In this document: one piece after another, positions 1 through 64,000 of the stretch | Position numbering within the stretch: the stretch's first letter is position 1 | Layout: each line of letters begins with the position of its first letter | Origin: a bacterium | Lineage (GTDB): Bacteria; Eisenbacteria; RBG-16-71-46; CAIMUX01 | Direction: 5' to 3' | Length of the DNA: 64,000 bases | Assembly: GCA_030431975.1 (NCBI GenBank) | Contig: JAUIHP010000003.1 | Span: 62,001-126,000, forward strand | Program-made: the position numbers and the translations under genes | The notes under the pieces: generated by a model | What the model was told of the DNA's origin: nothing | Databases searched by the model: none | Seen by the model: the letters and a program-made list of their open reading frames with translations, nothing else

Positions 1-2
1 CG

Positions 3-419
3 GCGCTTCTTTCTATTCGGAAGCGGCTCGCTCCGTATCACGCCCTCTATGTCGACAAAGACGAGCAGGCTGCCCTCGACCTTCAAGCGGCTACACTGGC
101 TGCAAATTGGAAAGAGGACCCGGAGGAACTGAACCAGCTCGCTTGGTGGTGCGTGATCCATCGTGTGCACCTGGATAAGGCCAAGGCCTGGGCGCAACAG
201 GCCATCGCAGGATTGTCCGAGAACGAGAAAAAGAGAGAGCGGGCCAACGCCCGGGACACTCTCGCCGAGATCCATCTTCTTCAGGGAAACAAGGATCTCG
301 CCATTGCAGAGTGGCAGCAGGCCATGAAGGACCATCCGCGCTTGAAAGCCTACCGTGACAAGCTGGTCGAGCTCGGAGTGAAGTTTGATGACGAGAACGC
401 CAAGATGGGTGGCAAGTAG
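3..419 (+). CDS. TPR-like protein, C-terminal fragment (5' end outside window)
   Basis: The frame is open from the window edge to the stop, so only the last 138 residues are seen. They form amphipathic helix pairs typical of tetratricopeptide repeats, with an N-x-x-A-W-W-C segment followed by L-x-K-A-x-x-W-A-x-x-A and a second pair around [14 protein letters not shown]. This arrangement is common at the C-terminal end of secreted or membrane-attached thioredoxin-domain/TPR proteins, which is an analogy only because the thioredoxin part is not in view. An internal GTG at 153 is not needed as a start because the frame continues upstream. The aldolase gene follows 23 bases later on the same strand. 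Confidence 0.75.
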
Positions 420-442
420 TCGCCGCGGGAGGATGTAAGGGG

Positions 443-1495
443 ATGATCGATCGCATTCAGGATCTACTCGGGGACGAAGCGGGACTCCTCGACTACCAGG
501 TCACCGGGATCAAGAAGGAAGAGATTCATCTTCCCGGTCCGGACTTCGTCGAGCGGGTTTGGCTCGATTCCGACCGGCCCGTTTCGGTGCTGCGAAACCT
601 GCAGTGGTTGTTCAGCCACGGTCGACTCGGACACTCCGGATACCTCTCCATCCTTCCCGTCGATCAGGGCATCGAACATTCCGGCGCCGCATCCTTCGCG
701 CCCAACCCGATCTACTTCGATCCGGAAAACATCGTCAAGCTGGCCGTGGAAGGCGGATGCAACGCCGTGACCTCGACTCTGGGCGTTCTCGGTTCGGTCG
801 CTCGTCGGTATGCCTTCCGCATTCCCTTCATCGTCAAACTCAACCACAACGAACTGCTCTCCCATCCGGCGCAGCACGATCAAACGATGTACGGCCGCGT
901 CGAGCAGGCCTTCGAGATGGGAGCCGCCGGAGTCGGCGCGACCGTCTACTTTGGATCCGACGAATCCAGACGGCAACTCGAGGAAGTCTCCGAGGCTTTC
1001 CAGCAGGCGCACGAACTCGGACTCTTCACCGTGCTCTGGTGCTACCTGCGCAACGCCGGGTTCAAGCACGAAGGCACCGACTACCACACCTCGGCCGACC
1101 TGACCGGACAAGCCAACCATCTCGGCGTCACCATTCAGGCGGACATCATCAAGCAGAAGCTCCCGGAGAGGAACGGCGGCTACAACGCCATCGGTTTCGG
1201 GCGGACGCACCCGCGCGTCTACTCCGAGCTGACCGGCGACCACCCCATCGAGTGGACGCGTTGGCAGGTCGTGAACTGCTTCATGGGACGAAGCGGACTC
1301 ATCAACTCCGGCGGCGCCTCGTCCGGGCATGGCGATCTTTCTGAAGCCGTCATCACGGCCGTCATCAACAAGCGGGCCGGAGGGATGGGACTCATCTCCG
1401 GACGGAAAGCGTTCCAGCGTGAGATGTCCGAAGGTGTGAAGTTGCTGAACGCCGTCCAGGACGTCTACCTCTGCGAGGACGTCACGATCGCGTAG
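443..1495 (+). CDS. fbaB: Class I fructose-bisphosphate aldolase (DhnA/FbaB type)
   Basis: The 350-residue protein should cleave fructose 1,6-bisphosphate to glyceraldehyde 3-phosphate and dihydroxyacetone phosphate in glycolysis and gluconeogenesis, using a Schiff base and no metal. It matches the bacterial FbaB pattern through its length: the [10 protein letters not shown] block near residue 75, [15 protein letters not shown], the [12 protein letters not shown] stretch, the ADIIKQK block expected to hold the Schiff-base lysine, [10 protein letters not shown], and the C-terminal [16 protein letters not shown]. The start is supported by GGGAGG at 428-433. An overlapping open frame on the other strand is a shadow. 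It is cytoplasmic. The downstream exporter gene lies 74 bases away and may be co-transcribed. Confidence 0.95.
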
Positions 1496-1569
1496 TTCGT
1501 ATGGCGGGAGGACTCTCCCTGAGATCGAACACGCTCTGCATACCGGGCGTTGCGTGAGGAAGCCAACGG

Positions 1570-2487
1570 ATGAACGAGCCATCATCCCGGCGGGTCACCC
1601 CCGCCGGGATTCTTCATCTCCTCGTCATTTACTTCGTTTGGGGTAGCACCTACCTCGCCATTCGTATCGCCGTAAACGAAGACGGTGGATTCCCGCCGTT
1701 CCTGATGGCAGCCGGTCGCGTCCTCCTGGGCGGCGCCATCCTTTGGGTGTGGGGAGCTCTTCGCCGCAACCGGCTTCGACCCACCCGCGCGGAATGGATC
1801 ACGCTCAGCGCGTCGGCCCTGCTCCTTTGGGTCGGCGGAAACGGAGCCGTGGTCTGGGCCGAGCAGTACGCCGACTCCGCATACGCAGCGCTGCTCGTCG
1901 GCGCGCTTCCTTTGTGGGTCGCACTCTTTGAAGCGATCATTGATCGACGGTCGCCCACTCCGCTGCTTGCACTGTCTCTACTCGTTGGGTTCGCGGGAAT
2001 CACGGCGATCAGCCTGCCCGATCTGCGGCATGCGCAAGGCGCAGACCTGTGGGCGTTGCTCGCGTTGTTCCTCGCTCCGTTCAGTTGGGGCATCGGATCG
2101 GTGTTGCAGCAACGGCGTCCCGTCCGCCTGTCGCCGGAGTTGTCAAGCGCCTATCAGCAGCTGTTGGGCGGAGTCCTCTTTCTCGGGCTCGCGACGGCGA
2201 CGCGGGAAGGTCGGCCCGATCCCTCGGCCGAAGCGTGGGCCGCCTGGGGATACCTCGTGATTTTCGGTTCTGTGATCGCGTTCACGTCGTTCGTCAAAGC
2301 CTTGCAGATGCTTCCGGCCAAGATCGTCATGACCTACGGGTACGTCAATCCGGTGGTGGCTGTTTTTCTGGGATGGTGGTTTCTGCAGGAGGAGATCACG
2401 ACCTGGACGATGGTGGGGACGGCGCTGGTTTTTGCGGGGACGGCGGGAGTGTTCAGGGATAAGGAGCAGCGGAGGCAATCGGAGTAG
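1570..2487 (+). CDS. EamA/DMT-family transporter
   Basis: This 305-residue integral membrane protein shows about ten hydrophobic segments in two homologous halves, as expected for EamA (drug/metabolite transporter) exporters. The first half opens with the typical YFVWGSTYLAIRIAV and the second carries the WGIGSVLQQRR and VMTYGYVNPVVAVFLGWW motifs, close to the YedA/RhaT branch. Substrates of this branch vary (amino acids, nucleosides, drugs), so none is assigned. GAGGAAG about eight bases upstream supports the ATG. It follows the aldolase on the same strand and ends before a hairpin that separates it from a convergent gene. Confidence 0.9.
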   Translation: MNEPSSRRVTPAGILHLLVIYFVWGSTYLAIRIAVNEDGGFPPFLMAAGRVLLGGAILWVWGALRRNRLRPTRAEWITLSASALLLWVGGNGAVVWAEQYADSAYAALLVGALPLWVALFEAIIDRRSPTPLLALSLLVGFAGITAISLPDLRHAQGADLWALLALFLAPFSWGIGSVLQQRRPVRLSPELSSAYQQLLGGVLFLGLATATREGRPDPSAEAWAAWGYLVIFGSVIAFTSFVKALQMLPAKIVMTYGYVNPVVAVFLGWWFLQEEITTWTMVGTALVFAGTAGVFRDKEQRRQSE

Positions 2488-2576
2488 TTGAAACTACGTC
2501 GGACAATCTCGATTGCAGACCTCCGATGCACCCTGTACAGGGAAGGAGTCAAGTCAGGTAAGAGGCGCAGGCGTCG

Positions 2577-2613
2577 AAGGAGCCCCCGCGTCGGTACGAC
2601 ACGGAGGCTCCTT
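2577..2613. terminator. Hairpin between convergent genes
   Basis: AAGGAGCC at 2577-2584 pairs with GGCTCCTT at 2606-2613, an eight-base-pair stem. It lies between the ends of the EamA exporter and the convergent propeller gene. There is no clear T-run, so Rho-independent function on either strand is only likely. The other ~180 bases of this gap show nothing else. Confidence 0.5.
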
Positions 2614-2667
2614 ACGTCTTCGGGGCGGGAGAGGAATGCCACCGAAGCTTCGAAGTCTTTCAGCCTC

Positions 2668-3891
2668 TCAGCGAACCAAAGTCAGGGCGCGCGTCTCGAA
2701 CCGGCCGCCCGCTTTGACGCGGGCCAGGTACACTCCCGCCCCGGCAGCGTCACCGCTGTTCGCACGTCCATCCCAGACAACCCCGTGGCTTCCGGCTGCC
2801 ATGGATCCCGACCAAAGCGTACGCACCTCTCGCCCGAGCATGTCAAAGATGCTCACCACACAGTCCGACGGCTGGGCGAGCCGAAACCGTACCTGTGTTT
2901 CGTCACGAAACGGATTCGGTAAGGCGCCCTCGATCTGCACAGGCCCGCGACGACTGTCGAGTTCTTCGATCGTCGCGCCACCTGATGGGTAGGAAACGCC
3001 CGCAGGCACGTCCAGCTCGACGACCCGAAGGCTCGTGTTGTTGGGAGCGGTTCCCATCGTGTAGAGGAACTGACCATCCGCGGACAGCTCCAAACCGTTC
3101 GGCGAGTTGAAACGCGCCACCTCTGCGTCGCCATCTGTGGTTCCCGCAGTTCCGGTGCCCGCCAGCACCCTCCAGGTACCATCCATAAGCACTTCGTAGA
3201 CGACATGCGCCTCGATGCCGCTCGCGTAAAGGCGTCCGTTGCCGTACACGATGTGTCCAAGGTTCCAAGTCCCCGGACTCGGCAGTTGCGCAAAGAGACT
3301 GACGTCGCCCGCCGGCGTCACCCGATAGATCGATCCAACCTGCGCACCGCCGACATAGAAGTTACCGTCGTCGGCGTAGGCAATCCCCAGCGGGTACTGA
3401 AGGATCCCACCGGACGCCACCAGCGTGACCGTCCCGTCCGGAGAGATTCTCTTGATCTGCCGGAGCGTACCGCTCGTCCAGTAGAGGTCCCCGTTTGGGT
3501 GGAAGGCGAGCCCGTCTCCGCGAGATCCAACCGGAACCCATTGCTCGTTGGTCCCTGAAGGACGGATCCGGTTGACGTAAGTCCCGGTCCAGTTCGTCAC
3601 GTAGAGGTTGCCGTCTTCGTCGAAGGTGCAGTCGATGGGGCCGGAGAGCCCGGTCGCAAACGTGCTGACAGCTCCGGCTGCCACGTCGACTTCCGCGATC
3701 GTCGTTCCCTCCCAGGCGGACGTGATAAAAAGATTCCCATCGGTTCCGAAAGCCATTCCGTCTGCGCTGATGCCTTCGGAGAGCGTGATTGTGGATACGG
3801 TCTCGGCATCGGCATCGGCCGCCGAGGCGATGAGGAGCGCGCCAAGAAGCAGGGTGTTTCGACGCGCGAAGGCGAAGAGAGTTCCGGTCAT
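2668..3891 (-). CDS. Secreted NHL/SMP-30-like beta-propeller with C-terminal sorting domain
   Basis: This 407-residue protein begins with an apparent signal peptide (RRNTLLLGALLIASAADADA). Repeated blades follow of the form DGNLYVT, GDLYWTSG, DGNFYVGG and GRLYAS, and an NHL-type segment reads GTGTAGTTDGDAEVARFNSPNG. The last ~80 residues form an immunoglobulin-like FlgD/Por-type tail (VSIFDMLGREVRTL, HGVVWDGR, GAGVYLARV), the type used for export and surface attachment in FCB-group bacteria. An AGGAGG lies 13 bases before the ATG, which is rather far. No catalytic residues can be named. It is divergent from the AraC-type regulator, which may control it. Confidence 0.85.
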   Translation of the reverse strand: MTGTLFAFARRNTLLLGALLIASAADADAETVSTITLSEGISADGMAFGTDGNLFITSAWEGTTIAEVDVAAGAVSTFATGLSGPIDCTFDEDGNLYVTNWTGTYVNRIRPSGTNEQWVPVGSRGDGLAFHPNGDLYWTSGTLRQIKRISPDGTVTLVASGGILQYPLGIAYADDGNFYVGGAQVGSIYRVTPAGDVSLFAQLPSPGTWNLGHIVYGNGRLYASGIEAHVVYEVLMDGTWRVLAGTGTAGTTDGDAEVARFNSPNGLELSADGQFLYTMGTAPNNTSLRVVELDVPAGVSYPSGGATIEELDSRRGPVQIEGALPNPFRDETQVRFRLAQPSDCVVSIFDMLGREVRTLWSGSMAAGSHGVVWDGRANSGDAAGAGVYLARVKAGGRFETRALTLVR

Positions 3892-4051
3892 GGGTTCTGA
3901 ACATCCTCCTTACAGAAACGGGTCGTGGAAGTCGAAGCGGCAAGACGAGGCGCGGACCCCGACCGTGGCTCCCTCGCCGAACTGCAGCCCAGCCGCTCAC
4001 AGGACCGGCTGATGCAAGGATTCTGGAGGTACGAAGCGATCTCTTCGTCCT

Positions 4052-4063
4052 TCCCAATTGGGA
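4052..4063. promoter_or_regulatory. Perfect 12-bp palindrome in divergent promoter region
   Basis: TCCCAATTGGGA lies in the 245-base gap between the propeller gene (minus) and the AraC-type regulator (plus), 74 bases before the regulator's start. It could bind a dimeric regulator. No protein is assigned to it, and AraC proteins usually prefer direct repeats. Confidence 0.3.
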
Positions 4064-4136
4064 GTGACGACATGCACCCGTACGAGTAGCGTAAACTGCA
4101 CCATGGGGTTGGAGAGACCCAAGAAAGGGTGACAGG

Positions 4137-5501
4137 TTGAGCGACACACCTTTCGGGCAGGTGGGGTTTCTGGGTGTCCTGGTTCTGTTCGGGGCGATCC
4201 AGGGACTCTTTCTCGCCGGCTTCTTTCTCGTCCGCCGCCGCGGAGACCGTGTGGCGAACCGTCTGCTCAGTCTGCTCATCGGCTTGATTTCGATCCATCT
4301 GGCCGAACTGACCCTCGGGAACACCTCACTCATCCAGAAGGCACCCTATCTGGATGCGACGACCTTTCCGCTGATCTTCCTCATCGGGCCGGTCTACTTC
4401 TTCTATGTGCGTCGGCTTCTCGAGCCAGGCGCCGGGTGGCGATGGATCGACCTGCTGCATGCATTGCCGGCGGCCTACGTGGCCTGGGCCAATATGCCGT
4501 GGTATCTAACGCCCGCGGAGCAGAAGCTCGCGTACTACCAATGGCTGGCCGAGGGCAATCCCGTGCCGATCAGCCTGAGTCTCTACCTGGTGCTCGCTTT
4601 CAACATCGTCCAGAACCTGGTCTACCTTGGGCTGAGTGTGCGCCGGATCCGGGAGGCCGAGGGGCGGGTCAAGGAGAGCACTTCCGACAATGCTTTTGTC
4701 GTCAGCGTCGTTTCCCTCAAGAGGCTGAGTTCCGGTTTCGCCCTTTGGATCCTGACTTACCTCGTGGCCTTCTTTGCTCTCATACGCTGGGGGGAGTACG
4801 GAATCTTTGTTGACCAGTTGTGGCTGTTGGTCACGGCGGTGTTCATCCAGGCAAACGGGGTCGTGGCGATGGTTCGTCCAGAGACCTTCCATCATGAGGT
4901 GCGTATCGTCGCTGTGGGGGTGAGTGAGGCGGAACGATCGCCGACCGACAGAGCAGGTCTTCACGCGTCGAATGATGCGGGCTACTCGAGCGAGAAGCTG
5001 CCGGAAGAGGGGCTCGAAACCCCATCCGGCACCAATGTGCTACCTGGCAACAACGAGTCTTCCACTGTTGCGGAGAGTACTCAGAACGAGAAACCTTCCC
5101 ATCCTCGGTCGCGGGTGAGGTACGAGAAGTCTTCCATCGCACCAGAGCTCGCTGCTGCGTTTCACGAACGCTTCGAGAGTTTGATGGAGACCGAAAAGCC
5201 GTTCCTCGAGCCTTCACTCAAGCTGTCGGACCTCGCCGACCAACTCGGAATCAGCTCCCACCATCTCTCACAAATCCTGAACGTCGAGCGTCGGCAGAAC
5301 TTCTTTGAGGTCGTGAATCGCTATCGGGTTGAAGAGGCGCAGCGTCTGTTGATCGATCCCGAGACCGAGAACCTGACGGTTCTCGCCATAGCGTACCGCG
5401 CGGGCTTCAACAACAAGAACTCGTTCAATCGGGCTTTCAAGCAGTACACCGGGGAAACACCGTCCGGGTTCCGGCGGCGCATGCAGCAGTCGGCCTCCTG
5501 A
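4137..5501 (+). CDS. Membrane-anchored AraC-family transcription regulator
   Basis: The 454-residue protein has about seven hydrophobic segments in its first ~240 residues, beginning GFLGVLVLFGAIQGLFLAGF. A ~100-residue polar linker follows, then a C-terminal AraC/XylS double helix-turn-helix of ~100 residues. The DNA-binding part is recognisable from LSDLADQLGISSHHLSQILN and the second-helix consensus LAIAYRAGFNNKNSFNRAFKQYTGETPSGFRRR. This layout is known from membrane-bound AraC regulators in FCB and related bacteria that sense a signal at the membrane, but the signal is not known here. The start is a TTG with a weak purine-rich site upstream. The region around 4052-4063 may be its operator and the divergent propeller gene a possible target. 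Confidence 0.88.
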   Translation: MSDTPFGQVGFLGVLVLFGAIQGLFLAGFFLVRRRGDRVANRLLSLLIGLISIHLAELTLGNTSLIQKAPYLDATTFPLIFLIGPVYFFYVRRLLEPGAGWRWIDLLHALPAAYVAWANMPWYLTPAEQKLAYYQWLAEGNPVPISLSLYLVLAFNIVQNLVYLGLSVRRIREAEGRVKESTSDNAFVVSVVSLKRLSSGFALWILTYLVAFFALIRWGEYGIFVDQLWLLVTAVFIQANGVVAMVRPETFHHEVRIVAVGVSEAERSPTDRAGLHASNDAGYSSEKLPEEGLETPSGTNVLPGNNESSTVAESTQNEKPSHPRSRVRYEKSSIAPELAAAFHERFESLMETEKPFLEPSLKLSDLADQLGISSHHLSQILNVERRQNFFEVVNRYRVEEAQRLLIDPETENLTVLAIAYRAGFNNKNSFNRAFKQYTGETPSGFRRRMQQSAS

Positions 5502-5664
5502 TCCAATCAGGGTATTGCGGCCTTCGCCGGCCAACCGGTGGGACCTGAGAGTGGTGAGCTGCACCGGTCAGAGGGACGTTTCGGCGCAGACTCGACGAGA
5601 GGGAATGACGCGGCGTCCCGCACTCCGACCGGGGAACAATGGACCTCGATCCGTCTCACAAGTT

Positions 5665-6441
5665 TCAGCGACTTGTCTCGCTACTCGAGTCTTCCGGCAT
5701 GTCGATGACGTCCGCCAGACGATGCAGCGCGGCCTTCAGTCGAAGATCGAGACCGGCCATCTCCTCGGGGGGAAGGAGTGCTTCGATCTCCTGACGAAGC
5801 CTCTCCGCGGTGACTTCACGAGCCGCCGCCCGCAGCTCATCCGCCAATTCCTTTCGGCTCATGCTCCGCTTCCTGCGCAGTCGCGGAATCCGTGAGTCCA
5901 CGTGCGCGAGACGTGCATCCAGAACGCCGATCTCCGGCTGGGTTTCCAAACGGGCGAAAAGGAAGTAGCTGTCATACAGATCGCGAGCCAACCGACGCTC
6001 ATTCCACGCCGCGATCTTGTCGGCGAGAGCATGTGCGGGACTCATCATGCGAATGACCTGGGACGGATGACCCAGGCTGCGCGCAAAGCCTCCGGTCGCC
6101 ATCGGGACGGTCCCGCATTCCGGGGCCACATTCACCTCGATTTGGATCTGGGCCTCGTCGACGCGAACCATCGCCCGGATCATCCTCGAATGAATGTCGA
6201 TCCGGACTTCGGCATCAGGGAGTCCGCTCAGCACCTCCTCGATCTCGGACCGAATCTCGTTCTTGGATGTGAACGGCACAAAGACGAAATCGATGTCCGT
6301 CGTGTACCGCGGGCTGTCGAGAAGACGAAAGGCAACTCCTCCTTTGAGGACCGCGTGATCCTCGAAGACCTCCGAGAACCGGTGCATTGCCCACAGAAAC
6401 AGCCCGTCGACGGTGGCAGGTCGATCGAGTCGGGTCGTCAT
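5665..6441 (-). CDS. AbiEii/AbiGii-type nucleotidyltransferase toxin
   Basis: This 258-residue protein is the toxin of a type IV (AbiE) toxin-antitoxin pair. The family are DNA polymerase beta-like nucleotidyltransferases that modify a cellular target and block growth during phage infection. The signature is visible near the N-terminus: VLKGGVAFRLL with the Gly-Gly pair at 34-35, then TTDIDFVF with the metal-binding aspartates at 49 and 51. A later block ALADKIAAWNERRLARDLYDSYFL matches the family K-x-x-A-x-x-x-R-x-x-x-R-D-x-x-D pattern. Its ATG overlaps the antitoxin stop by four bases, so translation is coupled. The tail is charged and ends SSSETSR. Confidence 0.85.
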   Translation of the reverse strand: MTTRLDRPATVDGLFLWAMHRFSEVFEDHAVLKGGVAFRLLDSPRYTTDIDFVFVPFTSKNEIRSEIEEVLSGLPDAEVRIDIHSRMIRAMVRVDEAQIQIEVNVAPECGTVPMATGGFARSLGHPSQVIRMMSPAHALADKIAAWNERRLARDLYDSYFLFARLETQPEIGVLDARLAHVDSRIPRLRRKRSMSRKELADELRAAAREVTAERLRQEIEALLPPEEMAGLDLRLKAALHRLADVIDMPEDSSSETSR

Positions 6442-7037
6442 CGAAGCTCCAGTGCCTGTTTGGCGAACGAGATGAAGCGAGGGTTGCGGTAGCGCTCGAT
6501 GTACTCGGCCAGCTGGCCCTTGTCGAGTCGGTCCACGTTCATGTCCGAATAGATGTCGAAGGCGAAGCGGCGCCCGCGAAGGTGGAAGTACAGAACATCG
6601 ACGGCCGCTTTCTCCGCATCTGCAAATCTCACTCCGTCCACGGTCTCGAAACCGAAGAAGAGTTGGGGAGAGATCCCGACGTGCTCTATGGACTGTCCAT
6701 CGTTGGAATATTCGCGAGTTCGTCCGACTTTGACGGCGAGGACGCGGCGCTCGGGATTGGTGCCGATGATCAGGTGCCGCGCGAGGACAGTCTCGAAACT
6801 GACATAGGACTCCGGAGCGATGCGTTGACTAAGCGTGGCGAGGTCAAATCCTTCCATGACGTACCAGCCACGCGAGAACCGGCGGAGAATGTCGTGCTCG
6901 ATGAGCGTTCCAACTCGCCGAACGAAAGCGGCGGGGTGGGGCTCGGCCAGCAGCACCTGGAGGTCGAACTTGGAGAAAACACCGCGCTGGGCCACTCGTA
7001 GGGCGGTGAGGGTCCGGATGTCTGACGCCATTTTCAT
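6438..7037 (-). CDS. AbiEi-type antitoxin/autorepressor
   Basis: About 199 residues with an N-terminal winged helix-turn-helix (GVFSKFDLQVLL, VRRVGTLIEHDILRRFSRGWYVM) and a C-terminal domain (FADAEKAAVDVLYF) as in AbiEi antitoxins. These bind their own promoter and neutralise AbiEii without binding the toxin. The longest frame starts at a TTG at 7076, but that TTG reads as a -35 box and the first 13 codons would cover a palindrome. An ATG at 7037 (or 7031) is therefore preferred. The toxin gene follows with a four-base overlap, antitoxin first, as is usual in this family. Confidence 0.82.
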   Translation of the reverse strand: MKMASDIRTLTALRVAQRGVFSKFDLQVLLAEPHPAAFVRRVGTLIEHDILRRFSRGWYVMEGFDLATLSQRIAPESYVSFETVLARHLIIGTNPERRVLAVKVGRTREYSNDGQSIEHVGISPQLFFGFETVDGVRFADAEKAAVDVLYFHLRGRRFAFDIYSDMNVDRLDKGQLAEYIERYRNPRFISFAKQALELR

Positions 7038-7044
7038 AATGTCA

Positions 7045-7076
7045 CTTAAACTACGTATTTGTAGTTTATCCGTCAA
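7045..7076 (-). promoter_or_regulatory. Putative AbiE operon promoter with operator palindrome
   Basis: Reading the minus strand, TTGACG (7076-7071) is followed after 17 bases by TAGTTT (7053-7048), a fair sigma-70-type arrangement. A perfect inverted repeat (TAAACTAC at 7047-7054, GTAGTTTA at 7061-7068, six-base spacer) occupies the spacer and overlaps the -10. This suits autorepression by the AbiEi protein. The predicted transcript start would lie only a few bases before the preferred ATG, so the mRNA may be nearly leaderless. Confidence 0.55.
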
Positions 7077-7312
7077 TATGACTATGGATCAGCGGGGACA
7101 CTAAGCGTGCCGGGCGGAACCTGGCCCAAGGGAGGGCCGTGCCGGGGCGACATCCGGGAGTTTTCCCGGGAAACGTAACACGTTGTTAAGCAGTTGCTTG
7201 TGTCCGACTCGGGGGAAACCCCGAACCCAGACCCGGGCACCTGCTACCAGAGTTTCGATTCGCTGATCCCACAACCCCATCCCTCACAGGCACTTACCAG
7301 CTCACCACCCTC

Positions 7313-9718
7313 ATGGCACGGCCCTTTCTCTATCTACCTCGGAAATCGAAACCCCGTGTCGCACGAACCGGCCCAAGGTCGGACGCAGGAGGAACCCCAA
7401 CCATGGCACGAACCGCTAACCAACCCCGCGCCGCGGTGGCCCCCGAGCTTGGCTCAACAGCCCAGCCGCCGACCGAATCGCAAGGCGCGACCTCGCGCGC
7501 CGGGATCGTCCCCGCCCCCGTCCCCGTCCCCGTCCCCGTCCCCGTCCCCGTCCCCGTCCCCAGCCCGAGCCCCGTCCCCAGCCCCAGCCCGAGCCCCGTC
7601 CCCAGCCCCAGCCTCCCACTCGCTCTCGCTCTCGCCCTCACTCTCGTAACGTTCGTGGCCCTCTCCGGGACGGAAGCTCAGGCGCAGCTCTGCGAGGGCG
7701 AGCCATTCTATCTGCAGGCCCCCGAACAGGAGGCCTTGTGGACCCAGGAGGATCCCTGCCAGCCGTTCGTCATCAAGCTGGCCGACAACTTCCCTGGTGA
7801 CGGAATGCCGGTCTCGGGTTTCTCGATCTGGGGTCTCTATCAGCATCCGGATGGTCAGGAGCCGGAGTCCCCGCAAACGATCATCGTCGAGATCTACGAG
7901 TACCTCGGGGATCAAAACGTCGGGAATCTGCTGCACGCGGAGATCATCGACGACTACTCGGAAGAGCGGGAACCGACCCAGGGCAACCTGACCCCGGTCG
8001 AGTACTGCGTCTACCTCCACGAGTTCTTTCCGACGGATCCGACACAGGACTACGTCGTCTCCATCACTCCCGTTCTCTGTGGACCGACCCAGTTCCAATG
8101 GCGGACGTCCCACGAGGGTGACGGCGAGTCGTGGATCTTCGCTCCCGACTTCGGCCAGACCGGATGGACGCCGCTCGTGTACGAACTCGGAACGCCGATC
8201 GATCTCTCCTTCGAGATCTGTCATCCGCAGGCCGGGATCGACATCACGAAAACGATTCCGGCCTGGCTTCCGGAGTACGGCAACACGACGACGTACACAG
8301 CCACGACCTACTGGCTCGACCCGCGCGGCGGATGCATCGCCCCGGGACCTCTCAAGAAGATCACCTTCTCCCTTTCACCGGTTTCCAGTGAGCTGGGATA
8401 CGCCATCAACATGGGCACGGAAGACCACACCGACCTGCACATGAATCACGAATCGAACGGTGAATTCGTTCCGGTGACCACGGTCACGGACGACTGTGAT
8501 CTCAACGGCGGACCGCACGCGCATTGGATGTCCGTCGTGACTCGGGACTGCGTCGCGGCCGCCACGGTCACCGTCGTCTCTGAAGACCACGGATCCTTCG
8601 GCTGGATCGAGGCTTCCGGAGACGGATGCGATCCCATCGGTGTCGTCGGCCTCGAACCGCGCGAACCGGGTGGCGGAACGGTCTGTGCACTGGGCGCGCC
8701 ACGGGTCAAAATCCCCCGCGACGATGACGGCAACGACATCGCCGACGTCTGGCCCGGAAACAGTTCGAACGGAAACAACGTTCCGACCTGGGACGCGGAG
8801 ACGCAGCCCAATCCGCAGTCGAACCGCACGGGCGACGGACTCACGCGTTACGAGGAGTACCGCGGCGCTTACGGTCGGGCGGGTACGCACAACCGCTTCA
8901 GCACTCTCCGCAAGGACATTGCGATCTATCGCGAGAACACGGCCTGGGGAGTCGAGGACATTCGCTTCTCCGCCGACTGGTTCGACGTCCTACCCGACCA
9001 GATCAACGGCGCCCGTCACGATGACCGGTTGGGCACCGTCAATGCGGCCCGGCTTCCGCGAGTCTTCAACTTCAATCGCACCTCCCACACGAACCAGGAC
9101 CAGAACGGTCTTTGGCTGGCGGTCAGCGGCGGCGACGGGGTTCTGGGGAACTGGGGCCTGGCCAGGGACAACCTGGGCGCATCGAGCGGTCCGATCGGCG
9201 GCCCGGACAACACGGGACGTGTGGAGGTCTACGTCAACAACATCACCGGTGCGTGTCAGCTACGCAGTCGCGGCAACTTCCGCTGGGGCGTCGGTCGGCG
9301 CGGCGTCATCTCCGCCTGGACTTCCGACGGCCGCGGACGTCAGAACGAGATCATCATGGACACCATCGGCCACGAGATGGGACATGCGCACGGCCACCAG
9401 CATCATCGCGGCCAACGGATCTGGATCAGCCAGGCCCCCCGCTTCGGAGCCGATGGTTGGCTGAACCTGAACGCGGCCCCGATCAACTACAACCGCGTCT
9501 TCACGTCCGCCCGCGGCATGAACACCTGCGTCATGCAGTACAAGTTCCACAACATCCTCCAGGCTGTGGCCCTGCGCTACCGCCCGGTGCAGGAGTGGTA
9601 CTACTCCGCGGACTCCGACTGGACACCGACCGTCCCGACCAACAACTTCGGCTACGGCGCGAGCTGCTCGTGCCTCGCCGGCACTCCATGCATTCGCAAC
9701 TCTCAGATTCGTGACTAA
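7313..9718 (+). CDS. Secreted metzincin-like zinc metalloprotease with Pro/Val-repeat N-terminus
   Basis: An 801-residue protein. The zinc-binding motif HEMGHAHGHQH (residues 687-697) fits HExxHxxGxxH exactly. About 50 residues later CVMQY supplies a Met-turn (Met ~741), so a metzincin-type peptidase is well supported. Upstream is a DDDGNDIADVW/GDGLTRYEEY calcium-loop-like segment. The hydrophobic export signal (LPLALALALTLVTFVALSG, ending EAQAQ) starts only near residue 101 and is preceded by a Pro-Val/Pro-Ser tract. No start codon lies between the tract and the signal, so the tract must be translated if the signal is used. ATG at 7403 is an alternative start. It heads a run of three secreted proteins. 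Confidence 0.82.
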   Translation: MARPFLYLPRKSKPRVARTGPRSDAGGTPTMARTANQPRAAVAPELGSTAQPPTESQGATSRAGIVPAPVPVPVPVPVPVPVPSPSPVPSPSPSPVPSPSLPLALALALTLVTFVALSGTEAQAQLCEGEPFYLQAPEQEALWTQEDPCQPFVIKLADNFPGDGMPVSGFSIWGLYQHPDGQEPESPQTIIVEIYEYLGDQNVGNLLHAEIIDDYSEEREPTQGNLTPVEYCVYLHEFFPTDPTQDYVVSITPVLCGPTQFQWRTSHEGDGESWIFAPDFGQTGWTPLVYELGTPIDLSFEICHPQAGIDITKTIPAWLPEYGNTTTYTATTYWLDPRGGCIAPGPLKKITFSLSPVSSELGYAINMGTEDHTDLHMNHESNGEFVPVTTVTDDCDLNGGPHAHWMSVVTRDCVAAATVTVVSEDHGSFGWIEASGDGCDPIGVVGLEPREPGGGTVCALGAPRVKIPRDDDGNDIADVWPGNSSNGNNVPTWDAETQPNPQSNRTGDGLTRYEEYRGAYGRAGTHNRFSTLRKDIAIYRENTAWGVEDIRFSADWFDVLPDQINGARHDDRLGTVNAARLPRVFNFNRTSHTNQDQNGLWLAVSGGDGVLGNWGLARDNLGASSGPIGGPDNTGRVEVYVNNITGACQLRSRGNFRWGVGRRGVISAWTSDGRGRQNEIIMDTIGHEMGHAHGHQHHRGQRIWISQAPRFGADGWLNLNAAPINYNRVFTSARGMNTCVMQYKFHNILQAVALRYRPVQEWYYSADSDWTPTVPTNNFGYGASCSCLAGTPCIRNSQIRD
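7520..7612 (+). repeat. GTCCCC hexamer array, in frame
   Basis: Seven perfect GTCCCC units run from 7520 to 7561. A degenerate 18/24-base unit of AGCCCC, GAGCCC and GTCCCC pieces follows to 7612. Because the unit is six bases, copy-number change keeps the reading frame and only lengthens the Pro-Val/Pro-Ser tract. The minus strand carries regular GGGG runs. Confidence 0.9.
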
Positions 9719-9749
9719 CCGCGCGCAAGACGCAACAAGGAGAATGATC

Positions 9750-10685
9750 ATGTCACGCATTGAAACTTTCGCTCGTCGCTCTTCTGTCTTGGCGCTCCGG
9801 AAGGTCGCGCTGGGTCTGGCCCTGATCACGGTAGTCATCGGCACTGCTACCGAGACGGCAATGGCCGACGAAGAAACCGAGGACACCCGACTGGTGGCCT
9901 ACGTCAGCCCGACTCGCAGCGACAACACCCATCTGGCCGGCGGACCGATCCAGCTGATGGTCTCGGTCGTCAATCAAAAGTTGGAGCGGGCCAACCAGAC
10001 CCACGTCGAGAGTTGGCGCGAAGAGGTCCGCCAGATCGAAGCCACCGGTGGAATCTCCACGCCCGAGTTTCCGCATAGCCTCGAAGTCACCGCCGACCTC
10101 GAAGTCGACCTCGGAACAAACAACCTGCAGTGGTTCGATCAAACCGAGGTTCGTGTCGAAGACGCCGCTACGGGACAGAAAGTCTTCGCCGGAATCGACT
10201 GGGCCGACCAAGTGTCCTATCCGTTTGCTCTCTTCGAAGAACCGACACGGCTCGGCGACTCGCCCGAATGGGTCACGATGGAAATCACTCCAGAGATGTC
10301 GGCAACGATGGCGCCGGGCGAGTACCGTCTCGTGGCCGAAGGACCTTGGGGCAACGACTCGTGGACCTTCACGGTCTCGGCTCCGAACTCCGAATCGCAA
10401 CAAGCCGAACTCACCCACCTGCAGGCTCGATGGGAACTGACCTACGGTTCACCGGAGACCGGAGTGCAGTTGGCATCCGAAGCCGTCGCTTCGTTGGCCG
10501 ACACGGACATCGAAGTCGTCCTCACTCTGGCCCAGGCGCTGCACGTCTCCGGACGCAAAGAAGAAGCTCTCGCGGAGTACGAACGTTACGTCGCAACGAA
10601 GAGCCAACATCCCCGCGCCTGCTACGAACTGGAATCGGCCCGCCAAACCCTCGAATCGCTCCGCGCCGAGCTGAAGGGAGAGTAG
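9750..10685 (+). CDS. Secreted hypothetical protein with C-terminal TPR-like helices
   Basis: About 311 residues from the ATG at 9750, which AAGGAG (9737-9742) precedes by seven bases. The frame is open further upstream and overlaps the protease gene. A signal peptide is clear (LRKVALGLALITVVIGTATETAMA). The middle ~170 residues look like beta-rich extracellular domains (LVAYVSPTRSDNTHLAGGPIQLMVSV, with a GEYRLVAEGPWGNDSWTFTV end). The last ~90 residues form helix pairs (VVLTLAQALHVSGRKEEALAEYERYV) like a TPR. No family is recognised. It lies between the metzincin-like gene and a sorting-tail protein on the same strand with almost no gaps, so an operon and a shared extracellular role are likely. 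Confidence 0.75.
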   Translation: MSRIETFARRSSVLALRKVALGLALITVVIGTATETAMADEETEDTRLVAYVSPTRSDNTHLAGGPIQLMVSVVNQKLERANQTHVESWREEVRQIEATGGISTPEFPHSLEVTADLEVDLGTNNLQWFDQTEVRVEDAATGQKVFAGIDWADQVSYPFALFEEPTRLGDSPEWVTMEITPEMSATMAPGEYRLVAEGPWGNDSWTFTVSAPNSESQQAELTHLQARWELTYGSPETGVQLASEAVASLADTDIEVVLTLAQALHVSGRKEEALAEYERYVATKSQHPRACYELESARQTLESLRAELKGE

Positions 10686-10689
10686 AGAA

Positions 10690-12345
10690 ATGTGGAAGAT
10701 GACAATACGAAATTCGATCTGTGTTGCCGCACTATGTTTGGCCATTAGCGCCGCCCGCGCCGAAGCCGCGGAAGACTGGTCGACGACCTACAACGGCAGC
10801 AGCAGCCTTTCCGACGAGCCGGCCACACTGCTCGTCCATGACGACCTGAGCATCTACGTCCCGGGGGCCAGCGGCGACGTGGCCGGCGGTACCAACGGTC
10901 TACTCCTGAAGTACGCCGCGGATGGTTCCGCCGCATGGGCCGATCAACACGATGCGTCGGCCGGTGCAGAAGACATGTGGTTGGACGCGGCGATCGAGAG
11001 CGCCGGTGGTGTCTTCGTCACCGGATTCCAGACCGGAACCGACGGCACGGATTTGGCGACCGCTCGCTACGACGCCGACGGGAACCAGATGTGGTTGGTC
11101 ACGCACGACGAGGACGGTGACACGGCCGAGGAAGGTATCCGCGTCCTGACTCTCAGTGACGGTTCGGTCGTCTCGATCGGCCTTGTTCTTTCGGCTTCCG
11201 GAACGCAGTCGGTTCTTCTGACCCACCATGCGGCGGCCGACGGCGCAACGCTTTCGACGAGCACCTGGTCGGCCGGCGCCGGCCTCACAACCCGACTCCA
11301 GGATGCCGCCCTTGTCGGCGACGACATCGTCGTCACCGGTGTCCGCAGCGATGCAGGAGACCTGACCGGTAGCAGCAACGACGTCTTCGTCGCCCGTCTG
11401 CAATCCGACGGGACCGAAGTCTGGTCCTACACCTATGACTCCGGCGACGGAGACGGCGCATCGAAGGTCGTCGCCGACGCTTCCGGCAACGTCTACATGG
11501 CCGGACAGTCCGGACTCACCACCGCCTCCATCACCGTGGTGCGTTTGCTTTCCGATGGAAGCGAAGACTGGGTAGCGTCGTTCGAGGGTGACGGACTCGA
11601 CACCGTATCCCGGGGTCTGGCCCTGAGCCCCGCCGGTGACGCCGTCATCACCGGCTATCAAACGACTGCGGAGAGCGTCGACTTCGTGACCCTGAAGTAT
11701 TCCGTGGTCGGCAGCCTGCTGTGGGAACAGCGCTTCGATGGAACCGCCGCCGCTACGGACATCGCGTCGGATGTCGCCATGGACGCGCTCGGTGACATCT
11801 ATGTCACCGGGTCCGCCAACGCGACGCCGGGCGACGGTCCTTCCGGCATCGTCACCTTGAAGTACGACATGGACGGCAACGAAAAGTGGTTCGAACTTTA
11901 CGAAGTTGCGGACACGACCAGCGTCGTCGAAGCCGTGTCCCTGGACCATGACGCCGCCGGTCGGGTCATCGTCGGCGGAGCGATCTATCCGGACTCCACC
12001 GAGTCCTTCAACGTGGCCGTCCTCGCCTATGGAGAAGTGGCCGCGGACGCCGATGGAATCGGAGTTTCGCAAGACCTGCCGACACATCTCGAACTCAGTC
12101 AGAACTTCCCGAACCCGGCGCGTTTCGGCACGACGGTGCGCTATGCCCTTCCGCGCTCGGGGCAGGTCAAGATCTCACTGTTCGACGCAGCGGGCCGACT
12201 CTTGGCCATGGCTGTGGACGAGCATAAGGAGGCCGGCTTCTATCAGTCCGCGCTTCCGGTGTCCGGCTTGGCCGGCGGCGTTTACTTCTATCGTCTCGAC
12301 TTTGAGAACGAGCGAAGGACGCGGAAGCTCACCGTGTCGAGGTGA
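10690..12345 (+). CDS. Secreted SBBP-type beta-propeller with Por/FlgD-like C-terminal tail
   Basis: A 551-residue exported protein with signal peptide (ICVAALCLAISAARAEAA). It is built from repeated ~50-60-residue units containing G-x-V-x-V-T-G, a T-x-K-Y or A-R-Y-D-A-D-G-x strand and W-x-x-x-Y/H, as in SBBP-repeat propellers. The C-terminal 90 residues are a classic sorting tail: LSQNFPNPARFGTTVRYALP, VKISLFDAAGRLLAM and LAGGVYFYRLDFENERRTRK. It starts four bases after the stop of the preceding gene, so it is probably the last gene of the protease operon. Its role is unknown; surface binding or structure is more likely than catalysis. Confidence 0.85.
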   Translation: MWKMTIRNSICVAALCLAISAARAEAAEDWSTTYNGSSSLSDEPATLLVHDDLSIYVPGASGDVAGGTNGLLLKYAADGSAAWADQHDASAGAEDMWLDAAIESAGGVFVTGFQTGTDGTDLATARYDADGNQMWLVTHDEDGDTAEEGIRVLTLSDGSVVSIGLVLSASGTQSVLLTHHAAADGATLSTSTWSAGAGLTTRLQDAALVGDDIVVTGVRSDAGDLTGSSNDVFVARLQSDGTEVWSYTYDSGDGDGASKVVADASGNVYMAGQSGLTTASITVVRLLSDGSEDWVASFEGDGLDTVSRGLALSPAGDAVITGYQTTAESVDFVTLKYSVVGSLLWEQRFDGTAAATDIASDVAMDALGDIYVTGSANATPGDGPSGIVTLKYDMDGNEKWFELYEVADTTSVVEAVSLDHDAAGRVIVGGAIYPDSTESFNVAVLAYGEVAADADGIGVSQDLPTHLELSQNFPNPARFGTTVRYALPRSGQVKISLFDAAGRLLAMAVDEHKEAGFYQSALPVSGLAGGVYFYRLDFENERRTRKLTVSR

Positions 12346-12433
12346 TATGGACTCATCCCCCCGACCATTCCGAGGGAGGCAGCATCATCTTGGTCTAGTT
12401 CCAGAGTGCTGTGCGAGTTGGAGCTAGGCTGTC

Positions 12434-12468
12434 GTTGTTGCTAGACTCAGCCTGAGTCTAGCAACGAC
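12434..12468. terminator. Strong hairpin (12-16 bp stem, GCC loop)
   Basis: TTGCTAGACTCA (12438-12449) pairs perfectly with TGAGTCTAGCAA (12453-12464) around a three-base loop. The stem extends by four more pairs, one of them G-U. It sits 88 bases after the propeller gene and 69 bases before the ATPase gene. No T-run follows. It may terminate the secretion operon or mark the edge of the next module. Confidence 0.55.
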
Positions 12469-12537
12469 TACGGTCAGCAGCGGGCCCGTCGTGGGCGGCG
12501 CGTCCGGGAACAACGTGAACTTTGCCTTGGGGGACGA

Positions 12538-13674
12538 TTGGAGCAACTTAGAAGAATCAAGCTTTCCGGGTTTCGCTCCATCCGAGACCTGGATCTGGAA
12601 CTGACGGACCTCACCGTTCTGGTCGGCGCGAACGGGGCAGGCAAGTCAAACCTGATCCGATTCTTCGATCTGATGAGCTATATGCTCTCAGGTGACCTGC
12701 AGCTGTTCATTGCTCGGGCGGGCGGCGGAAGTTCACTGCTCCACTACGGGCCGAAAGAGACCCAGGTTCTGCACTCGGCTCTCGAGTTTGAGAACGAGGG
12801 GACCCGGAGTGAGTATCGCTTCTCCTTGAGCTTCGCTGCGCCGGACCGCTTGATCTTCACGGATGAGCACGTGGAGTTTCAGCGACCGACCGAGGATAGT
12901 CCGTATCGGCAGCCGTTGGGTGTTGGGCAAGCCGAAGCGAAGCTGCCAGCGACCGCAAATGAAGACTCGGCGTCGCCGGCACGAACCGCCGCACGTGTCT
13001 TCATGAGCCGACTGCGCGGTCTGCAGACCTATCACTTCCACGACACATCCTCCAACGCCCACATTCGAACGAACCAGGACATCGGTCGAAACCGCTACCT
13101 CATGAGCCACGGAGGTAATCTGGCTGCGTTCCTCCACATGATTCAGTCGGAGTTCCCCAGGCACTTCGACCGGATCCAGGAAACCTGCAGAGCTGTGGTT
13201 CCATACTTTCGTGACTTCGTTCTTCTGCCGAATGTGGACAACACGAGAACGATTCAACTACGCTGGCGCGACAACAACCCCGACTTCGAGTTCGGTCCCG
13301 AGCATCTCTCGGATGGATCGCTGAGAGCAATGGCCATCGTTACTGCTTTGCTCCAACCGGAAGAGCTTCTTCCGAGTGTTGTCTTCATGGACGAGCCCGA
13401 ACTTGGGCTTCACCCGAGCGCCGTGAGTCTTGTCGGCCAGCTGATCTGCTCCGTCGCGGAGAAGCGACAGGTTCTTGTCGCGACTCAGTCGCCACGTCTC
13501 TTGGCCGAGTTCGCGCCTGAGCAGGTTGTGGTGACAGAGCGGCACGAAGAATCGACGGGGATGGGAGAGTCGACTTTTCGACGGCTTGACGAGGCCGAGC
13601 TGGAAGGATGGCTGGAGGACTATGATCTGGGGGTTCTCTTCGAGATGAACGTGACCGGCGGCGGGCCGCAGTGA
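12538..13674 (+). CDS. AAA-family (AAA_21/AAA_15, OLD/RecF-like) ATPase
   Basis: A 378-residue SMC/ABC-like ATPase. The Walker A is GANGAGKSN (30-38) right after FRSIRDLDLELTDLTVLV. An ABC-like signature is FGPEHLSDGSLRAMAIVTALL, the Walker B VVFMDEPELGLHP (Asp285, Glu286), and the D-loop/switch region VLVATQSPRLLAEF. This is the pattern of stand-alone AAA_21 ATPases that act with a nuclease partner in phage defence or DNA repair. The start is a TTG with GGGGGA just before it. Its stop overlaps the GTG of the DUF4276 gene by four bases, so the two are certainly co-translated. It is cytoplasmic, and there is no fused TOPRIM domain as in OLD proteins. Confidence 0.9.
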   Translation: MEQLRRIKLSGFRSIRDLDLELTDLTVLVGANGAGKSNLIRFFDLMSYMLSGDLQLFIARAGGGSSLLHYGPKETQVLHSALEFENEGTRSEYRFSLSFAAPDRLIFTDEHVEFQRPTEDSPYRQPLGVGQAEAKLPATANEDSASPARTAARVFMSRLRGLQTYHFHDTSSNAHIRTNQDIGRNRYLMSHGGNLAAFLHMIQSEFPRHFDRIQETCRAVVPYFRDFVLLPNVDNTRTIQLRWRDNNPDFEFGPEHLSDGSLRAMAIVTALLQPEELLPSVVFMDEPELGLHPSAVSLVGQLICSVAEKRQVLVATQSPRLLAEFAPEQVVVTERHEESTGMGESTFRRLDEAELEGWLEDYDLGVLFEMNVTGGGPQ

Positions 13675-14342
13675 CGACGAAGGAACTTCGTGTGTTTTGC
13701 GAAGGGGCCACCGAGCGCACCTTCGTGAGCAACGTACTCCACCCCCACCTAAAGGCGTTTCAGGTTTATGCCCATCCGGTGATGAGAATCGACAAAGGCA
13801 AAGAGACCGGCGTCTCGTCCTGGCCCCTCATCAGGAAGGACCTGATGAAGGATGTCGGGAGGGCCAGGTCTCATCAGTACTTCACGACGATGTTCGACTT
13901 GTACCGATTTCACTGCCCTCGATTCGACATCCCCGACGGGCTCACATCGTACGAGAAGGTTCTGGAGATCGAACGACAGATGAAAGCCGATCTCGACAAC
14001 CCTCGGTTCATCCCGTACCTACAGCTCCACGAGTTCGAGGCTCTGTGCTTTGTTGATCTCGGCGAGATTCCGAAGAGTTTCCCAGATAGATTCCAAGCCG
14101 TAGAACGATCTATCGGGCAGCTGAAGGCATCGGTATCCCAACTTCAGCCGGAGGAGATCGACGAAGGGCCAACGACCGCGCCGTCTAAGCGGATCATCGC
14201 TGCCGTTCCAGAGTATCGGCGACTGAAGCCAGTCGTCGGCCCACAGATCGTGGGGCGAATCGGCTTGCACGTTCTTCGAGAGAAGTGTCCGCACTTCGGT
14301 GAATGGCTCAGTCAGCTCGAGAAGATTGGCGAGTCGTCCTGA
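13671..14342 (+). CDS. DUF4276 family protein (TOPRIM-like, predicted nuclease partner of the ATPase)
   Basis: 223 residues starting at a GTG inside the ATPase stop (GTGA). The N-terminal LRVFCEGATERTFV places acidic residues at 11 and 15 as in the Glu motif of TOPRIM-like folds. FTTMFDLYRFHCPRFD (Asp76) and FIPYLQLHEFEALCF (His120, Glu121, Glu123) are the characteristic DUF4276 blocks. The family is uncharacterised in detail; it resembles RloB/AbiLii-type partners of AAA ATPases. The pairing with an overlapping ATPase makes a two-protein defence or DNA-processing complex the leading idea, with this protein as the effector. That role is inferred from context and not visible as a complete catalytic site. 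Confidence 0.85.
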   Translation: MTTKELRVFCEGATERTFVSNVLHPHLKAFQVYAHPVMRIDKGKETGVSSWPLIRKDLMKDVGRARSHQYFTTMFDLYRFHCPRFDIPDGLTSYEKVLEIERQMKADLDNPRFIPYLQLHEFEALCFVDLGEIPKSFPDRFQAVERSIGQLKASVSQLQPEEIDEGPTTAPSKRIIAAVPEYRRLKPVVGPQIVGRIGLHVLREKCPHFGEWLSQLEKIGESS

Positions 14343-14756
14343 TTCCATGTGCATCGTGTCCGCTGGGACCCCGAGTGCGTCGTACTCGGGCTTTCTCTTG
14401 CTCCCCGCCCCGCGCCCTTCCTTCCAAGACAACGACAGCCCGTGTCGCGATAGTGAACTGGACCCGTTCCCCCCAACCGCTCGGATGGTCCCGACCTTGA
14501 AATCTGAGTGGTAGAGACTCAGATTTCAAGGTACACCCACACAGCGGGGCCGAACTCGATCTACTCATTCTGAAGGGCGGGCGCCGTGAGCGCGAGCCGG
14601 CTCCCCTTTTGAGCTGGAGAAATCGTAAAGTCGCGTGAAGACCACGTGGCGACGTCAGACCGGCGAGTGCACGCGATCGGCCGGTCGGGCGCCCTCGTGC
14701 GAAGATACGGAGACCCTCGAGCGAAGACACGCCCCCCCATCGGCCCGGAGGCATTG
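14343..14756. other. Gene-free stretch after the ATPase/DUF4276 pair
   Basis: These 414 bases hold one strong hairpin (14494-14532) and the ribosome binding site of the next gene (GGAGG, 14747-14751). No open frame here looks coding on either strand; a 163-codon minus-strand frame has an Arg/Gly/Ser-rich composition and no recognisable domain. Confidence 0.6.
14494..14532. terminator. Perfect 16-bp hairpin downstream of DUF4276 gene
   Basis: ACCTTGAAATCTGAGT (14494-14509) and ACTCAGATTTCAAGGT (14517-14532) are exact reverse complements around a seven-base loop. It lies 151 bases after the DUF4276 stop and has no T-run. It shares the octamer AGACTCAG with the hairpin at 12434-12468 on the other side of the module. 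Confidence 0.6.
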
Positions 14757-16517
14757 ATGTCGAATCATCGAACCCGTCCATCCCGTTCTGTTGCTCCATG
14801 GTTGCCGGCTTTGATCGCCGTCAGCCTCATGCTGACCGTCTCCGCATCCAGTTTCGCGGGTCCGATGGCCGTCGTCTATCGCGCCGAGGTCGACGGCGAG
14901 GAGGCTACGGATCGCGGCAAGCGGATCCTGATCGGAACACCGAGCCTTTCCCGCGTCTACGAGGTTCCTCTCGGTACGCCCATCGCGAGGGCTCCGGAAG
15001 AGGTCACCTTCTTCGACTTCGAAGACTCCCGCGTACGTCAATCGGCACGGCTCCCCGATGGCGGCCGCTGCACGGTCCATACCGAGTTCGACAGCCTTGC
15101 GCAGCTCACGATGACGGACGATCGCGAGGAGATCCTGGGCTTCGAGTGCGTCAAGGCGACAACGGAGATCCGATCGAACAAGATCGAGATCTGGTACACC
15201 GACGAGCCGGAGATCCTCGGCTCGCCCAGCCGTTCGCTGGTGGCTCGCAACGGCCTCATTCTCAAGTTCGTTCAGAACGGAAGCTACGGAGTCGTCGCGG
15301 AGCGGATCGTGACGGCGTCGTCCGAGGTCGCGGCGATGATGAGCGAACAGCCGCAGCCGTTCGTGCCCGACAACTGGGGAGACGTCGTCGACTCGGCCGA
15401 ATACCGTGCGCGCGTCACGGCAAGCTACGTCACGACCGTGGATGTGTTCTCGCAGGATCAGGTCAGCTTCGGAAACGAGATCGACAATCCCAAGGATCCG
15501 GAGAGCACGGAGACGTTCCACTTCTCCAAGGGAACGATCGTGGCCCGAAAGGTCCTGTTGCCCGAGGTCGATGACGGCACGATGGTCCTGGCCGAATTGG
15601 TCGAGCGGTCGAACGGTGACGCTTACGACCGCACCGGCTCTGTCTTCCTGATTCCGACGGATCGGCCGCGGAGCTTCCTCGACGGACTTCGAAACGGAGT
15701 CGAGGCTCTTCCAGTCTTCATGGGTCAGGATGGCGAGTACCAGGGGATCGCGGCGACTGGTGACTATCTGCCTCCGCTCGAACTCATTCGCGTCATCACT
15801 CCGTTCGGAATCGGCCACTTCAACGATCGGGTCAGCGTGAAGGGACTCGAATGGGAGGACGAAGCTTCGTATGTCATGGACGTGACGGACCTTCTGCCGC
15901 GCCTGCAAGGCGAGGTTTGGTTCGGCACGTTCATCGGCAACTACGACAAGGGTGGTCACCACGTCGATCTCCAGCTTCGCTACTACCCGGGAAGCAAGGT
16001 CGTGAGCACGGAGCCGCAGGTTCGCCATTGGACGTTGCCGCTCTTCAATACGCTGAATGCGATGGAAATGTCGGGACAAAACTATGGAACGCTCTTCGGA
16101 AGCGACTCCCTCACCGTGGAGTTCGAAGTTCCTGAGGGAGTGAAGGACGTACACCTTCGGTACCTGACGACAGGACACGGCGGCTGGGGAGGCGGTGACG
16201 AGTTCAACCCCAAGACGAACACGATTCTCCTGGACGGGCAGGTCGTGACCACGTTCATTCCATGGAGAAGCGACTGCGGTACGTTCCGTGAGTTCAATCC
16301 TTCCTCGGGCAACTTCTGGAACGGAATCTCTTCATCCGACCTGAGCCGTTCGGGCTGGTGTCCGGGAACCACCGTCAGTCCCGTCATCGTGCCCTTGGAC
16401 GATCTCTCGCCGGGGCGTCACGTCATTCAGGTTGCCATTCCTCTGGGAGAGCGGTCGGGCAGCAGCTTCAGTTCTTGGAACGTGTCCGGAGTGCTCCTTG
16501 GCGAGTTCACGGAATAG
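14757..16517 (+). CDS. Secreted PNGase F-like peptide-N-glycosidase
   Basis: 586 residues from the ATG at 14757, with GGAGG five bases upstream and a signal peptide (APWLPALIAVSLMLTVSASSFA). The C-terminal half aligns by eye with peptide-N-glycosidase F, which removes asparagine-linked glycans from glycoproteins. A Y-D-R-x-x-x-V-F segment (Asp291) takes the place of the PNGase F W-D-R catalytic Asp60. VITPFG, a V-x-D-V-T-D-L-L strand, GHGGWGGGDEFNPKTNTI with Glu482 at the Glu206 position, and the exact GWCPG motif follow. The equivalent of Glu118 is not obvious. The N-terminal ~250 residues form an extra domain, somewhat like GLPGLI proteins (FECVKATTEIRSNKIEIWYTDE). It ends overlapping a convergent transporter gene by 11 bases. 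Confidence 0.82.
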   Translation: MSNHRTRPSRSVAPWLPALIAVSLMLTVSASSFAGPMAVVYRAEVDGEEATDRGKRILIGTPSLSRVYEVPLGTPIARAPEEVTFFDFEDSRVRQSARLPDGGRCTVHTEFDSLAQLTMTDDREEILGFECVKATTEIRSNKIEIWYTDEPEILGSPSRSLVARNGLILKFVQNGSYGVVAERIVTASSEVAAMMSEQPQPFVPDNWGDVVDSAEYRARVTASYVTTVDVFSQDQVSFGNEIDNPKDPESTETFHFSKGTIVARKVLLPEVDDGTMVLAELVERSNGDAYDRTGSVFLIPTDRPRSFLDGLRNGVEALPVFMGQDGEYQGIAATGDYLPPLELIRVITPFGIGHFNDRVSVKGLEWEDEASYVMDVTDLLPRLQGEVWFGTFIGNYDKGGHHVDLQLRYYPGSKVVSTEPQVRHWTLPLFNTLNAMEMSGQNYGTLFGSDSLTVEFEVPEGVKDVHLRYLTTGHGGWGGGDEFNPKTNTILLDGQVVTTFIPWRSDCGTFREFNPSSGNFWNGISSSDLSRSGWCPGTTVSPVIVPLDDLSPGRHVIQVAIPLGERSGSSFSSWNVSGVLLGEFTE

Positions 16518-17670
16518 AGGCCTTGGTTCGCAGCGCAATCACGGCTCCGAGAAGCAGGACGGGCCAGATCGCGGAAAGCCGTAGCACCCAGCTCATCGGA
16601 ATCTCCGTCGAGAGCGGCCCCACCCAGAACGAACCGAGGCCGAGGCCGATGAGAAGGCAAGCGGACAGGATAGAGCTGACCTGAGGAAGATGCTCGGGAG
16701 CTTCTTCCGAGGCCAGTCCCATGAGTATGGGAAACACAGCGGAACAGGCCAGGCCCGCGAGTCCGTATCCGAAGATGGCGAAAACCCCCGTACCCGTAGT
16801 CGTCACGACCGGGAACATCACGGCCATCGCAATGAGGAGAACGGTAACCAACGGGAACGGCTCTACGCGCCGGAGAACGATCACACACGCGAGCCTGCCG
16901 GCTGTCATGCACAGCCAAAACGCGGAAAGGGCTCCGGCAGCATCCGGCTCGGACACCGCGCGGTGCTGGGTGAGAAACAGAATGGCCCACGCAGCGAGCG
17001 TCGACTCGGCAACGCCATAGAGAAACGCCGTCCCGCCCCGTGACCAGAGTCTTCGCGGCACGTTGCGCCAGGGATCGCTTGCGAGAGATTGCATCTGGTC
17101 GAAACCTTCAATCGGTCGCCAACGGGAGATCGCAAGGAGGACACCGGTCAAGCCGGCAAAAAGGATGGGGGCTCCTTCCCAGAAACCTCGCGCATTCCAG
17201 GAAGAATAGACGAGCGGTCCACCTGCGGCCCCAAGCCCGAGCGCCGCATGGAGCACGGCCAGTGCTCGACTCCGGTCACGCGGAAAGAGTTTCATCGCGC
17301 CGGTGTTCAGAGCGATTCCCATGACCCCAAGGGAAACTCCCATAAGAAGAGCGATCGTCAACAACGCAGGATAGAGCCCAGCAGTGGGAACTCGGGGCAG
17401 AGTCGCCAACCCGATCATCGCAACCGCGTTGGCCGCGAATCCGGAGGCCAGCAGCGGATAGATCCCAACTTTGCGAGCGATGGAAGTGCCGATGAAGGAA
17501 ACCACCGCCCCCACCGCGACCATCGGGACATAGAGAGAGCCGTAGAGCGTCTCGCTGATCCCGAGTTCCTGAGTAAGGACCCGACTCAGGGCCGGAAAAC
17601 CCACGAAGACGGCTCCCTGCAGTAGTGACGCGATGTAGATCACACCGACGGAGTGGACGCGCGTGCTCAT
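16507..17670 (-). CDS. MFS transporter
   Basis: 387 residues with about twelve hydrophobic segments in two six-helix halves, separated by a charged loop (RWRPIEGFDQMQ...). The first half has the MFS-like stretch LGISETLYGSLYVPMVAVGAVVSF and a short basic loop ARKVG. The second has GRLACVIVLRR. There are no substrate-determining features that can be read by eye. It is encoded convergent to the PNGase F-like gene, with an 11-base overlap of the 3' ends, and stands alone on its strand. No recognisable ribosome binding site was checked as decisive; the ATG at 17670 gives a complete first helix. Confidence 0.85.
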   Translation of the reverse strand: MSTRVHSVGVIYIASLLQGAVFVGFPALSRVLTQELGISETLYGSLYVPMVAVGAVVSFIGTSIARKVGIYPLLASGFAANAVAMIGLATLPRVPTAGLYPALLTIALLMGVSLGVMGIALNTGAMKLFPRDRSRALAVLHAALGLGAAGGPLVYSSWNARGFWEGAPILFAGLTGVLLAISRWRPIEGFDQMQSLASDPWRNVPRRLWSRGGTAFLYGVAESTLAAWAILFLTQHRAVSEPDAAGALSAFWLCMTAGRLACVIVLRRVEPFPLVTVLLIAMAVMFPVVTTTGTGVFAIFGYGLAGLACSAVFPILMGLASEEAPEHLPQVSSILSACLLIGLGLGSFWVGPLSTEIPMSWVLRLSAIWPVLLLGAVIALRTKASIP

Positions 17671-17713
17671 AGGACGCGCATCGTAACAGACCCTGGTCAG
17701 GGGCCCGAAAGCC

Positions 17714-17749
17714 TAGTGGGTCGTATCCACTAGTGGGTGCGACCCACTA
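17714..17749. terminator. Nested inverted repeat at 3' end of membrane-protein gene
   Basis: TAGTGGGTCG (17714-17723) pairs with CGACCCACTA (17740-17749). The 16-base spacer itself contains the palindrome CCACTAGTGG (17727-17736). The right arm covers the stop codon of the minus-strand gene that ends at 17747, so it is best read as that gene's terminator. Confidence 0.55.
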
Positions 17750-18202
17750 CGACGAGAGAAGCGTCTGGAGGACCGACTCGAGAAGCAGGAGCATCGTCGG
17801 AACCAAAAGAGCGAGGAACACCGACAACCTCATCCCCCATTGCGCCCGTGTTCGGGCGGATTCGCCGACTCGGGCTCTCCATGCACCGAGACTCCACCAA
17901 CCCGAGGGTGGCAGTTGCGCTTCCTCGCGAGCCTGACGGCACAGGAGGAAGAGGTAGATCGCGAAGCACAGAACCCCCGCCGCGAAGGTGCGCACGACCA
18001 GACGCAGCAAGGCAGTGCCTTCCTCCACGCCGTACTTCGGATTTTCCTGAGCGTGCCGCTGCAATTCAGCCAGGTAGGACTCGGTCCAGGAGATTCCGGC
18101 CCATCCGACCGGGATGACGACGAGCAAGACGAGGATCAGGGGAAACCAAAACTCTGGATCCCGTCGGTCCCGCAGGATTCTCCAAGCACTGGAATCAGAC
18201 AT
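17747..18202 (-). CDS. Small integral membrane protein of unknown function
   Basis: 151 residues from the ATG at 18202. A longer frame reaches 18319 but would overlap the upstream gene and adds an Arg-rich stretch without function, so the shorter start is chosen. Three hydrophobic segments are visible: FPLILVLLVVIPVGWAGI, VVRTFAAGVLCFAIYLFLL and LSVFLALLVPTMLLLLESVL. Between the first two is a charged helix (YLAELQRHAQENPKYGVEEG) expected outside the membrane. No family is recognised. It follows the DUF6265-like gene on the same strand by 88 bases. Confidence 0.65.
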   Translation of the reverse strand: MSDSSAWRILRDRRDPEFWFPLILVLLVVIPVGWAGISWTESYLAELQRHAQENPKYGVEEGTALLRLVVRTFAAGVLCFAIYLFLLCRQAREEAQLPPSGWWSLGAWRARVGESARTRAQWGMRLSVFLALLVPTMLLLLESVLQTLLSS

Positions 18203-18290
18203 ACGGGTCTGATCGGCCACGAAGGGTTTCGGCTTTAGCGTTGCGCGGCGGGCTACCCGACCCACAGCCGGGCCTGAGAAACCCGAACCT

Positions 18291-19202
18291 TCAGTCCTTC
18301 CGCTGAAACTGAAACTCAATGCGATTGCCGTCCTCGGACATCTCCGAGACCGTTGCCGTCATTGAGCCCTCCCCCGTCCGTTCATAGACGATCCGTTGAG
18401 GAAAGTCGTGCTTCGGGTTCTCGAACACGAACCGGTCACCCTCTGCTTCGACAAGCTTGAACGGGACCGGGTCCGCGTTCTCATCCACCTTGGGAATGTA
18501 GAAAACGTCCGACTGCATCTCGACCAATAGGATCTCCTCTCGGAAGACTACTTCGCCCGATGCTTTGGAAGTGCGCGCGCTCTCCCCGACCAGGATCCCG
18601 GGAGCCAAACGGTTCCAGGACTCACGCGTGAGGCTCTTCTCTGTTTCGCGATCCCACGCACCGATCAGCCAGGCAAAGTGATCGAGCGGTGACGGCACAC
18701 GTCGGTAGGAAGCCTCCGCGAACGGATGCCACTCCCCTGCCTTGAGTACGTGGTCGGTGACGTGCATCTCGTTCTCATTGACGAGGTGGTATCGAGTACG
18801 TCCTTGCTCCGTGTCCTGCGATCCCCAATTCACTTCGACGACCGAGTCGTCGATGGTGCCGGTCAGCGGAACCTGAACCCCACGTGAATCGAACCATGTT
18901 CCGTTCAGGCCATCGTCGGTTTGGTGGTAGAACGCTTCGGCCTGAAGCACGGGGTTCTGAAAGGTGAGGCGAAGAAAGCGGTCGCCCACGGCCGGCTCCC
19001 AGTTCATCGAGAACTCGCCCGCCTGCCCGAAGAGTGTTCCTTCACCTTCCCACCGGCCCAGAAACTTCTGCAATGTCACGTCACCCATGAGAGACCCGTC
19101 CTTGGGAGACCCATCCGTCGGAGACCCGTCCACCCGGGACCCAGCCAGGGCCGACACCCACCCCGCCACCATCAGCGCCAGTAGCCAAAGTACCCTCCTC
19201 AT
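18291..19202 (-). CDS. Exported DUF6265-like protein
   Basis: 303 residues from the ATG at 19202, preceded by AGGGGGTG; the longer frame to 19286 is rejected because it lacks a site and hides the signal peptide. The N-terminus is hydrophobic (VLWLLALMVAGWVSALAG) and is followed by a short D-G-S-x repeat (SRVDGSPTDGSPKDGSL). Two related beta-rich halves follow, each opening with F-L/I-G-x-W (KFLGRWEGEGTL and AWLIGAWDRETEKSL). The second matches the DUF6265 pattern, including the F-E-N-P-K-H-D-F-P-Q-R-I-V-Y segment near the end. The fold is probably lipocalin-like. The function is unknown. Confidence 0.75.
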   Translation of the reverse strand: MRRVLWLLALMVAGWVSALAGSRVDGSPTDGSPKDGSLMGDVTLQKFLGRWEGEGTLFGQAGEFSMNWEPAVGDRFLRLTFQNPVLQAEAFYHQTDDGLNGTWFDSRGVQVPLTGTIDDSVVEVNWGSQDTEQGRTRYHLVNENEMHVTDHVLKAGEWHPFAEASYRRVPSPLDHFAWLIGAWDRETEKSLTRESWNRLAPGILVGESARTSKASGEVVFREEILLVEMQSDVFYIPKVDENADPVPFKLVEAEGDRFVFENPKHDFPQRIVYERTGEGSMTATVSEMSEDGNRIEFQFQRKD

Positions 19203-19414
19203 GTCACCCCCTGATCGATCCCCCCGGGCCAGGATGCGGACCGGCAAGATGGACTCATTTAAACGCGGACACACAAGCTCACACAATCGCGGGCGCAGAC
19301 GCCGCTTAGGCGTTCAAGTTTCCACGGGCCACGACCATGCCCAATGCGACACCGGAAGTATGAATGACGGTGATTCGTTTCGTCACTACACTCTCGCGAG
19401 AACTGGTTCCAGTC

Positions 19415-19446
19415 GGACACGGACTCGGACACGGACACGGACACAC
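19415..19446 (+). repeat. Short GGACAC/GGACTC hexamer tract
   Basis: Five consecutive hexamers (GGACAC or GGACTC) occupy the 298-base gap between the DUF6265-like gene (minus) and the ABC transporter genes (plus), about 55 bases before the ABC start. Nothing else is seen in this gap. Confidence 0.7.
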
Positions 19447-19500
19447 CCGGCGTCAAAACGCCACCCCGCCCAAGCGCTACGAAATCGTAGGAGAACCACC

Positions 19501-20415
19501 TTGGATGCTGCAGTACAGGTTCGGGAGGTCGTCAAAAACTACCGGACGGTGCGCGCTGTAGAACGCCTGAGCTTCGAAGTACGGCCTGGCGAGATCTTTG
19601 CTCTCCTTGGCCCCAACGGAGCGGGCAAGACGACGATGGTCCGCATGTTGGTCGGCATCATCCAACCGGATGAGGGAGAGATCACCTTCCCCGCCGGCTC
19701 ACGCCGCGGTCCGCTCGGATACCTCCCTGAGGAGCGAGGACTCCACCGGGACACTCCGATTCTTCGAACCCTCGAGTACTTCGGAGTTCTGAACGGGCTC
19801 GAACGATCGCAGGCCAGGGACACCGCCCTCGCCGGCTTGAAGCGGTTCGGGTTGGACGGTCGCGAGCGGGATCGCGTCGACTCTCTGAGCAAGGGAAACC
19901 AACAGAAGATCCAGTTCCTGGCCGCCACGTTGCATCGTCCGTCCGTAGCCGTTCTCGACGAACCGTTCTCCGGACTCGATCCCGTGAACCAGCAGCAGTT
20001 TCTAGCGGAGATTCGCCAGCTTCAAAGCGAAGGTTGCACGGTGATTCTGAGCGCGCATCAGATGGACCTGGTCGAGTCGATCGCCGACCGATTGTTGGTG
20101 ATGGATCACGGCGTATCCGTTCTTCACGGAACGTTGGACGAGATTCGTAGCGCCACCGGAAGCGGGGTTCATCTTCGGCTCAAGGTGGGCGGTGATGCCG
20201 CTTCGGCGGCGGAAGCCATCCGGGACTGGGACGGCCTGGAATCCGCCGCGGCGTCCGACACCGACACCCTCGAAGTTCGACTGCGCCGCAACTGTCCCGT
20301 CGGCGATGCGCTGCGCGTCTTGGTCGAGCGGACGGAAGTCCAATCCATCGAAACCGCCGAAGAAACACTGCGCGAGATCTTCGTTCGCACAGTGGGCAAG
20401 GGAAGTGAACGATGA
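19501..20415 (+). CDS. ABC-2 type exporter, ATP-binding subunit (NatA-like)
   Basis: 304 residues from a TTG at 19501, supported by TAGGAGA at 19488-19494; the frame is open much further upstream but only as antisense to the preceding gene. The Walker A is GPNGAGKT (about residues 38-45), the signature a variant LSKGNQQKIQ typical of the NatA/CcmA exporter branch, the Walker B VAVLDEPFSGLDP and the switch histidine LSAHQM. The C-terminal ~90 residues form the usual accessory domain. It energises the permease encoded by the next gene, which overlaps by four bases (ATGA). The substrate is unknown; sodium or drug export is usual in the branch. Confidence 0.92.
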   Translation: MDAAVQVREVVKNYRTVRAVERLSFEVRPGEIFALLGPNGAGKTTMVRMLVGIIQPDEGEITFPAGSRRGPLGYLPEERGLHRDTPILRTLEYFGVLNGLERSQARDTALAGLKRFGLDGRERDRVDSLSKGNQQKIQFLAATLHRPSVAVLDEPFSGLDPVNQQQFLAEIRQLQSEGCTVILSAHQMDLVESIADRLLVMDHGVSVLHGTLDEIRSATGSGVHLRLKVGGDAASAAEAIRDWDGLESAAASDTDTLEVRLRRNCPVGDALRVLVERTEVQSIETAEETLREIFVRTVGKGSER

Positions 20416-21602
20416 GCCTCCGCATTGCCCGGGCCGTTGCCCGTTGGGAGTACGAACGCTTCGCCAAGCCGAAGGACCTCTTCATCGGCACCCTCTTCTT
20501 TGCCCTCATGTTCGGGGTCTTCGACTTCGCTCGATTCTTCATGGACAAGAAGGAGAGCGAAGAAAAAACCATCGTCGTGGCCGGCGCCGAAACATTGGGT
20601 TTCGGAGAAGAACAGTTCCTGGACCGCTTTCGTCTGGAGGCGGCGGGAGACCGCACCCTGGAAACGTTGCAGGCCGCACTTCACGAGAAGAAGATCGATG
20701 CCATCCTCGACGTATCCGATTCGCGGACGGCAGAACTTCGTGTTCTTCGCGATCGAGGATGGCACGGCGAGCTGTTGCTGCGCCTGCAAGCGGCGGTGTC
20801 GGAGCAGCGGTTGGCGGAAAGTGATCTCGATCCGGCACAACTCGCCGCGTTGCTCCAGCCGATGGAAGTGTCTGTGGTCCATCAAAGCGCCGCCGAGTCG
20901 GGAGGAAGGGCCGGTTCGCTCACGGTGTTGATCGTAGTTGGCACCATGCTGCTCGCGCTCTTCATCGGATTCAGCTACGTCTTCGTGGCCATCACCGGTG
21001 AGAAGACGCAGAAGGTGACCGAGTCGATCCTGGCTGCGATCACGCCCCAGGAGTGGATCGACGGGAAGATTCTCGGCCTGATCGGAGTGATCTTCGCGAA
21101 TCTCGTTTGCTACGGTCTGGGCTATCTGCTCGCCAAGGCCGTGGGCGCCGCGTTCTTCGACCGTCCGTTTGCCCTGCCGTCCGGAATCGAGGACCCCGTC
21201 TCGATGATGTGGGTCGTGCTCTTCTCACTGTTCGGGTTTGGGTTTTGGCTCACCCTCTTCTCCTTGGTCGCGGCCACCATCTCCGATCCGAACACCAGCA
21301 GTCGCAGCTCGATGATGATGCTTCCGTTTCTTCCGCTCGGTCTTCTGTTGGTCGGGATGGATCACCCGGACACGCTTTGGATGCGCGTGCTCGCGTTGAT
21401 TCCCGGTCTCTCTCCTACAGCCATGCCGATTCGTCTACTCCGCGGCGAGCCGCATTGGATGGAGGTCATCCTGTCGTTGTTGCTCCTGGCCCTCGTTACG
21501 GCGATGTTCCGTCGTGCCGCTGGAAAGGTGTTCGGAGTCAGCATGCTGATGACCGGGAAGGAGCCCAGCTTCCGCGAGGTGTGGCGCTGGGCGAGAAGCT
21601 AG
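20412..21602 (+). CDS. ABC-2 type exporter, permease subunit (NatB-like)
   Basis: 396 residues with one N-terminal membrane segment (FIGTLFFALMFGVFDFARFF) and a ~150-residue external domain. About five or six helices follow, starting SLTVLIVVGTMLLALFIGFSYVF, the ABC2_membrane_3 layout. The motif GEKTQKVTESILAAITPQEWIDGKILG after the second helix is a hallmark of NatB-type permeases. Translation is coupled to the ATPase gene through a four-base overlap. A gap of 173 bases with nothing recognisable separates it from the next gene. Confidence 0.9.
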   Translation: MSLRIARAVARWEYERFAKPKDLFIGTLFFALMFGVFDFARFFMDKKESEEKTIVVAGAETLGFGEEQFLDRFRLEAAGDRTLETLQAALHEKKIDAILDVSDSRTAELRVLRDRGWHGELLLRLQAAVSEQRLAESDLDPAQLAALLQPMEVSVVHQSAAESGGRAGSLTVLIVVGTMLLALFIGFSYVFVAITGEKTQKVTESILAAITPQEWIDGKILGLIGVIFANLVCYGLGYLLAKAVGAAFFDRPFALPSGIEDPVSMMWVVLFSLFGFGFWLTLFSLVAATISDPNTSSRSSMMMLPFLPLGLLLVGMDHPDTLWMRVLALIPGLSPTAMPIRLLRGEPHWMEVILSLLLLALVTAMFRRAAGKVFGVSMLMTGKEPSFREVWRWARS

Positions 21603-21775
21603 AGTATCGGCGTGCTTCAACTTAGCCAGGTTCATCCCATCCTTTGAGAGGCACCGCCTTGACGACCAATCACGACGCAGCTGAAAGTGCGCTACTCTGA
21701 AGCATCACCTTCACGCGTCGCACTCCTCTCAACGTCGCTGGAGTTTTCCACAACCAGACTTCCTGGGAGGACCCG

Positions 21776-23506
21776 ATGATTCAGTTTTTCGTTCCCCCGC
21801 CCGCCACGACTTCGTCCACTTGCCTGAAGGCGTTTTTCCTGTCGAGTCTCCTCTGCCTGGGGCTTGCCGGCACCTCGACGGCAACCTGGCCAGAGGACGG
21901 AATCACTCTTACACCGAGCAACGGTGAGGTCAGAGAAAGGACGAGTTGCCCGGATGGCTCCGGCGGCGTGCTCGTCTTCTGGCGTGACATCTCTTCGTCC
22001 TCGTTCCGCGCGGCCCGTGTATCCGCGACGGGGATCGTCGATCCCAGCTGGCCAGCCGGCGGCTTGCAGGGCCCGGCGTTCTCGGGATCGGACATGGCAG
22101 TGCTGGCCGATGGGAGCGGGGGAGCGTTCATTGCCTGGGAGACCGACAACACGATCCTGGCTCTTCACGTGCTTTCAGACGGCACTTTCGACCCGTCGTG
22201 GTCCCCAGATGGAGAGACTCTCGTCTCGTCGTCCAATCAACTGCGGTCGCAGCAACTGGTCGCCGACGGATCGGGCGGATTCCTCCTTACATGGCTGGAC
22301 CTCGGCGAAGCGCCGGTCGGCGAGGCCGTCATCCATGTCTTGCGGTTTTCCGGCGGTGGCGTAGCCGACCCGGGTTGGCCGGTCGCCGGAACCCCCGTGC
22401 CGGGCATCCCGAACGCAGACCAGCACTCCATGGGCGTCATCAGCGATCTCGCCGGTGGCGTCGTTCTCGGTTGGGTGGAAGACGACACCGTTCTCGCTCA
22501 GCGTATCCTTTCGACCGGCGTGACCGATCCCGCATGGCCCGCGAACGGCAGGGTCATCAGCGCTTCGTCTGGTTGGAAGTACTCTCCCCAAGTCGTGAGC
22601 GACGGATCAGGAGGGGCGATCCTTGCCTGGATGGACGGACGGGATGATCCTTCGAACACGGTCTACGACGTGTACGTGAGCCAAGTCTCCGTCTCGGGAG
22701 TCGTGAGTCCATCCGTTCCCGCGAACGGCGCGGCCGTGTCGACCCTAGCCGACGTCACGGTGGCGGGTGGAAGTTGGGGTTCGTTGACGAGCGACAACGC
22801 GGGTGGGGCGTTCCTGTGTTGGAGGGACCATCGCGGCGCGGACGTGGACATCTACGCGCACCACATCCTCGGTTCCGGACTCCCGGATCCGTCATGGATC
22901 TCCGAAGGCACAGCCGTTTCGACGGCCGAGTACAACCAAGCCGGGCCTCGAGTCCACGCGGACGCGGAGGGAGGATGTGTGCTCGTTTGGTCCGATACGT
23001 CCCTCCAGATTGTCACCGCTCTCCGCCTGGACGGGGCGGGTAATCCTGAGGACGGTTGGCCCGTCGATGGAAGCCAATTCTGGGACGGCATGTCTCCCTC
23101 TCTCCACGACGACGGAATCGGTGGAGTCATCGTCGTGTTCACGCGCTTCAATGGTCCCTTCTCCATGGTCCGCCTTGGCCGCATTGACCTCGATGCCACA
23201 ACTTCGGTCCCTGGCGTTCCTGGAGAAAACCTCGATCTAACTGCCTACACGTCTCCCAACCCGACTTCAGGACCATTGACTCTCTTCTACCAGGCTGCGA
23301 CAAGTCAGGATGTCCGGATGGAGATCTCGGACGCAGCGGGCAGGACGGTCCGCCGCTCCATCGTTGGGTCTCGCAACGCCGGCGAACACAAGATCCAGTG
23401 GGATGGGTTGGATGAAGCCGGAAAGGAGGTACGTTCCGGCGTGTACTTCTACCGCATCACGACCGGAGATGCCTCGGCTTCAGGATCGTTCGTGGTCACT
23501 CGTTGA
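21776..23506 (+). CDS. Secreted repeat protein with FlgD-like C-terminal tail
   Basis: 576 residues; GGAGGACC lies just upstream of the ATG. The signal peptide region is FFLSSLLCLGLAGTSTA. The body contains about seven repeats of ~60-70 residues with D-P-S/A-W-P-x-x-G-x-x-x-S and D-G-S-G-G-A-F/I-L-A-W, most likely the blades of a propeller. The last ~85 residues are a sorting tail: TSPNPTSGPLTLFYQ, VRMEISDAAGRTVRRS, HKIQWDGLDEAGKEVRSGVY, FYRITTG. No catalytic site is visible. A strong hairpin follows the gene. Confidence 0.85.
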   Translation: MIQFFVPPPATTSSTCLKAFFLSSLLCLGLAGTSTATWPEDGITLTPSNGEVRERTSCPDGSGGVLVFWRDISSSSFRAARVSATGIVDPSWPAGGLQGPAFSGSDMAVLADGSGGAFIAWETDNTILALHVLSDGTFDPSWSPDGETLVSSSNQLRSQQLVADGSGGFLLTWLDLGEAPVGEAVIHVLRFSGGGVADPGWPVAGTPVPGIPNADQHSMGVISDLAGGVVLGWVEDDTVLAQRILSTGVTDPAWPANGRVISASSGWKYSPQVVSDGSGGAILAWMDGRDDPSNTVYDVYVSQVSVSGVVSPSVPANGAAVSTLADVTVAGGSWGSLTSDNAGGAFLCWRDHRGADVDIYAHHILGSGLPDPSWISEGTAVSTAEYNQAGPRVHADAEGGCVLVWSDTSLQIVTALRLDGAGNPEDGWPVDGSQFWDGMSPSLHDDGIGGVIVVFTRFNGPFSMVRLGRIDLDATTSVPGVPGENLDLTAYTSPNPTSGPLTLFYQAATSQDVRMEISDAAGRTVRRSIVGSRNAGEHKIQWDGLDEAGKEVRSGVYFYRITTGDASASGSFVVTR

Positions 23507-23576
23507 CCCTAGCCCGCTGAGAATAGGAAATCCGGGCGCTGGACCGTTCTTCCTCGACTACGCAGGCGAACTGGGA

Positions 23577-23614
23577 TCACCTTCATCTGTCACTGGGCCG
23601 ACAGATGAAGGTGA
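23577..23614. terminator. Perfect 15-bp hairpin
   Basis: TCACCTTCATCTGTC (23577-23591) pairs exactly with GACAGATGAAGGTGA (23600-23614) around an eight-base loop, 70 bases after the preceding stop. It probably terminates that gene. The remainder of the 335-base gap to 23841 shows no gene or other signal. Confidence 0.65.
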
Positions 23615-23841
23615 GTCTGTATGTGGGCACCCTCTGATGGCGACTGGACAAGACAGGCCGCCGCGTCGTGGTGGAAGCTACACGGTTCGGACCCTGCGTG
23701 ACCGCGACATGCTCCGTGCATCAATAGTGATATCCTGCCCCACGATCCGCGACGCCCGGCGTCTCCCATTGGGTTTCTCGGAAAGGACGCAACCCGGGTC
23801 ACCCTGTTCTGCTGAAAACAGCCCGTGCGGCAGTCGGATCG

Positions 23842-24168
23842 GTGCTCTTGGAAGAGAACTGTGATCCCGCGGAAGTCGCGGAGCCGACGGCAGAAATGGG
23901 CATCACCGTGAGTCTGTTTCCAAACCCGACCCGGAACACGATTCAGGTTCGCTTCTCCACGCTCGAGTCCGCTCCTGTCCAAGTACGAGTGCTCGATGTC
24001 GCCGGGCGAACCGTCAACGCGAAGGACTTGGGCTTCCTGGATTCGGGCGCCCACAATCTCGACTTTGCTCTCTCGACCTCCGTCTCCAGCCTGGGTTCGG
24101 GAATCTACTGGTTGGAGGCGCAGATCGGGGCGCGAACCACTCGGGAGAAGTTCGTGGTTCTGAGGTAG
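23842..24168 (+). pseudogene. Orphan Por/FlgD-type sorting tail (remnant of a secreted protein)
   Basis: The 108-codon frame from a GTG at 23842 encodes almost only a C-terminal sorting domain: SLFPNPTRNTIQVRFS, VQVRVLDVAGRTVNAK, HNLDFALSTSVSSLGSGIYW and the terminal REKFVVLR. The frame continues upstream to a stop at 23728-23730 without a signal peptide or a second domain. No Shine-Dalgarno sequence supports the GTG. A lone tail cannot be exported by the usual route, so this is best read as the 3' remnant of a larger gene. Confidence 0.6.
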
Positions 24169-24184
24169 GCAACCAGCAACTCTG

Positions 24185-24250
24185 ATGGCCGACCTGGCCG
24201 GCGGGGTCTACTTCTATCGTCCGACAATCCGAACGAGGGACTCGAAGTAG
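24185..24250 (+). pseudogene. Second, shorter sorting-tail remnant
   Basis: The 21-codon frame MADLAGGVYFYRPTIRTRDSK carries the LAGGVYFYR core found at the end of the propeller encoded at 10690-12345 (LAGGVYFYRLDFENERRTRK). It lies 16 bases after the stop of the first orphan tail. It is too short to be a protein and looks like another decayed 3' end. Confidence 0.5.
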
Positions 24251-24264
24251 TGATGCTCAAAAAA

Positions 24265-24307
24265 CGCTGATCGAGCTTCGCCTTCCCCAACGAAGCTCGA
24301 TCTAGCG
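24265..24307. terminator. Hairpin between convergent genes
   Basis: GATCGAGCTTCG (24269-24280) pairs with CGAAGCTCGATC (24291-24302) around a ten-base loop. Outer CGCT/AGCG bases extend the stem after one bulged base. It separates the tail remnants from the convergent FG-GAP gene. Confidence 0.6.
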
Positions 24308-24359
24308 TCACTCGAAGGAGCCAAACGTCACGAAGTCTCCTTCAAGATCCCGGGACCCG

Positions 24360-26615
24360 CTAACGCACCCGGATCAGCTTCCGAACTTGCTCCAGTCCGG
24401 AAGCCGTCGCCCGAACGTGGTAGACACCACCAGGCAGCTGAACGCCCCACTCATCCCGGCCGTCCCAACTGACCGTGTGGATACCTGCAGCCTGATACCC
24501 GCTCAGCAATGTCCGCACCTTCCTACCAGTGACATCATGGATCGACATCATGACCGCTCCATCCACGGGCAACTGCAGGTCGATCGAAGCCGCCGAAGAA
24601 GAAGGATTCGGAGCCGGCACCCCAAGCTGAATGGTCGGTTCGATATCGAAGTTCCCGTTCCACGGCATGCGATACGCATAGTTGGGGATGCCCGCAGGTG
24701 GCGGCATCGTTCCCGCGGGCACGACGCGGCACGCGTTGATCTTCCGCGCCACCATCTTCGCCGTGACGTCGTTCGTGGGATCGCCGTCCAAGATCGCGTC
24801 GGCAATGAACGTGATCGCCTCGGAGGCCGTGTGTCCGTCGTCGCTGATCACTGTCGTCATACCAATTCGATTCGAGGCGGCATTGAGCAGCAGGGCGAGG
24901 AAGTGCTTCTTCGCCTTCTCAAGCTGTGTGGCCTGACGAAGGCGCAGGGTTCCATCCATGGCAGCGAGGTCCATCGGCATAGGCCCCGCCTCCGTCATCA
25001 TGAAGGTCACGCCCTCGATATCGATCGGGTCGAAACTGAAGTCATAGAAGTGGTCGTAGATCTCAAGCGCATAGTCCAGAAGTTCTTGCTCCGACACCTG
25101 TGTCCCTCCCGGGAGGCCTTTGACGTGCTTCTTGACGTTGCGCTTCCAGTACGCTTTCGTCCGCGTGTTCCATGGCGTAGAGGCACAAACCAGGGTGACG
25201 TCTTCGACCGCATTGGAGTGCAAGTCGATCTCAACCGGATCGACACCTTCGTAGCCCAACGGCGTAACTACGAGGAGATCGTAGATTCCTCTCGCAACGT
25301 CCATGAAGGCGAACGAACCGCTTCCATCGGTCGTCGCCTCGGCAATCAAGTCGTCGGATGCGTCGAACAACATGACCTCGATTCCGTGGACCAGCCCTTC
25401 CGAGCAATCTGGGAGAACCATACCGGAGAGATCCACGAGCTGCGGAGCCTGCGGCACCTGCACGTAGATCCCACCCGTCCAACGCGTGTGTAACGCGATG
25501 TCCAGCTCTCCCCCCGGGGCGAAGTCGGCGATGCACGGCGCGCCGGGAGCGCCGGCTCCCGCGAAGCTGAAACTCTCCACAGCCGAAGCAGAGAACGTGC
25601 CGTCGCCGAATCCCAGCAGGACGTAGGTCGTACTCGGCCCGCCGTAGTCGGAAATCACGAGGTCGTCATTGCCATCTTCGTCGACGTCCCCGATGTCGAA
25701 TCCCGCCGGAGTCGCCCAACCGGACGGCTGATGGTTCATCACCTGGAATGCGGTTCCGTTGCCGGACGTGTCTAGGAGAACCGAGTAACCACCGCTGTTA
25801 TTGCTGGTCGCGACCAGATCCATATCGCCGTCGTTGTCGATGTCTGCAGCATCCAGAGCGGCCCCGCCGTAGAGCAGACCCGTGATTTCGACCGCCGGGA
25901 ATGCTGGATCCGAGAAGCCGCCCGATCCGTCGTTGCGGAGAAGGGTCACCTTCTGCTGCTCTCCACTGAGAACCGCAACATCAGGTCCGTTGATGCCGTC
26001 GAAGTCATGGATCACCATGTGACGCGCCTGCGGCCGGTCACCGACGGCATAATCTCCCACGTAGGTAAATGAACCTGCTCCGTCGGCGTCATTTCGGTAG
26101 ATCCTGACCTTCGAGTCCCCAGTCGTCGAGTTGATGATGGCAAGATCACTCCAACCATCACCGTCGAAGTCTCCCGAACGAATCCCGTTATTCGTGGGAC
26201 TGGTAAAGACGGGCACGGCGGGGGCATAGAACGTTCCGTCCCCGTTGCCTAGACGAACCGAGACATTGAACGGAGCTTGGTTCGATGTCGCGATGTCGAT
26301 GACCCCGTCACCGTTGAAGTCGGCGGCGGCAATGGACACGACCGGCCCATCGACATTTGTCAGAATCTCAGCACCGAATCCGCCAAGACCATCATTGATG
26401 TGGACCGAAACCTGACTGTCGTAGCGACGGGCTGCCATCAAGTCGGGGACACCGTCTCCGTTGATGTCCTCGCAGGTCAAGGCCAGGATCTGTTGCGTCG
26501 CCACCGGATAGAACGCCGCCGGCGTCGCAAAGTAGGAACTCTGAGCAAAGACGATCGCGGGACAACTCGCGACCAAACCGGCCGAGCAGAGGTTTTGGAG
26601 CATTCGCTTGAGCAT
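24360..26615 (-). CDS. Secreted FG-GAP/VCBS repeat protein with C-terminal sorting tail
   Basis: About 751 residues from the ATG at 26615, which GGGGAGGA precedes; the frame extends to 26687 but the extra 24 codons lack a site. The signal peptide is around LCSAGLVASCPAIVFA. At least six FG-GAP units with calcium loops follow (DINGDGVPDLM, DFNGDGVIDIA, DFDGDGWSDLA, DIDNDGDMDLV, DVDEDGNDDLV), as in integrin-like propellers. Next are a carboxypeptidase-regulatory-like domain (GSGSFAFMDVARGIYDLLV), a helical region of ~150 residues, and a FlgD-like tail (MSIHDVTGRKVRTL, HTVSWDGRDEWGVQLPGGVY). It probably works at the cell surface in adhesion or structure. Confidence 0.88.
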   Translation of the reverse strand: MLKRMLQNLCSAGLVASCPAIVFAQSSYFATPAAFYPVATQQILALTCEDINGDGVPDLMAARRYDSQVSVHINDGLGGFGAEILTNVDGPVVSIAAADFNGDGVIDIATSNQAPFNVSVRLGNGDGTFYAPAVPVFTSPTNNGIRSGDFDGDGWSDLAIINSTTGDSKVRIYRNDADGAGSFTYVGDYAVGDRPQARHMVIHDFDGINGPDVAVLSGEQQKVTLLRNDGSGGFSDPAFPAVEITGLLYGGAALDAADIDNDGDMDLVATSNNSGGYSVLLDTSGNGTAFQVMNHQPSGWATPAGFDIGDVDEDGNDDLVISDYGGPSTTYVLLGFGDGTFSASAVESFSFAGAGAPGAPCIADFAPGGELDIALHTRWTGGIYVQVPQAPQLVDLSGMVLPDCSEGLVHGIEVMLFDASDDLIAEATTDGSGSFAFMDVARGIYDLLVVTPLGYEGVDPVEIDLHSNAVEDVTLVCASTPWNTRTKAYWKRNVKKHVKGLPGGTQVSEQELLDYALEIYDHFYDFSFDPIDIEGVTFMMTEAGPMPMDLAAMDGTLRLRQATQLEKAKKHFLALLLNAASNRIGMTTVISDDGHTASEAITFIADAILDGDPTNDVTAKMVARKINACRVVPAGTMPPPAGIPNYAYRMPWNGNFDIEPTIQLGVPAPNPSSSAASIDLQLPVDGAVMMSIHDVTGRKVRTLLSGYQAAGIHTVSWDGRDEWGVQLPGGVYHVRATASGLEQVRKLIRVR

Positions 26616-26780
26616 TGGGTTCCTCCCCTTTGGAACGGCGAAAGCCGCCGTCGAAAGAATCTCAGGTGCGACTCGGTCATCGACCAACTCGTCGATCTAG
26701 ACCGACAAGCTTCCGATCTACTGACAGAGCCCACGAGCGGGGCGAAACCGGACAAAGATTCTTTGGGGAGGCTGACTTTC

Positions 26781-29021
26781 TTACGGGTCGTAGGGAAGCA
26801 AGGTCCATCCAGTGTCACCAAGAACGCCGACGGAACTTGCCAAGCGCACCAGCTCCTCCTCGATTCCTGACGCTGAGAATCCTGACTGTTCTGCGAGTTC
26901 ACGGTATGAGTCCGGCATGACAGCGCCTTTGCAAGCCACTGGGCGGAGCCCGTTCATCTCAATTCGGTATTCCACCGCCCGCGCGGCGTCATACCCATGA
27001 CATGAGACTCGTAGAACGCCCGGGCCGTCCCACCGAGCAGAAAGGGCTTTGGACGTTTTTTGGTTCGTGAATTCGTCGACGTCGAAGGAAATTCCGAGCT
27101 GGACTCCACCGACTGCGCCGAATGTCTCTATCGCCTCGTCCACTTCGGCGAGGCTCCTAGGTGCGGTTTGTCTCGCCATCTCCTCGACATTCATACAAAT
27201 CATTACCGATCGGCCGCCCGGCTTCGTGTCCATGCCAACTTGGGGTACGGAGTCATGAAAGCCAAAGCCGAGCATCTCGTCGGTCCCGTCTCCATCGATG
27301 TCCATCCGCGAGAAGAACTCGATATGGGCGTGGGCGTGAACTGCGTGGCGGGGTACCAAACCGCCGGACTCGTAGGTCATCACCTGCATGAGTGTGAACG
27401 GACCGTCCACAGACCTCGAAGGGACGAAGTACGCCGTGTTTCCGTCATTCAGTTCAATTCGGTGGAGCGCATGCCACTGAACGTCAGATGGGACGCCGTC
27501 AGAGTCGGCGAAGGGCTGAGTGGAAACCCGACGCTCTCGCAGCTTCCCCCTCCAGTCGAAGAGGAGCAGCAGTGAGTGATCTTTGTCCTCATTCCCAGCC
27601 ACCGTGATCACCTGGCGAAACAGCCCGAAGGGGCGGGGAGGAACGACGGTATCGACCGCTTGCGGCTGGCTGTTCACGACCCAAGGAAACGGGCGGGAGA
27701 AGCCCTTCACTTCGGGATTCCAGAACGGGAACCTGTTTATGAGATGGAGCTGGTTGCCTTGCCACTGCGCGTCGTACGGAGAAAGCAGGAAGAGCGTCGC
27801 AATTGCGATCATCCCCAGCACCGCAAAGGCGGTGACTATGATCACGACTACACTCGACCGTCCGCTCTTGGATCCGACAACGGACACATCGTCCCTGGCT
27901 GCCGCGATGGACTCGAGCCGGGCGACAACGTCTGCCATCCGCGGTCTTCGTGAGGGCAACTCCTCCCAGCAGTCGCCGAGCAACGCTGCAAACTCTGCGC
28001 GATACCTATCCGGTAGCTTGGAGAGGGGTGACCCCGCCTCCAACGGGCCGTTCGCGTGAGCGTAGGATCGCCCACCATCGACGGGCCCAACCAACGACTC
28101 GTAGAGAACGCAGCCGAATGCCCAAACATCTGTCTTGGCTGATACCTCTTGACCACGAAGTTGCTCGGGACTCATGTAGCGAAAGGTCCCGACAACTGCG
28201 CCTCGTGAAGTCGCGGACCGCGGTCGCAGTGATTGAGCATCCGGAATTGATGGATTCGCCGGATCGTCCCTGGACTCTTCCACTGACGAGAGGCCAGGCC
28301 TCCACCTTTGGGCAATTCCGAAGTCGAGGACCTTGGTCTGGTCATGCTCGTCGAGCATGATGTTCTCGGGCTTGAGATCTCGATGAACGACTCCCGCGGA
28401 GTGCGCATAAACGAGAGCCTTGCCGATCCGGATCGCATGCACGAGCGCAATGTCTTCATCCCAAGCCTTGCGCTGGAAGATCGACGCGAGCGTCTCACCT
28501 TCGACGAACTCCATGACAAGAAATGGAACGAGGATTTCGGTCCTTTCGTCCGTTGCGTCCAGAACGATGTGCTCGAGATCCTGAACCGCCGCGATGCCCG
28601 GGTGAGACAGCTGCGCAATCGTCCTACCCTCACGACGAGCCGCATCCAGCGTGGCCTCGTCGGTTCCGTACAATTCGAGATAGAACTTGAGGGCGACACG
28701 ATTGCCAAGTTTCTCTCGCGTTGCTTTGTAGACTTCGCTCGTTGCTCCGCTTCCGACCAACGCCAGATCCTGATAACCCGCGATGTCGGTCGGAATCTCG
28801 AGCCGAGGCCGGGAAGCTCCACCTACATCGGTTCGGTCATCAACGGAGGGAAGACCGTCCGGCCAGGGCAACGACTCGCATTGCAATTGCTTGAGCACGG
28901 CGATCGCGATGCTGCGATTGGGCGCAAGCTGCTGCACGACCCTGACCTGCTCCGCCGGCGGAAGGTCATAGGTCGCGCAGAAGATTTCGTACTGCGCCTC
29001 GAGGCGCTCGGCTGCCGTCAT
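26781..29021 (-). CDS. Transmembrane PknB-type Ser/Thr protein kinase
   Basis: 746 residues. The kinase domain (about 83-370) has VGSGATSEVYKA, the ATP lysine K112 in VALKF, the catalytic loop HRDLKPEN (213-220), DFG at 233-235 and MSPEQ, so it should be active. A single membrane helix follows (about 390-413, VVVIIVTAFAVLGMIAIATLFLL). The outside domain of ~330 residues is unlike the PASTA domains of classical PknB. It includes an FG-GAP-like calcium loop (DIDGDGTDEMLGFGF), which suggests binding of a carbohydrate, protein or ion signal. The ECF sigma factor gene lies 15 bases upstream on the same strand, so the pair is an operon and kinase and sigma factor are likely to work together. Confidence 0.9.
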   Translation of the reverse strand: MTAAERLEAQYEIFCATYDLPPAEQVRVVQQLAPNRSIAIAVLKQLQCESLPWPDGLPSVDDRTDVGGASRPRLEIPTDIAGYQDLALVGSGATSEVYKATREKLGNRVALKFYLELYGTDEATLDAARREGRTIAQLSHPGIAAVQDLEHIVLDATDERTEILVPFLVMEFVEGETLASIFQRKAWDEDIALVHAIRIGKALVYAHSAGVVHRDLKPENIMLDEHDQTKVLDFGIAQRWRPGLSSVEESRDDPANPSIPDAQSLRPRSATSRGAVVGTFRYMSPEQLRGQEVSAKTDVWAFGCVLYESLVGPVDGGRSYAHANGPLEAGSPLSKLPDRYRAEFAALLGDCWEELPSRRPRMADVVARLESIAAARDDVSVVGSKSGRSSVVVIIVTAFAVLGMIAIATLFLLSPYDAQWQGNQLHLINRFPFWNPEVKGFSRPFPWVVNSQPQAVDTVVPPRPFGLFRQVITVAGNEDKDHSLLLLFDWRGKLRERRVSTQPFADSDGVPSDVQWHALHRIELNDGNTAYFVPSRSVDGPFTLMQVMTYESGGLVPRHAVHAHAHIEFFSRMDIDGDGTDEMLGFGFHDSVPQVGMDTKPGGRSVMICMNVEEMARQTAPRSLAEVDEAIETFGAVGGVQLGISFDVDEFTNQKTSKALSARWDGPGVLRVSCHGYDAARAVEYRIEMNGLRPVACKGAVMPDSYRELAEQSGFSASGIEEELVRLASSVGVLGDTGWTLLPYDP

Positions 29022-29036
29022 CGAGATTGTCCGCGT

Positions 29037-29732
29037 CTAGTGGACAGGCTCTCCGTCGCCCTCCGCAGTCGGAGGATCTGACGACGGATCCTCATCAACA
29101 TCATCCATTGCATCGAGGACCTGCTGAAATCCATCGTCGTCCGGCGAATCCCCAAGCTCATTGACGAGCCAAGACTTCGCGAAGTGCCAGTCCCGTTGGA
29201 GGGTTTTGGTCGACACACCGAGATACTCCGCAGCTTCCCTCCGACTCATCCCGACCAAGATGACCAGTTCCACATACCGGGCAAGGCGCTCGCCCAGATT
29301 GCACGTGGTCTCGAGGCGTTCCAGTGCGTCAACGAACCTTGCGGGGAGGACAATGTCAATACGGTCCAATGTACGATCACTCGGCGACCGACCCGTCTGT
29401 GGAAGACTTGCGTTCTCCTGAGCGCGATACCGCCTATTGCGTTTGCTCGCGTAGTCCCGAAGAAATCCCTTCATCCGCATCACCATGAGGCCCATGAAGT
29501 GGTTGCGGTCGTTGACGGATAGGTTTCGGGCACGGGCCAGTTTCCAATAGGCCTCGTGCAGTAGGTCGGTAGGTTGGACGGTGTGGCCCGCCCGTTCGTG
29601 CGCCATCAGCCCACGGGCCCGGGATTGGAGTTCGAGCCGGCACAGCACAAAGAGCTGGTCGAAGCGCGACCGGCGACGGAAGAAGATGAAGCTCCCGTTG
29701 CCGTTGTCACGTCCGCTTGGATTGTTCCGCAT
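29037..29732 (-). CDS. ECF-type RNA polymerase sigma factor (TIGR02999-like)
   Basis: 231 residues. The sigma-2 region is QLFVLCRLELQSRARGLMAHERAGHTVQPTDLLHEAYWKL followed by FMGLMVMRMKGFLRDYASKRNRR, the pattern of the TIGR02999/ECF41-like family often found beside PknB-type kinases. The sigma-4 region is LGERLARYVELVILVGMSRREAAEYLGVSTKTLQRDWHFAKSWL. A ~40-residue acidic tail (DDVDEDPSSDPPTAEGDGE) is unusual and could be a regulatory or phosphorylation target. GGGGGTGAT precedes the ATG. The kinase gene follows directly. The promoter it reads is unknown. Confidence 0.88.
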   Translation of the reverse strand: MRNNPSGRDNGNGSFIFFRRRSRFDQLFVLCRLELQSRARGLMAHERAGHTVQPTDLLHEAYWKLARARNLSVNDRNHFMGLMVMRMKGFLRDYASKRNRRYRAQENASLPQTGRSPSDRTLDRIDIVLPARFVDALERLETTCNLGERLARYVELVILVGMSRREAAEYLGVSTKTLQRDWHFAKSWLVNELGDSPDDDGFQQVLDAMDDVDEDPSSDPPTAEGDGEPVH

Positions 29733-29988
29733 GAATCACCCCCGTGTTTCTTGGATTTTCTCGTGTTCCCGTGTCCGGTTTCGCGGTCGAGAACGGCTCC
29801 ATACACGAAGACCACCCTGCGGGCAGCGTTTCCTGGTCAGATGATGCCCAAGAGACTATGCCGGGGGTGGCCTTCTGTGCAAGTAGTCAAGCTGGGCAAA
29901 GAAGACCAATCCAAACAGGGAGAGACGCAGCTGCCAAGGTGGCCACCGGACCCGATGGCGAAGGTCGCACCAAGGGGAACGCATTCAA

Positions 29989-30642
29989 ATGAGAGTAGAG
30001 TCGATCTTCAGGCCCATAGTTACTTTCATCATGTTTCTATGTGCTGGCTGCGCTACTCACGTCGTCGAACTCAGCGTTAGCGTCGGATCTCTTGAGGACC
30101 GTAGCAGCGGATACTTCGCCTACTATACAGGTCTCATACAGTCCCAGGAGAAACCATGGTTGCTGAAAGCGACGAATGCGGCAATAACGCGCGTCCGGAT
30201 GACTGCCGCGGACCAGCCGTTCTACCCCTCGATTGCCTATGATCCGGAGCGCGTGTATGTACGTCCGGTTAGCCTGGGTGACTTGGATACCATTCCAAGG
30301 ACCGAGTTCGATCGAGGCGAGTATCTAGAGATCGGCTACTTCATGAAACGCATCGGCCACGGGTGGGACGCCAACCTTCTAGTTGGGGCGGACCGAGTCA
30401 TGGGGCCATCGGACGGTATCTCCTGGTGCGGACCTACTGATGAGCTGATTGAGCGGCTTCCCTCCCTGGTCGAAGAGTTCCGATCCGTCGCAGCCAGGTT
30501 CGGTGCCGAGGGCGTGGTCGACTTCGCCATCTACAAGTCACCTGAGGCCACCGCTTACGGGGGTGCTGGCGTGTTCGCAACCGCCCGAGTCATCGTCCGC
30601 GCGGGCGAACCGAAATCGAGTAGGACCGCGCACCCGCAGTGA
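29989..30642 (+). CDS. Putative lipoprotein of unknown function
   Basis: 217 residues. The N-terminus is RPIVTFIMFLCAGCATHV, a hydrophobic stretch ending in a cysteine preceded by Leu-Cys-Ala-Gly. This resembles a lipobox but is not canonical. The rest is a soluble domain with an acidic middle and a conserved-looking end (GAEGVVDFAIYKSPEATAYGGAGVFATARVIVR) that resembles heavy-metal-binding/YbjQ-like folds, though this is not a firm match. There is no clear Shine-Dalgarno sequence. It is preceded by a 256-base gap in which nothing is seen and followed closely by the second ECF sigma gene. Confidence 0.65.
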   Translation: MRVESIFRPIVTFIMFLCAGCATHVVELSVSVGSLEDRSSGYFAYYTGLIQSQEKPWLLKATNAAITRVRMTAADQPFYPSIAYDPERVYVRPVSLGDLDTIPRTEFDRGEYLEIGYFMKRIGHGWDANLLVGADRVMGPSDGISWCGPTDELIERLPSLVEEFRSVAARFGAEGVVDFAIYKSPEATAYGGAGVFATARVIVRAGEPKSSRTAHPQ

Positions 30643-30651
30643 TATCCTACT

Positions 30652-30673
30652 CTGCGACGGCCGGCCGCCGCAG
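30652..30673. terminator. Imperfect GC-rich palindrome
   Basis: Arms CTGCGACGGCC and GGCCGCCGCAG match with one mismatch and no spacer, so only an ~8-pair stem can form. It lies ten bases after the lipoprotein gene and 61 bases before the sigma factor start. It could be a weak terminator or an operator. Confidence 0.3.
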
Positions 30674-30733
30674 ACTTGCCGTGGTTCTTCGAAACCCGCG
30701 TTTGAAGTTCTCCAACCTTGGAATCTGTGTCAG

Positions 30734-31297
30734 GTGAATGACTCTTCGGACGTGACCAAACTCCTGCATGGGGCCACTGCGGGAGACCCCAGGGCCACGG
30801 AGCGCCTCCTTCCACTCGTCTACGACGAGCTGCGGCGTCTGGCCGACTCCTACCTGCGAAACGAGTCGGCGGGGGCCACGCTGCAGGCGACGGCCCTCGT
30901 CCACGAGGCCTACCTGCGTCTGGTCGGAATCGACCGCATGGACTTCAAGAGCCGCGGTCACTTCTTCGCAGTCGCCGCGACCGCCATCCGTCGCATCCTC
31001 GTGGAACGGGCCCGGCGGCGAAGCGCGGCCAAGCGCGGCGGGGGCGAACCGTCCGCCGAGATCGAACTGGCCGAGCGCATCGGGATCGACCCCGTCAAAA
31101 CGGACATCCTGGCATTGAACGAAGCTCTCGATCAGCTGGCCGCGGCGGCCCCGGACAAGGCGCGGATCGTGGAGCTGAGATTCTTCGCCGGTCTCAGCAC
31201 GGAGGAGACGGCAGCCGTTCTGGGGGTCACTCCCCGGACTGTCGAGCGCCATTGGAGATTCGGCCGGGCCTGGCTCTACGACGCGATGACCCATTGA
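30734..31297 (+). CDS. ECF-type RNA polymerase sigma factor (TIGR02999)
   Basis: 187 residues from a GTG at 30734; the frame is open further upstream but those codons overlap the lipoprotein gene and look random. Region 2 reads LLPLVYDELRRLADSYLRNE, ATALVHEAYLRLVG and GHFFAVAATAIRRILVERARRR. Region 4 reads KARIVELRFFAGLSTEETAAVLGVTPRTVERHWRFGRAWLY. This is the TIGR02999 consensus at its normal length. In many relatives the next gene is a PknB-TPR kinase. Here such a kinase exists at 34359 on the same strand but a large gene on the other strand lies in between. Confidence 0.92.
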   Translation: MNDSSDVTKLLHGATAGDPRATERLLPLVYDELRRLADSYLRNESAGATLQATALVHEAYLRLVGIDRMDFKSRGHFFAVAATAIRRILVERARRRSAAKRGGGEPSAEIELAERIGIDPVKTDILALNEALDQLAAAAPDKARIVELRFFAGLSTEETAAVLGVTPRTVERHWRFGRAWLYDAMTH

Positions 31298-31319
31298 GGA
31301 TGAGGACGCCGCATCAGAA

Positions 31320-34271
31320 TCAGGGTAGCGGCGTCACATCCAGAACCACCTCCATCGACCCGCTCGAGGACTCGGTGCCCGAGGTCGTGCATCCCGTACA
31401 GCCGTCGAACCAACGAATCTGGCCCCCGTTGTAGTGGTACAAATCGAAGGTGTGTCGACCCGGCTCCAGCGTCCCGGACTCAGCGATGGAGCCGCAGGGG
31501 TCCTCATCGTTGTCGCACTCAAGGATGTCATCCTCCGGCCCTTCCAGGTCGACCTCGTAACCGGCCGAGCTGGATGAACCGCTCAGGTTGAAGGTCGCCC
31601 CGTCTCCCCACACGATGAATTCCACACCCACATCGACGACAGCCTCGGCCTGAGTCTGATACGAAAGGATGTCAAAGTTGGGATCGCTCAGCGTGATGCT
31701 CCCACTGGAAAGAGAGGACAGACTGAACCGGGTGCGTTGGGTTCCGGCTCCGAGTTCGACCTCCGAGCGAACCTGAGTGTCGGCCGTGCCGGAAACGAGG
31801 ATTCCAACTCGGCTACCACTTCCTACCTTGGACACAGCCGAATCGATGAGTTCGGTCCCTTCGCCCTGAACGAAGGCGTACTCCTGGATGAAGCGATCGC
31901 CCGGAACGCCCTTCTCCCGGTTGTAGGTGGCAAAGACAGAGGCATCGAAGTAGACGGTTCGTTCCACGAGCTCGATCTCATTGCGTCGCCGGGCAACTCG
32001 CTCGGCGTAGGCTTCCCCGTCACCGGACTCCGCCCAGGCCCCGACCACCATGTCGTTCCTGTCATCTCCAAAGGTGATCGTGGTTCGGAAGATGCCCGAA
32101 GCGTCCGTCTTTCCCTCGCGGGGAAACGCTTCGACCCCGTCGTTTTCGAAAGAGATTTCCACCCCCGCCTCATACACGACGTTCCCGCCCGGCTCACGAT
32201 ACCCCGCGGTCACCGTAACCTCGACCTGCTCTCCTGCGGAAACCCGTTGGGGGACGCCGTCGATCTGGATGAAGACTCCACTGGGATCGGCGCAGCCGTT
32301 GAGCAGAATGTCCCGAGCTTCCGAACTTCCGAGATACAGGTCCGAGTACGCGTAGTAGCAAAGGACCTGCAGGTCACTGACCTGCGTTTCGTCGAAGTCC
32401 ATGGACTGCCCATCGATGGTGACGCTGATCTGCTCCCACCGGGGCGGAACGTTGGCATCCAGATCGAAGTGGGACTGGGTATCTCCAACAATGTCGTCTC
32501 CGTTGAGGTCGAAGCGTAGATCGGCCGCGCCGGGAGTCTGTCCGCTAAGCTGTTCGATTCGGCTGACGAAGACACGCAGGTCCTTTTCGTCGAAGATGCC
32601 GTTGGGTTCGTCGATGTTGGGATAGGCGTCCAGATCTCCGGTGACGTCGAGCATCAACTCGCGGACGACGGGATCCACGAGATTGGGATCGAGCGAGAGA
32701 ACGGCTGCATACGCATCGATGGATCCGTAGCTTCGGGCCCTTTCGTAGCCCAACTCGATGGCGCTTCGGATCTCGGCCAGCGTTCGCGTCGGCGCCAGAT
32801 TCCAGAGGTAGGCTGCAAGTCCTCCGACCAAAGCCGAGGCGGGGCCGGTTCCGGTGTAGGCCGCATCGGTCCCGTCACAGAGATCCGGGTTGATACCGGA
32901 GCCCGGGTCGACCAGTTCACAGGGGCCGGCAATCTTCTCTCCCGGAGCCACGACGTGGGGACGAAGGGAACTGGTTGGAAGGTCTCCGCCCTCACCGCTC
33001 GCTCCGACAATGAGAACGTTGCGGAGGGGCCCGGTCTCGAGGTCGAGTCCCAGTCCCAAGGTCTCCTCGAAGAGCAGGAACTCCTCGCGGTCCGCCGGCG
33101 TCGGATTGTGCAGGTCCAGATAGTCGACGAGCTCCGTATAGCTGGCAGCCAGGTTCCATGGCGACGTCGTGGCGCTCGCCTCGTAGCCCGCACGGAGTCC
33201 GGTGTCGCCCGCGGCGGAAACGTGAAAGACGTTGTCCTCGAGCCGTAGACTTCGAATCGTCCACTTCCACTCCACGGCAAGCATGGCGCTGTAGAAGGGA
33301 ATGGGAGATGTCGGGTCGTAGGAGAATCCAACGGGCGTGACCAGGACCTGCTTCCCGCTCTCACGGTAGAGTTGAGTTCCGATCTCCCGGATCGCCTCGC
33401 TCATGTCGAGGTTCCCGATGGCGATCCCGAGAATCTCCGCGTCCGGATAGACACCGACCAGCGGCGAACCTTCCCAGCCGGCACCGATGACGCCCGCATG
33501 GTGGAATCCGCGATTCCCTATGTAGAAGGTGGCATCGGGACTGGTTTCATCGGAGAAACCACTCGCTCCCTCCACGTCCCAATCCAACCCCGGCACATCC
33601 GGGTGGCTGGGAGGATTGCTGAAGAGGTCGGCCAGTACGACGCGAATCTCGTCGCTCAGCATGGGTCGCGTCTTCCAAGTCTGCACCAGGGTCATGAGAT
33701 CCAGATGGGGATAGGGCGTCTCTGCGGTGGGGCTCCAACCGACCGGCACGTTCAGGGACGGATTCCCTCCGATCCCGCCGTCGGGGTCGTGAAGCAGCCC
33801 GGGGACGGCAACTCCGGACTCCGCGCCGAAACGAATCCCGGGGGTGGCGAAGAGAAACGCGTCCGACTGTGCCAACGCCGCCGCCTTGGCCTGCGCATTC
33901 TCCTCCGTGTCCTGGGACGAAACGACAAGGATCACTGTCGGGTTGCCCGCCCCCATGCTCACGATGGCGGCATCTTCCGCTTCGAGAGCGGCGTTCACCT
34001 CAGCCACCGTCGCGTCCGGATGGATGACGGCCCGAATCCGGGTCTTTAGGCGCCCGCCTTCGATATCGGCGGGCGAAACGGGCGTCGCCTGCAGGGAGAC
34101 GACGGCCTCGACGGCGCGGTCTGCCGCCTCGCCTGGAAGAAGCATCCCGTCCGGATCGGGTGGAAGGAACTCGGGAGCGTCGGTTCCGCCCGACGGAGCC
34201 ATGGCGCGCTCTCCGCAACCCAGGCCCGAAGCCAGAAGAGGTAAAAGGACATACAGAAGCAGCCGACGCAT
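31320..34271 (-). CDS. Large exported protein with subtilisin-like (S8) fold, catalytic residues apparently lost
   Basis: 983 residues from the ATG at 34271, nine bases after GGAGG; the frame runs to 34517 but would enter the divergent kinase gene. The N-terminus LLLYVLLPLLASGLGCGERA suggests a lipoprotein. An S8 fold is indicated by IRVVLADLF, NRGFHHAGVIGAG and TGTGPASALVGGLAAYLW, followed by the usual LAEIRSAIELGYE...IDAYAAVLSL. Against the normal H-G-T-H-V-A-G and G-T-S-M-A, the catalytic His is Arg and the Ser is Gly, so proteolysis is doubtful. Dockerin-like calcium loops (DVTGDLDAYP, DLNGDDIVG) and Ig-like domains (VTVTAGYREPGGNVVYEAGV) follow. It sits between an ECF sigma factor and a kinase. 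Confidence 0.78.
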   Translation of the reverse strand: MRRLLLYVLLPLLASGLGCGERAMAPSGGTDAPEFLPPDPDGMLLPGEAADRAVEAVVSLQATPVSPADIEGGRLKTRIRAVIHPDATVAEVNAALEAEDAAIVSMGAGNPTVILVVSSQDTEENAQAKAAALAQSDAFLFATPGIRFGAESGVAVPGLLHDPDGGIGGNPSLNVPVGWSPTAETPYPHLDLMTLVQTWKTRPMLSDEIRVVLADLFSNPPSHPDVPGLDWDVEGASGFSDETSPDATFYIGNRGFHHAGVIGAGWEGSPLVGVYPDAEILGIAIGNLDMSEAIREIGTQLYRESGKQVLVTPVGFSYDPTSPIPFYSAMLAVEWKWTIRSLRLEDNVFHVSAAGDTGLRAGYEASATTSPWNLAASYTELVDYLDLHNPTPADREEFLLFEETLGLGLDLETGPLRNVLIVGASGEGGDLPTSSLRPHVVAPGEKIAGPCELVDPGSGINPDLCDGTDAAYTGTGPASALVGGLAAYLWNLAPTRTLAEIRSAIELGYERARSYGSIDAYAAVLSLDPNLVDPVVRELMLDVTGDLDAYPNIDEPNGIFDEKDLRVFVSRIEQLSGQTPGAADLRFDLNGDDIVGDTQSHFDLDANVPPRWEQISVTIDGQSMDFDETQVSDLQVLCYYAYSDLYLGSSEARDILLNGCADPSGVFIQIDGVPQRVSAGEQVEVTVTAGYREPGGNVVYEAGVEISFENDGVEAFPREGKTDASGIFRTTITFGDDRNDMVVGAWAESGDGEAYAERVARRRNEIELVERTVYFDASVFATYNREKGVPGDRFIQEYAFVQGEGTELIDSAVSKVGSGSRVGILVSGTADTQVRSEVELGAGTQRTRFSLSSLSSGSITLSDPNFDILSYQTQAEAVVDVGVEFIVWGDGATFNLSGSSSSAGYEVDLEGPEDDILECDNDEDPCGSIAESGTLEPGRHTFDLYHYNGGQIRWFDGCTGCTTSGTESSSGSMEVVLDVTPLP

Positions 34272-34358
34272 GGGAGCCATCCTCCAAAAAGGGTTCTTTC
34301 CAAGTACGGCGCAGGACGGAGCCATCGCTCGACAGCTTTTTTTCGGTACTCTCCCCGG

Positions 34359-37091
34359 GTGACCGACGACCGCTTCTATGAATGGTTCGACCGCGCGCTG
34401 GATCTCGATCCCGAGCGGCGCCAGGCATTCCTCGACGAGTCCTGTCCCGACCCGGAGGTTCGGCAGCGGGTCCAGGCCCTCCTTGCGGCGGACGACCAGG
34501 CCGGGGACTTCCTCCATCCCGTCGGCGAGACGCCGTCAACCGATCCAATGGTCGGCGCGAACGTCGGCGCGTACCGGATCGAGCGCCGCATCGGTTCCGG
34601 GGGCATGGCAGATGTCTATCTAGCCCGCCGGGCGGACGGCGCCTTCGACAGGGACGTCGCCCTCAAGCTCGTCCGTTCCGGCCTGGCTACGGAATCGCTG
34701 CTTCGTCGCTTCGAGATCGAACGGAAGATCCTCGCCGGCCTGCAGCACCCCCACATCGCCCAGCTCCTCGACGGAGGAGTCACGACCGAGGGCCGTCCCT
34801 ATCTGGTCATGGAGTACGTCGACGGAGAGCCGATCGATGCCTACTGTGCCCGAGTCGACTTGGAAGTCGACAAACGGCTTCAGTTGTTCCTCGACGTTTG
34901 CGAAGCGGTTCAGTTCGCCCACCGAAACCTGATCGTTCACCGGGACCTGAAGCCGAGCAACATCCTCATCGACGCAGACGGGAACGCCAAGCTGCTCGAC
35001 TTCGGAATCGCCAAGGTGCTGGAGTCCGACGGAAGCAGCGATCTCACCCTGACCCAGGACCGGATGCTCACCCCGCGATACGCCAGCCCGGAGCAGGTTT
35101 CCGGAGAGCCCGTGACCACGGTCAGTGATGTCTACACCCTCGGCGTCGTCCTTTACGAACTACTTACCGGGACGTCTCCCTACCAGCTGACGACGACCAC
35201 GCCTGGTGAAATCGCACGGGCCGTGACAACGGAAGAACCGAAGCGCCCCAGTCGCGCAGTCCAGGAAAGTCCTTCGGCTCCGCATGCGCGTGAACTGGAG
35301 GGGGATCTGGATACGATCGTGCTGAAGGCTCTGCGCAAAGAGCCGGGGCGACGGTACGATTCCGTCGATCGGTTCGCCGAAGACATTCGTCGGTGTCTGG
35401 CCGGCCTCCCGATCTCGGCAAGACCCGACACCCTCCGCTACCGGGCCGGAAAGTTCGTTCGGAGAAACCGACTCCCGGTGGCCTTGGCCGCTTCCCTGGT
35501 CGTGCTCCTCGTGGGTGCAACCGCGATGACGACGTTCCTGTACTTGGAGGCCCGTCGGGCGCAAGACGATGCGGAGGCGGCGCTGGTTGACGCACGCGAG
35601 CAACGGGCCACGGCCGAGGACGTCTCCCAGTTTCTACAGGGAGTTTTCGCATCGATCGATCCGGCCGAACGACAGTCCAAGGACCCCCTGACCGTGGAAG
35701 AGCTGCTCTCTGAAGCTGGAGAGCGCATCCGGAACGAACTCGGCGACCGCCCGCAGGTGGCCTCCGCCCTCTACCGCACCTTGGGTGAATCGCGTCGTCA
35801 ACTGGCCGACTATGAAACGGCCGTGGCTGACCTCGAGCGCGCGCTGGCAATCGCGGAGGAGTCGGGACTCGACGCCGAACGCGTCCGGACCCTGATCGCT
35901 CTGGGCCGTACGCGAGCGTTGCAGGGCGATCTCGAGAGAGCTTCCTCAGACTTGGAACAGGCTGTCGAGGGAGCGGAGCAACTTCATGGAGATGCAGATT
36001 CTCCGGGCATCGACGTCTCGGACTTGCTGCGTCTCCGCGCAGATGCCCACCGTGCACTGGGGAGTTCACTCGCCGAGAGAGGAGAGCATGACGCTGCACT
36101 TCGGCACCTCGAGGAGACGGTGCGACTCCGGAGAACCGACGATTCCATCGACTCTGAAGCCTTGGCTCACGACCTGACCGAACTGGGTCTCCTCCAAATG
36201 CGGCGCGGAAACAACGCGGAGGCGGAACTCTTCCTCGTCGAGTCCCGCGATCTTCTTCTTACGACGTTCGGTGAAGAGCACTCCAAAGTGGGACAGGCTC
36301 GAAACAGCCTCGGCTACCTGCTGATGGATGAGGCGCGGTACGACGAAGCGCGTCCTCAACTGGAGGCCGCCGTCGATGTCCTGAGCCGGGTCTATCCAGA
36401 AGACCATCCAAACCTGCTCGCCGCGCGGAGCAATCTCTCCCGTTGCTACCAGGCGGCCGGCGACCTGGAGAAAGCCGAGGCCATCGCGATCGACATCGCG
36501 GACACATTCCGCCGGACTGCGGGAGACAGCCATCAGAACACCGGACACGCCGTGCACAATCTCGGGTTCATGGTGTTGGAGCGCAAGGACGCAGCCCGCG
36601 CCGCCCGGCTCTTCGCAGAAGCGACGGCGATCTATGAGCGCGCCCTCTCCCCCGAACATCCCTACACGGCGGTGGCCCAGTTCAATCATGCCCGCGCTCT
36701 CCGAGCGGCCGGCGACCTGGAAACGGCAGAGCTGGTTTGTCGGCAGTCTCTCGCAACCCGTCGACGGGTGCTTCGGGAGAATCATCCCGACATCGCGCGG
36801 TCGGCAACGCTCCTCGGAGAGCTACTCCTCGAACGCGGCGACGACGAGGCAGAGTCGGTGTTGCGGGAATCCGTGGACGTGCGGCGCGCTTCGCTGGGAG
36901 AACGTCATCCGGAGACGGCGTGGGCGGAGGTACTGCTGGGCCAGAGTCTTCTTCAGGGAAGCCGACGGGAAGAGGCCGCCCTCATGGTCGAGCGGGCCGT
37001 TGCGGTCCTGGACTCGGTCTACGGATCCGACGCGGGTCGGACAACGCGAGCCGCTGAGATCTTGTCGCAGCTGCGAGCCCAGGCGAGATAG
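34359..37091 (+). CDS. Transmembrane PknB-type Ser/Thr protein kinase with TPR sensor
   Basis: 910 residues from a GTG at 34359 with no clear ribosome binding site. An N-terminal segment (ALDLDPERRQAFLDESCPDPEVRQRVQALL) typical of this family precedes the kinase domain (about 72-345). The latter has GSGGMADVYLA, ATP lysine 103, HRDLKPSN (Asp196), DFG at 214 and YASPEQ, so it is predicted active. A membrane helix lies near 373-396 (LPVALAASLVVLLVGATAMTTFLY). About 500 residues of tetratricopeptide repeats follow (for example HPNLLAARSNLSRCYQAAGDLEKAEAIA). Such kinases usually sit behind a TIGR02999 sigma factor. The nearest on the same strand is at 30734-31297. It is divergent from the S8-like gene across 87 bases. 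Confidence 0.92.
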   Translation: MTDDRFYEWFDRALDLDPERRQAFLDESCPDPEVRQRVQALLAADDQAGDFLHPVGETPSTDPMVGANVGAYRIERRIGSGGMADVYLARRADGAFDRDVALKLVRSGLATESLLRRFEIERKILAGLQHPHIAQLLDGGVTTEGRPYLVMEYVDGEPIDAYCARVDLEVDKRLQLFLDVCEAVQFAHRNLIVHRDLKPSNILIDADGNAKLLDFGIAKVLESDGSSDLTLTQDRMLTPRYASPEQVSGEPVTTVSDVYTLGVVLYELLTGTSPYQLTTTTPGEIARAVTTEEPKRPSRAVQESPSAPHARELEGDLDTIVLKALRKEPGRRYDSVDRFAEDIRRCLAGLPISARPDTLRYRAGKFVRRNRLPVALAASLVVLLVGATAMTTFLYLEARRAQDDAEAALVDAREQRATAEDVSQFLQGVFASIDPAERQSKDPLTVEELLSEAGERIRNELGDRPQVASALYRTLGESRRQLADYETAVADLERALAIAEESGLDAERVRTLIALGRTRALQGDLERASSDLEQAVEGAEQLHGDADSPGIDVSDLLRLRADAHRALGSSLAERGEHDAALRHLEETVRLRRTDDSIDSEALAHDLTELGLLQMRRGNNAEAELFLVESRDLLLTTFGEEHSKVGQARNSLGYLLMDEARYDEARPQLEAAVDVLSRVYPEDHPNLLAARSNLSRCYQAAGDLEKAEAIAIDIADTFRRTAGDSHQNTGHAVHNLGFMVLERKDAARAARLFAEATAIYERALSPEHPYTAVAQFNHARALRAAGDLETAELVCRQSLATRRRVLRENHPDIARSATLLGELLLERGDDEAESVLRESVDVRRASLGERHPETAWAEVLLGQSLLQGSRREEAALMVERAVAVLDSVYGSDAGRTTRAAEILSQLRAQAR

Positions 37092-37110
37092 CCGGACACC
37101 CAAACCACAG

Positions 37111-37803
37111 TTACGCGGACTTCTCTTCCGGAACCGGATCAAGATACGGCGCAAACCCCGGATAGATCTCTTCGATCGGATGATCCGTGAACTGTCCTCT
37201 CCGGAACAGGAACCACCCGATCCCGCGCAGATACCAGAAGGGAATCGAACGCACGTGGTCCATCTGACGCCGCATTGCCCCGAGTAGGATGGACTCGAAC
37301 GAGCCCTCCCCGGGTCCGTTCGGCGGACCGAACCTTTCATCCATGAATGGCCGGGCGGTTTCGTGCCGATCGAGCAGTGTGTCGAGATCGGCTCCGTGGA
37401 ACGTCTGCAGATATGTCCCGGGTGCGGCGGGAAGCGTGAACGCGTCTTTCGTACTGCCGGTGGTGAGTCCGCGCTCCGGCGCGTAGATCGTGATGAGGTC
37501 GTAGTGCGTCTGACCCCCGACCTGGTATTGGCACAGGTAGTCGTGATCTTCGGGTTTGACCCAAACGAACACGCTGGTCGAGGTCTCTTCCAACCGGTAG
37601 GCGCCGTGAAAGCTGAATCCCTGATGCAGGGCCCAGCCGGCTACTTCCTCGGCCTCCTCCCATTCGTCGGTCCGTTCGTCGCGGGAAAGCTTAGGGAGCT
37701 CCAGCCCGATCCTACTGAGTCTCGAAACGGTGTCGTAGATCGCGAATCCGACGAGGATCAAGGCGACGAAGCAGGCGGCGAGCATCCAGAACCAAACAGA
37801 CAT
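37111..37803 (-). CDS. Membrane-anchored protein of unknown function
   Basis: 230 residues. One N-terminal membrane helix (FWMLAACFVALILVGFAIY) is followed by a soluble domain of ~200 residues. Features include GFSFHGAYRLEETSTSVFVWVKPEDHDYLCQYQVGGQTHYDLITIY, which looks like a beta-sheet domain, and a basic/aromatic end (RSIPFWYLRGIGWFLFRRGQFTDHPIEEIYPGF). GGGAG eight bases upstream supports the ATG. No family is recognised. It is convergent with the TPR kinase (20 bases between them) and on the same strand as KDPG aldolase, with 129 bases between the two in which nothing is seen. Confidence 0.7.
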   Translation of the reverse strand: MSVWFWMLAACFVALILVGFAIYDTVSRLSRIGLELPKLSRDERTDEWEEAEEVAGWALHQGFSFHGAYRLEETSTSVFVWVKPEDHDYLCQYQVGGQTHYDLITIYAPERGLTTGSTKDAFTLPAAPGTYLQTFHGADLDTLLDRHETARPFMDERFGPPNGPGEGSFESILLGAMRRQMDHVRSIPFWYLRGIGWFLFRRGQFTDHPIEEIYPGFAPYLDPVPEEKSA

Positions 37804-37932
37804 TCGAAGACTCCCGGACAGAGCGATCTTGGTGTTCCGCAGATTGCGGCAAGTTCTTCCGGGGAGTTATCGGCAGGGTCGCGTCCAATCCTGAGCGGTG
37901 CGGCGTACGGTCACCCCTCAGTCATCCGGCTG

Positions 37933-38592
37933 CTAGCTTGCGTTCCAGCCGGCAAACTTCTCGTGGATCCGCTTCGCCCTGTTTCGAATGTCGTCGTAGC
38001 GCCCGTCCGCGATCTCCTGCGGCGGAAAGAGAGAGCTGACGAATCCAACGCCGAAGGCTCCGGCCTCCAGGACTTCGATGAAGTTGTCCTCCGCAACACC
38101 GGCGGTAGGAAAGATTCGCAGTTCAGGTAGGGGGCCGCGGATCTGTCGAACGAAGGTCGGAAGGTCGGCCGGCTGCGGAAACACTTTGACCAGATCGGCG
38201 CCGAGCTCGGTGGCGATGAACATCTCCGTCGGCGTGAACGTTCCGGGGACACTGGGCACGTCCAAGTCCATGGCTTCGTCGATGACCTCTTCGTCGGTAA
38301 CCGGCGAAACAAGGAAGCTGGCTCCGGCGGTCACGGCCATTCGAGCGGCTTCGCGATTGAGCACCGTTCCCGCGCCCACGACCAGGTCTCCCCCGTCGGC
38401 TGCGGGCTTCTTGCAAAACTCTTCGATGAGGTCGATCGCTCCCGGGGTCGTCAGTGTGAACTCGATGATCCGAAAGCCTCCCTCCACCGCCGCGTTCATG
38501 GCTTTCCGAGCCTGCTCTTCGTCCTGGGTGCGGATGATGGCGCTCAGACGGCGCTCCGCCATCTTGTCGAGGATCTCATCACGTCGTGACAT
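37933..38592 (-). CDS. eda: KDPG aldolase (2-dehydro-3-deoxy-phosphogluconate aldolase)
   Basis: 219 residues from the ATG at 38592; the frame is open further upstream but only inside metH. The enzyme cleaves 2-keto-3-deoxy-6-phosphogluconate to pyruvate and glyceraldehyde 3-phosphate (Entner-Doudoroff pathway) by a Schiff base. Visible marks are [15 protein letters not shown] with the catalytic Glu, [27 protein letters not shown], and [13 protein letters not shown] with the Schiff-base lysine, followed by [12 protein letters not shown]. It is cytoplasmic and trimeric in the family. The start codon lies inside the 3' end of metH (14-base overlap), so the two are translated from one message. 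Other Entner-Doudoroff genes are not in the window. Confidence 0.9.
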
Positions 38593-41500
38593 AGGAACTC
38601 GTCTCCGGGTCGTAACCGAGATAGGGCGCCAGCCAACGTTCGACCTCGGCCATGGACTGGCCCTTGCGGGCGGCATAGTCCGCAACCTGCTCGCGGTCGA
38701 CTTGACCGACACTGAAGTATCGTGCCTCGGGGTGATTGAAATAGAGACCGCTCACGGAGGCCGTCGGCAACATCGCGTAGCTTTCCGTCAACGTGATGCC
38801 GGTCTTGGCTTCCGCATCGAGAAGACGCCACAGCGTGCTCTTCTCGGTGTGATCGGGACAGGCGGGATATCCCGCAGCGGGTCGAATGCCGCGATAGCGT
38901 TCGCGGATGAGGTCCTGCTTGGAAAGACGTTCGTCGCGGCCGAACCCGCAGTCGTGACGCGCGCGTTCGTGCAGCCATTCCGCCGCGGCCTCGGCCAATC
39001 GGTCGGCCAACGACTTCAGCAGGATCGCTCCATAGTCATCATGGTCCGCTTCAAGCCTGGCCAACGGCGCCTCAATCCCCAAACCGGCCGTCACGGCAAA
39101 GGCTCCCACGTAGTCCTTCCATTCGTGACCCTTCGGCGCAACGAAGTCGGCCAGGGAGAAGTAACCTCCGGCCCGTTGCTTTGCCTTTTGCTGGCGAAGC
39201 ATGTGGAACCGGCAGAGTTCTCCGTCACGCTGTTCGTCCTTCCAAAGGACGATGTCTTCTTCATCTGCGTTGGCCGGAAAGAAACCGTAGACGGCGCGAG
39301 CCTGCAGCCAGTTTTCATCTACGATACGCTCGAGCATCGTCTGCGCATTGTCCCAAAGTTCCCGCGCCGTCGGTCCAACGTCCGGGCGATCGAGGATTCC
39401 GGGGTAGGACCCTTTGAGTTCCCACGCGTGAAAGAACGGGCTCCAGTCGATGTACGGAATCAGCGTCTCGATCGGGATGTCGAGTTCGCGTGATCCGACG
39501 AAGTCCGGTCGAGCCAGATCGTCCGCGCGCCAAACAATGGACTTTCTCTCGGCGCGGGCTTCGCTCCAGTCCACGAGTCGGGGAGCGTGCTCCGGGTGCG
39601 ACTCCCGCAGAGCTTCGTACTCGGATTCGACCTTCTGGACGAACTCATCATGAGTCGACGCACCCAAAAGGTTCTGCGCGACTCCGACCGCTCGCGACGC
39701 ATCGGCTACATGAACGGTCGGCGCTGAGTAGGCCGGAGCGATCTTGAGAGCGGTGTGCTTGAGACTGGTCGTGGCTCCACCGATCAGAAGCGGCACTTTG
39801 AAGCCGCGCCGATCCATCTCGTCGGCAACGTGCACCATCTCGTGCAGGGACGGAGTGATGAGTCCGGAAAGTCCGACCAGGTCGACTCCCTCGCGCTCGG
39901 CGCTCTCGAGAATCGTTTCTGCAGAGACCATGACACCGAGGTCGATCACTTCGTAGCCGTTGCAACGCAGGACGACGCCTACGATGTTCTTGCCGATGTC
40001 GTGAACGTCTCCTTTGACGGTCGCCATGAGGATCCGGCCCTTCCCACTCGATCCGCGGGCGGTCTCGCCTTTCGCTGAGGCGGGGCGGCCGGTGCGTTCC
40101 CCAGCACCACGGGCCCCGCGATCTGCGCCATCTGCGCCATCGCCTCCGTTCCGTCCGGCCAGCCGCTCGGCCTCCATGAACGGCTCGAGGTGCGCCACGG
40201 CCTTCTTCATGACGCGCGCGCTCTTCACAACCTGCGGCAGGAACATCTTCCCTTCACCAAAGAGATCCCCGACCACTTTCATTCCGTCCATGAGCGGACC
40301 TTCGATAACGTCGAGAGGACGGGCCAGCGTCTGCCGAGCCTCCTCCGTGTCTTCGACGATGTGCGAGTCCACGCCGTGAACCAACGCGTAGCGGATGCGC
40401 TCATGCACCGGCTCTTCCCGCCACGCCTGCGCGGCGTCGTCATCCACGTCTTCGGATTCGACGGTGCGGGCATGTTCGATCAGCCGCTCCGTGGCATCCT
40501 TGCGTCGATTGAAAAGAACGTCTTCGATGAGGTCCCTGAGGTCCGCGGGGATGTCCTCGTAAACCGCGAGCTGCCCGGCGTTGACGATTCCCATATCGAG
40601 CCCGGCTTCGATCGCGTGGTACAGAAAGACGGAGTTGATCGCCTTGCGCACGACTTCGTTCCCACGGAACGAAAACGAGAGGTTGCTGATGCCGCCACTG
40701 ATCGAGGTCAGAGGGAAGAGCCGCTTGAGCTCACGAGTCGCATCGATGAAGGAGAGAGCGTAGTCGTCGTGCTCTTCCATTCCCGTGGCCACGGTCAGGA
40801 CGTTGGGGTCGAAGATCAGGTCCTGCGGCGGGAATCCGACTTCCTCTGTAAGGATTCGGTGGGCGCGGGAGAGAATTTCGACTTTGCGTTCCTTCGTGAC
40901 GGCCTGACCGTCTTCGTCAAAGGCCATGACGACGACGGCGAACCCGCGTCGCCGGATGATTCGGGCCTGCCTCCGAAACACATCCTCGCCTTCTTTCAGG
41001 CTGATCGAGTTGACGATGCCCTTGCCCTGCACACACTTCATTCCTGCATCGAGGACTCGGAAGTCCGAACTGTCGATCATGATGGGAAGGCGGGCGATGT
41101 CCGGTTCGGAAGCGACGAGATTCAAAAACGTCGTCATGACCGCAGCCGAATCGAGCAGTCCTTCGTCCATGTTGACGTCGAGGATGTTGGCTCCACCCTC
41201 GACCTGTTGTCGCGCCACTTCCAGCGCCGTTTCGTAGTCGCCGTTCTTGATGAGGCGTGCGAAGCGACGGCTGCCGGTGACGTTGGTCCGTTCGCCTATG
41301 ACGGTGAACGTGGCCTCCGGACGTATCGTGTAGGGTTCGAGTCCGCTGAAGCGCGGCAGGGAACGGTCGGAATCTACAGCAGTAGCAGGCTCGTCGCTTC
41401 CCCGCGCCACAAAACTTCGCGGTGCGACACCTTCCATGCGACGGGCGATGGCCTCGACATGGTCGGGAGTGGTTCCGCAGCATCCCCCGGCCAAATTGAG

Positions 41501-42490
41501 CCAGCCTCGGTCTGCGAAATCCCCCAACGTCGTCGCCATCTGATCCGGCGACTCGTCGTACTCACCCATTTCGTTGGGTAACCCGGCGTTGGGATGGCAA
41601 CTGACGAAACAGTCCGCCAACCGCGAAAGCTCTTCGACATACGGGCGCATCGCGTCGGGACCGAGTGCGCAGTTGATTCCGACGGCAAACAGGTCCGCGT
41701 GAAGAATGCTGTTCCAGGCGGCTTCGGTCGTTTGTCCGGAAAGAGTCCGCCCGCTGGCGTCGGTGATCGTGATCGACGCGATGACCGGTAGCCGAAACTC
41801 ACGTTCGTCGAAGACTTCTTCCACGGCGTAGAGCGCGGCCTTGAGGTTCAGTGTGTCGAACACAGTCTCCAACAGCAGGATGTCCGCCCCCCCGTCGACC
41901 AGGCCGCTCACGGCCTCGGCGTACGAAGCCACCAACTCGTCGTAGGTGACGTTTCGAATCGACGGGTTGTTGACGTCCGGCGAGAGAGACGCCGTGCGAT
42001 TGGTCGGCCCGACCGATCCGGCCACGAAGACGCGACGGGATGGGTTCGCCTCCATGAACTCGTCGGCGGCCTTGCGCGCAACGGCGGCCGCCGCGTGATT
42101 GATCAGATAGCCGTGGTCTTCCAATCCGTAGTCGAGAAGCGAGACGGAGGTGGCCGTAAACGAGTTGGTCGAAACGATGTCGGCGCCGGCGTCGAAGTAG
42201 TGGTGGTGGATCCTGCGAATCGCCTCGGGCTGGGTCACGGAGAGCAGGTCATTGCATCCCATCACATCCTGCGGGTGGTCGGCGAAGGCGTCTCCGCGAT
42301 ACTCGGCCTCTCCGAAACCGTGCGACTGGATGAGCGTCCCCATGGCTCCGTCGAGAATGAGAATTCGATCCCGGCAAAGCCGGGCCAGCTCTTTCCGCAG
42401 GGTCTCGCCCTCGGCTGCACTGCGAGAATGTACGGGCAGATCCGGTCTCAAGATGGGGAGCCCTTTCCGGCACCTCGACGTGCCGTTCAT
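38579..42490 (-). CDS. metH: Cobalamin-dependent methionine synthase
   Basis: 1303 residues, slightly longer than the usual ~1230. The enzyme transfers a methyl group from methyltetrahydrofolate to homocysteine through bound cobalamin. All four modules are present. The homocysteine/zinc domain has [11 protein letters not shown] and [11 protein letters not shown]. The pterin domain has [16 protein letters not shown] and [11 protein letters not shown]. The cobalamin domain has [16 protein letters not shown], with the cobalt-ligand DxHxxG. The activation domain includes [20 protein letters not shown] ~40-residue Gly/Ala/Asp-rich insert ([16 protein letters not shown]) lies between the cobalamin cap and Rossmann parts. 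The ATG has no clear ribosome binding site; a TTG 13 codons in is an alternative. KDPG aldolase overlaps its 3' end. Confidence 0.97.
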
Positions 42491-42510
42491 GAGTTGGGCA
42501 TCGAATCGAT

Positions 42511-42577
42511 CCGTCGAGTCGGTTCCGTCGAGTCAGTTCCGTCGAATCGGCCCGTCGACCCAGTCCGTCGATTCAGC
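42511..42577. repeat. Five-copy 13/14-bp tandem repeat between hydrolase and metH
   Basis: CCGTCGA occurs at 42511, 42525, 42539, 42552 and 42565, each followed by a variable TCGGTT-like part. The array fills the 82-base gap upstream of metH and runs over the hydrolase stop codon. It leaves no room for a normal cobalamin riboswitch. Confidence 0.8.
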
Positions 42578-43547
42578 CCAAGGTTCCGCGAACGAACTCC
42601 AGCGTCGGTTCGAACGCGGCCGTCAGTTCCGGTGTCCAGCCGGCGAAGGGATGCTTCGTCCCGAACGTGTGATCGCCACCGGGAACCTCACAAAAGAAGA
42701 CTCGGGCGTCGTCCCCGGCGTCTCCACTCTTCATCGCGTCTTCGTATGCATCCCGAAGGTTCGACGCCTCTTCGAAGGGAACCGTTTCGTCGGCCATGCC
42801 GTGCACGATGAGCAGGGGCACCGAGTGCGAGGCCAGAGTCTCCGTCGCCTTCAGAATATCGTAGCGTTCCCGCTGGGCCAGATAGTCCTCATACAGCTGC
42901 GGGCCAAGCGGCATCCACTGCTCGGTCCTCTTATTCCACATCGGAACGCTTTCGCCCTTCTTCCAGATCTCGACTGCCTCATCCCAACCCCGTTCGTAGG
43001 TCGAGATCGCACCCCAGGTGACGACGCCGATGAGTTCGTCGCCGGTGTTCCCGCCGCCGTTCCCGCCGCCGTCGTCTTTGTCACCGCGGCTCCCGCTTCC
43101 CTCGGCTCGCTGCGTCAATCTTTCGTGCGCACCCAGAAGGACCCCGGCACCACCGCGAGAGTGTCCCAACAGGAACAGACCGTCGATCTCGATCTCTTCC
43201 CGGATGGATGCCCCGACCTCGCCGTCCGGCCCGACGGCATCGAGGACGGCGGCCAGGTCGAAGAGTTCGGCATCGATGGTGTTCTTCTCAAAACGGTCGA
43301 GGGCGGAAAAGGCCACGCCGTCATCCCCGACTCCGTTGTGGCTGAGATCGAAGCGAACGGCGGCGACACCCTCCTCGGCGAACCGATCGCAAACGGACGA
43401 CCACGGTCCCCAGTCCTTGAAACCCTTGAATCCGTGCATGAAGAGAACCAGCGGGACGGCTGCGTCCGCGTCGGCCGGCAGGTGGATGTTTCCACGAATG
43501 GAATAGCCGGACTTTCCCGGAATGGAAAACTCTCGATCCACGCTCAT
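42573..43547 (-). CDS. Alpha/beta hydrolase (S33/dienelactone hydrolase-like)
   Basis: 324 residues with the full alpha/beta hydrolase plan: oxyanion segment LVLFMHGFKGFKDWGPW, nucleophile elbow LLGHSRGGAG, an Asp region LLIVHGMADETVPFEEA, and a C-terminal His in PGGDHTFGTKHPFAG. The substrate is unknown. The closest type is the esterase/S33-like group acting on acyl or peptide esters. A low-complexity insert (GSGSRGDKDDGGGNGGGN) lies after the nucleophile helix, encoded by CCGCCGTTC-type repeats. AGGAG eight bases upstream supports the ATG. metH follows on the same strand, so co-transcription is possible. Confidence 0.88.
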   Translation of the reverse strand: MSVDREFSIPGKSGYSIRGNIHLPADADAAVPLVLFMHGFKGFKDWGPWSSVCDRFAEEGVAAVRFDLSHNGVGDDGVAFSALDRFEKNTIDAELFDLAAVLDAVGPDGEVGASIREEIEIDGLFLLGHSRGGAGVLLGAHERLTQRAEGSGSRGDKDDGGGNGGGNTGDELIGVVTWGAISTYERGWDEAVEIWKKGESVPMWNKRTEQWMPLGPQLYEDYLAQRERYDILKATETLASHSVPLLIVHGMADETVPFEEASNLRDAYEDAMKSGDAGDDARVFFCEVPGGDHTFGTKHPFAGWTPELTAAFEPTLEFVRGTLG

Positions 43548-43703
43548 CCGGGGCTCTCCTCTTTACCGATCTCGACCCTACAGATCTCGCCTCTTCAGAA
43601 CTCGACGTGGCCCGACAGGTGGACCTCGGCAACGTCACAACTTAGCAACTCGCCGCAGAGAAGTCATCGCGGATCCCCGCAGGACCCGTGGTAGATTCCT
43701 TCC

Positions 43704-46700
43704 ATGTCCGAATCCCCGCCGCCCACGGATGTCATCTTTCTGCGAGCCCTCGAGCTGGACGGAACGGAACGCGAGCGCTATCTCGACTCCGTCTGCCGGG
43801 ACCCGGCGGTCCGTCGGCGAGTCGAAAAGCTCCTGGAACGGCAGACGGACCAGGCAGACGTTTCGAATCAGGCGGACATCGAAGCCGAGACGGATGACCT
43901 GTATCCATCCATCGGCGACTTCTCCCTTGTCGAAGTGCTGGAGAAGGACCCGCACGGTACTCTGTACCGAGCCAGGGACACCCGGCTGGGCCGCGATGTT
44001 GCTCTCCGAGTTCTGTCACCTGTATCGACTTCGGCAGGCTCCCTACTCGAGGTCGTGCGTCGGCTCGCGTCGATCAAGCATCCCAATGTCGCGGCCATCT
44101 ACACCTTGGAAGATGATCCCGAGAGACCGTACTTCACCATGGAGCTGGTCCGGGGCCATGACCTGACGAAGTCTTTGGGCGGTCGCGCTTCGGACCTGAG
44201 AAGAGGACTTCGACTGGCTCGTCAGATCGCCGCCGCGCTCGAAGTGTCCCACGACGCGGGCGTGCTCCATCTCGGACTTCATCCGGGCTGCATCCAGGTA
44301 GTTCCACCCGATCGGGTCAAGGTTCTGGGATTCGGCGGCGGACGGGGTCGTCCGGGCTATTCCAGTCCTGAGCAGGTGCGCGGCGAACCGGCGGACGAAC
44401 GAAGCGACGTCTGGTCGTTGGGCTGCGTCCTCTTCGAGATCTTTGCCGGGCGTCCGGCCTTCCCGTCAGAAGACGCGGCAGGAACCGCGGCACAGGTTAC
44501 GACGTCGAATGCGACGGATGAACTGTCAGCCGAAACGGTGGACGGAACAGAGGGCGCGGCAGAGTCGATCGAACCCGAGTGGACGCTCCTACCCGAAGAC
44601 CTTCCCGATGCGATTCGCAACCTCCTCACTCGTTGCATGCAGCCGACAGCAGAAGATCGACCCGAGTCGGTGGCCGCCATCCGACAGGCGATCGATGAGC
44701 AGCGAATTGCTGTCGACCGTCCGGTGCCGACACCGCCGCCAAGCTCGAAACGTGATGACACCAGACCGGAACGGATTCACCTGCCTCGTCCACTCACGAC
44801 CTTTGTAGGGCGGGAAACCGAGTTGCAGGAAGTCCGCTCGAGAATCGTGGAGCAGCGGCTGACCTCGATCGTCGGTCCTGGAGGCTCCGGCAAGACACGG
44901 CTTGCCATTCACGCGGCTCGCGAGTCTGCGGCGACCTTTCCGGACGGCGTTTGGTATGTCGAGCTGAGCCCTCTTCGCGAGGGGTCCCAAGTCGACCCTC
45001 ACGTCGCTGCCGCGCTCGAGTTGGGAGACCACCCGAACGGTTCGCCCCGCGACCTGATCAGGGACTACCTCGCCTCTCGTCGCGCCCTCGTCATCCTCGA
45101 CAACTGCGAACACCTTCTCGATGACGTCGCTTCCCTGACCCGCGCCATTCTCGAGTCCGGAACCGAGTGCTCTGTCCTTTTGACCAGCCGTGAAGTTCTT
45201 GGGGTGCAAGGTGAGTCGGCCTATCGCCTTCCCATGCTCAGCGAGGTCGCTTCGCGGGATCTCTTCCGGGAACGCGCTCGCTCGGCGGCGCCCGACTTTC
45301 AGGTGCAGGATTCGGATCTGCAAGTGATCGATGCCATCTGCCGCAAGCTCGACGGAATCCCGTTGGCCGTAGAGCTGGCCGCGAATCGGATCCGCGTCCT
45401 TTCACCCCAACAGATCCTGGAGCGTCTCGAGAACCGCTTTCAGCTGCTGCGAATCGCTCGACCGGCGATGGAACGACACCAAACGCTTCGCGCCGTCCTC
45501 GACTGGAGCTACGAACAACTGGCCGAAGATGAACGTCGCGTCTTTTGCCGCCTCTCCGTATTCTCCGGAAGTTGGAGCCTGGAAGCTGCGGAAGACGTTT
45601 GCGACGGAGACGGTGTCGATGGATGGGATGTGTTCGACATCGTGGGACGTCTCGTCGACAAGTCTCTCGTCGATCTTGTGGTGCTACCCGACGGCGAACG
45701 TGGATCGCGTTTTCGTCTGCTGGAAACCATGCGTGATTACGGATCCGCGCAGCTCGGCGATCCCGACCCCTGGCTACTCCGGCACCTCCATTACTACACG
45801 GACTGGGCGGCCAAAGCGAATCTCGGACTGACCGGAAACGAACAGGCCGAGTGGGTCCAAGAAGTTAAAGTCGAGCACGACAATCTACGACAGGCCTGGA
45901 TCACCGGCGAACGGCTCGAACCGACGACATCCGCGACCATCCGGATGGTCGCCATGATCATCGGCTTCGGAAATCTGACCGGCCGCTGGTCGGAAGTTCG
46001 GACCACGGGCGAGCGATTCCTCGAGGTCGTTCGCTCGAACGAAGACGTCGGCGCCAGAGACTTGGCCGTCCTTCTCAACCGGCTCGGGGTCACCACTCTC
46101 AACCAGTCCGATCTCGATGCATCCGTTCGCTATCACGAGTGGGCCCTCTCTCTTTTCGAATCCATCCCGGGCGAGAACGCGACCGCGGGCATTCTCAACA
46201 ACATGGGGCTGATCGCTATGAGGCGCGGCCGCTACGACGAAGCCCGCGAACTCTTCCTCAAAGCCCGAGAGCAGAACCGCCTGACCGGGAATGCGGCGTG
46301 GGAATCAACGAACCTCAGCAACCTGGGTCTCATCGAGTGGGAGACGAATCACTTCGAAGAGGCGGGACGCTACTTCGAGGGTGCGATCGAGCTCGCGAAG
46401 GATGTCGGGAATCTGAGCTATCAGGCCTCCTTTACGGACAACCTCGCGCTCGTCGCGGCCGACATGGGAGACTTGGACCGTGCCCAGACTCTTCACGAAG
46501 AGAGTCTGGCTTTGTGCCGAAGAATCGAAGATCCGGCCGGGGAATCTGCGTCTCTCCTCAATCTCGGTTCCATCGCCATGGAAAAGGACGGAGATGCGGC
46601 ACGCGCGATGACCCTGGTCATGGAAGCGGTCGAGATCAAAGCCGAACTCGGCGACATCCGAGGCATCATCCTCGCTCTGGAAACGATGACGTGGTTGCAC

Positions 46701-46922
46701 GAATCGACCGCCCCGGAGAAGGCCGCCTACCTGTTGGGCGCCGCCTCAGCCCAAAGAAAGGTGATCGACTTCCCCCTCGCTCCGGCCGACGCCGCGAGAA
46801 TGGAGAAGTCGATCGAACGGACTATCGGCCACATCGGTAAGGAAACGTACGCGGCGAACCGGCAGCGCGGAGAGCGCGCCGAGTTCGCCGACGTTCTCAC
46901 TTTCCTCCGAGGTACTTCCTGA
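43704..46922 (+). CDS. Pseudokinase-STAND ATPase-TPR regulator
   Basis: 1072 residues. An N-terminal PknB-like domain (about 72-345) keeps the fold (YSSPEQVRGEPADERSDVWSLGCVLFEI) but lacks the catalytic set. The glycine loop reads LEKDPHGTLY, the ATP lysine is Arg102 (VALRVL), the catalytic loop is HLGLHPGC (189-196) without Asp, and DFG is GFG (209-211). A STAND/NB-ARC-type ATPase then begins with LTTFVGRETELQEV (~360), Walker A GPGGSGKT (~392-399) and LVILDNCEHL, as in AfsR/COG3903 proteins. The last ~300 residues are TPRs (GILNNMGLIAMRRGRYDEARELF). It is probably a signal-responsive scaffold or regulator, and it is cytoplasmic because no membrane helix is seen. Its 3' end overlaps a convergent peptidase gene. 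Confidence 0.88.
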   Translation: MSESPPPTDVIFLRALELDGTERERYLDSVCRDPAVRRRVEKLLERQTDQADVSNQADIEAETDDLYPSIGDFSLVEVLEKDPHGTLYRARDTRLGRDVALRVLSPVSTSAGSLLEVVRRLASIKHPNVAAIYTLEDDPERPYFTMELVRGHDLTKSLGGRASDLRRGLRLARQIAAALEVSHDAGVLHLGLHPGCIQVVPPDRVKVLGFGGGRGRPGYSSPEQVRGEPADERSDVWSLGCVLFEIFAGRPAFPSEDAAGTAAQVTTSNATDELSAETVDGTEGAAESIEPEWTLLPEDLPDAIRNLLTRCMQPTAEDRPESVAAIRQAIDEQRIAVDRPVPTPPPSSKRDDTRPERIHLPRPLTTFVGRETELQEVRSRIVEQRLTSIVGPGGSGKTRLAIHAARESAATFPDGVWYVELSPLREGSQVDPHVAAALELGDHPNGSPRDLIRDYLASRRALVILDNCEHLLDDVASLTRAILESGTECSVLLTSREVLGVQGESAYRLPMLSEVASRDLFRERARSAAPDFQVQDSDLQVIDAICRKLDGIPLAVELAANRIRVLSPQQILERLENRFQLLRIARPAMERHQTLRAVLDWSYEQLAEDERRVFCRLSVFSGSWSLEAAEDVCDGDGVDGWDVFDIVGRLVDKSLVDLVVLPDGERGSRFRLLETMRDYGSAQLGDPDPWLLRHLHYYTDWAAKANLGLTGNEQAEWVQEVKVEHDNLRQAWITGERLEPTTSATIRMVAMIIGFGNLTGRWSEVRTTGERFLEVVRSNEDVGARDLAVLLNRLGVTTLNQSDLDASVRYHEWALSLFESIPGENATAGILNNMGLIAMRRGRYDEARELFLKAREQNRLTGNAAWESTNLSNLGLIEWETNHFEEAGRYFEGAIELAKDVGNLSYQASFTDNLALVAADMGDLDRAQTLHEESLALCRRIEDPAGESASLLNLGSIAMEKDGDAARAMTLVMEAVEIKAELGDIRGIILALETMTWLHESTAPEKAAYLLGAASAQRKVIDFPLAPADAARMEKSIERTIGHIGKETYAANRQRGERAEFADVLTFLRGTS

Positions 46923-49047
46923 ACCAACCCAGGACTTCGCCGTACCAGTGCTCACTGTTGCGCGGCGACAGGATCCAATGGTTCTCGTCCGGATAAACGA
47001 CCAGGCGTGCTTTCTTCCCCATCGCCTTGTAGACGTTGTACGTCTCGATGGCGTTGGCGTACGGAACCCGGTAGTCCTTCTGTCCGTGAACGATGAGCAT
47101 CGGCGTATGGAAGCCGCGGGCATAGCGCATCGGGTTGTACCGGTCCAATCCTTCGAGATCGTCCCAGGCCTCACCTCCGATGGCCACCCGCCGTCCGTGG
47201 GTGACGTCGGACGCGTACTGCGTCTGAAGGTCGGAAACTCCTGCATGATTGATCGCGCACTTGAAACGGCGTGTCTGGGAAGCAATCCACGCGGTGAGGT
47301 AACCGCCGTAGGAGCCGCCTGAGATCGCCATCTTCTTCGGATCAGCAATGCCTCGCTCCACCAGATAGTCGGTGGCCTTCATGATGTCTTCGTAGGGTTG
47401 GTCTCCCCACCGGCCCAGAATGGATGCCGCGTAGTCCTGTCCCCACGAAGTCGATCCGTGGAAGTTGACGAGGGCGCAGACGTATCCGGGGGACGCGAAG
47501 ATCTGCGCGCACCAACGCCAATGCCACTGGTCGCCGAAGGTCGAATGCGGTCCTCCGTGAATCATGTGGACGAGCGGAAGCTTGCGGCGAAGTCGCTTTC
47601 CCTTGGCCGGCTTCTTCATCCCCGGCGGGTAGACCACCATCATGTGGACCTTGTCGCCGTTCGCTCCCCTGAAGTAGACCTCTTCGTGCTCGGACATCTC
47701 GATGTCCGCCAGTCCCGGTTCTGTAAACGCCGTCGTGTACTTCCGGTCGTCTCCTTCCAGATCATAGGAAACGATCTCCGGCGGCTTGTTGATGTGCGAG
47801 ACGTTGCAAAGGAAGCGCTCTCCCGCAATCACCGGCGAAGAGAGAACACCACCGCGACACAGTTCCTCGGGCGGGTTGTTCCGAGGACTCCGGGCCGCCT
47901 GAACGATGTCCACATACCAAACGGCGCTGCGTGCGTTGATCTCGGCCGCAAAGTAGACGCTTCGTCCGTCGGGAGCGAAGGTCCAGCCGGAAGCGGAATG
48001 GTCCCAGTCTTCGGTAAGGACAGTGTGCGCCTTGCTCTGCCGGTCGTAGGCCGTCAGCCGAACGCGATCGGCGTAGAAATGCTTTCGCATCTGCGTGCCG
48101 TAGAGAATCCAGCGTCCATCCGGCGAGTAGACCGGCCTACGGTGCTGGGCGCCGAACTCCGGCGTGAGAGACTTTGGTGCGTCGATTCGAGTCCGCTTGG
48201 TGATGCGCGGCGGAACTTTGACCGTGTAGATCCCACTCTTCAGATCATCGAGCGGGGGCATCGTGGCGTGGAATGCGATTTCCCGACCGTCCGGCGCGAT
48301 ATCGAGATGAGGGTCCGGAGTGTCGACCATGTTAACGAACTTGGGAGTCAGATCGACCAGCTCGTTCGTCTCCGTATCGAGAACGAAAATGTGCCAGACC
48401 CGGTTCTCCGTCAGCCACGTGTCCCAATAGCGGAAGAAGCGTTTCTCCGTGACGTGCGCCGTCACCGGGGTATCCGACCGCTCCTTCTTCTTGGCCTCGG
48501 TCTTCTCGAGGGTCAACGCATCCTCGTAGACCTTGCTGAAGAAAGCGATTCGACGACCATCGGGGAACCAGGTCGGCGAGTTTGCACCGAAGGGCAGATC
48601 CGTCAGAAGCTCTGCTTCTCCCCCTTCCGTCCTCTGAAGGTAAATCTGCGGCTGGTCCGGATGCTTCGGCCCCGGCTTCGTAGCACCCACGCCCTCGCGT
48701 GGAGCCCCCGCATCTCCCTTTTCGCCGCCCGGCCTGCGAAGAAACGCAACGCGAGTTCCGTCCGGACTGAAGGCAGGCGATGACGAGGTCACACCCTCTG
48801 CCGTAAACGGACGGGCGCGGTCACTGCGGGCCCGGTTTCCGGCTTTGACATCGTCGGTGTCGATCATCCAGAGGCGGGTTTCGGACTTGTTCGTGTCCAT
48901 CGACCACTGGGTCACCGGAACGAGAAAGGTTTCTCCCGAGGGAGAGGCGACCGGTTCGCCGACGCGCGGCAGCGCCCAGAGATCCTGGACGGTCATCGGA
49001 CGCTTGCGGGCTCGACGAGATCGAGACGGCTGGGACGAGGTGGGCAT
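46897..49047 (-). CDS. S9-family prolyl oligopeptidase-type peptidase
   Basis: 716 residues. The N-terminal ~450 residues form a WD40-like propeller (SPAFSPDGTRVAFLRR, PTWFPDGRRIAFFSK, PVYSPDGRWILYG, TFAPDGRSVYFA). The C-terminal hydrolase has HGGPHSTFGDQWHWRWCAQIFASPGYVCALVNFHGSTSWG split as in S9C enzymes, the nucleophile in ISGGSYGGYLT, Asp in VHGQKDYRVP and His in PDENHWIL. It should release dipeptides or acylated residues from short peptides. No signal peptide is seen; the N-terminus is basic (SRRARKR), so it is likely cytoplasmic. Its stop lies 26 bases inside the convergent pseudokinase gene. Confidence 0.93.
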   Translation of the reverse strand: MPTSSQPSRSRRARKRPMTVQDLWALPRVGEPVASPSGETFLVPVTQWSMDTNKSETRLWMIDTDDVKAGNRARSDRARPFTAEGVTSSSPAFSPDGTRVAFLRRPGGEKGDAGAPREGVGATKPGPKHPDQPQIYLQRTEGGEAELLTDLPFGANSPTWFPDGRRIAFFSKVYEDALTLEKTEAKKKERSDTPVTAHVTEKRFFRYWDTWLTENRVWHIFVLDTETNELVDLTPKFVNMVDTPDPHLDIAPDGREIAFHATMPPLDDLKSGIYTVKVPPRITKRTRIDAPKSLTPEFGAQHRRPVYSPDGRWILYGTQMRKHFYADRVRLTAYDRQSKAHTVLTEDWDHSASGWTFAPDGRSVYFAAEINARSAVWYVDIVQAARSPRNNPPEELCRGGVLSSPVIAGERFLCNVSHINKPPEIVSYDLEGDDRKYTTAFTEPGLADIEMSEHEEVYFRGANGDKVHMMVVYPPGMKKPAKGKRLRRKLPLVHMIHGGPHSTFGDQWHWRWCAQIFASPGYVCALVNFHGSTSWGQDYAASILGRWGDQPYEDIMKATDYLVERGIADPKKMAISGGSYGGYLTAWIASQTRRFKCAINHAGVSDLQTQYASDVTHGRRVAIGGEAWDDLEGLDRYNPMRYARGFHTPMLIVHGQKDYRVPYANAIETYNVYKAMGKKARLVVYPDENHWILSPRNSEHWYGEVLGWFRKYLGGK

Positions 49048-49152
49048 GAGTTCTCCTTCTTTTGAACAATCGCCGGATGATAGCAGGAGGAGAAGAAGAG
49101 GTCAGGACCGAATGGTTGCTCCGGGCTCGCGGCTCCGCAATGATTAACAGTC

Positions 49153-50718
49153 ATGATCAAAGACTCGGTTCAAACACAGCGCCGCAAGCAGCTCCCCTTT
49201 CCGGACAAGCACCGAATCAAGGGTCAGGTCGGGCGTTCGCGTCGCGGACCTATCCGCGCCTGGATCCTCGTGCTCGTGCACGTGGCCATCATCGCCCACA
49301 TCGCGCACTGGAAGGTCAGCGGCGGCAGCCTCACTCCGATGGAGCCTTCGGAGGCGATGCAGACACTGGAACTGGGCTATCTCAACGCCGGGTTCGTGCT
49401 CTTCGTTCTTCTGATTCTCATCACGATGATCACGGGCCGTTTCTTCTGCGGTTGGGCCTGCCATCTCGTCGCCTACCAGGACGCCGCGGCCTGGCTTCTC
49501 GGCAAGATTGGCGTTCGGCCGCGCCCGGTCCGAAGCCGGCTTCTCATCTTTGTGCCGTTCGGCGCAGCGTTCTACATGTTCATTTGGCCGCAGGTCCGCC
49601 GCGTCTGGGAGAATCGCCCTTTTCCCGAGCTCGAGAATCACTTCGTGACGTCGGACTTCTGGCAGACGTTTCCCGGCCCGATCGTTTCCGTCATCACATT
49701 GCTCGTCTGCGGGATGATCATCATCTGGGTGCTCGGATCGAAAGCCTTCTGCACGTACGGATGTCCCTACGGAGCGTTCTTCGGAATCGCCGATCGTTTC
49801 GCCCCCGGAAAGATCCGCGTCACCGACGACTGCGAGCAGTGCGGACACTGTACCGAGGCCTGCACGAGCAATGTCCGCGTCCATGAGGAAGTGGCCAAGT
49901 TCAAAATGGTCGTGGATACGGGCTGCATGAAGTGCCTGGACTGTGTCTCGGTCTGTCCCAAAGACGCCCTCTACTTTGGACGGGCCAAACCCAGCATCCT
50001 CAGCTTGGGAACCATTCGGAGAAAGAAGAAGCGGACCTACGACTTTTCCTGGCCGGAAGAAATCGTCATGACACTGGTCTTCTTCGTTTCCCTGTATGCA
50101 TGGCGGGGACTCTACGACGCGATCCCGTTCCTGCTTGCTCTCGGGCTCTCCGTCCTCGGTGCGTTCGGAACGATCGCGTTGTGGCGGTTTCTTCGTTACT
50201 CCGAGTTTCAACTCCAACACTGGGTGCTGCGGGACGGTGGAATCCGGAGGCCCGGCTGGCTCATCGGCGCCGCGCTCTCTGCCTACCTGGCGTTGACTCT
50301 GCACAGTGTTTACGTGCAGTACCAATTCAAGGAGGGGCGGAGACTGCTGCTCCAGGCCGAGGAGCTGGCGCCGGCGGAGCGCGCTACCGTCATCGACCGC
50401 AGTCTGCAGCATCTGCAACGCGCCGAGTCCGCCGGCATCGCTCCCGTCGGCGCACTTCACCTCATGATGGGTTCCATCTTTCGCGAGAAGGGAGACCTTC
50501 CCGCAGCCGAGAAAGAGATGCGCGCCGCGATCGACGCGCGTCCCGACATGCGCGTTCCCCGAGTCGAACTGGCCCGGATGCTCATCCAGAGGGACGCTCT
50601 GGACGAGGCCGAGCAAGTGCTGCAAGATCTCCTGGAACGACACCCGGAAGATCCCCTGGCTCTGGACTGGCTGGGACGACTTCAACAACGTCCGACATCC
50701 AGAGAGGAAGGCTCTTGA
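49153..50718 (+). CDS. Polyferredoxin-type membrane protein (NosR/CcoG-like) fused to TPRs
   Basis: 521 residues with about six membrane helices and four cysteine clusters. GRFFCGWACHLVAYQD and FCTYGCPYGAFFG are CxxxC-type motifs at membrane edges, and CEQCGHCTEACTSN and CMKCLDCVSVCPKDAL are two 4Fe-4S ferredoxin motifs. This resembles NapH/NosR/CcoG-like electron-transfer proteins. Unusually, the C-terminal ~140 residues are TPRs (LHLMMGSIFREKGDLPAAEKEMRAAI). It likely moves electrons at the cytoplasmic membrane for a partner bound by the TPRs. The ATG lacks a clear site. The Hsp33-like gene overlaps its stop (TTGA) and an MscS gene follows, so a redox or stress operon is inferred. Confidence 0.88.
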   Translation: MIKDSVQTQRRKQLPFPDKHRIKGQVGRSRRGPIRAWILVLVHVAIIAHIAHWKVSGGSLTPMEPSEAMQTLELGYLNAGFVLFVLLILITMITGRFFCGWACHLVAYQDAAAWLLGKIGVRPRPVRSRLLIFVPFGAAFYMFIWPQVRRVWENRPFPELENHFVTSDFWQTFPGPIVSVITLLVCGMIIIWVLGSKAFCTYGCPYGAFFGIADRFAPGKIRVTDDCEQCGHCTEACTSNVRVHEEVAKFKMVVDTGCMKCLDCVSVCPKDALYFGRAKPSILSLGTIRRKKKRTYDFSWPEEIVMTLVFFVSLYAWRGLYDAIPFLLALGLSVLGAFGTIALWRFLRYSEFQLQHWVLRDGGIRRPGWLIGAALSAYLALTLHSVYVQYQFKEGRRLLLQAEELAPAERATVIDRSLQHLQRAESAGIAPVGALHLMMGSIFREKGDLPAAEKEMRAAIDARPDMRVPRVELARMLIQRDALDEAEQVLQDLLERHPEDPLALDWLGRLQQRPTSREEGS

Positions 50719-51515
50719 GTTCGATTCCCTCCCCCGGCCACGTCCTACTTCATCGTTTCCTCGATCAGGAACGGCAGATCATTCTGTCGGTCGGAGACTT
50801 CACGGATTTCTTCGCGGCCTTCCAAAGCCACGTCGAACTGTGGGGTGAACCCCTCGACGGACTCTCCGATGTATTCATGCGCCAGGGTTTGGCCGCGGGT
50901 GTGATTCACCTTTCCAATGAACCGCGCGACATGTCGTTCGGCTTGACCATTCACATCGTCAAGCCGCCGACCAACGTCTTCATCGCGGGAGACTCTCGCG
51001 AGTCCGCCGTCACGGGACGTATCCACGTCGAGGGCGTGAAGGAGCTGGAGTCGAGCCGGCTCTATATGCAAAGCCAGCGTCCGAACCGCGAGCCGTCCCT
51101 TTCCATCATCGAGGTCCACAGCCTCGACATCCTCGACTTCTACGAGAAGTACTATCGGGAGTCCGAGCAGCGGCCCGCCCGTTTCTTCGAACTCGATGAA
51201 GCTTCGTTCGCCCAGGTCGCGGCCCTCCCCGGAGCGGATCCGGACTTCTTCCCCGGACTCGACCGGGACCAGACGAAGGAACTTCTGGCCCAGGACGATC
51301 TTCAGCTTCTGGAAGCTCGACCGTTCTTTTTCCAGTGCGGATGCAACCCGGATCGAATGATCACGGCCCTGCGACAGATGTTCGGCGCGAATCCCGAGGA
51401 GATCTTCGAGGGGGACCCCAAGATCGAAGTGACCTGTCCCCGTTGTGGTCGAAAGTGGTGGGTGTCCCGGGAAGAGTTCGACAAGGACGACGACTCGGGT
51501 TCAGAGGAATCGTAG
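50715..51515 (+). CDS. hslO: Hsp33-like redox-regulated chaperone
   Basis: 266 residues from a TTG at 50715 that overlaps the upstream stop. The protein has a diverged Hsp33 core with H-x-E-L-W-G-x-P-L-x-x-L and LAAGVIHLSNEPRDMSFGLTI, a VTGRIHVEG segment and YYRESEQRPARFFEL, all in Hsp33 order. The C-terminal redox switch is intact in pattern: FFFQCGCNPDRMITALRQM and later EVTCPRCGRKWWV supply the CxC and CxxC cysteines that bind zinc and form disulfides on oxidative stress. The core is far enough from standard Hsp33 that the name is by pattern. Translational coupling to the iron-sulfur protein suggests it protects against oxidative damage to it. Confidence 0.78.
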   Translation: MSSIPSPGHVLLHRFLDQERQIILSVGDFTDFFAAFQSHVELWGEPLDGLSDVFMRQGLAAGVIHLSNEPRDMSFGLTIHIVKPPTNVFIAGDSRESAVTGRIHVEGVKELESSRLYMQSQRPNREPSLSIIEVHSLDILDFYEKYYRESEQRPARFFELDEASFAQVAALPGADPDFFPGLDRDQTKELLAQDDLQLLEARPFFFQCGCNPDRMITALRQMFGANPEEIFEGDPKIEVTCPRCGRKWWVSREEFDKDDDSGSEES

Positions 51516-51603
51516 CCCGATCTATGCATGAAAGTCGTAGCGAGGTGGCGAAGATGATCGCAGGCACAAGGCGCGCGCAGCCCGAAAGACGCAGGCGTAG
51601 CTG

Positions 51604-52671
51604 ATGCAGGTCCTGATCGAACTCTGGGAGTCCCTGCCCGCTCTGCTTCCATTTCTGATCGTCACCTCTCTTTGCGCGGGTGGACTCTGGCTGGCGCACT
51701 GGCTGCTGCTGAGGCGAAACCTCAATCTGGGACAGGAGCGGCAGGTTCCGAGACAGCTCGTGATGCTGGTGCTGACCGCCGTCGCCGTCGTCCTGCTTCT
51801 GCTGGCTCTTCCCGTCAGCGAGGCGACCCGCGGTCAACTTCTCAGTCTTCTCGGTGTTCTTCTGACCGCCGTCATCGCCTTGTCCTCGACGACGTTTGTC
51901 GCCAACGTCATGGCCGGCCTCATGCTTCGCCTGGTTCGAAACTTTCGGTCCGGTGACTTCGTTCGCGTCGGTGACCACTTCGGCCGCGTCACCGAGCGGG
52001 GCCTGCTCCATACGGAGATCCAGACGGAAGCCCGGGATCTGACGACGCTGCCCAACCTGTATCTGATCACCAATCCAACGACCGTCGTCCGTGCCTCAGG
52101 AACCATCGTCACGTGCGAGCTTTCACTGGGTTACGACGTATCCCATGACGTCGTCCGTCCGCTCCTCATCGAAGCGGCAGAACGCGCCGGTCTCACGGAC
52201 CCGTTCGTTCGTGTCATCGAGCTCGGCGACAACGCGGTCACCTACCGCGTTTGCGGATTCCTCGATGACGTGAAGCTGCTTCTTGGAAAGCGGTCGGAGA
52301 TTCGCATGCGTGTGCTCGACACCTTGCATGAAGCGGAGATCGAGATCGCCTCTCCGTCCTTGCGCATCATTCGACAGGTCGAGAAACAGGACGTCTTCGT
52401 TCCGGACGAGGTTTCCAGTCAGGCCGACACGTCGATCGCGGACGACCGAGCCGTCGGCCTCGTGTTCGACAAGGCGGAGCGTGCAGAGACCATCGAGTCC
52501 CTACGGGAACGGCGGCTGGTCCTCGAGAAACAGATCGAGGAGCTGAACAAAGAGCGCAAGTCGGCATCGGAAGAGGTCAAAAAGTCGATCGATCTCGAGA
52601 TCAACTCACGGCGAAAGCGAATCGAATCGATCGACACCTCCATCGCCCAGATGGAGAACCTGAAGGACTAG
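51604..52671 (+). CDS. MscS-family mechanosensitive channel with C-terminal coiled coil
   Basis: 355 residues. Three hydrophobic segments (PALLPFLIVTSLCAGGLWLAHWLLL, LVMLVLTAVAVVLLLLALP, LLSLLGVLLTAVIALSSTTFVANVMAGLML) end in the pore helix. The MscS beta domain follows, recognised from FRSGDFVRVGDHFGRVTERGLLHTEIQT and LPNLYLITNPTTV. After the alpha/beta domain the last ~75 residues are strongly charged and coiled-coil-like (LRERRLVLEKQIEELNKERKSASEEVKK), which is an addition to the basic MscS plan. It should release solutes on osmotic downshock. It is third in the operon with the polyferredoxin-TPR and Hsp33-like genes, 88 bases after the latter. Confidence 0.88.
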   Translation: MQVLIELWESLPALLPFLIVTSLCAGGLWLAHWLLLRRNLNLGQERQVPRQLVMLVLTAVAVVLLLLALPVSEATRGQLLSLLGVLLTAVIALSSTTFVANVMAGLMLRLVRNFRSGDFVRVGDHFGRVTERGLLHTEIQTEARDLTTLPNLYLITNPTTVVRASGTIVTCELSLGYDVSHDVVRPLLIEAAERAGLTDPFVRVIELGDNAVTYRVCGFLDDVKLLLGKRSEIRMRVLDTLHEAEIEIASPSLRIIRQVEKQDVFVPDEVSSQADTSIADDRAVGLVFDKAERAETIESLRERRLVLEKQIEELNKERKSASEEVKKSIDLEINSRRKRIESIDTSIAQMENLKD

Positions 52672-52683
52672 CCCGAAGGCTAG
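52668..52683 (+). terminator. Small hairpin at the mscS-like stop codon
   Basis: CTAGCC (52668-52673) and GGCTAG (52678-52683) pair around CGAA, with the stop codon in the left arm. The stem is only six pairs, so termination is uncertain. A 10-bp direct repeat follows at 52721. Confidence 0.35.
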
Positions 52684-52720
52684 CCCTCACATCGAATAGG
52701 TCTGTTCCTCGCCCAACCAC

Positions 52721-52746
52721 GGACCGACGTGGACCGACGTGGACCG
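52721..52746. repeat. Direct 10-bp repeat GGACCGACGT
   Basis: Two complete copies and a partial third (GGACCG) lie in the 123-base gap between the convergent MscS-like and aconitase genes. Confidence 0.7.
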
Positions 52747-52794
52747 TTTGGGTCACGTCGCGAAGGTCAACGTCAGGATACGAATCGCGTTTAC

Positions 52795-55500
<2,706 letters not shown>

Positions 55501-55957
55501 GGCGGGGTCCTCCTCGGTAGCAGGTTTTCGTGGACGCTTCCGTGGACACTTCCAAAGAAACGTAGAGGCGAGCGGCCGTAGGTCTCCGCCGGAGCCTCGG
55601 GTGCCGCACACATCGGGAACGAACGATCGGAACCGGTATCTTCCAGGAATTTCGGCAGATTCTCAAGGTATGGACACGTTTGGGGACGGACCATGGCCTG
55701 GATTCCTACGCCCGTTTCGTAGACGCGAACGGCCTTTCGGTCTGTTGGACGCGACCCCGCCAGCCCGGAGTTAAAAGCGTACGCCCCGGAGTTAGTTAGA
55801 GGACGGACCTCCCCGAACGAGAAACTTCGGCGAAGTCGAAGATGCCGGTCACAGCCCCTATGGCTCCAGGTACTCCGCCCCGTGCAAGGGGCCGGCTTCT
55901 ACTCCCACTCCAAGTTTCGAATCAGGCGTCCGGGAATCCGGACCGTAGGAGGATCCG
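55501..55957. other. Gene-free divergent region between acnA and spondin-like gene
   Basis: These 457 bases hold the ribosome binding sites of both divergent genes and therefore their promoters, but no convincing -35/-10 pair was found by eye. A short direct repeat CCGGAGTTA occurs near 55769 and 55787. No frame looks coding. Confidence 0.5.
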
Positions 55958-57265
55958 TTGAAGAGAACTCTTTTCCTATCCGCTGCTCTCGCGGCCGTCG
56001 TCGGCTGCTCTTCCGAGCAAACATTCGTCTCATCGCCGGCTGATACACAGGCCGAGGAGACCGGAGTGCCGGGCGGCGGCCCCTTTTCTTCTTTCTCCAT
56101 GATGAGCTACGAAGTCACGATCGAGAACCTGACCCCCGATGGATCCCAGGTCTTTTCGCCACCGGTACTCGCGACACATTCCAGCGCAGCTTCCGTCTTT
56201 TCGATGGGACATCCGTCATCCGATGCGCTGGCAGCTCTGGCCGAGGACGGTGTAACGCAGGACTTGGTCGACATGCTTGATGACAGCGGCGCCGTACGCG
56301 AAGTCATCGCTGCCGACGGCCCCATCCCACCGGGTGGATCCGCATCCTGGGTCATCCGAGGCTCCCTCGCCCAACGTGAACTCTCTGCAGCGTTCATGCT
56401 CGTGAACACCAACGACGCATTCTCTGGACTCGAGGGCATCACGCTGCCGCTCGAAGGGGAAGCCGTCTACATGGCGATGGCCTATGACGCCGGAAGCGAA
56501 GTCAACGATGAGTTGGCCGCCCACATTCCGGGGCCCTGCTGCGGCAATCCGTTCATGGGCGAGGACGAAGACGGAGTCGTCGCGATGCACCCGGGCATTC
56601 TCGGCGTTGGAGATCTCGATCCCGAAGTCTACGGCTGGGAAGGCGCAGTTGCGCGCATCACCGTGCGCCGCATTCCCGCCACCTATGACGTAACGGTCGA
56701 GAACCTGACGCCGGAAACCGTTGCCGGCGGAAGCCAGGTCTTCTCCCCGCCGGTCCTGGCGACGCACAACACCAAGGTCCGGATGTGGCAGGCCGGTCAT
56801 CTCGCGTCCGAAGAGCTCGCAGCGTTGGCTGAAGACGGTATGACCGCTCCGCTGCTCGGCGTTCTCGACGGCAGCAGCAACGTGACCGACACCGAAGTCG
56901 CGGGTGGACCCATTCCACCGGGTGCGATGGCCAGCTACACGATCACCGCAGGTCACGCCGACCGACTGTCGATGGCGTTCATGCTCGTCAACACGAACGA
57001 CGCCTTTTCCGGCTTGGACACCGCCATTCTTCCGGTGTTGGGAAGCCGTACCTACATGGTCGGAACGTACGACGCCGGATCCGAGGAGAACACCGAGCTG
57101 GCCGAGCACATCCCGGGCCCCTGCTGCGGTTCCCCCGGCGCGGGCAATCCGACGGACGACGTGATCGACAGTCACCCCGGCATCCTGGGGATCGGCGATC
57201 TCGATCCCAAGGACTACGGCTGGATGGACCCGTCGGCACGGATTACCGTCACCCGGGTCTACTAA
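55958..57265 (+). CDS. Lipoprotein with two tandem Spondin_N domains
   Basis: 435 residues from a TTG at 55958, with AGGAGGA (55947-55953) just before it. The lipobox is clear: TLFLSAALAAVVGCSS. Two ~190-residue repeats follow. Each opens with YEVTIENLTP or YDVTVENLTP, continues with SQVFSPPVLATH, L-A-A-L-A-E-D-G-x-T and PIPPG, then AFMLVNTNDAFSGL, HIPGPCCG and HPGILGxGDLDP, and ends in ARITVxR. This is the Spondin_N (F-spondin N-terminal) pattern, an adhesion-type fold found in bacterial surface proteins. The Cys-Cys pair in each repeat could bind metal or form disulfides. It is probably an outer-membrane or surface protein; its ligand is unknown. Confidence 0.87.
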   Translation: MKRTLFLSAALAAVVGCSSEQTFVSSPADTQAEETGVPGGGPFSSFSMMSYEVTIENLTPDGSQVFSPPVLATHSSAASVFSMGHPSSDALAALAEDGVTQDLVDMLDDSGAVREVIAADGPIPPGGSASWVIRGSLAQRELSAAFMLVNTNDAFSGLEGITLPLEGEAVYMAMAYDAGSEVNDELAAHIPGPCCGNPFMGEDEDGVVAMHPGILGVGDLDPEVYGWEGAVARITVRRIPATYDVTVENLTPETVAGGSQVFSPPVLATHNTKVRMWQAGHLASEELAALAEDGMTAPLLGVLDGSSNVTDTEVAGGPIPPGAMASYTITAGHADRLSMAFMLVNTNDAFSGLDTAILPVLGSRTYMVGTYDAGSEENTELAEHIPGPCCGSPGAGNPTDDVIDSHPGILGIGDLDPKDYGWMDPSARITVTRVY

Positions 57266-57314
57266 CCTCGATACATGAGTCTTTCTCGAGGTGAGTCAGC
57301 GTTCTCGAGACGGC

Positions 57315-57356
57315 GGGTGTCTAAGCCCGTTGGCGCGCCGCTGTGATTAGACACCC
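57315..57356. terminator. Inverted repeat after spondin-like gene
   Basis: GGGTGTCTAA (57315-57324) pairs with TTAGACACCC (57347-57356). The 22-base spacer contains GGCGCGCC, which recurs at 57373-57380. CGCTGTG and CACAGCG nearby could form an alternative stem, so the fold may switch. Confidence 0.5.
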
Positions 57357-57692
57357 ATGCACAGCGACCCGCGGCGCGCCACTTTCTAGCCTGACCTATT
57401 CACGAAGGTCGGTCTGACTGGACTAGAGAGAGCTGGGCACCGACTTCGAAAGAAGTCGTTGCCCGGCTACTTTGTTGTTCAAAGATCACGGGCGCCAAAC
57501 ATCTTGTCGGCAAGGCACAGCCTCTTTGACGGATCCATTCAGAAGGCCCGTGCGCCGTTCTCCCCTTAAGAATCCGATCTACCCTTGAATACCTACTGCG
57601 GCTACGACCTTTATGAACGGGTCCGATCTGCGCTCGCCGTTGCCCGGTCTCCGTAGCCTGGTCGTACAGGGTGCAGGGTGCGAGGCGCAGGG

Positions 57693-57848
57693 TTCGGGGT
57701 TCGGGGTTCGGGGTTCGGGGTTCGGGGTTCGGGGTTCGGGGTTCGGGGGTTCGGGGTTCGGGGTTCGGGGTTCGGGGTTCGGGGTTCGGGGTTCGGGGTT
57801 CGGGGGTTCGGGGTTCGGGGTGCGGGGTGCGGGATGCGGGATGCGGGA
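57693..57848 (+). repeat. Telomere-like TTCGGGG array (18 units plus 4 variants)
   Basis: Eighteen TTCGGGG units run head to tail from 57693; two are eight bases long (extra G at 57742-57749 and 57799-57806), exactly 57 bases apart. Four TGCGGGG/TGCGGGA units follow to 57848. Each unit has a run of four G's on the plus strand separated by three bases, an ideal pattern for G-quadruplexes. It is non-coding. Confidence 0.95.
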
Positions 57849-58010
57849 TGCTCCGGGATCTTACCGTCCTGGCTACACCTCTGCGTTCGCGCTGACCGCG
57901 CCATGCACCGAAGACGTCACTCGAACACCGCAACGACGCGTTACGAGTTTCCCCAGGCTACACAGGCCTGTGCGAGATCGACCAACCACGAACAAATGTT
58001 TGTTTTATTA

Positions 58011-58039
58011 TTGACTTCATCATTTGATGGGTCTAGATT
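58011..58039 (+). promoter_or_regulatory. Sigma-70-like promoter for the HNH gene
   Basis: TTGACT (58011-58016) and TAGATT (58034-58039) are separated by 17 bases within an AT-rich patch that stands out from the GC-rich surroundings. The expected transcript start is near 58046, giving a leader of about 100 bases before the ATG at 58144. Confidence 0.6.
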
Positions 58040-58143
58040 CTGTATTACACGTCGTCAAGGAAGACGATGCCCCGATGCTCGACACAGATTCCGAGCAAAC
58101 AATGCCAACAACCTAATTCAGAAACCGAGCGGGCCGCACCCAC

Positions 58144-60648
58144 ATGCGCGTCGACCATAAAACCATCGCTGTCTATGAGCGTGAGATCCTGGCCCCTGCT
58201 TTGGGTTGGTCCAAGGAGTCCCTCGTTCGGCCGCCTCGTGCGCATGAGACTCGACTCGACCAGCAGGTCCGGGACACGCAGTCGCGTATTGCCGCAACGA
58301 AGCTGTCCCGGATCGACTTATTGGGTCGCATCCGGCGGGAGGTCGACCCATTGGATCTCGGGTACTCACGGACTTCCGTCTTCGCAAACGAAGAGCTGGG
58401 AATCAGTCACCGATCCTTCCAGGACGCTGCGCGCATTTCACGTGAGACTGAAACGCGACCACTACTTCGTCGTGCGATGGCGGAAGGGATCATTTGTGAG
58501 TCCAAAGTCCTGACGATCCTTCCTGTCCTGGATGCTGACAATGAAGTCGAGTGGTTGCGAACCGCCTGCTCGCTCACGAACAAGGCCCTCAAAGAGCGCG
58601 TGCAACGGGAGAAGGAAGAAGAGAAAGAGAAAGAGAAAGAGAAGGAGAAGGAGAAGGAAGAGGGGAAGGGGAACGACAAGGAGCGCGCGAAAGGGCGACG
58701 GGAAAGCACCGATGCGCGCGACTTCGGCCTACGGAGTTTGAACGACCTCAATGGGTTCGGTAATCACGGTGCAAACCACCGCTATCACCGCGGGATGTGG
58801 CTCCTGGTCGACGTCGAATGCCCGACCCAGTTTCGTTGGATCTTCGAGGCCTTCTGCGAAGACGTCGCACGTCGGACCGGCGGTCCGGCGAATAGCAGCC
58901 AGGCGCTCGAGGTCCTGTTGGCCGAGTTCGAGGCTTCGAACTTCGTCGATCTGTATGAGCCTCCCGACGAACCTCCGGAGTTCTTCGAGAACGAAACCGA
59001 CGGTGGAATCAGGGAGATCCCGCAAACTGGCGGCAAGGGGATGTCCGTGATTCGCGTTTCCAATCACGATGACTTCGTCCTGAGCAAGACACGACTGGCC
59101 GAACTGGATGCCGTGCTTGCATCGGAGTTCGGGAGCAGCGGGGGAGCCGCGGTCGAGGACCTCGTAGGTGCGACCTCTACAGGAGCGAGCCGAACGGGCG
59201 CGGGTCTGTCGAATGCGAATCCAACGGGAACGAGTGCAACGAGCGTGAACCCCGAGGGGGCGAACTCTACGGTTACGGACGCGGCCGGTATCAACCCGAC
59301 GGGCGGGATTCCGGCGGATTCGAGCGCTGCAGACTTGATCCGTGAGTTCCGTTCGTTCGAAGCGAAGCTTCGGTCTCTTCGCAATCATCTGGCTTGTCTG
59401 CTCTATGACATTCGAAGCACGCACGCTTGGCGACCGCTCGGTTTCGACTGCTTCCGTGAGTATGTCGAAGATCGCTTGGACGTTTCCGTTCGGACCGCCA
59501 ACCAGTGGATCCGGGCGTGGCAGACTCGCTCCCGCACATTGCATGAAGCTCAGTCCGCCGAGGAGCTTCGCACGACATCACTCCTTGCACTCAGCCGAAT
59601 CGAACGCGCCGGAGCGGGCGGAGAGAGCATGCGTCTGTGGCGTCAGCGCGCAACGGAAGTAACCGCCGCGGTTCTTGAACAGCAGGTCCGCTGGGCCATG
59701 GCGCACGAGGATCTATTGCCGACCAGTACCGGTGACGATCTCGGCGACACCGATTCTGGTGACACCAATCCTGGCGATACCGTTTCTCGGCCTCCGCGGC
59801 TTCGCATGGCTCCACCGTCTGAAGCGACGTGGCCTGCGATCGCGGATCGGCTTCGTCGGACTCCGGAACTGATTTCTCTGCCTGCGTTCCACGAGGCCGC
59901 TTTCGAACACGACGCAAAGATTCAGCGTGCCGCTCTGTCGGCTTGCTGCGCCGACGGGGGCGACACGGAAGACACGGATGACACGGACGACACGGACGAC
60001 ACGGACGACCCGGGCTGTGATCCTGCAGGCGAGTCGGTCGGAGTTGACGCCGCCGGGTTCGACACTCCGCCGGATCCAACTGAGATGTCCGAAGCCGTCA
60101 CCGATGTCCCGCCGGACCCGACGGCGATGTCCAAAGCGGCCGCCGACTTCTTCGGGAAGATTTCTGCGTGCTACTGGGAAGAGATGCTTCGAGTGCCGGA
60201 TCCGACCGAGAAATGCACGTCCGTCGTGCGTCTTCGCACCGACATAGACCTGCTGGATGCTCTCGATCGCACCATTTGCCGAGTCCGCGCTGCGCACGGA
60301 GAGGACAAACCGGAGTGGTGGTGCCTGGAGCTCATGATTCTGTACGTCCGCAATGGATGGGTCCTGGGCGACCGCGACTTTCGCCGCCGAACGGCTGAGT
60401 TCAACATCCTGGCTCGCGACGGATTCCAGTGTACGTCTCCGCGGTGCAACGCGCGCACCAACCTAAACGTTCATCACATCGTTTTTCGGTCCCAGGGTGG
60501 CAGCGACGATCCGTCGAACCTGACGACACTCTGCGCCGCGTGTCATCTGCAGGGGGTCCACACTCGGGCAACGATCGCGGTGGGTGGGTTGGCTCCGCAT
60601 GACCTGAGGTGGAGCTACGGTGCCGATGCCAAGCTCGGCTTTGTCTAA
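58144..60648 (+). CDS. HNH endonuclease-domain protein with low-complexity inserts
   Basis: 834 residues. The C-terminal ~60 residues hold an HNH nuclease with zinc cysteines (FQCTSPRCNARTNLNVHHIVFR, then DDPSNLTTLCAACH). It resembles DUF222-type HNH proteins in architecture, with a helical N-terminal part (LSRIDLLGRIRREVDPLDLGYSRTSVF) and a second related helical block near 395-530 (LACLLYDIRSTHAWRPLGFDCFREYVE). Between them are inserts unlike a normal enzyme: a Glu-Lys run (~157-180), a Thr/Ser/Gly/Asn-rich segment (~345-390), and Asp-Thr runs near 540 and 610 (EDTDDTDDTDDTDD). The ATG has no good ribosome binding site. A promoter and G-rich array precede it. Possible roles are mobile DNA or defence; none is shown. 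Confidence 0.8.
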   Translation: MRVDHKTIAVYEREILAPALGWSKESLVRPPRAHETRLDQQVRDTQSRIAATKLSRIDLLGRIRREVDPLDLGYSRTSVFANEELGISHRSFQDAARISRETETRPLLRRAMAEGIICESKVLTILPVLDADNEVEWLRTACSLTNKALKERVQREKEEEKEKEKEKEKEKEEGKGNDKERAKGRRESTDARDFGLRSLNDLNGFGNHGANHRYHRGMWLLVDVECPTQFRWIFEAFCEDVARRTGGPANSSQALEVLLAEFEASNFVDLYEPPDEPPEFFENETDGGIREIPQTGGKGMSVIRVSNHDDFVLSKTRLAELDAVLASEFGSSGGAAVEDLVGATSTGASRTGAGLSNANPTGTSATSVNPEGANSTVTDAAGINPTGGIPADSSAADLIREFRSFEAKLRSLRNHLACLLYDIRSTHAWRPLGFDCFREYVEDRLDVSVRTANQWIRAWQTRSRTLHEAQSAEELRTTSLLALSRIERAGAGGESMRLWRQRATEVTAAVLEQQVRWAMAHEDLLPTSTGDDLGDTDSGDTNPGDTVSRPPRLRMAPPSEATWPAIADRLRRTPELISLPAFHEAAFEHDAKIQRAALSACCADGGDTEDTDDTDDTDDTDDPGCDPAGESVGVDAAGFDTPPDPTEMSEAVTDVPPDPTAMSKAAADFFGKISACYWEEMLRVPDPTEKCTSVVRLRTDIDLLDALDRTICRVRAAHGEDKPEWWCLELMILYVRNGWVLGDRDFRRRTAEFNILARDGFQCTSPRCNARTNLNVHHIVFRSQGGSDDPSNLTTLCAACHLQGVHTRATIAVGGLAPHDLRWSYGADAKLGFV

Positions 60649-60756
60649 ACTGAGGTACCGATGCTGGCCTGGACTTGTCTCAGCTACGGCGGACGCCGAT
60701 GCCAGGCCTGGACTCGTTTAAGCTATGGTGCGCCAATGCCAGGCTCGGCATTTTCG
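60613..60756 (+). repeat. Four imperfect copies of the HNH gene's 3' end
   Basis: The last codons of the HNH gene (AGCTACGGTGCCGATGCC..., encoding SYGADAKLGFV and stop) recur in degenerate form at about 60649-60681, 60682-60720 and 60721-60756. Shared blocks are AGCTAYGG, CGATGCC or CAATGCC, and GGCCTGGACT or GCTCGGCATT. The units are 33-39 bases. They are non-coding after the first. Confidence 0.65.
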
Positions 60757-60843
60757 AGAATCGAATCCATAACGGCCGGTCGCCAAGATGCCTGTGGCGA
60801 CGCGGCGGAGTCACTCAACTCGATGAAGAATGTCGAACCCAGT

Positions 60844-61551
60844 TTAGTCCCCGGGTTCGTCACTGAGTGCCCACGTCACTGCAGCCTCAGCCAGCAGGCG
60901 ACCTGGATCGATGAGGTCCTCCGCCACGGCACAGTCACCCAAAAGGAGAGGGATCTCCGTGCAACCCAGGATCGTGACCGGGACGTGGCAGCCTCGCATC
61001 CACGCGATCGCTTGCTGTGCGGCCTTTCGATGCTCATCGGTGGTCGAGAGTTCGAGAGTGCGGTAGATCGCCGTGTCGAGTTTCGAGCGGACCGTATCCG
61101 GCACCGTGATGTACTCGATGGACTTCTCACGGAAGCGCTGCACGTAGGTCTCGGGTACTCCCAGTCCAAGGAGGCCGACAGGGCTCGGGTGATCCCGACG
61201 TTTCAACTCGGCTTCGACGAGATCCACCATGCTGAGAACGGGTCGGCCGGAAGCAGCTTCGATCTCATCCACGAACAGGTGGGGAGTGTTGGCCCCGATG
61301 ACGAGAAAGTCCGCCCATTCTCCCAGGCGACGGGCCGCGTCCAGGACGCGCGGATCGACCTGAAGAGCCCCGGATGGTGGCTTTCCGTCTTCCAGCAGGA
61401 TGGGCGGGTGTCGCAGGTGTACCGTGACCATCGGTGGATAGCCTTGGTTGAACCGGGGCGTGACCTTTTTTCGCGCCTCGATCAGTACCTGTTGCTCGAA
61501 CCAGGTCGTGGCTTCGGGCCCGAAGCCTCCCAGTACGCCAATGGTCTTCAT
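60844..61551 (-). CDS. Aspartate/glutamate racemase-family protein, one catalytic Cys missing
   Basis: 235 residues with the two-domain Asp/Glu racemase plan: KTIGVLGGFGPEATTWFEQ at the start, FLVIGANTPHLF in the middle and VTILGCTEIPLLL near the end. These enzymes use two cysteines as acid and base. The second is kept (Cys197), but the first (normally A-C-N-T-x-H) is Ala87. E. coli YgeA has Thr in that position and Cys197, so one-cysteine relatives exist, but Ala cannot act as a base. It may be one-sided, specific for another substrate, or not a racemase. AAGGA lies ten bases before the ATG. It is a single minus-strand gene. Confidence 0.82.
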   Translation of the reverse strand: MKTIGVLGGFGPEATTWFEQQVLIEARKKVTPRFNQGYPPMVTVHLRHPPILLEDGKPPSGALQVDPRVLDAARRLGEWADFLVIGANTPHLFVDEIEAASGRPVLSMVDLVEAELKRRDHPSPVGLLGLGVPETYVQRFREKSIEYITVPDTVRSKLDTAIYRTLELSTTDEHRKAAQQAIAWMRGCHVPVTILGCTEIPLLLGDCAVAEDLIDPGRLLAEAAVTWALSDEPGD

Positions 61552-61709
61552 GATCTACGGTCCTTCGTGTTGTCGGTCAAGTCAGCGCCGCTGCCGTCCA
61601 AACAAAGACTGCCTGAGTGGACGGGCGTGGTCTATGCGGCTTTTCCTCTATGGCCATCCGATGTCGAAGGCTATGTTGACAACCTTTCCCAGAGGAGAGG
61701 GAATGGAAC

Positions 61710-61905
61710 GAGACGTTCGCGGCGGCACAACCTTCTGGACTCGCGGATGAGACACTTGCGGCGGCACAACCTTCTGGATTCGCGGAACGAGACGTTTGCA
61801 ACAGCACGACCTTCTGGACTCGCGGAACGAGACATTTGCAACAGCACAACCTTCTGGACTCGCGGATGAGACGTTTGCGGCGGCACAACCTTCTGGATTC
61901 GCGGG
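61710..61905 (+). repeat. Minisatellite: five copies of a 39/40-bp unit
   Basis: CCTTCTGGA recurs at 61731, 61770, 61810, 61850 and 61889, steps of 39, 40, 40 and 39. The unit reads GAGACGTTYGCRRCRGCACA, then ACCTTCTGGAYTCGCGG and a short variable end. There are no unique spacers. It fills the second half of the 370-base gap between the racemase-like gene and the glycosyltransferase, ending just before the latter's ATG; nothing else is seen in this gap. Confidence 0.9.
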
Positions 61906-61921
61906 ACGGGCTTCCGCGCGT

Positions 61922-64000
61922 ATGACCCTGCGAAGCCGAACTGCGCGGATCGCACCCTACCTTTTGGGTGCGCTCCTCTTCGGACTGGTCTTCGGGCTTC
62001 GCTACGCGAACACTCCCGCGGAGTTCTATCAGCATCGGGATGATGGCGTCATCACCATGAGCCATGCCCGTAATTGGGTTGAGTACGGAGTCATCGGCCC
62101 TAATCCGTCGGGAGGTCGGCTTGAAGGATTCTCGGCCCCCGTTCAGTTCGCGCTGTCGGCCCTGGGCTACGCCCTGACGCGCGCCGGGTATGAGACTCAG
62201 GCCCTCGTCCAAACCGTTGTTTTCACGCTTCTCCTGGGCGCGGTCTGGGTTGGATTGCTTGGACCGATCCGAAGATGGGGGTGGGCGTGGTTTCTGCTCG
62301 TTCCCGTCTTGCTCGTCGATCAGACCTCATTTCTTCTTTGGCATGGTTCGGGACTCGAAAATCCGATCACGCATGTCGCAATCCTGTCCATGCTTTGGCA
62401 GCTGGGGCGGATGCTGGAGATCGGCCGTTTTCACTGGCCTGCCGTCGTTCTGCCCGCCGTGGCCGCAGTCTCCCGTCTGGACGGTCTCTATCACGTCGGA
62501 CCCGTCCTTGCCGTCTTCGCCGTCGCCTGGTGGGTCTCCCACCGCAACGGGGTCGGGCTCCTGACCGCCGCTGCAGCGCTGGGCGGAGCCTGCCTTGTTC
62601 ACGTGGTGCGCTATCTTTACTTCGGAGACTGGTTGTCGAATACCGCTCACGCCCAGGCTCTCGGTCTGTCCGACCGTTTGGACCTGATCGCCGCCGGCAA
62701 CTGGGGATTTCTCGAGTACTCCTGGCGGATCTCCGCTGAAGTGTTCCGGAGCCACGGTGGGTGGATGCTCCTGCCGTTCCTCTTCGGCCTGCCTTTCGTT
62801 CGAAGGGGCCGTGAACGCGTCTTTCTCGTGTTGTCCTCGCTCCTGTTGGTTGTGACCGCGGTCGCCAACCCGCTCGTACTTGGACGGACCACTCTCGACC
62901 CGACCCGGACCACGACACAGATGGCGTTGTGCGTCGTTCTCCTGATTGCCATCGTCGGTATGGACGTGTGGAGACGTCCGCGGGGACGCTGGGTCCTGAT
63001 CCCAGTCGCCCTTCTTGCCCTATCCGGCCATCTCGGAACCCGACAGGTCCCCTACGAGTTGTGCTGCCCGACCGAGGGCTTCGAAGCGTATCGAGCCGAG
63101 TTTCGGGAGGTGGCCGAGAGGGAGGGGCTGCGTCGGCCGACGGTAGCCAACGCGGATCTCGGGGCGATGAGCTGGCACAAGGACTTCAACGTCGTGGACA
63201 TCGGCGCGCTCGGCAATGTCTTCTTCGCCCATCTTCGCCACGGTCCTCTTCTATCCGAGTACTTCTTCGAATGGATGGCGCCGGATATCGTCGAAAGCCA
63301 CGAAGCCTGGTCCTGCCGCTACTTCGACGAGATCTTCAGTGACCCGAGATTCCGGGAGCGCTACCTCCCGATCCGTGAGGAATGGGTCGACTGGGACCGG
63401 TGCGCAAACGGCCCGCTCCCGGTCGGCGTCTGGGTCCGGCGCGACATGCTGCGGGCGGCGACCGGCGAAGAACGCCGCCTCACGGATCGGCTGGACCAGG
63501 AACTCTCCGTAGATGCAGTCAGGGAAAGTCTCCATAGAGTTCGGGACCGCTCTGAGGTTGAATCCGAAACCGGATGGGCAACGAGTGCGGCCGTGGCCCG
63601 CGCCGCCTACCGGTTTTTGCCCGAGTTTGTCGCAGCGGGACAAGGCGATGATTTGAGAACCGTGTTTGCGACGGGAAATGCTTCAGAGTTCGATCGATTC
63701 CTGATCTCACGTGGATCTGACACGGAGGCCTTTCCGGCACTGGCCGATCATCTTCTGGATGATTTCCTGGACCGCCGGATCGGACCGAAGCCCGAGCGTC
63801 CGCAACCCGACGCGGCGGGGACGTTGGACGTCTACGTGGTGGAGGATGACCTGATTCTCTACAAAGAGAGTTGTCCGCGGTCGGTGACGGATGGACGTCT
63901 GTTCCTGGCCGTACGCGGTCCGGCTTTCGAGGAGAATCAGGGGATCGTTTTCGACGAAGACTTTCACGAGGTGGGGTACCGGGTCGGCGAGTCCGCCCTC
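61922..64000 (+). CDS. GT-C-type membrane glycosyltransferase-like protein (3' end outside window)
   Basis: The frame from the ATG at 61922 is open to the window edge, 693 codons so far. About ten membrane helices occupy the first ~370 residues. Between helices 1 and 2 lies HRDDGVITMSHARNWVEYGV followed by GGRLEGFSAPVQFALS. This is the D-D-x-x-I-x-x-x-x-A-R-N ... E-G-x-S/T pattern of GT-C enzymes related to arabinosyl/mannosyl transferases (AftB-like), with the acidic pair as likely metal or lipid-phosphate sugar ligand. The soluble part after the helices contains ANADLGAMSWHKDFNVVDIGALGN, also usual in these proteins. A further domain starts near 640 with VYVVEDDLILYKESCP. No good ribosome binding site is seen; the start abuts the minisatellite. 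Confidence 0.82.
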   Translation, partial: MTLRSRTARIAPYLLGALLFGLVFGLRYANTPAEFYQHRDDGVITMSHARNWVEYGVIGPNPSGGRLEGFSAPVQFALSALGYALTRAGYETQALVQTVVFTLLLGAVWVGLLGPIRRWGWAWFLLVPVLLVDQTSFLLWHGSGLENPITHVAILSMLWQLGRMLEIGRFHWPAVVLPAVAAVSRLDGLYHVGPVLAVFAVAWWVSHRNGVGLLTAAAALGGACLVHVVRYLYFGDWLSNTAHAQALGLSDRLDLIAAGNWGFLEYSWRISAEVFRSHGGWMLLPFLFGLPFVRRGRERVFLVLSSLLLVVTAVANPLVLGRTTLDPTRTTTQMALCVVLLIAIVGMDVWRRPRGRWVLIPVALLALSGHLGTRQVPYELCCPTEGFEAYRAEFREVAEREGLRRPTVANADLGAMSWHKDFNVVDIGALGNVFFAHLRHGPLLSEYFFEWMAPDIVESHEAWSCRYFDEIFSDPRFRERYLPIREEWVDWDRCANGPLPVGVWVRRDMLRAATGEERRLTDRLDQELSVDAVRESLHRVRDRSEVESETGWATSAAVARAAYRFLPEFVAAGQGDDLRTVFATGNASEFDRFLISRGSDTEAFPALADHLLDDFLDRRIGPKPERPQPDAAGTLDVYVVEDDLILYKESCPRSVTDGRLFLAVRGPAFEENQGIVFDEDFHEVGYRVGESAL

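Follow-up and report, generated by a model that had tools for sequence, protein, structure and literature searches.

A PknB-like pseudokinase fused to a STAND ATPase and TPR array: a candidate switch with non-catalytic output

In the window, a 64,000-nucleotide stretch of contig JAUIHP010000003.1, the gene at 43704..46922 (+) encodes a protein (hereafter the query) in which a kinase domain that has lost its catalytic residues precedes the nucleotide-binding core of a STAND ATPase and a TPR array. Alignment with 46 relatives showed that the β3 Lys, the αC Glu, the catalytic Asp, the Mg-binding Asn and the DFG Asp are all replaced, thereby bearing out an earlier reading of this domain as a pseudokinase. 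Since the shape of the kinase is kept and the key catalytic residues are lost, the query probably signals through partner binding and not through phosphorylation. With a probability of roughly 0.5, we postulate that it is a STAND switch of the PknK/MalT type, carrying an N-terminal pseudokinase effector that acts by binding a partner.

Gene layout and catalytic losses

The gene is a single uninterrupted open reading frame of 1072 aa, from ATG to stop, with no internal stop codon. The order of its Pfam matches is Pkinase (residues 85-324, 74.7 bits), NB-ARC (372-605) and TPR_12/TPR_10/TPR_MalT (760-980); AAA_22 is also matched beside NB-ARC, and AAA_16 was not matched at E 0.001 among the Pfam profiles, the only ones used for this comparison. 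The kinase domain matches Mycobacterium tuberculosis PknB with a phmmer E value of 5e-20, and in NCBIfam the similarities of the query to PknB-type kinases, AfsR and related STAND-TPR proteins are all sub-threshold. The features are as follows.

43704..43898 (+): N-terminal leader, residues 1-65; three predicted helices and a disordered linker
43899..44717 (+): pseudokinase domain of PknB-like fold, residues 66-338; Pfam PF00069 (74.7 bits), AlphaFold2 (AF2) model and structure match
43941..43958 (+): degenerate glycine loop EKDPHG, residues 80-85; E and D where relatives have G
44007..44009 (+): R102 at the β3 Lys position; K in 44/46 relatives
44052..44054 (+): V117 at the αC Glu position; E in 45/46 relatives
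44268..44291 (+): catalytic loop HLGLHPGC, residues 189-196; Asp replaced by Gly191, Asn by Cys196
44328..44372 (+): GFG...SPE, residues 209-223; DFG Asp lost, activation segment of 15 aa
44772..45518 (+): NB-ARC nucleotide-binding and helical domains of the STAND NOD, residues 357-605; Pfam PF00931 (44 bits), Foldseek match 6mfv
44874..44897 (+): Walker A GPGGSGKT, residues 391-398; invariant residues in the alignment
45090..45104 (+): Walker B VILDN, residues 463-467; D466 invariant, N467 in 45/46 relatives
45519..45719 (+): winged-helix domain of the STAND NOD, residues 606-672; AF2 secondary structure and analogy with the NOD layout (PMC6468293), boundary approximate
45723..46919 (+): arm and TPR/helical-repeat array, residues 674-1072, the presumed sensor; Pfam TPR matches and AF2

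In the AF2 model, the leader forms helices at residues 8-16, 20-30 and 34-51, with pLDDT below 50 at residues 50-65, and it can be aligned with the leaders of paralogues. Residues 674-1071 are all-helical.

The catalytic positions were compared in an alignment of the query and 46 kinase-STAND relatives (47 rows). In the glycine loop, E80 and D82 stand where G is found in 42/46 and 45/46 relatives, respectively. The catalytic loop has G191 in place of the catalytic D (45/46), H193 in place of K (39/46) and C196 in place of the Mg-binding N, which is present in all 46 relatives; L190 is also listed among the replaced positions. G209 replaces the D of DFG (45/46), R216 replaces T (43/46), and the segment from DFG to APE is 15 aa long, compared with 24-107 aa in relatives with an intact motif. 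Overall, 8 of 12 catalytic or nucleotide-binding positions are lost in the query and 9 in one paralogue, L034, whereas the remaining 45 proteins have lost 0-2, a comparison suggesting that the losses in the query are more than chance would give. Sequencing error was ruled out as their source, because they fall in many separate codons within an open frame.

The first-pass annotation had described all hallmark kinase positions as changed. This holds for the Lys, the catalytic Asp, the DFG Asp and the two diagnostic loop glycines, but six motif residues are retained (G85, A100, H189, P194, F210 and G211), so that the glycine loop still has one Gly. Conversely, the αC Glu, the Mg-binding Asn and the shortened activation segment are losses beyond those it had listed.

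Kinase-fold pseudoenzymes can have unusual chemistries. SidJ and SelO are named in a review of the field (PMC12599244), and R102 is still positively charged, so residual or altered catalysis in a remodelled pocket, by metal-independent nucleotide binding or another transfer chemistry, might be considered. We regard it as very improbable, given that both Mg ligands, the αC Glu, the catalytic Asp and two loop glycines are lost together.

The kinase fold and the STAND core

Outside the catalytic positions, the kinase domain retains much of what its family conserves. The query keeps 34 of the 52 kinase columns that are conserved at 80% or more, including the structural residues H126-P127, G151, H183, P222-E223, D235, G240 and R319. 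When the catalytic and activation-loop columns were omitted, identity to the family in the kinase domain, divided by that in the NB-ARC, was 0.773 for the query, the 8th lowest of 47 (mean 0.837, sd 0.079); this is less than one standard deviation from the mean, indicating that divergence of the rest of the domain is ordinary. The retained structural residues and this ordinary ratio make the fold look constrained at the sequence level. AF2 modelled the whole protein with a mean pLDDT of 89.2, mostly above 80 in the pseudokinase domain, and the modelled kinase part matches M. tuberculosis PknA and PknB with Z of about 29-30 and rmsd of 2.2-2.9 over about 250 residues, although the input alignment consisted mostly of active kinases and biases the model toward a kinase fold. 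The earlier claim that the overall fold and the structural blocks remain is therefore upheld. Taken together, the structural residues, the ordinary divergence and the fold matching PknA/PknB indicate that the domain is a selectively disarmed pseudokinase and not a generally decayed one. Recent decay was rejected as the main account, because constraint beyond the catalytic positions is ordinary.

The ATPase that follows had been described as having intact Walker motifs, and the alignment agrees: G393, G394, G396 and K397 of Walker A and D466 of Walker B are invariant across the 47 rows. TSR (494-496) and, in the HD, G-I-P (551-553) are also intact, and most NOD motif positions are invariant in the family. 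The second-best Foldseek match of the query model was 6mfv, a STAND with a TPR sensor. The query thus has the P-loop NOD of such proteins, as judged from the conserved motifs and the NB-ARC match, followed by a winged helix, an arm and a C-terminal TPR array (TPR matches, AF2 and 6mfv), the limits of winged helix and arm being inferred.

In STAND proteins the arm and repeat sensor keep the NOD closed on ADP until an inducer binds; the NOD then opens, and ATP-bound multimers form in which the terminal effector is presented (PMC4381067, PMC6468293). Sensing is usually the task of the repeat array, with a terminal domain as the effector (PMC6468293). By analogy with this family, we infer inducer-driven ADP/ATP exchange and multimerisation for the query NOD: at rest it would be closed on ADP and held through contacts with the arm and TPRs, and an inducer on the TPR/arm region would open it, admit ATP and cause the protein to multimerise.

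Paralogues and the proposed binding output

In the source genome (6.19 Mb, 59 contigs), Pfam gives 66 kinase matches, which amount to about 62 genes because four are counted twice; 21 of its proteins, including the query, have a kinase before the same NB-ARC and TPR region. Similar kinase-STAND-TPR fusions were found in many of the 47 genomes of the class examined, and also in the phylum of a Gemmatimonadaceae MAG (locus L088; 395 genomes searched), where the readable kinase motifs are intact. From the number in the source genome and the fusions in many others, the architecture is both abundant and lineage-expanded.

The catalytic Asp, the Mg-binding Asn and the DFG Asp are kept in all but 2 of 56 readable class members, and both exceptions, the query and L034, belong to the source genome. 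L034:2100-5369 (+), equivalent to G000:C15:89599-92868, encodes a second, more degraded pseudokinase-NB-ARC-TPR protein, with R at the Lys position, R at the αC Glu position, HGAV in the catalytic loop, no DFG and no APE. Its kinase scores below the Pfam cut-off. Modelling of its N-terminal part still gave part of a kinase fold, with a mean pLDDT of 77 and values of about 90 or more across residues 11-150; this model matches PknA and the kinase-homology domain of Rv3910. A sister grouping of the query and L034 was weak in the first of two NB-ARC trees (93/59) and was not resolved in the second; an AU test of this clade (p 0.43) neither supported nor rejected it. The trees put the query with proteins from its own family-level lineage, with no sister resolved.

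As a separate observation, L122:405-3728 (-), L123:2503-5745 (+) and L124:1-2917 (-), at G000 C27, C17:243 kb and C22:43 kb, encode proteins of ~1000-1100 aa whose kinases keep HxDxxPxN and DFG and have no glycine loop. In L122 and L123 the kinase is followed by an AAA-like stretch in which the P-loop Lys is seemingly lost (RRGAGLSRF, ARPGTGLTRF), a pattern that is the mirror image of the query.

Two paralogues, L041:2588-6124 (+) and L042:3224-6829 (-), have a Trans_reg_C plus BTAD (SARP) module before the same NB-ARC/TPR region. Because this module takes the kinase's place, the arrangement supports the pseudokinase as occupant of the effector slot of the STAND switch, and the N-terminal domain as its putative output. 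An earlier suggestion of phospho-independent sensing therefore survives in part: the loss of catalytic residues fits a phospho-independent output, but sensing by the kinase domain itself is less likely, since the repeat array is the usual sensor and a SARP module occupies the same slot in two paralogues.

Pseudokinases serve as allosteric activators, competitors, scaffolds and switches (PMC8141879). In the query, multimerisation would cluster the pseudokinase domains, which may then act by binding, through docking on or allosteric tuning of active kinases or through competition for substrates; the most plausible partners would be found among the cell's own PknB-type kinases, of which there are roughly 60. 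A TPR-STAND with a pseudokinase as its effector would demonstrate that STAND switching can operate via a kinase fold without phosphorylation. More speculatively, and in our estimate rather improbably, the two dead members among the 21 kinase-STAND-TPR switches are shared regulators or decoys of the active ones. If true, such an arrangement would parallel, in a bacterium, the NLR networks that have integrated pseudokinases: clustering by a STAND would let pseudokinases control other kinases.

The DNA-binding module of the two paralogues also bears on another proposal, that the query is a transcription switch without a DNA-binding domain of its own, its pseudokinase recruiting a regulator or sigma factor upon STAND oligomerisation. 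As had been noted before, neither the Pfam search nor the AF2 model revealed a DNA-binding domain in the query, and Trans_reg_C and BTAD were absent by Pfam. Its architecture is close to that of AfsR-type proteins, and PknK has been grouped with MalT-like STANDs (PMC4381067), but the neighbourhood gives no pointer to a regulon, and we consider this proposal distinctly unlikely.

The domain order of PknK is kinase-NOD-TPR. This M. tuberculosis protein, named as a STAND kinase (PMC4381067), resembles the query, in a comparison by description and not by sequence, in combining a PknB-like kinase and a STAND core; however, PknK is an active kinase, whereas the query, judged from its residues, has the N-terminal PknB-like domain before the NOD but appears to lack catalytic competence. 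MalT and PH0952 share the NOD, arm and TPR sensor with the query but carry a DNA-binding effector domain. The NB-ARC region of the query aligns with Streptomyces AfsR, 8k60, 8jke and NF053617, but AfsR has a SARP DNA-binding domain where the query has the pseudokinase, and the query scores far below the AfsR cut-off.

Joining a broken kinase to an NTPase is not new, given the precedents of the CP1 and MoxR-vWA systems. In CP1, about 40% of whose kinases have broken motifs, a soluble kinase-fold domain is fused to a predicted ATPase (PMC12599244); that ATPase is COG3899, often with FhlA/GAF or PAS domains and mainly in cyanobacteria and proteobacteria, whereas the ATPase of the query, on its Pfam matches, would rather be of the NB-ARC/AfsR type. 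In the MoxR-vWA conflict systems, broken kinase domains are non-enzymatic modules of NTPase-driven systems (PMC7159879), but these kinases are tied to vWA/MoxR proteins, mainly in actinobacteria, and not to a STAND-TPR protein. Among the pseudokinase families reviewed in PMC12599244, none is described with an NB-ARC or TPR partner, words that are absent from its main text. Both STAND kinases and bacterial pseudokinases are known, but neither group has been studied much. A natural comparison between live and dead forms of a single architecture is at hand in this cell, where catalytic motifs are intact in nearly all of the 20 paralogues.

The locus and its neighbours

A search of public genomes for orthologues returned two distant matches and no close orthologue. 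Among the 47 class genomes and the 395 genomes of the Gemmatimonadaceae MAG phylum, nothing was closer than about 37-39% over long matches, and no homologue in the collections searched exceeded about 47% NB-ARC identity. The distant homologues have active-type kinase motifs. In G002, a genome from the same family, a single contig carries the conserved flanking genes of the query, metH-hydrolase and S9-Fer4, and its S9 gene points the opposite way; no kinase gene or relic was found there between the S9 and Fer4 genes, nor upstream of S9. Since G002 keeps the flanking genes without the kinase gene, the latter is, on synteny, accessory at this locus, either gained in the source genome or lost in G002.

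Its absence from G002 is also what would be expected of a drifting paralogue of a large expansion, one that has lost its kinase output and is on its way out, with an N-terminal domain that is now functionless. The two dead members among 56, found in one genome and not clearly grouping, point the same way, and their occurrence in one genome could mean an early stage of domain loss. This restriction to one genome is the chief weakness of the case for the query. We nevertheless consider drift unlikely, because at least eight catalytic positions have been replaced without a stop, a frameshift or general erosion of the domain, and the structural and NOD residues are retained.

The accessory state of the gene would also suit an integrated decoy or immune-type sensor, in which the dead kinase would imitate the cell's own kinases and so be bait for a phage or competitor factor directed at them, whose binding opens the STAND and triggers defence. 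Precedents are plant NLRs, into which kinase and pseudokinase domains can be integrated (PMC9528084), and the MoxR-vWA conflict systems, in which most kinase domains are inactive and inactive enzyme copies have been read as possible decoys (PMC7159879). However, the query has no toxic effector domain, and the adjacent genes include no defence genes: they are housekeeping-like (metH, a hydrolase, an S9 peptidase and a ferredoxin-type protein). PADLOC gave no match to the metH, hydrolase, S9, Fer4 and Hsp33-like neighbours and no known anti-phage system set at the locus; its matches on the query were almost all generic kinase-domain models, plus one TPR model. The immune-type receptor proposed by the first-pass annotation thus finds no support in its context, and we consider a decoy quite unlikely.

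Three minor observations concern other genes of the window. A weak match to the DpdF defence model at 58144-60648 is limited to the C-terminal HNH domain of an 834-aa protein. The S9 peptidase gene (-) overlaps the 3' end of the query gene tail to tail by 26 bases (46897-46922). An S8-peptidase open reading frame at 31320-34517 (-) and a kinase-TPR open reading frame at 34359-37091 (+) overlap head to head at 34359-34517, and one of the two listed starts is therefore probably too far upstream.
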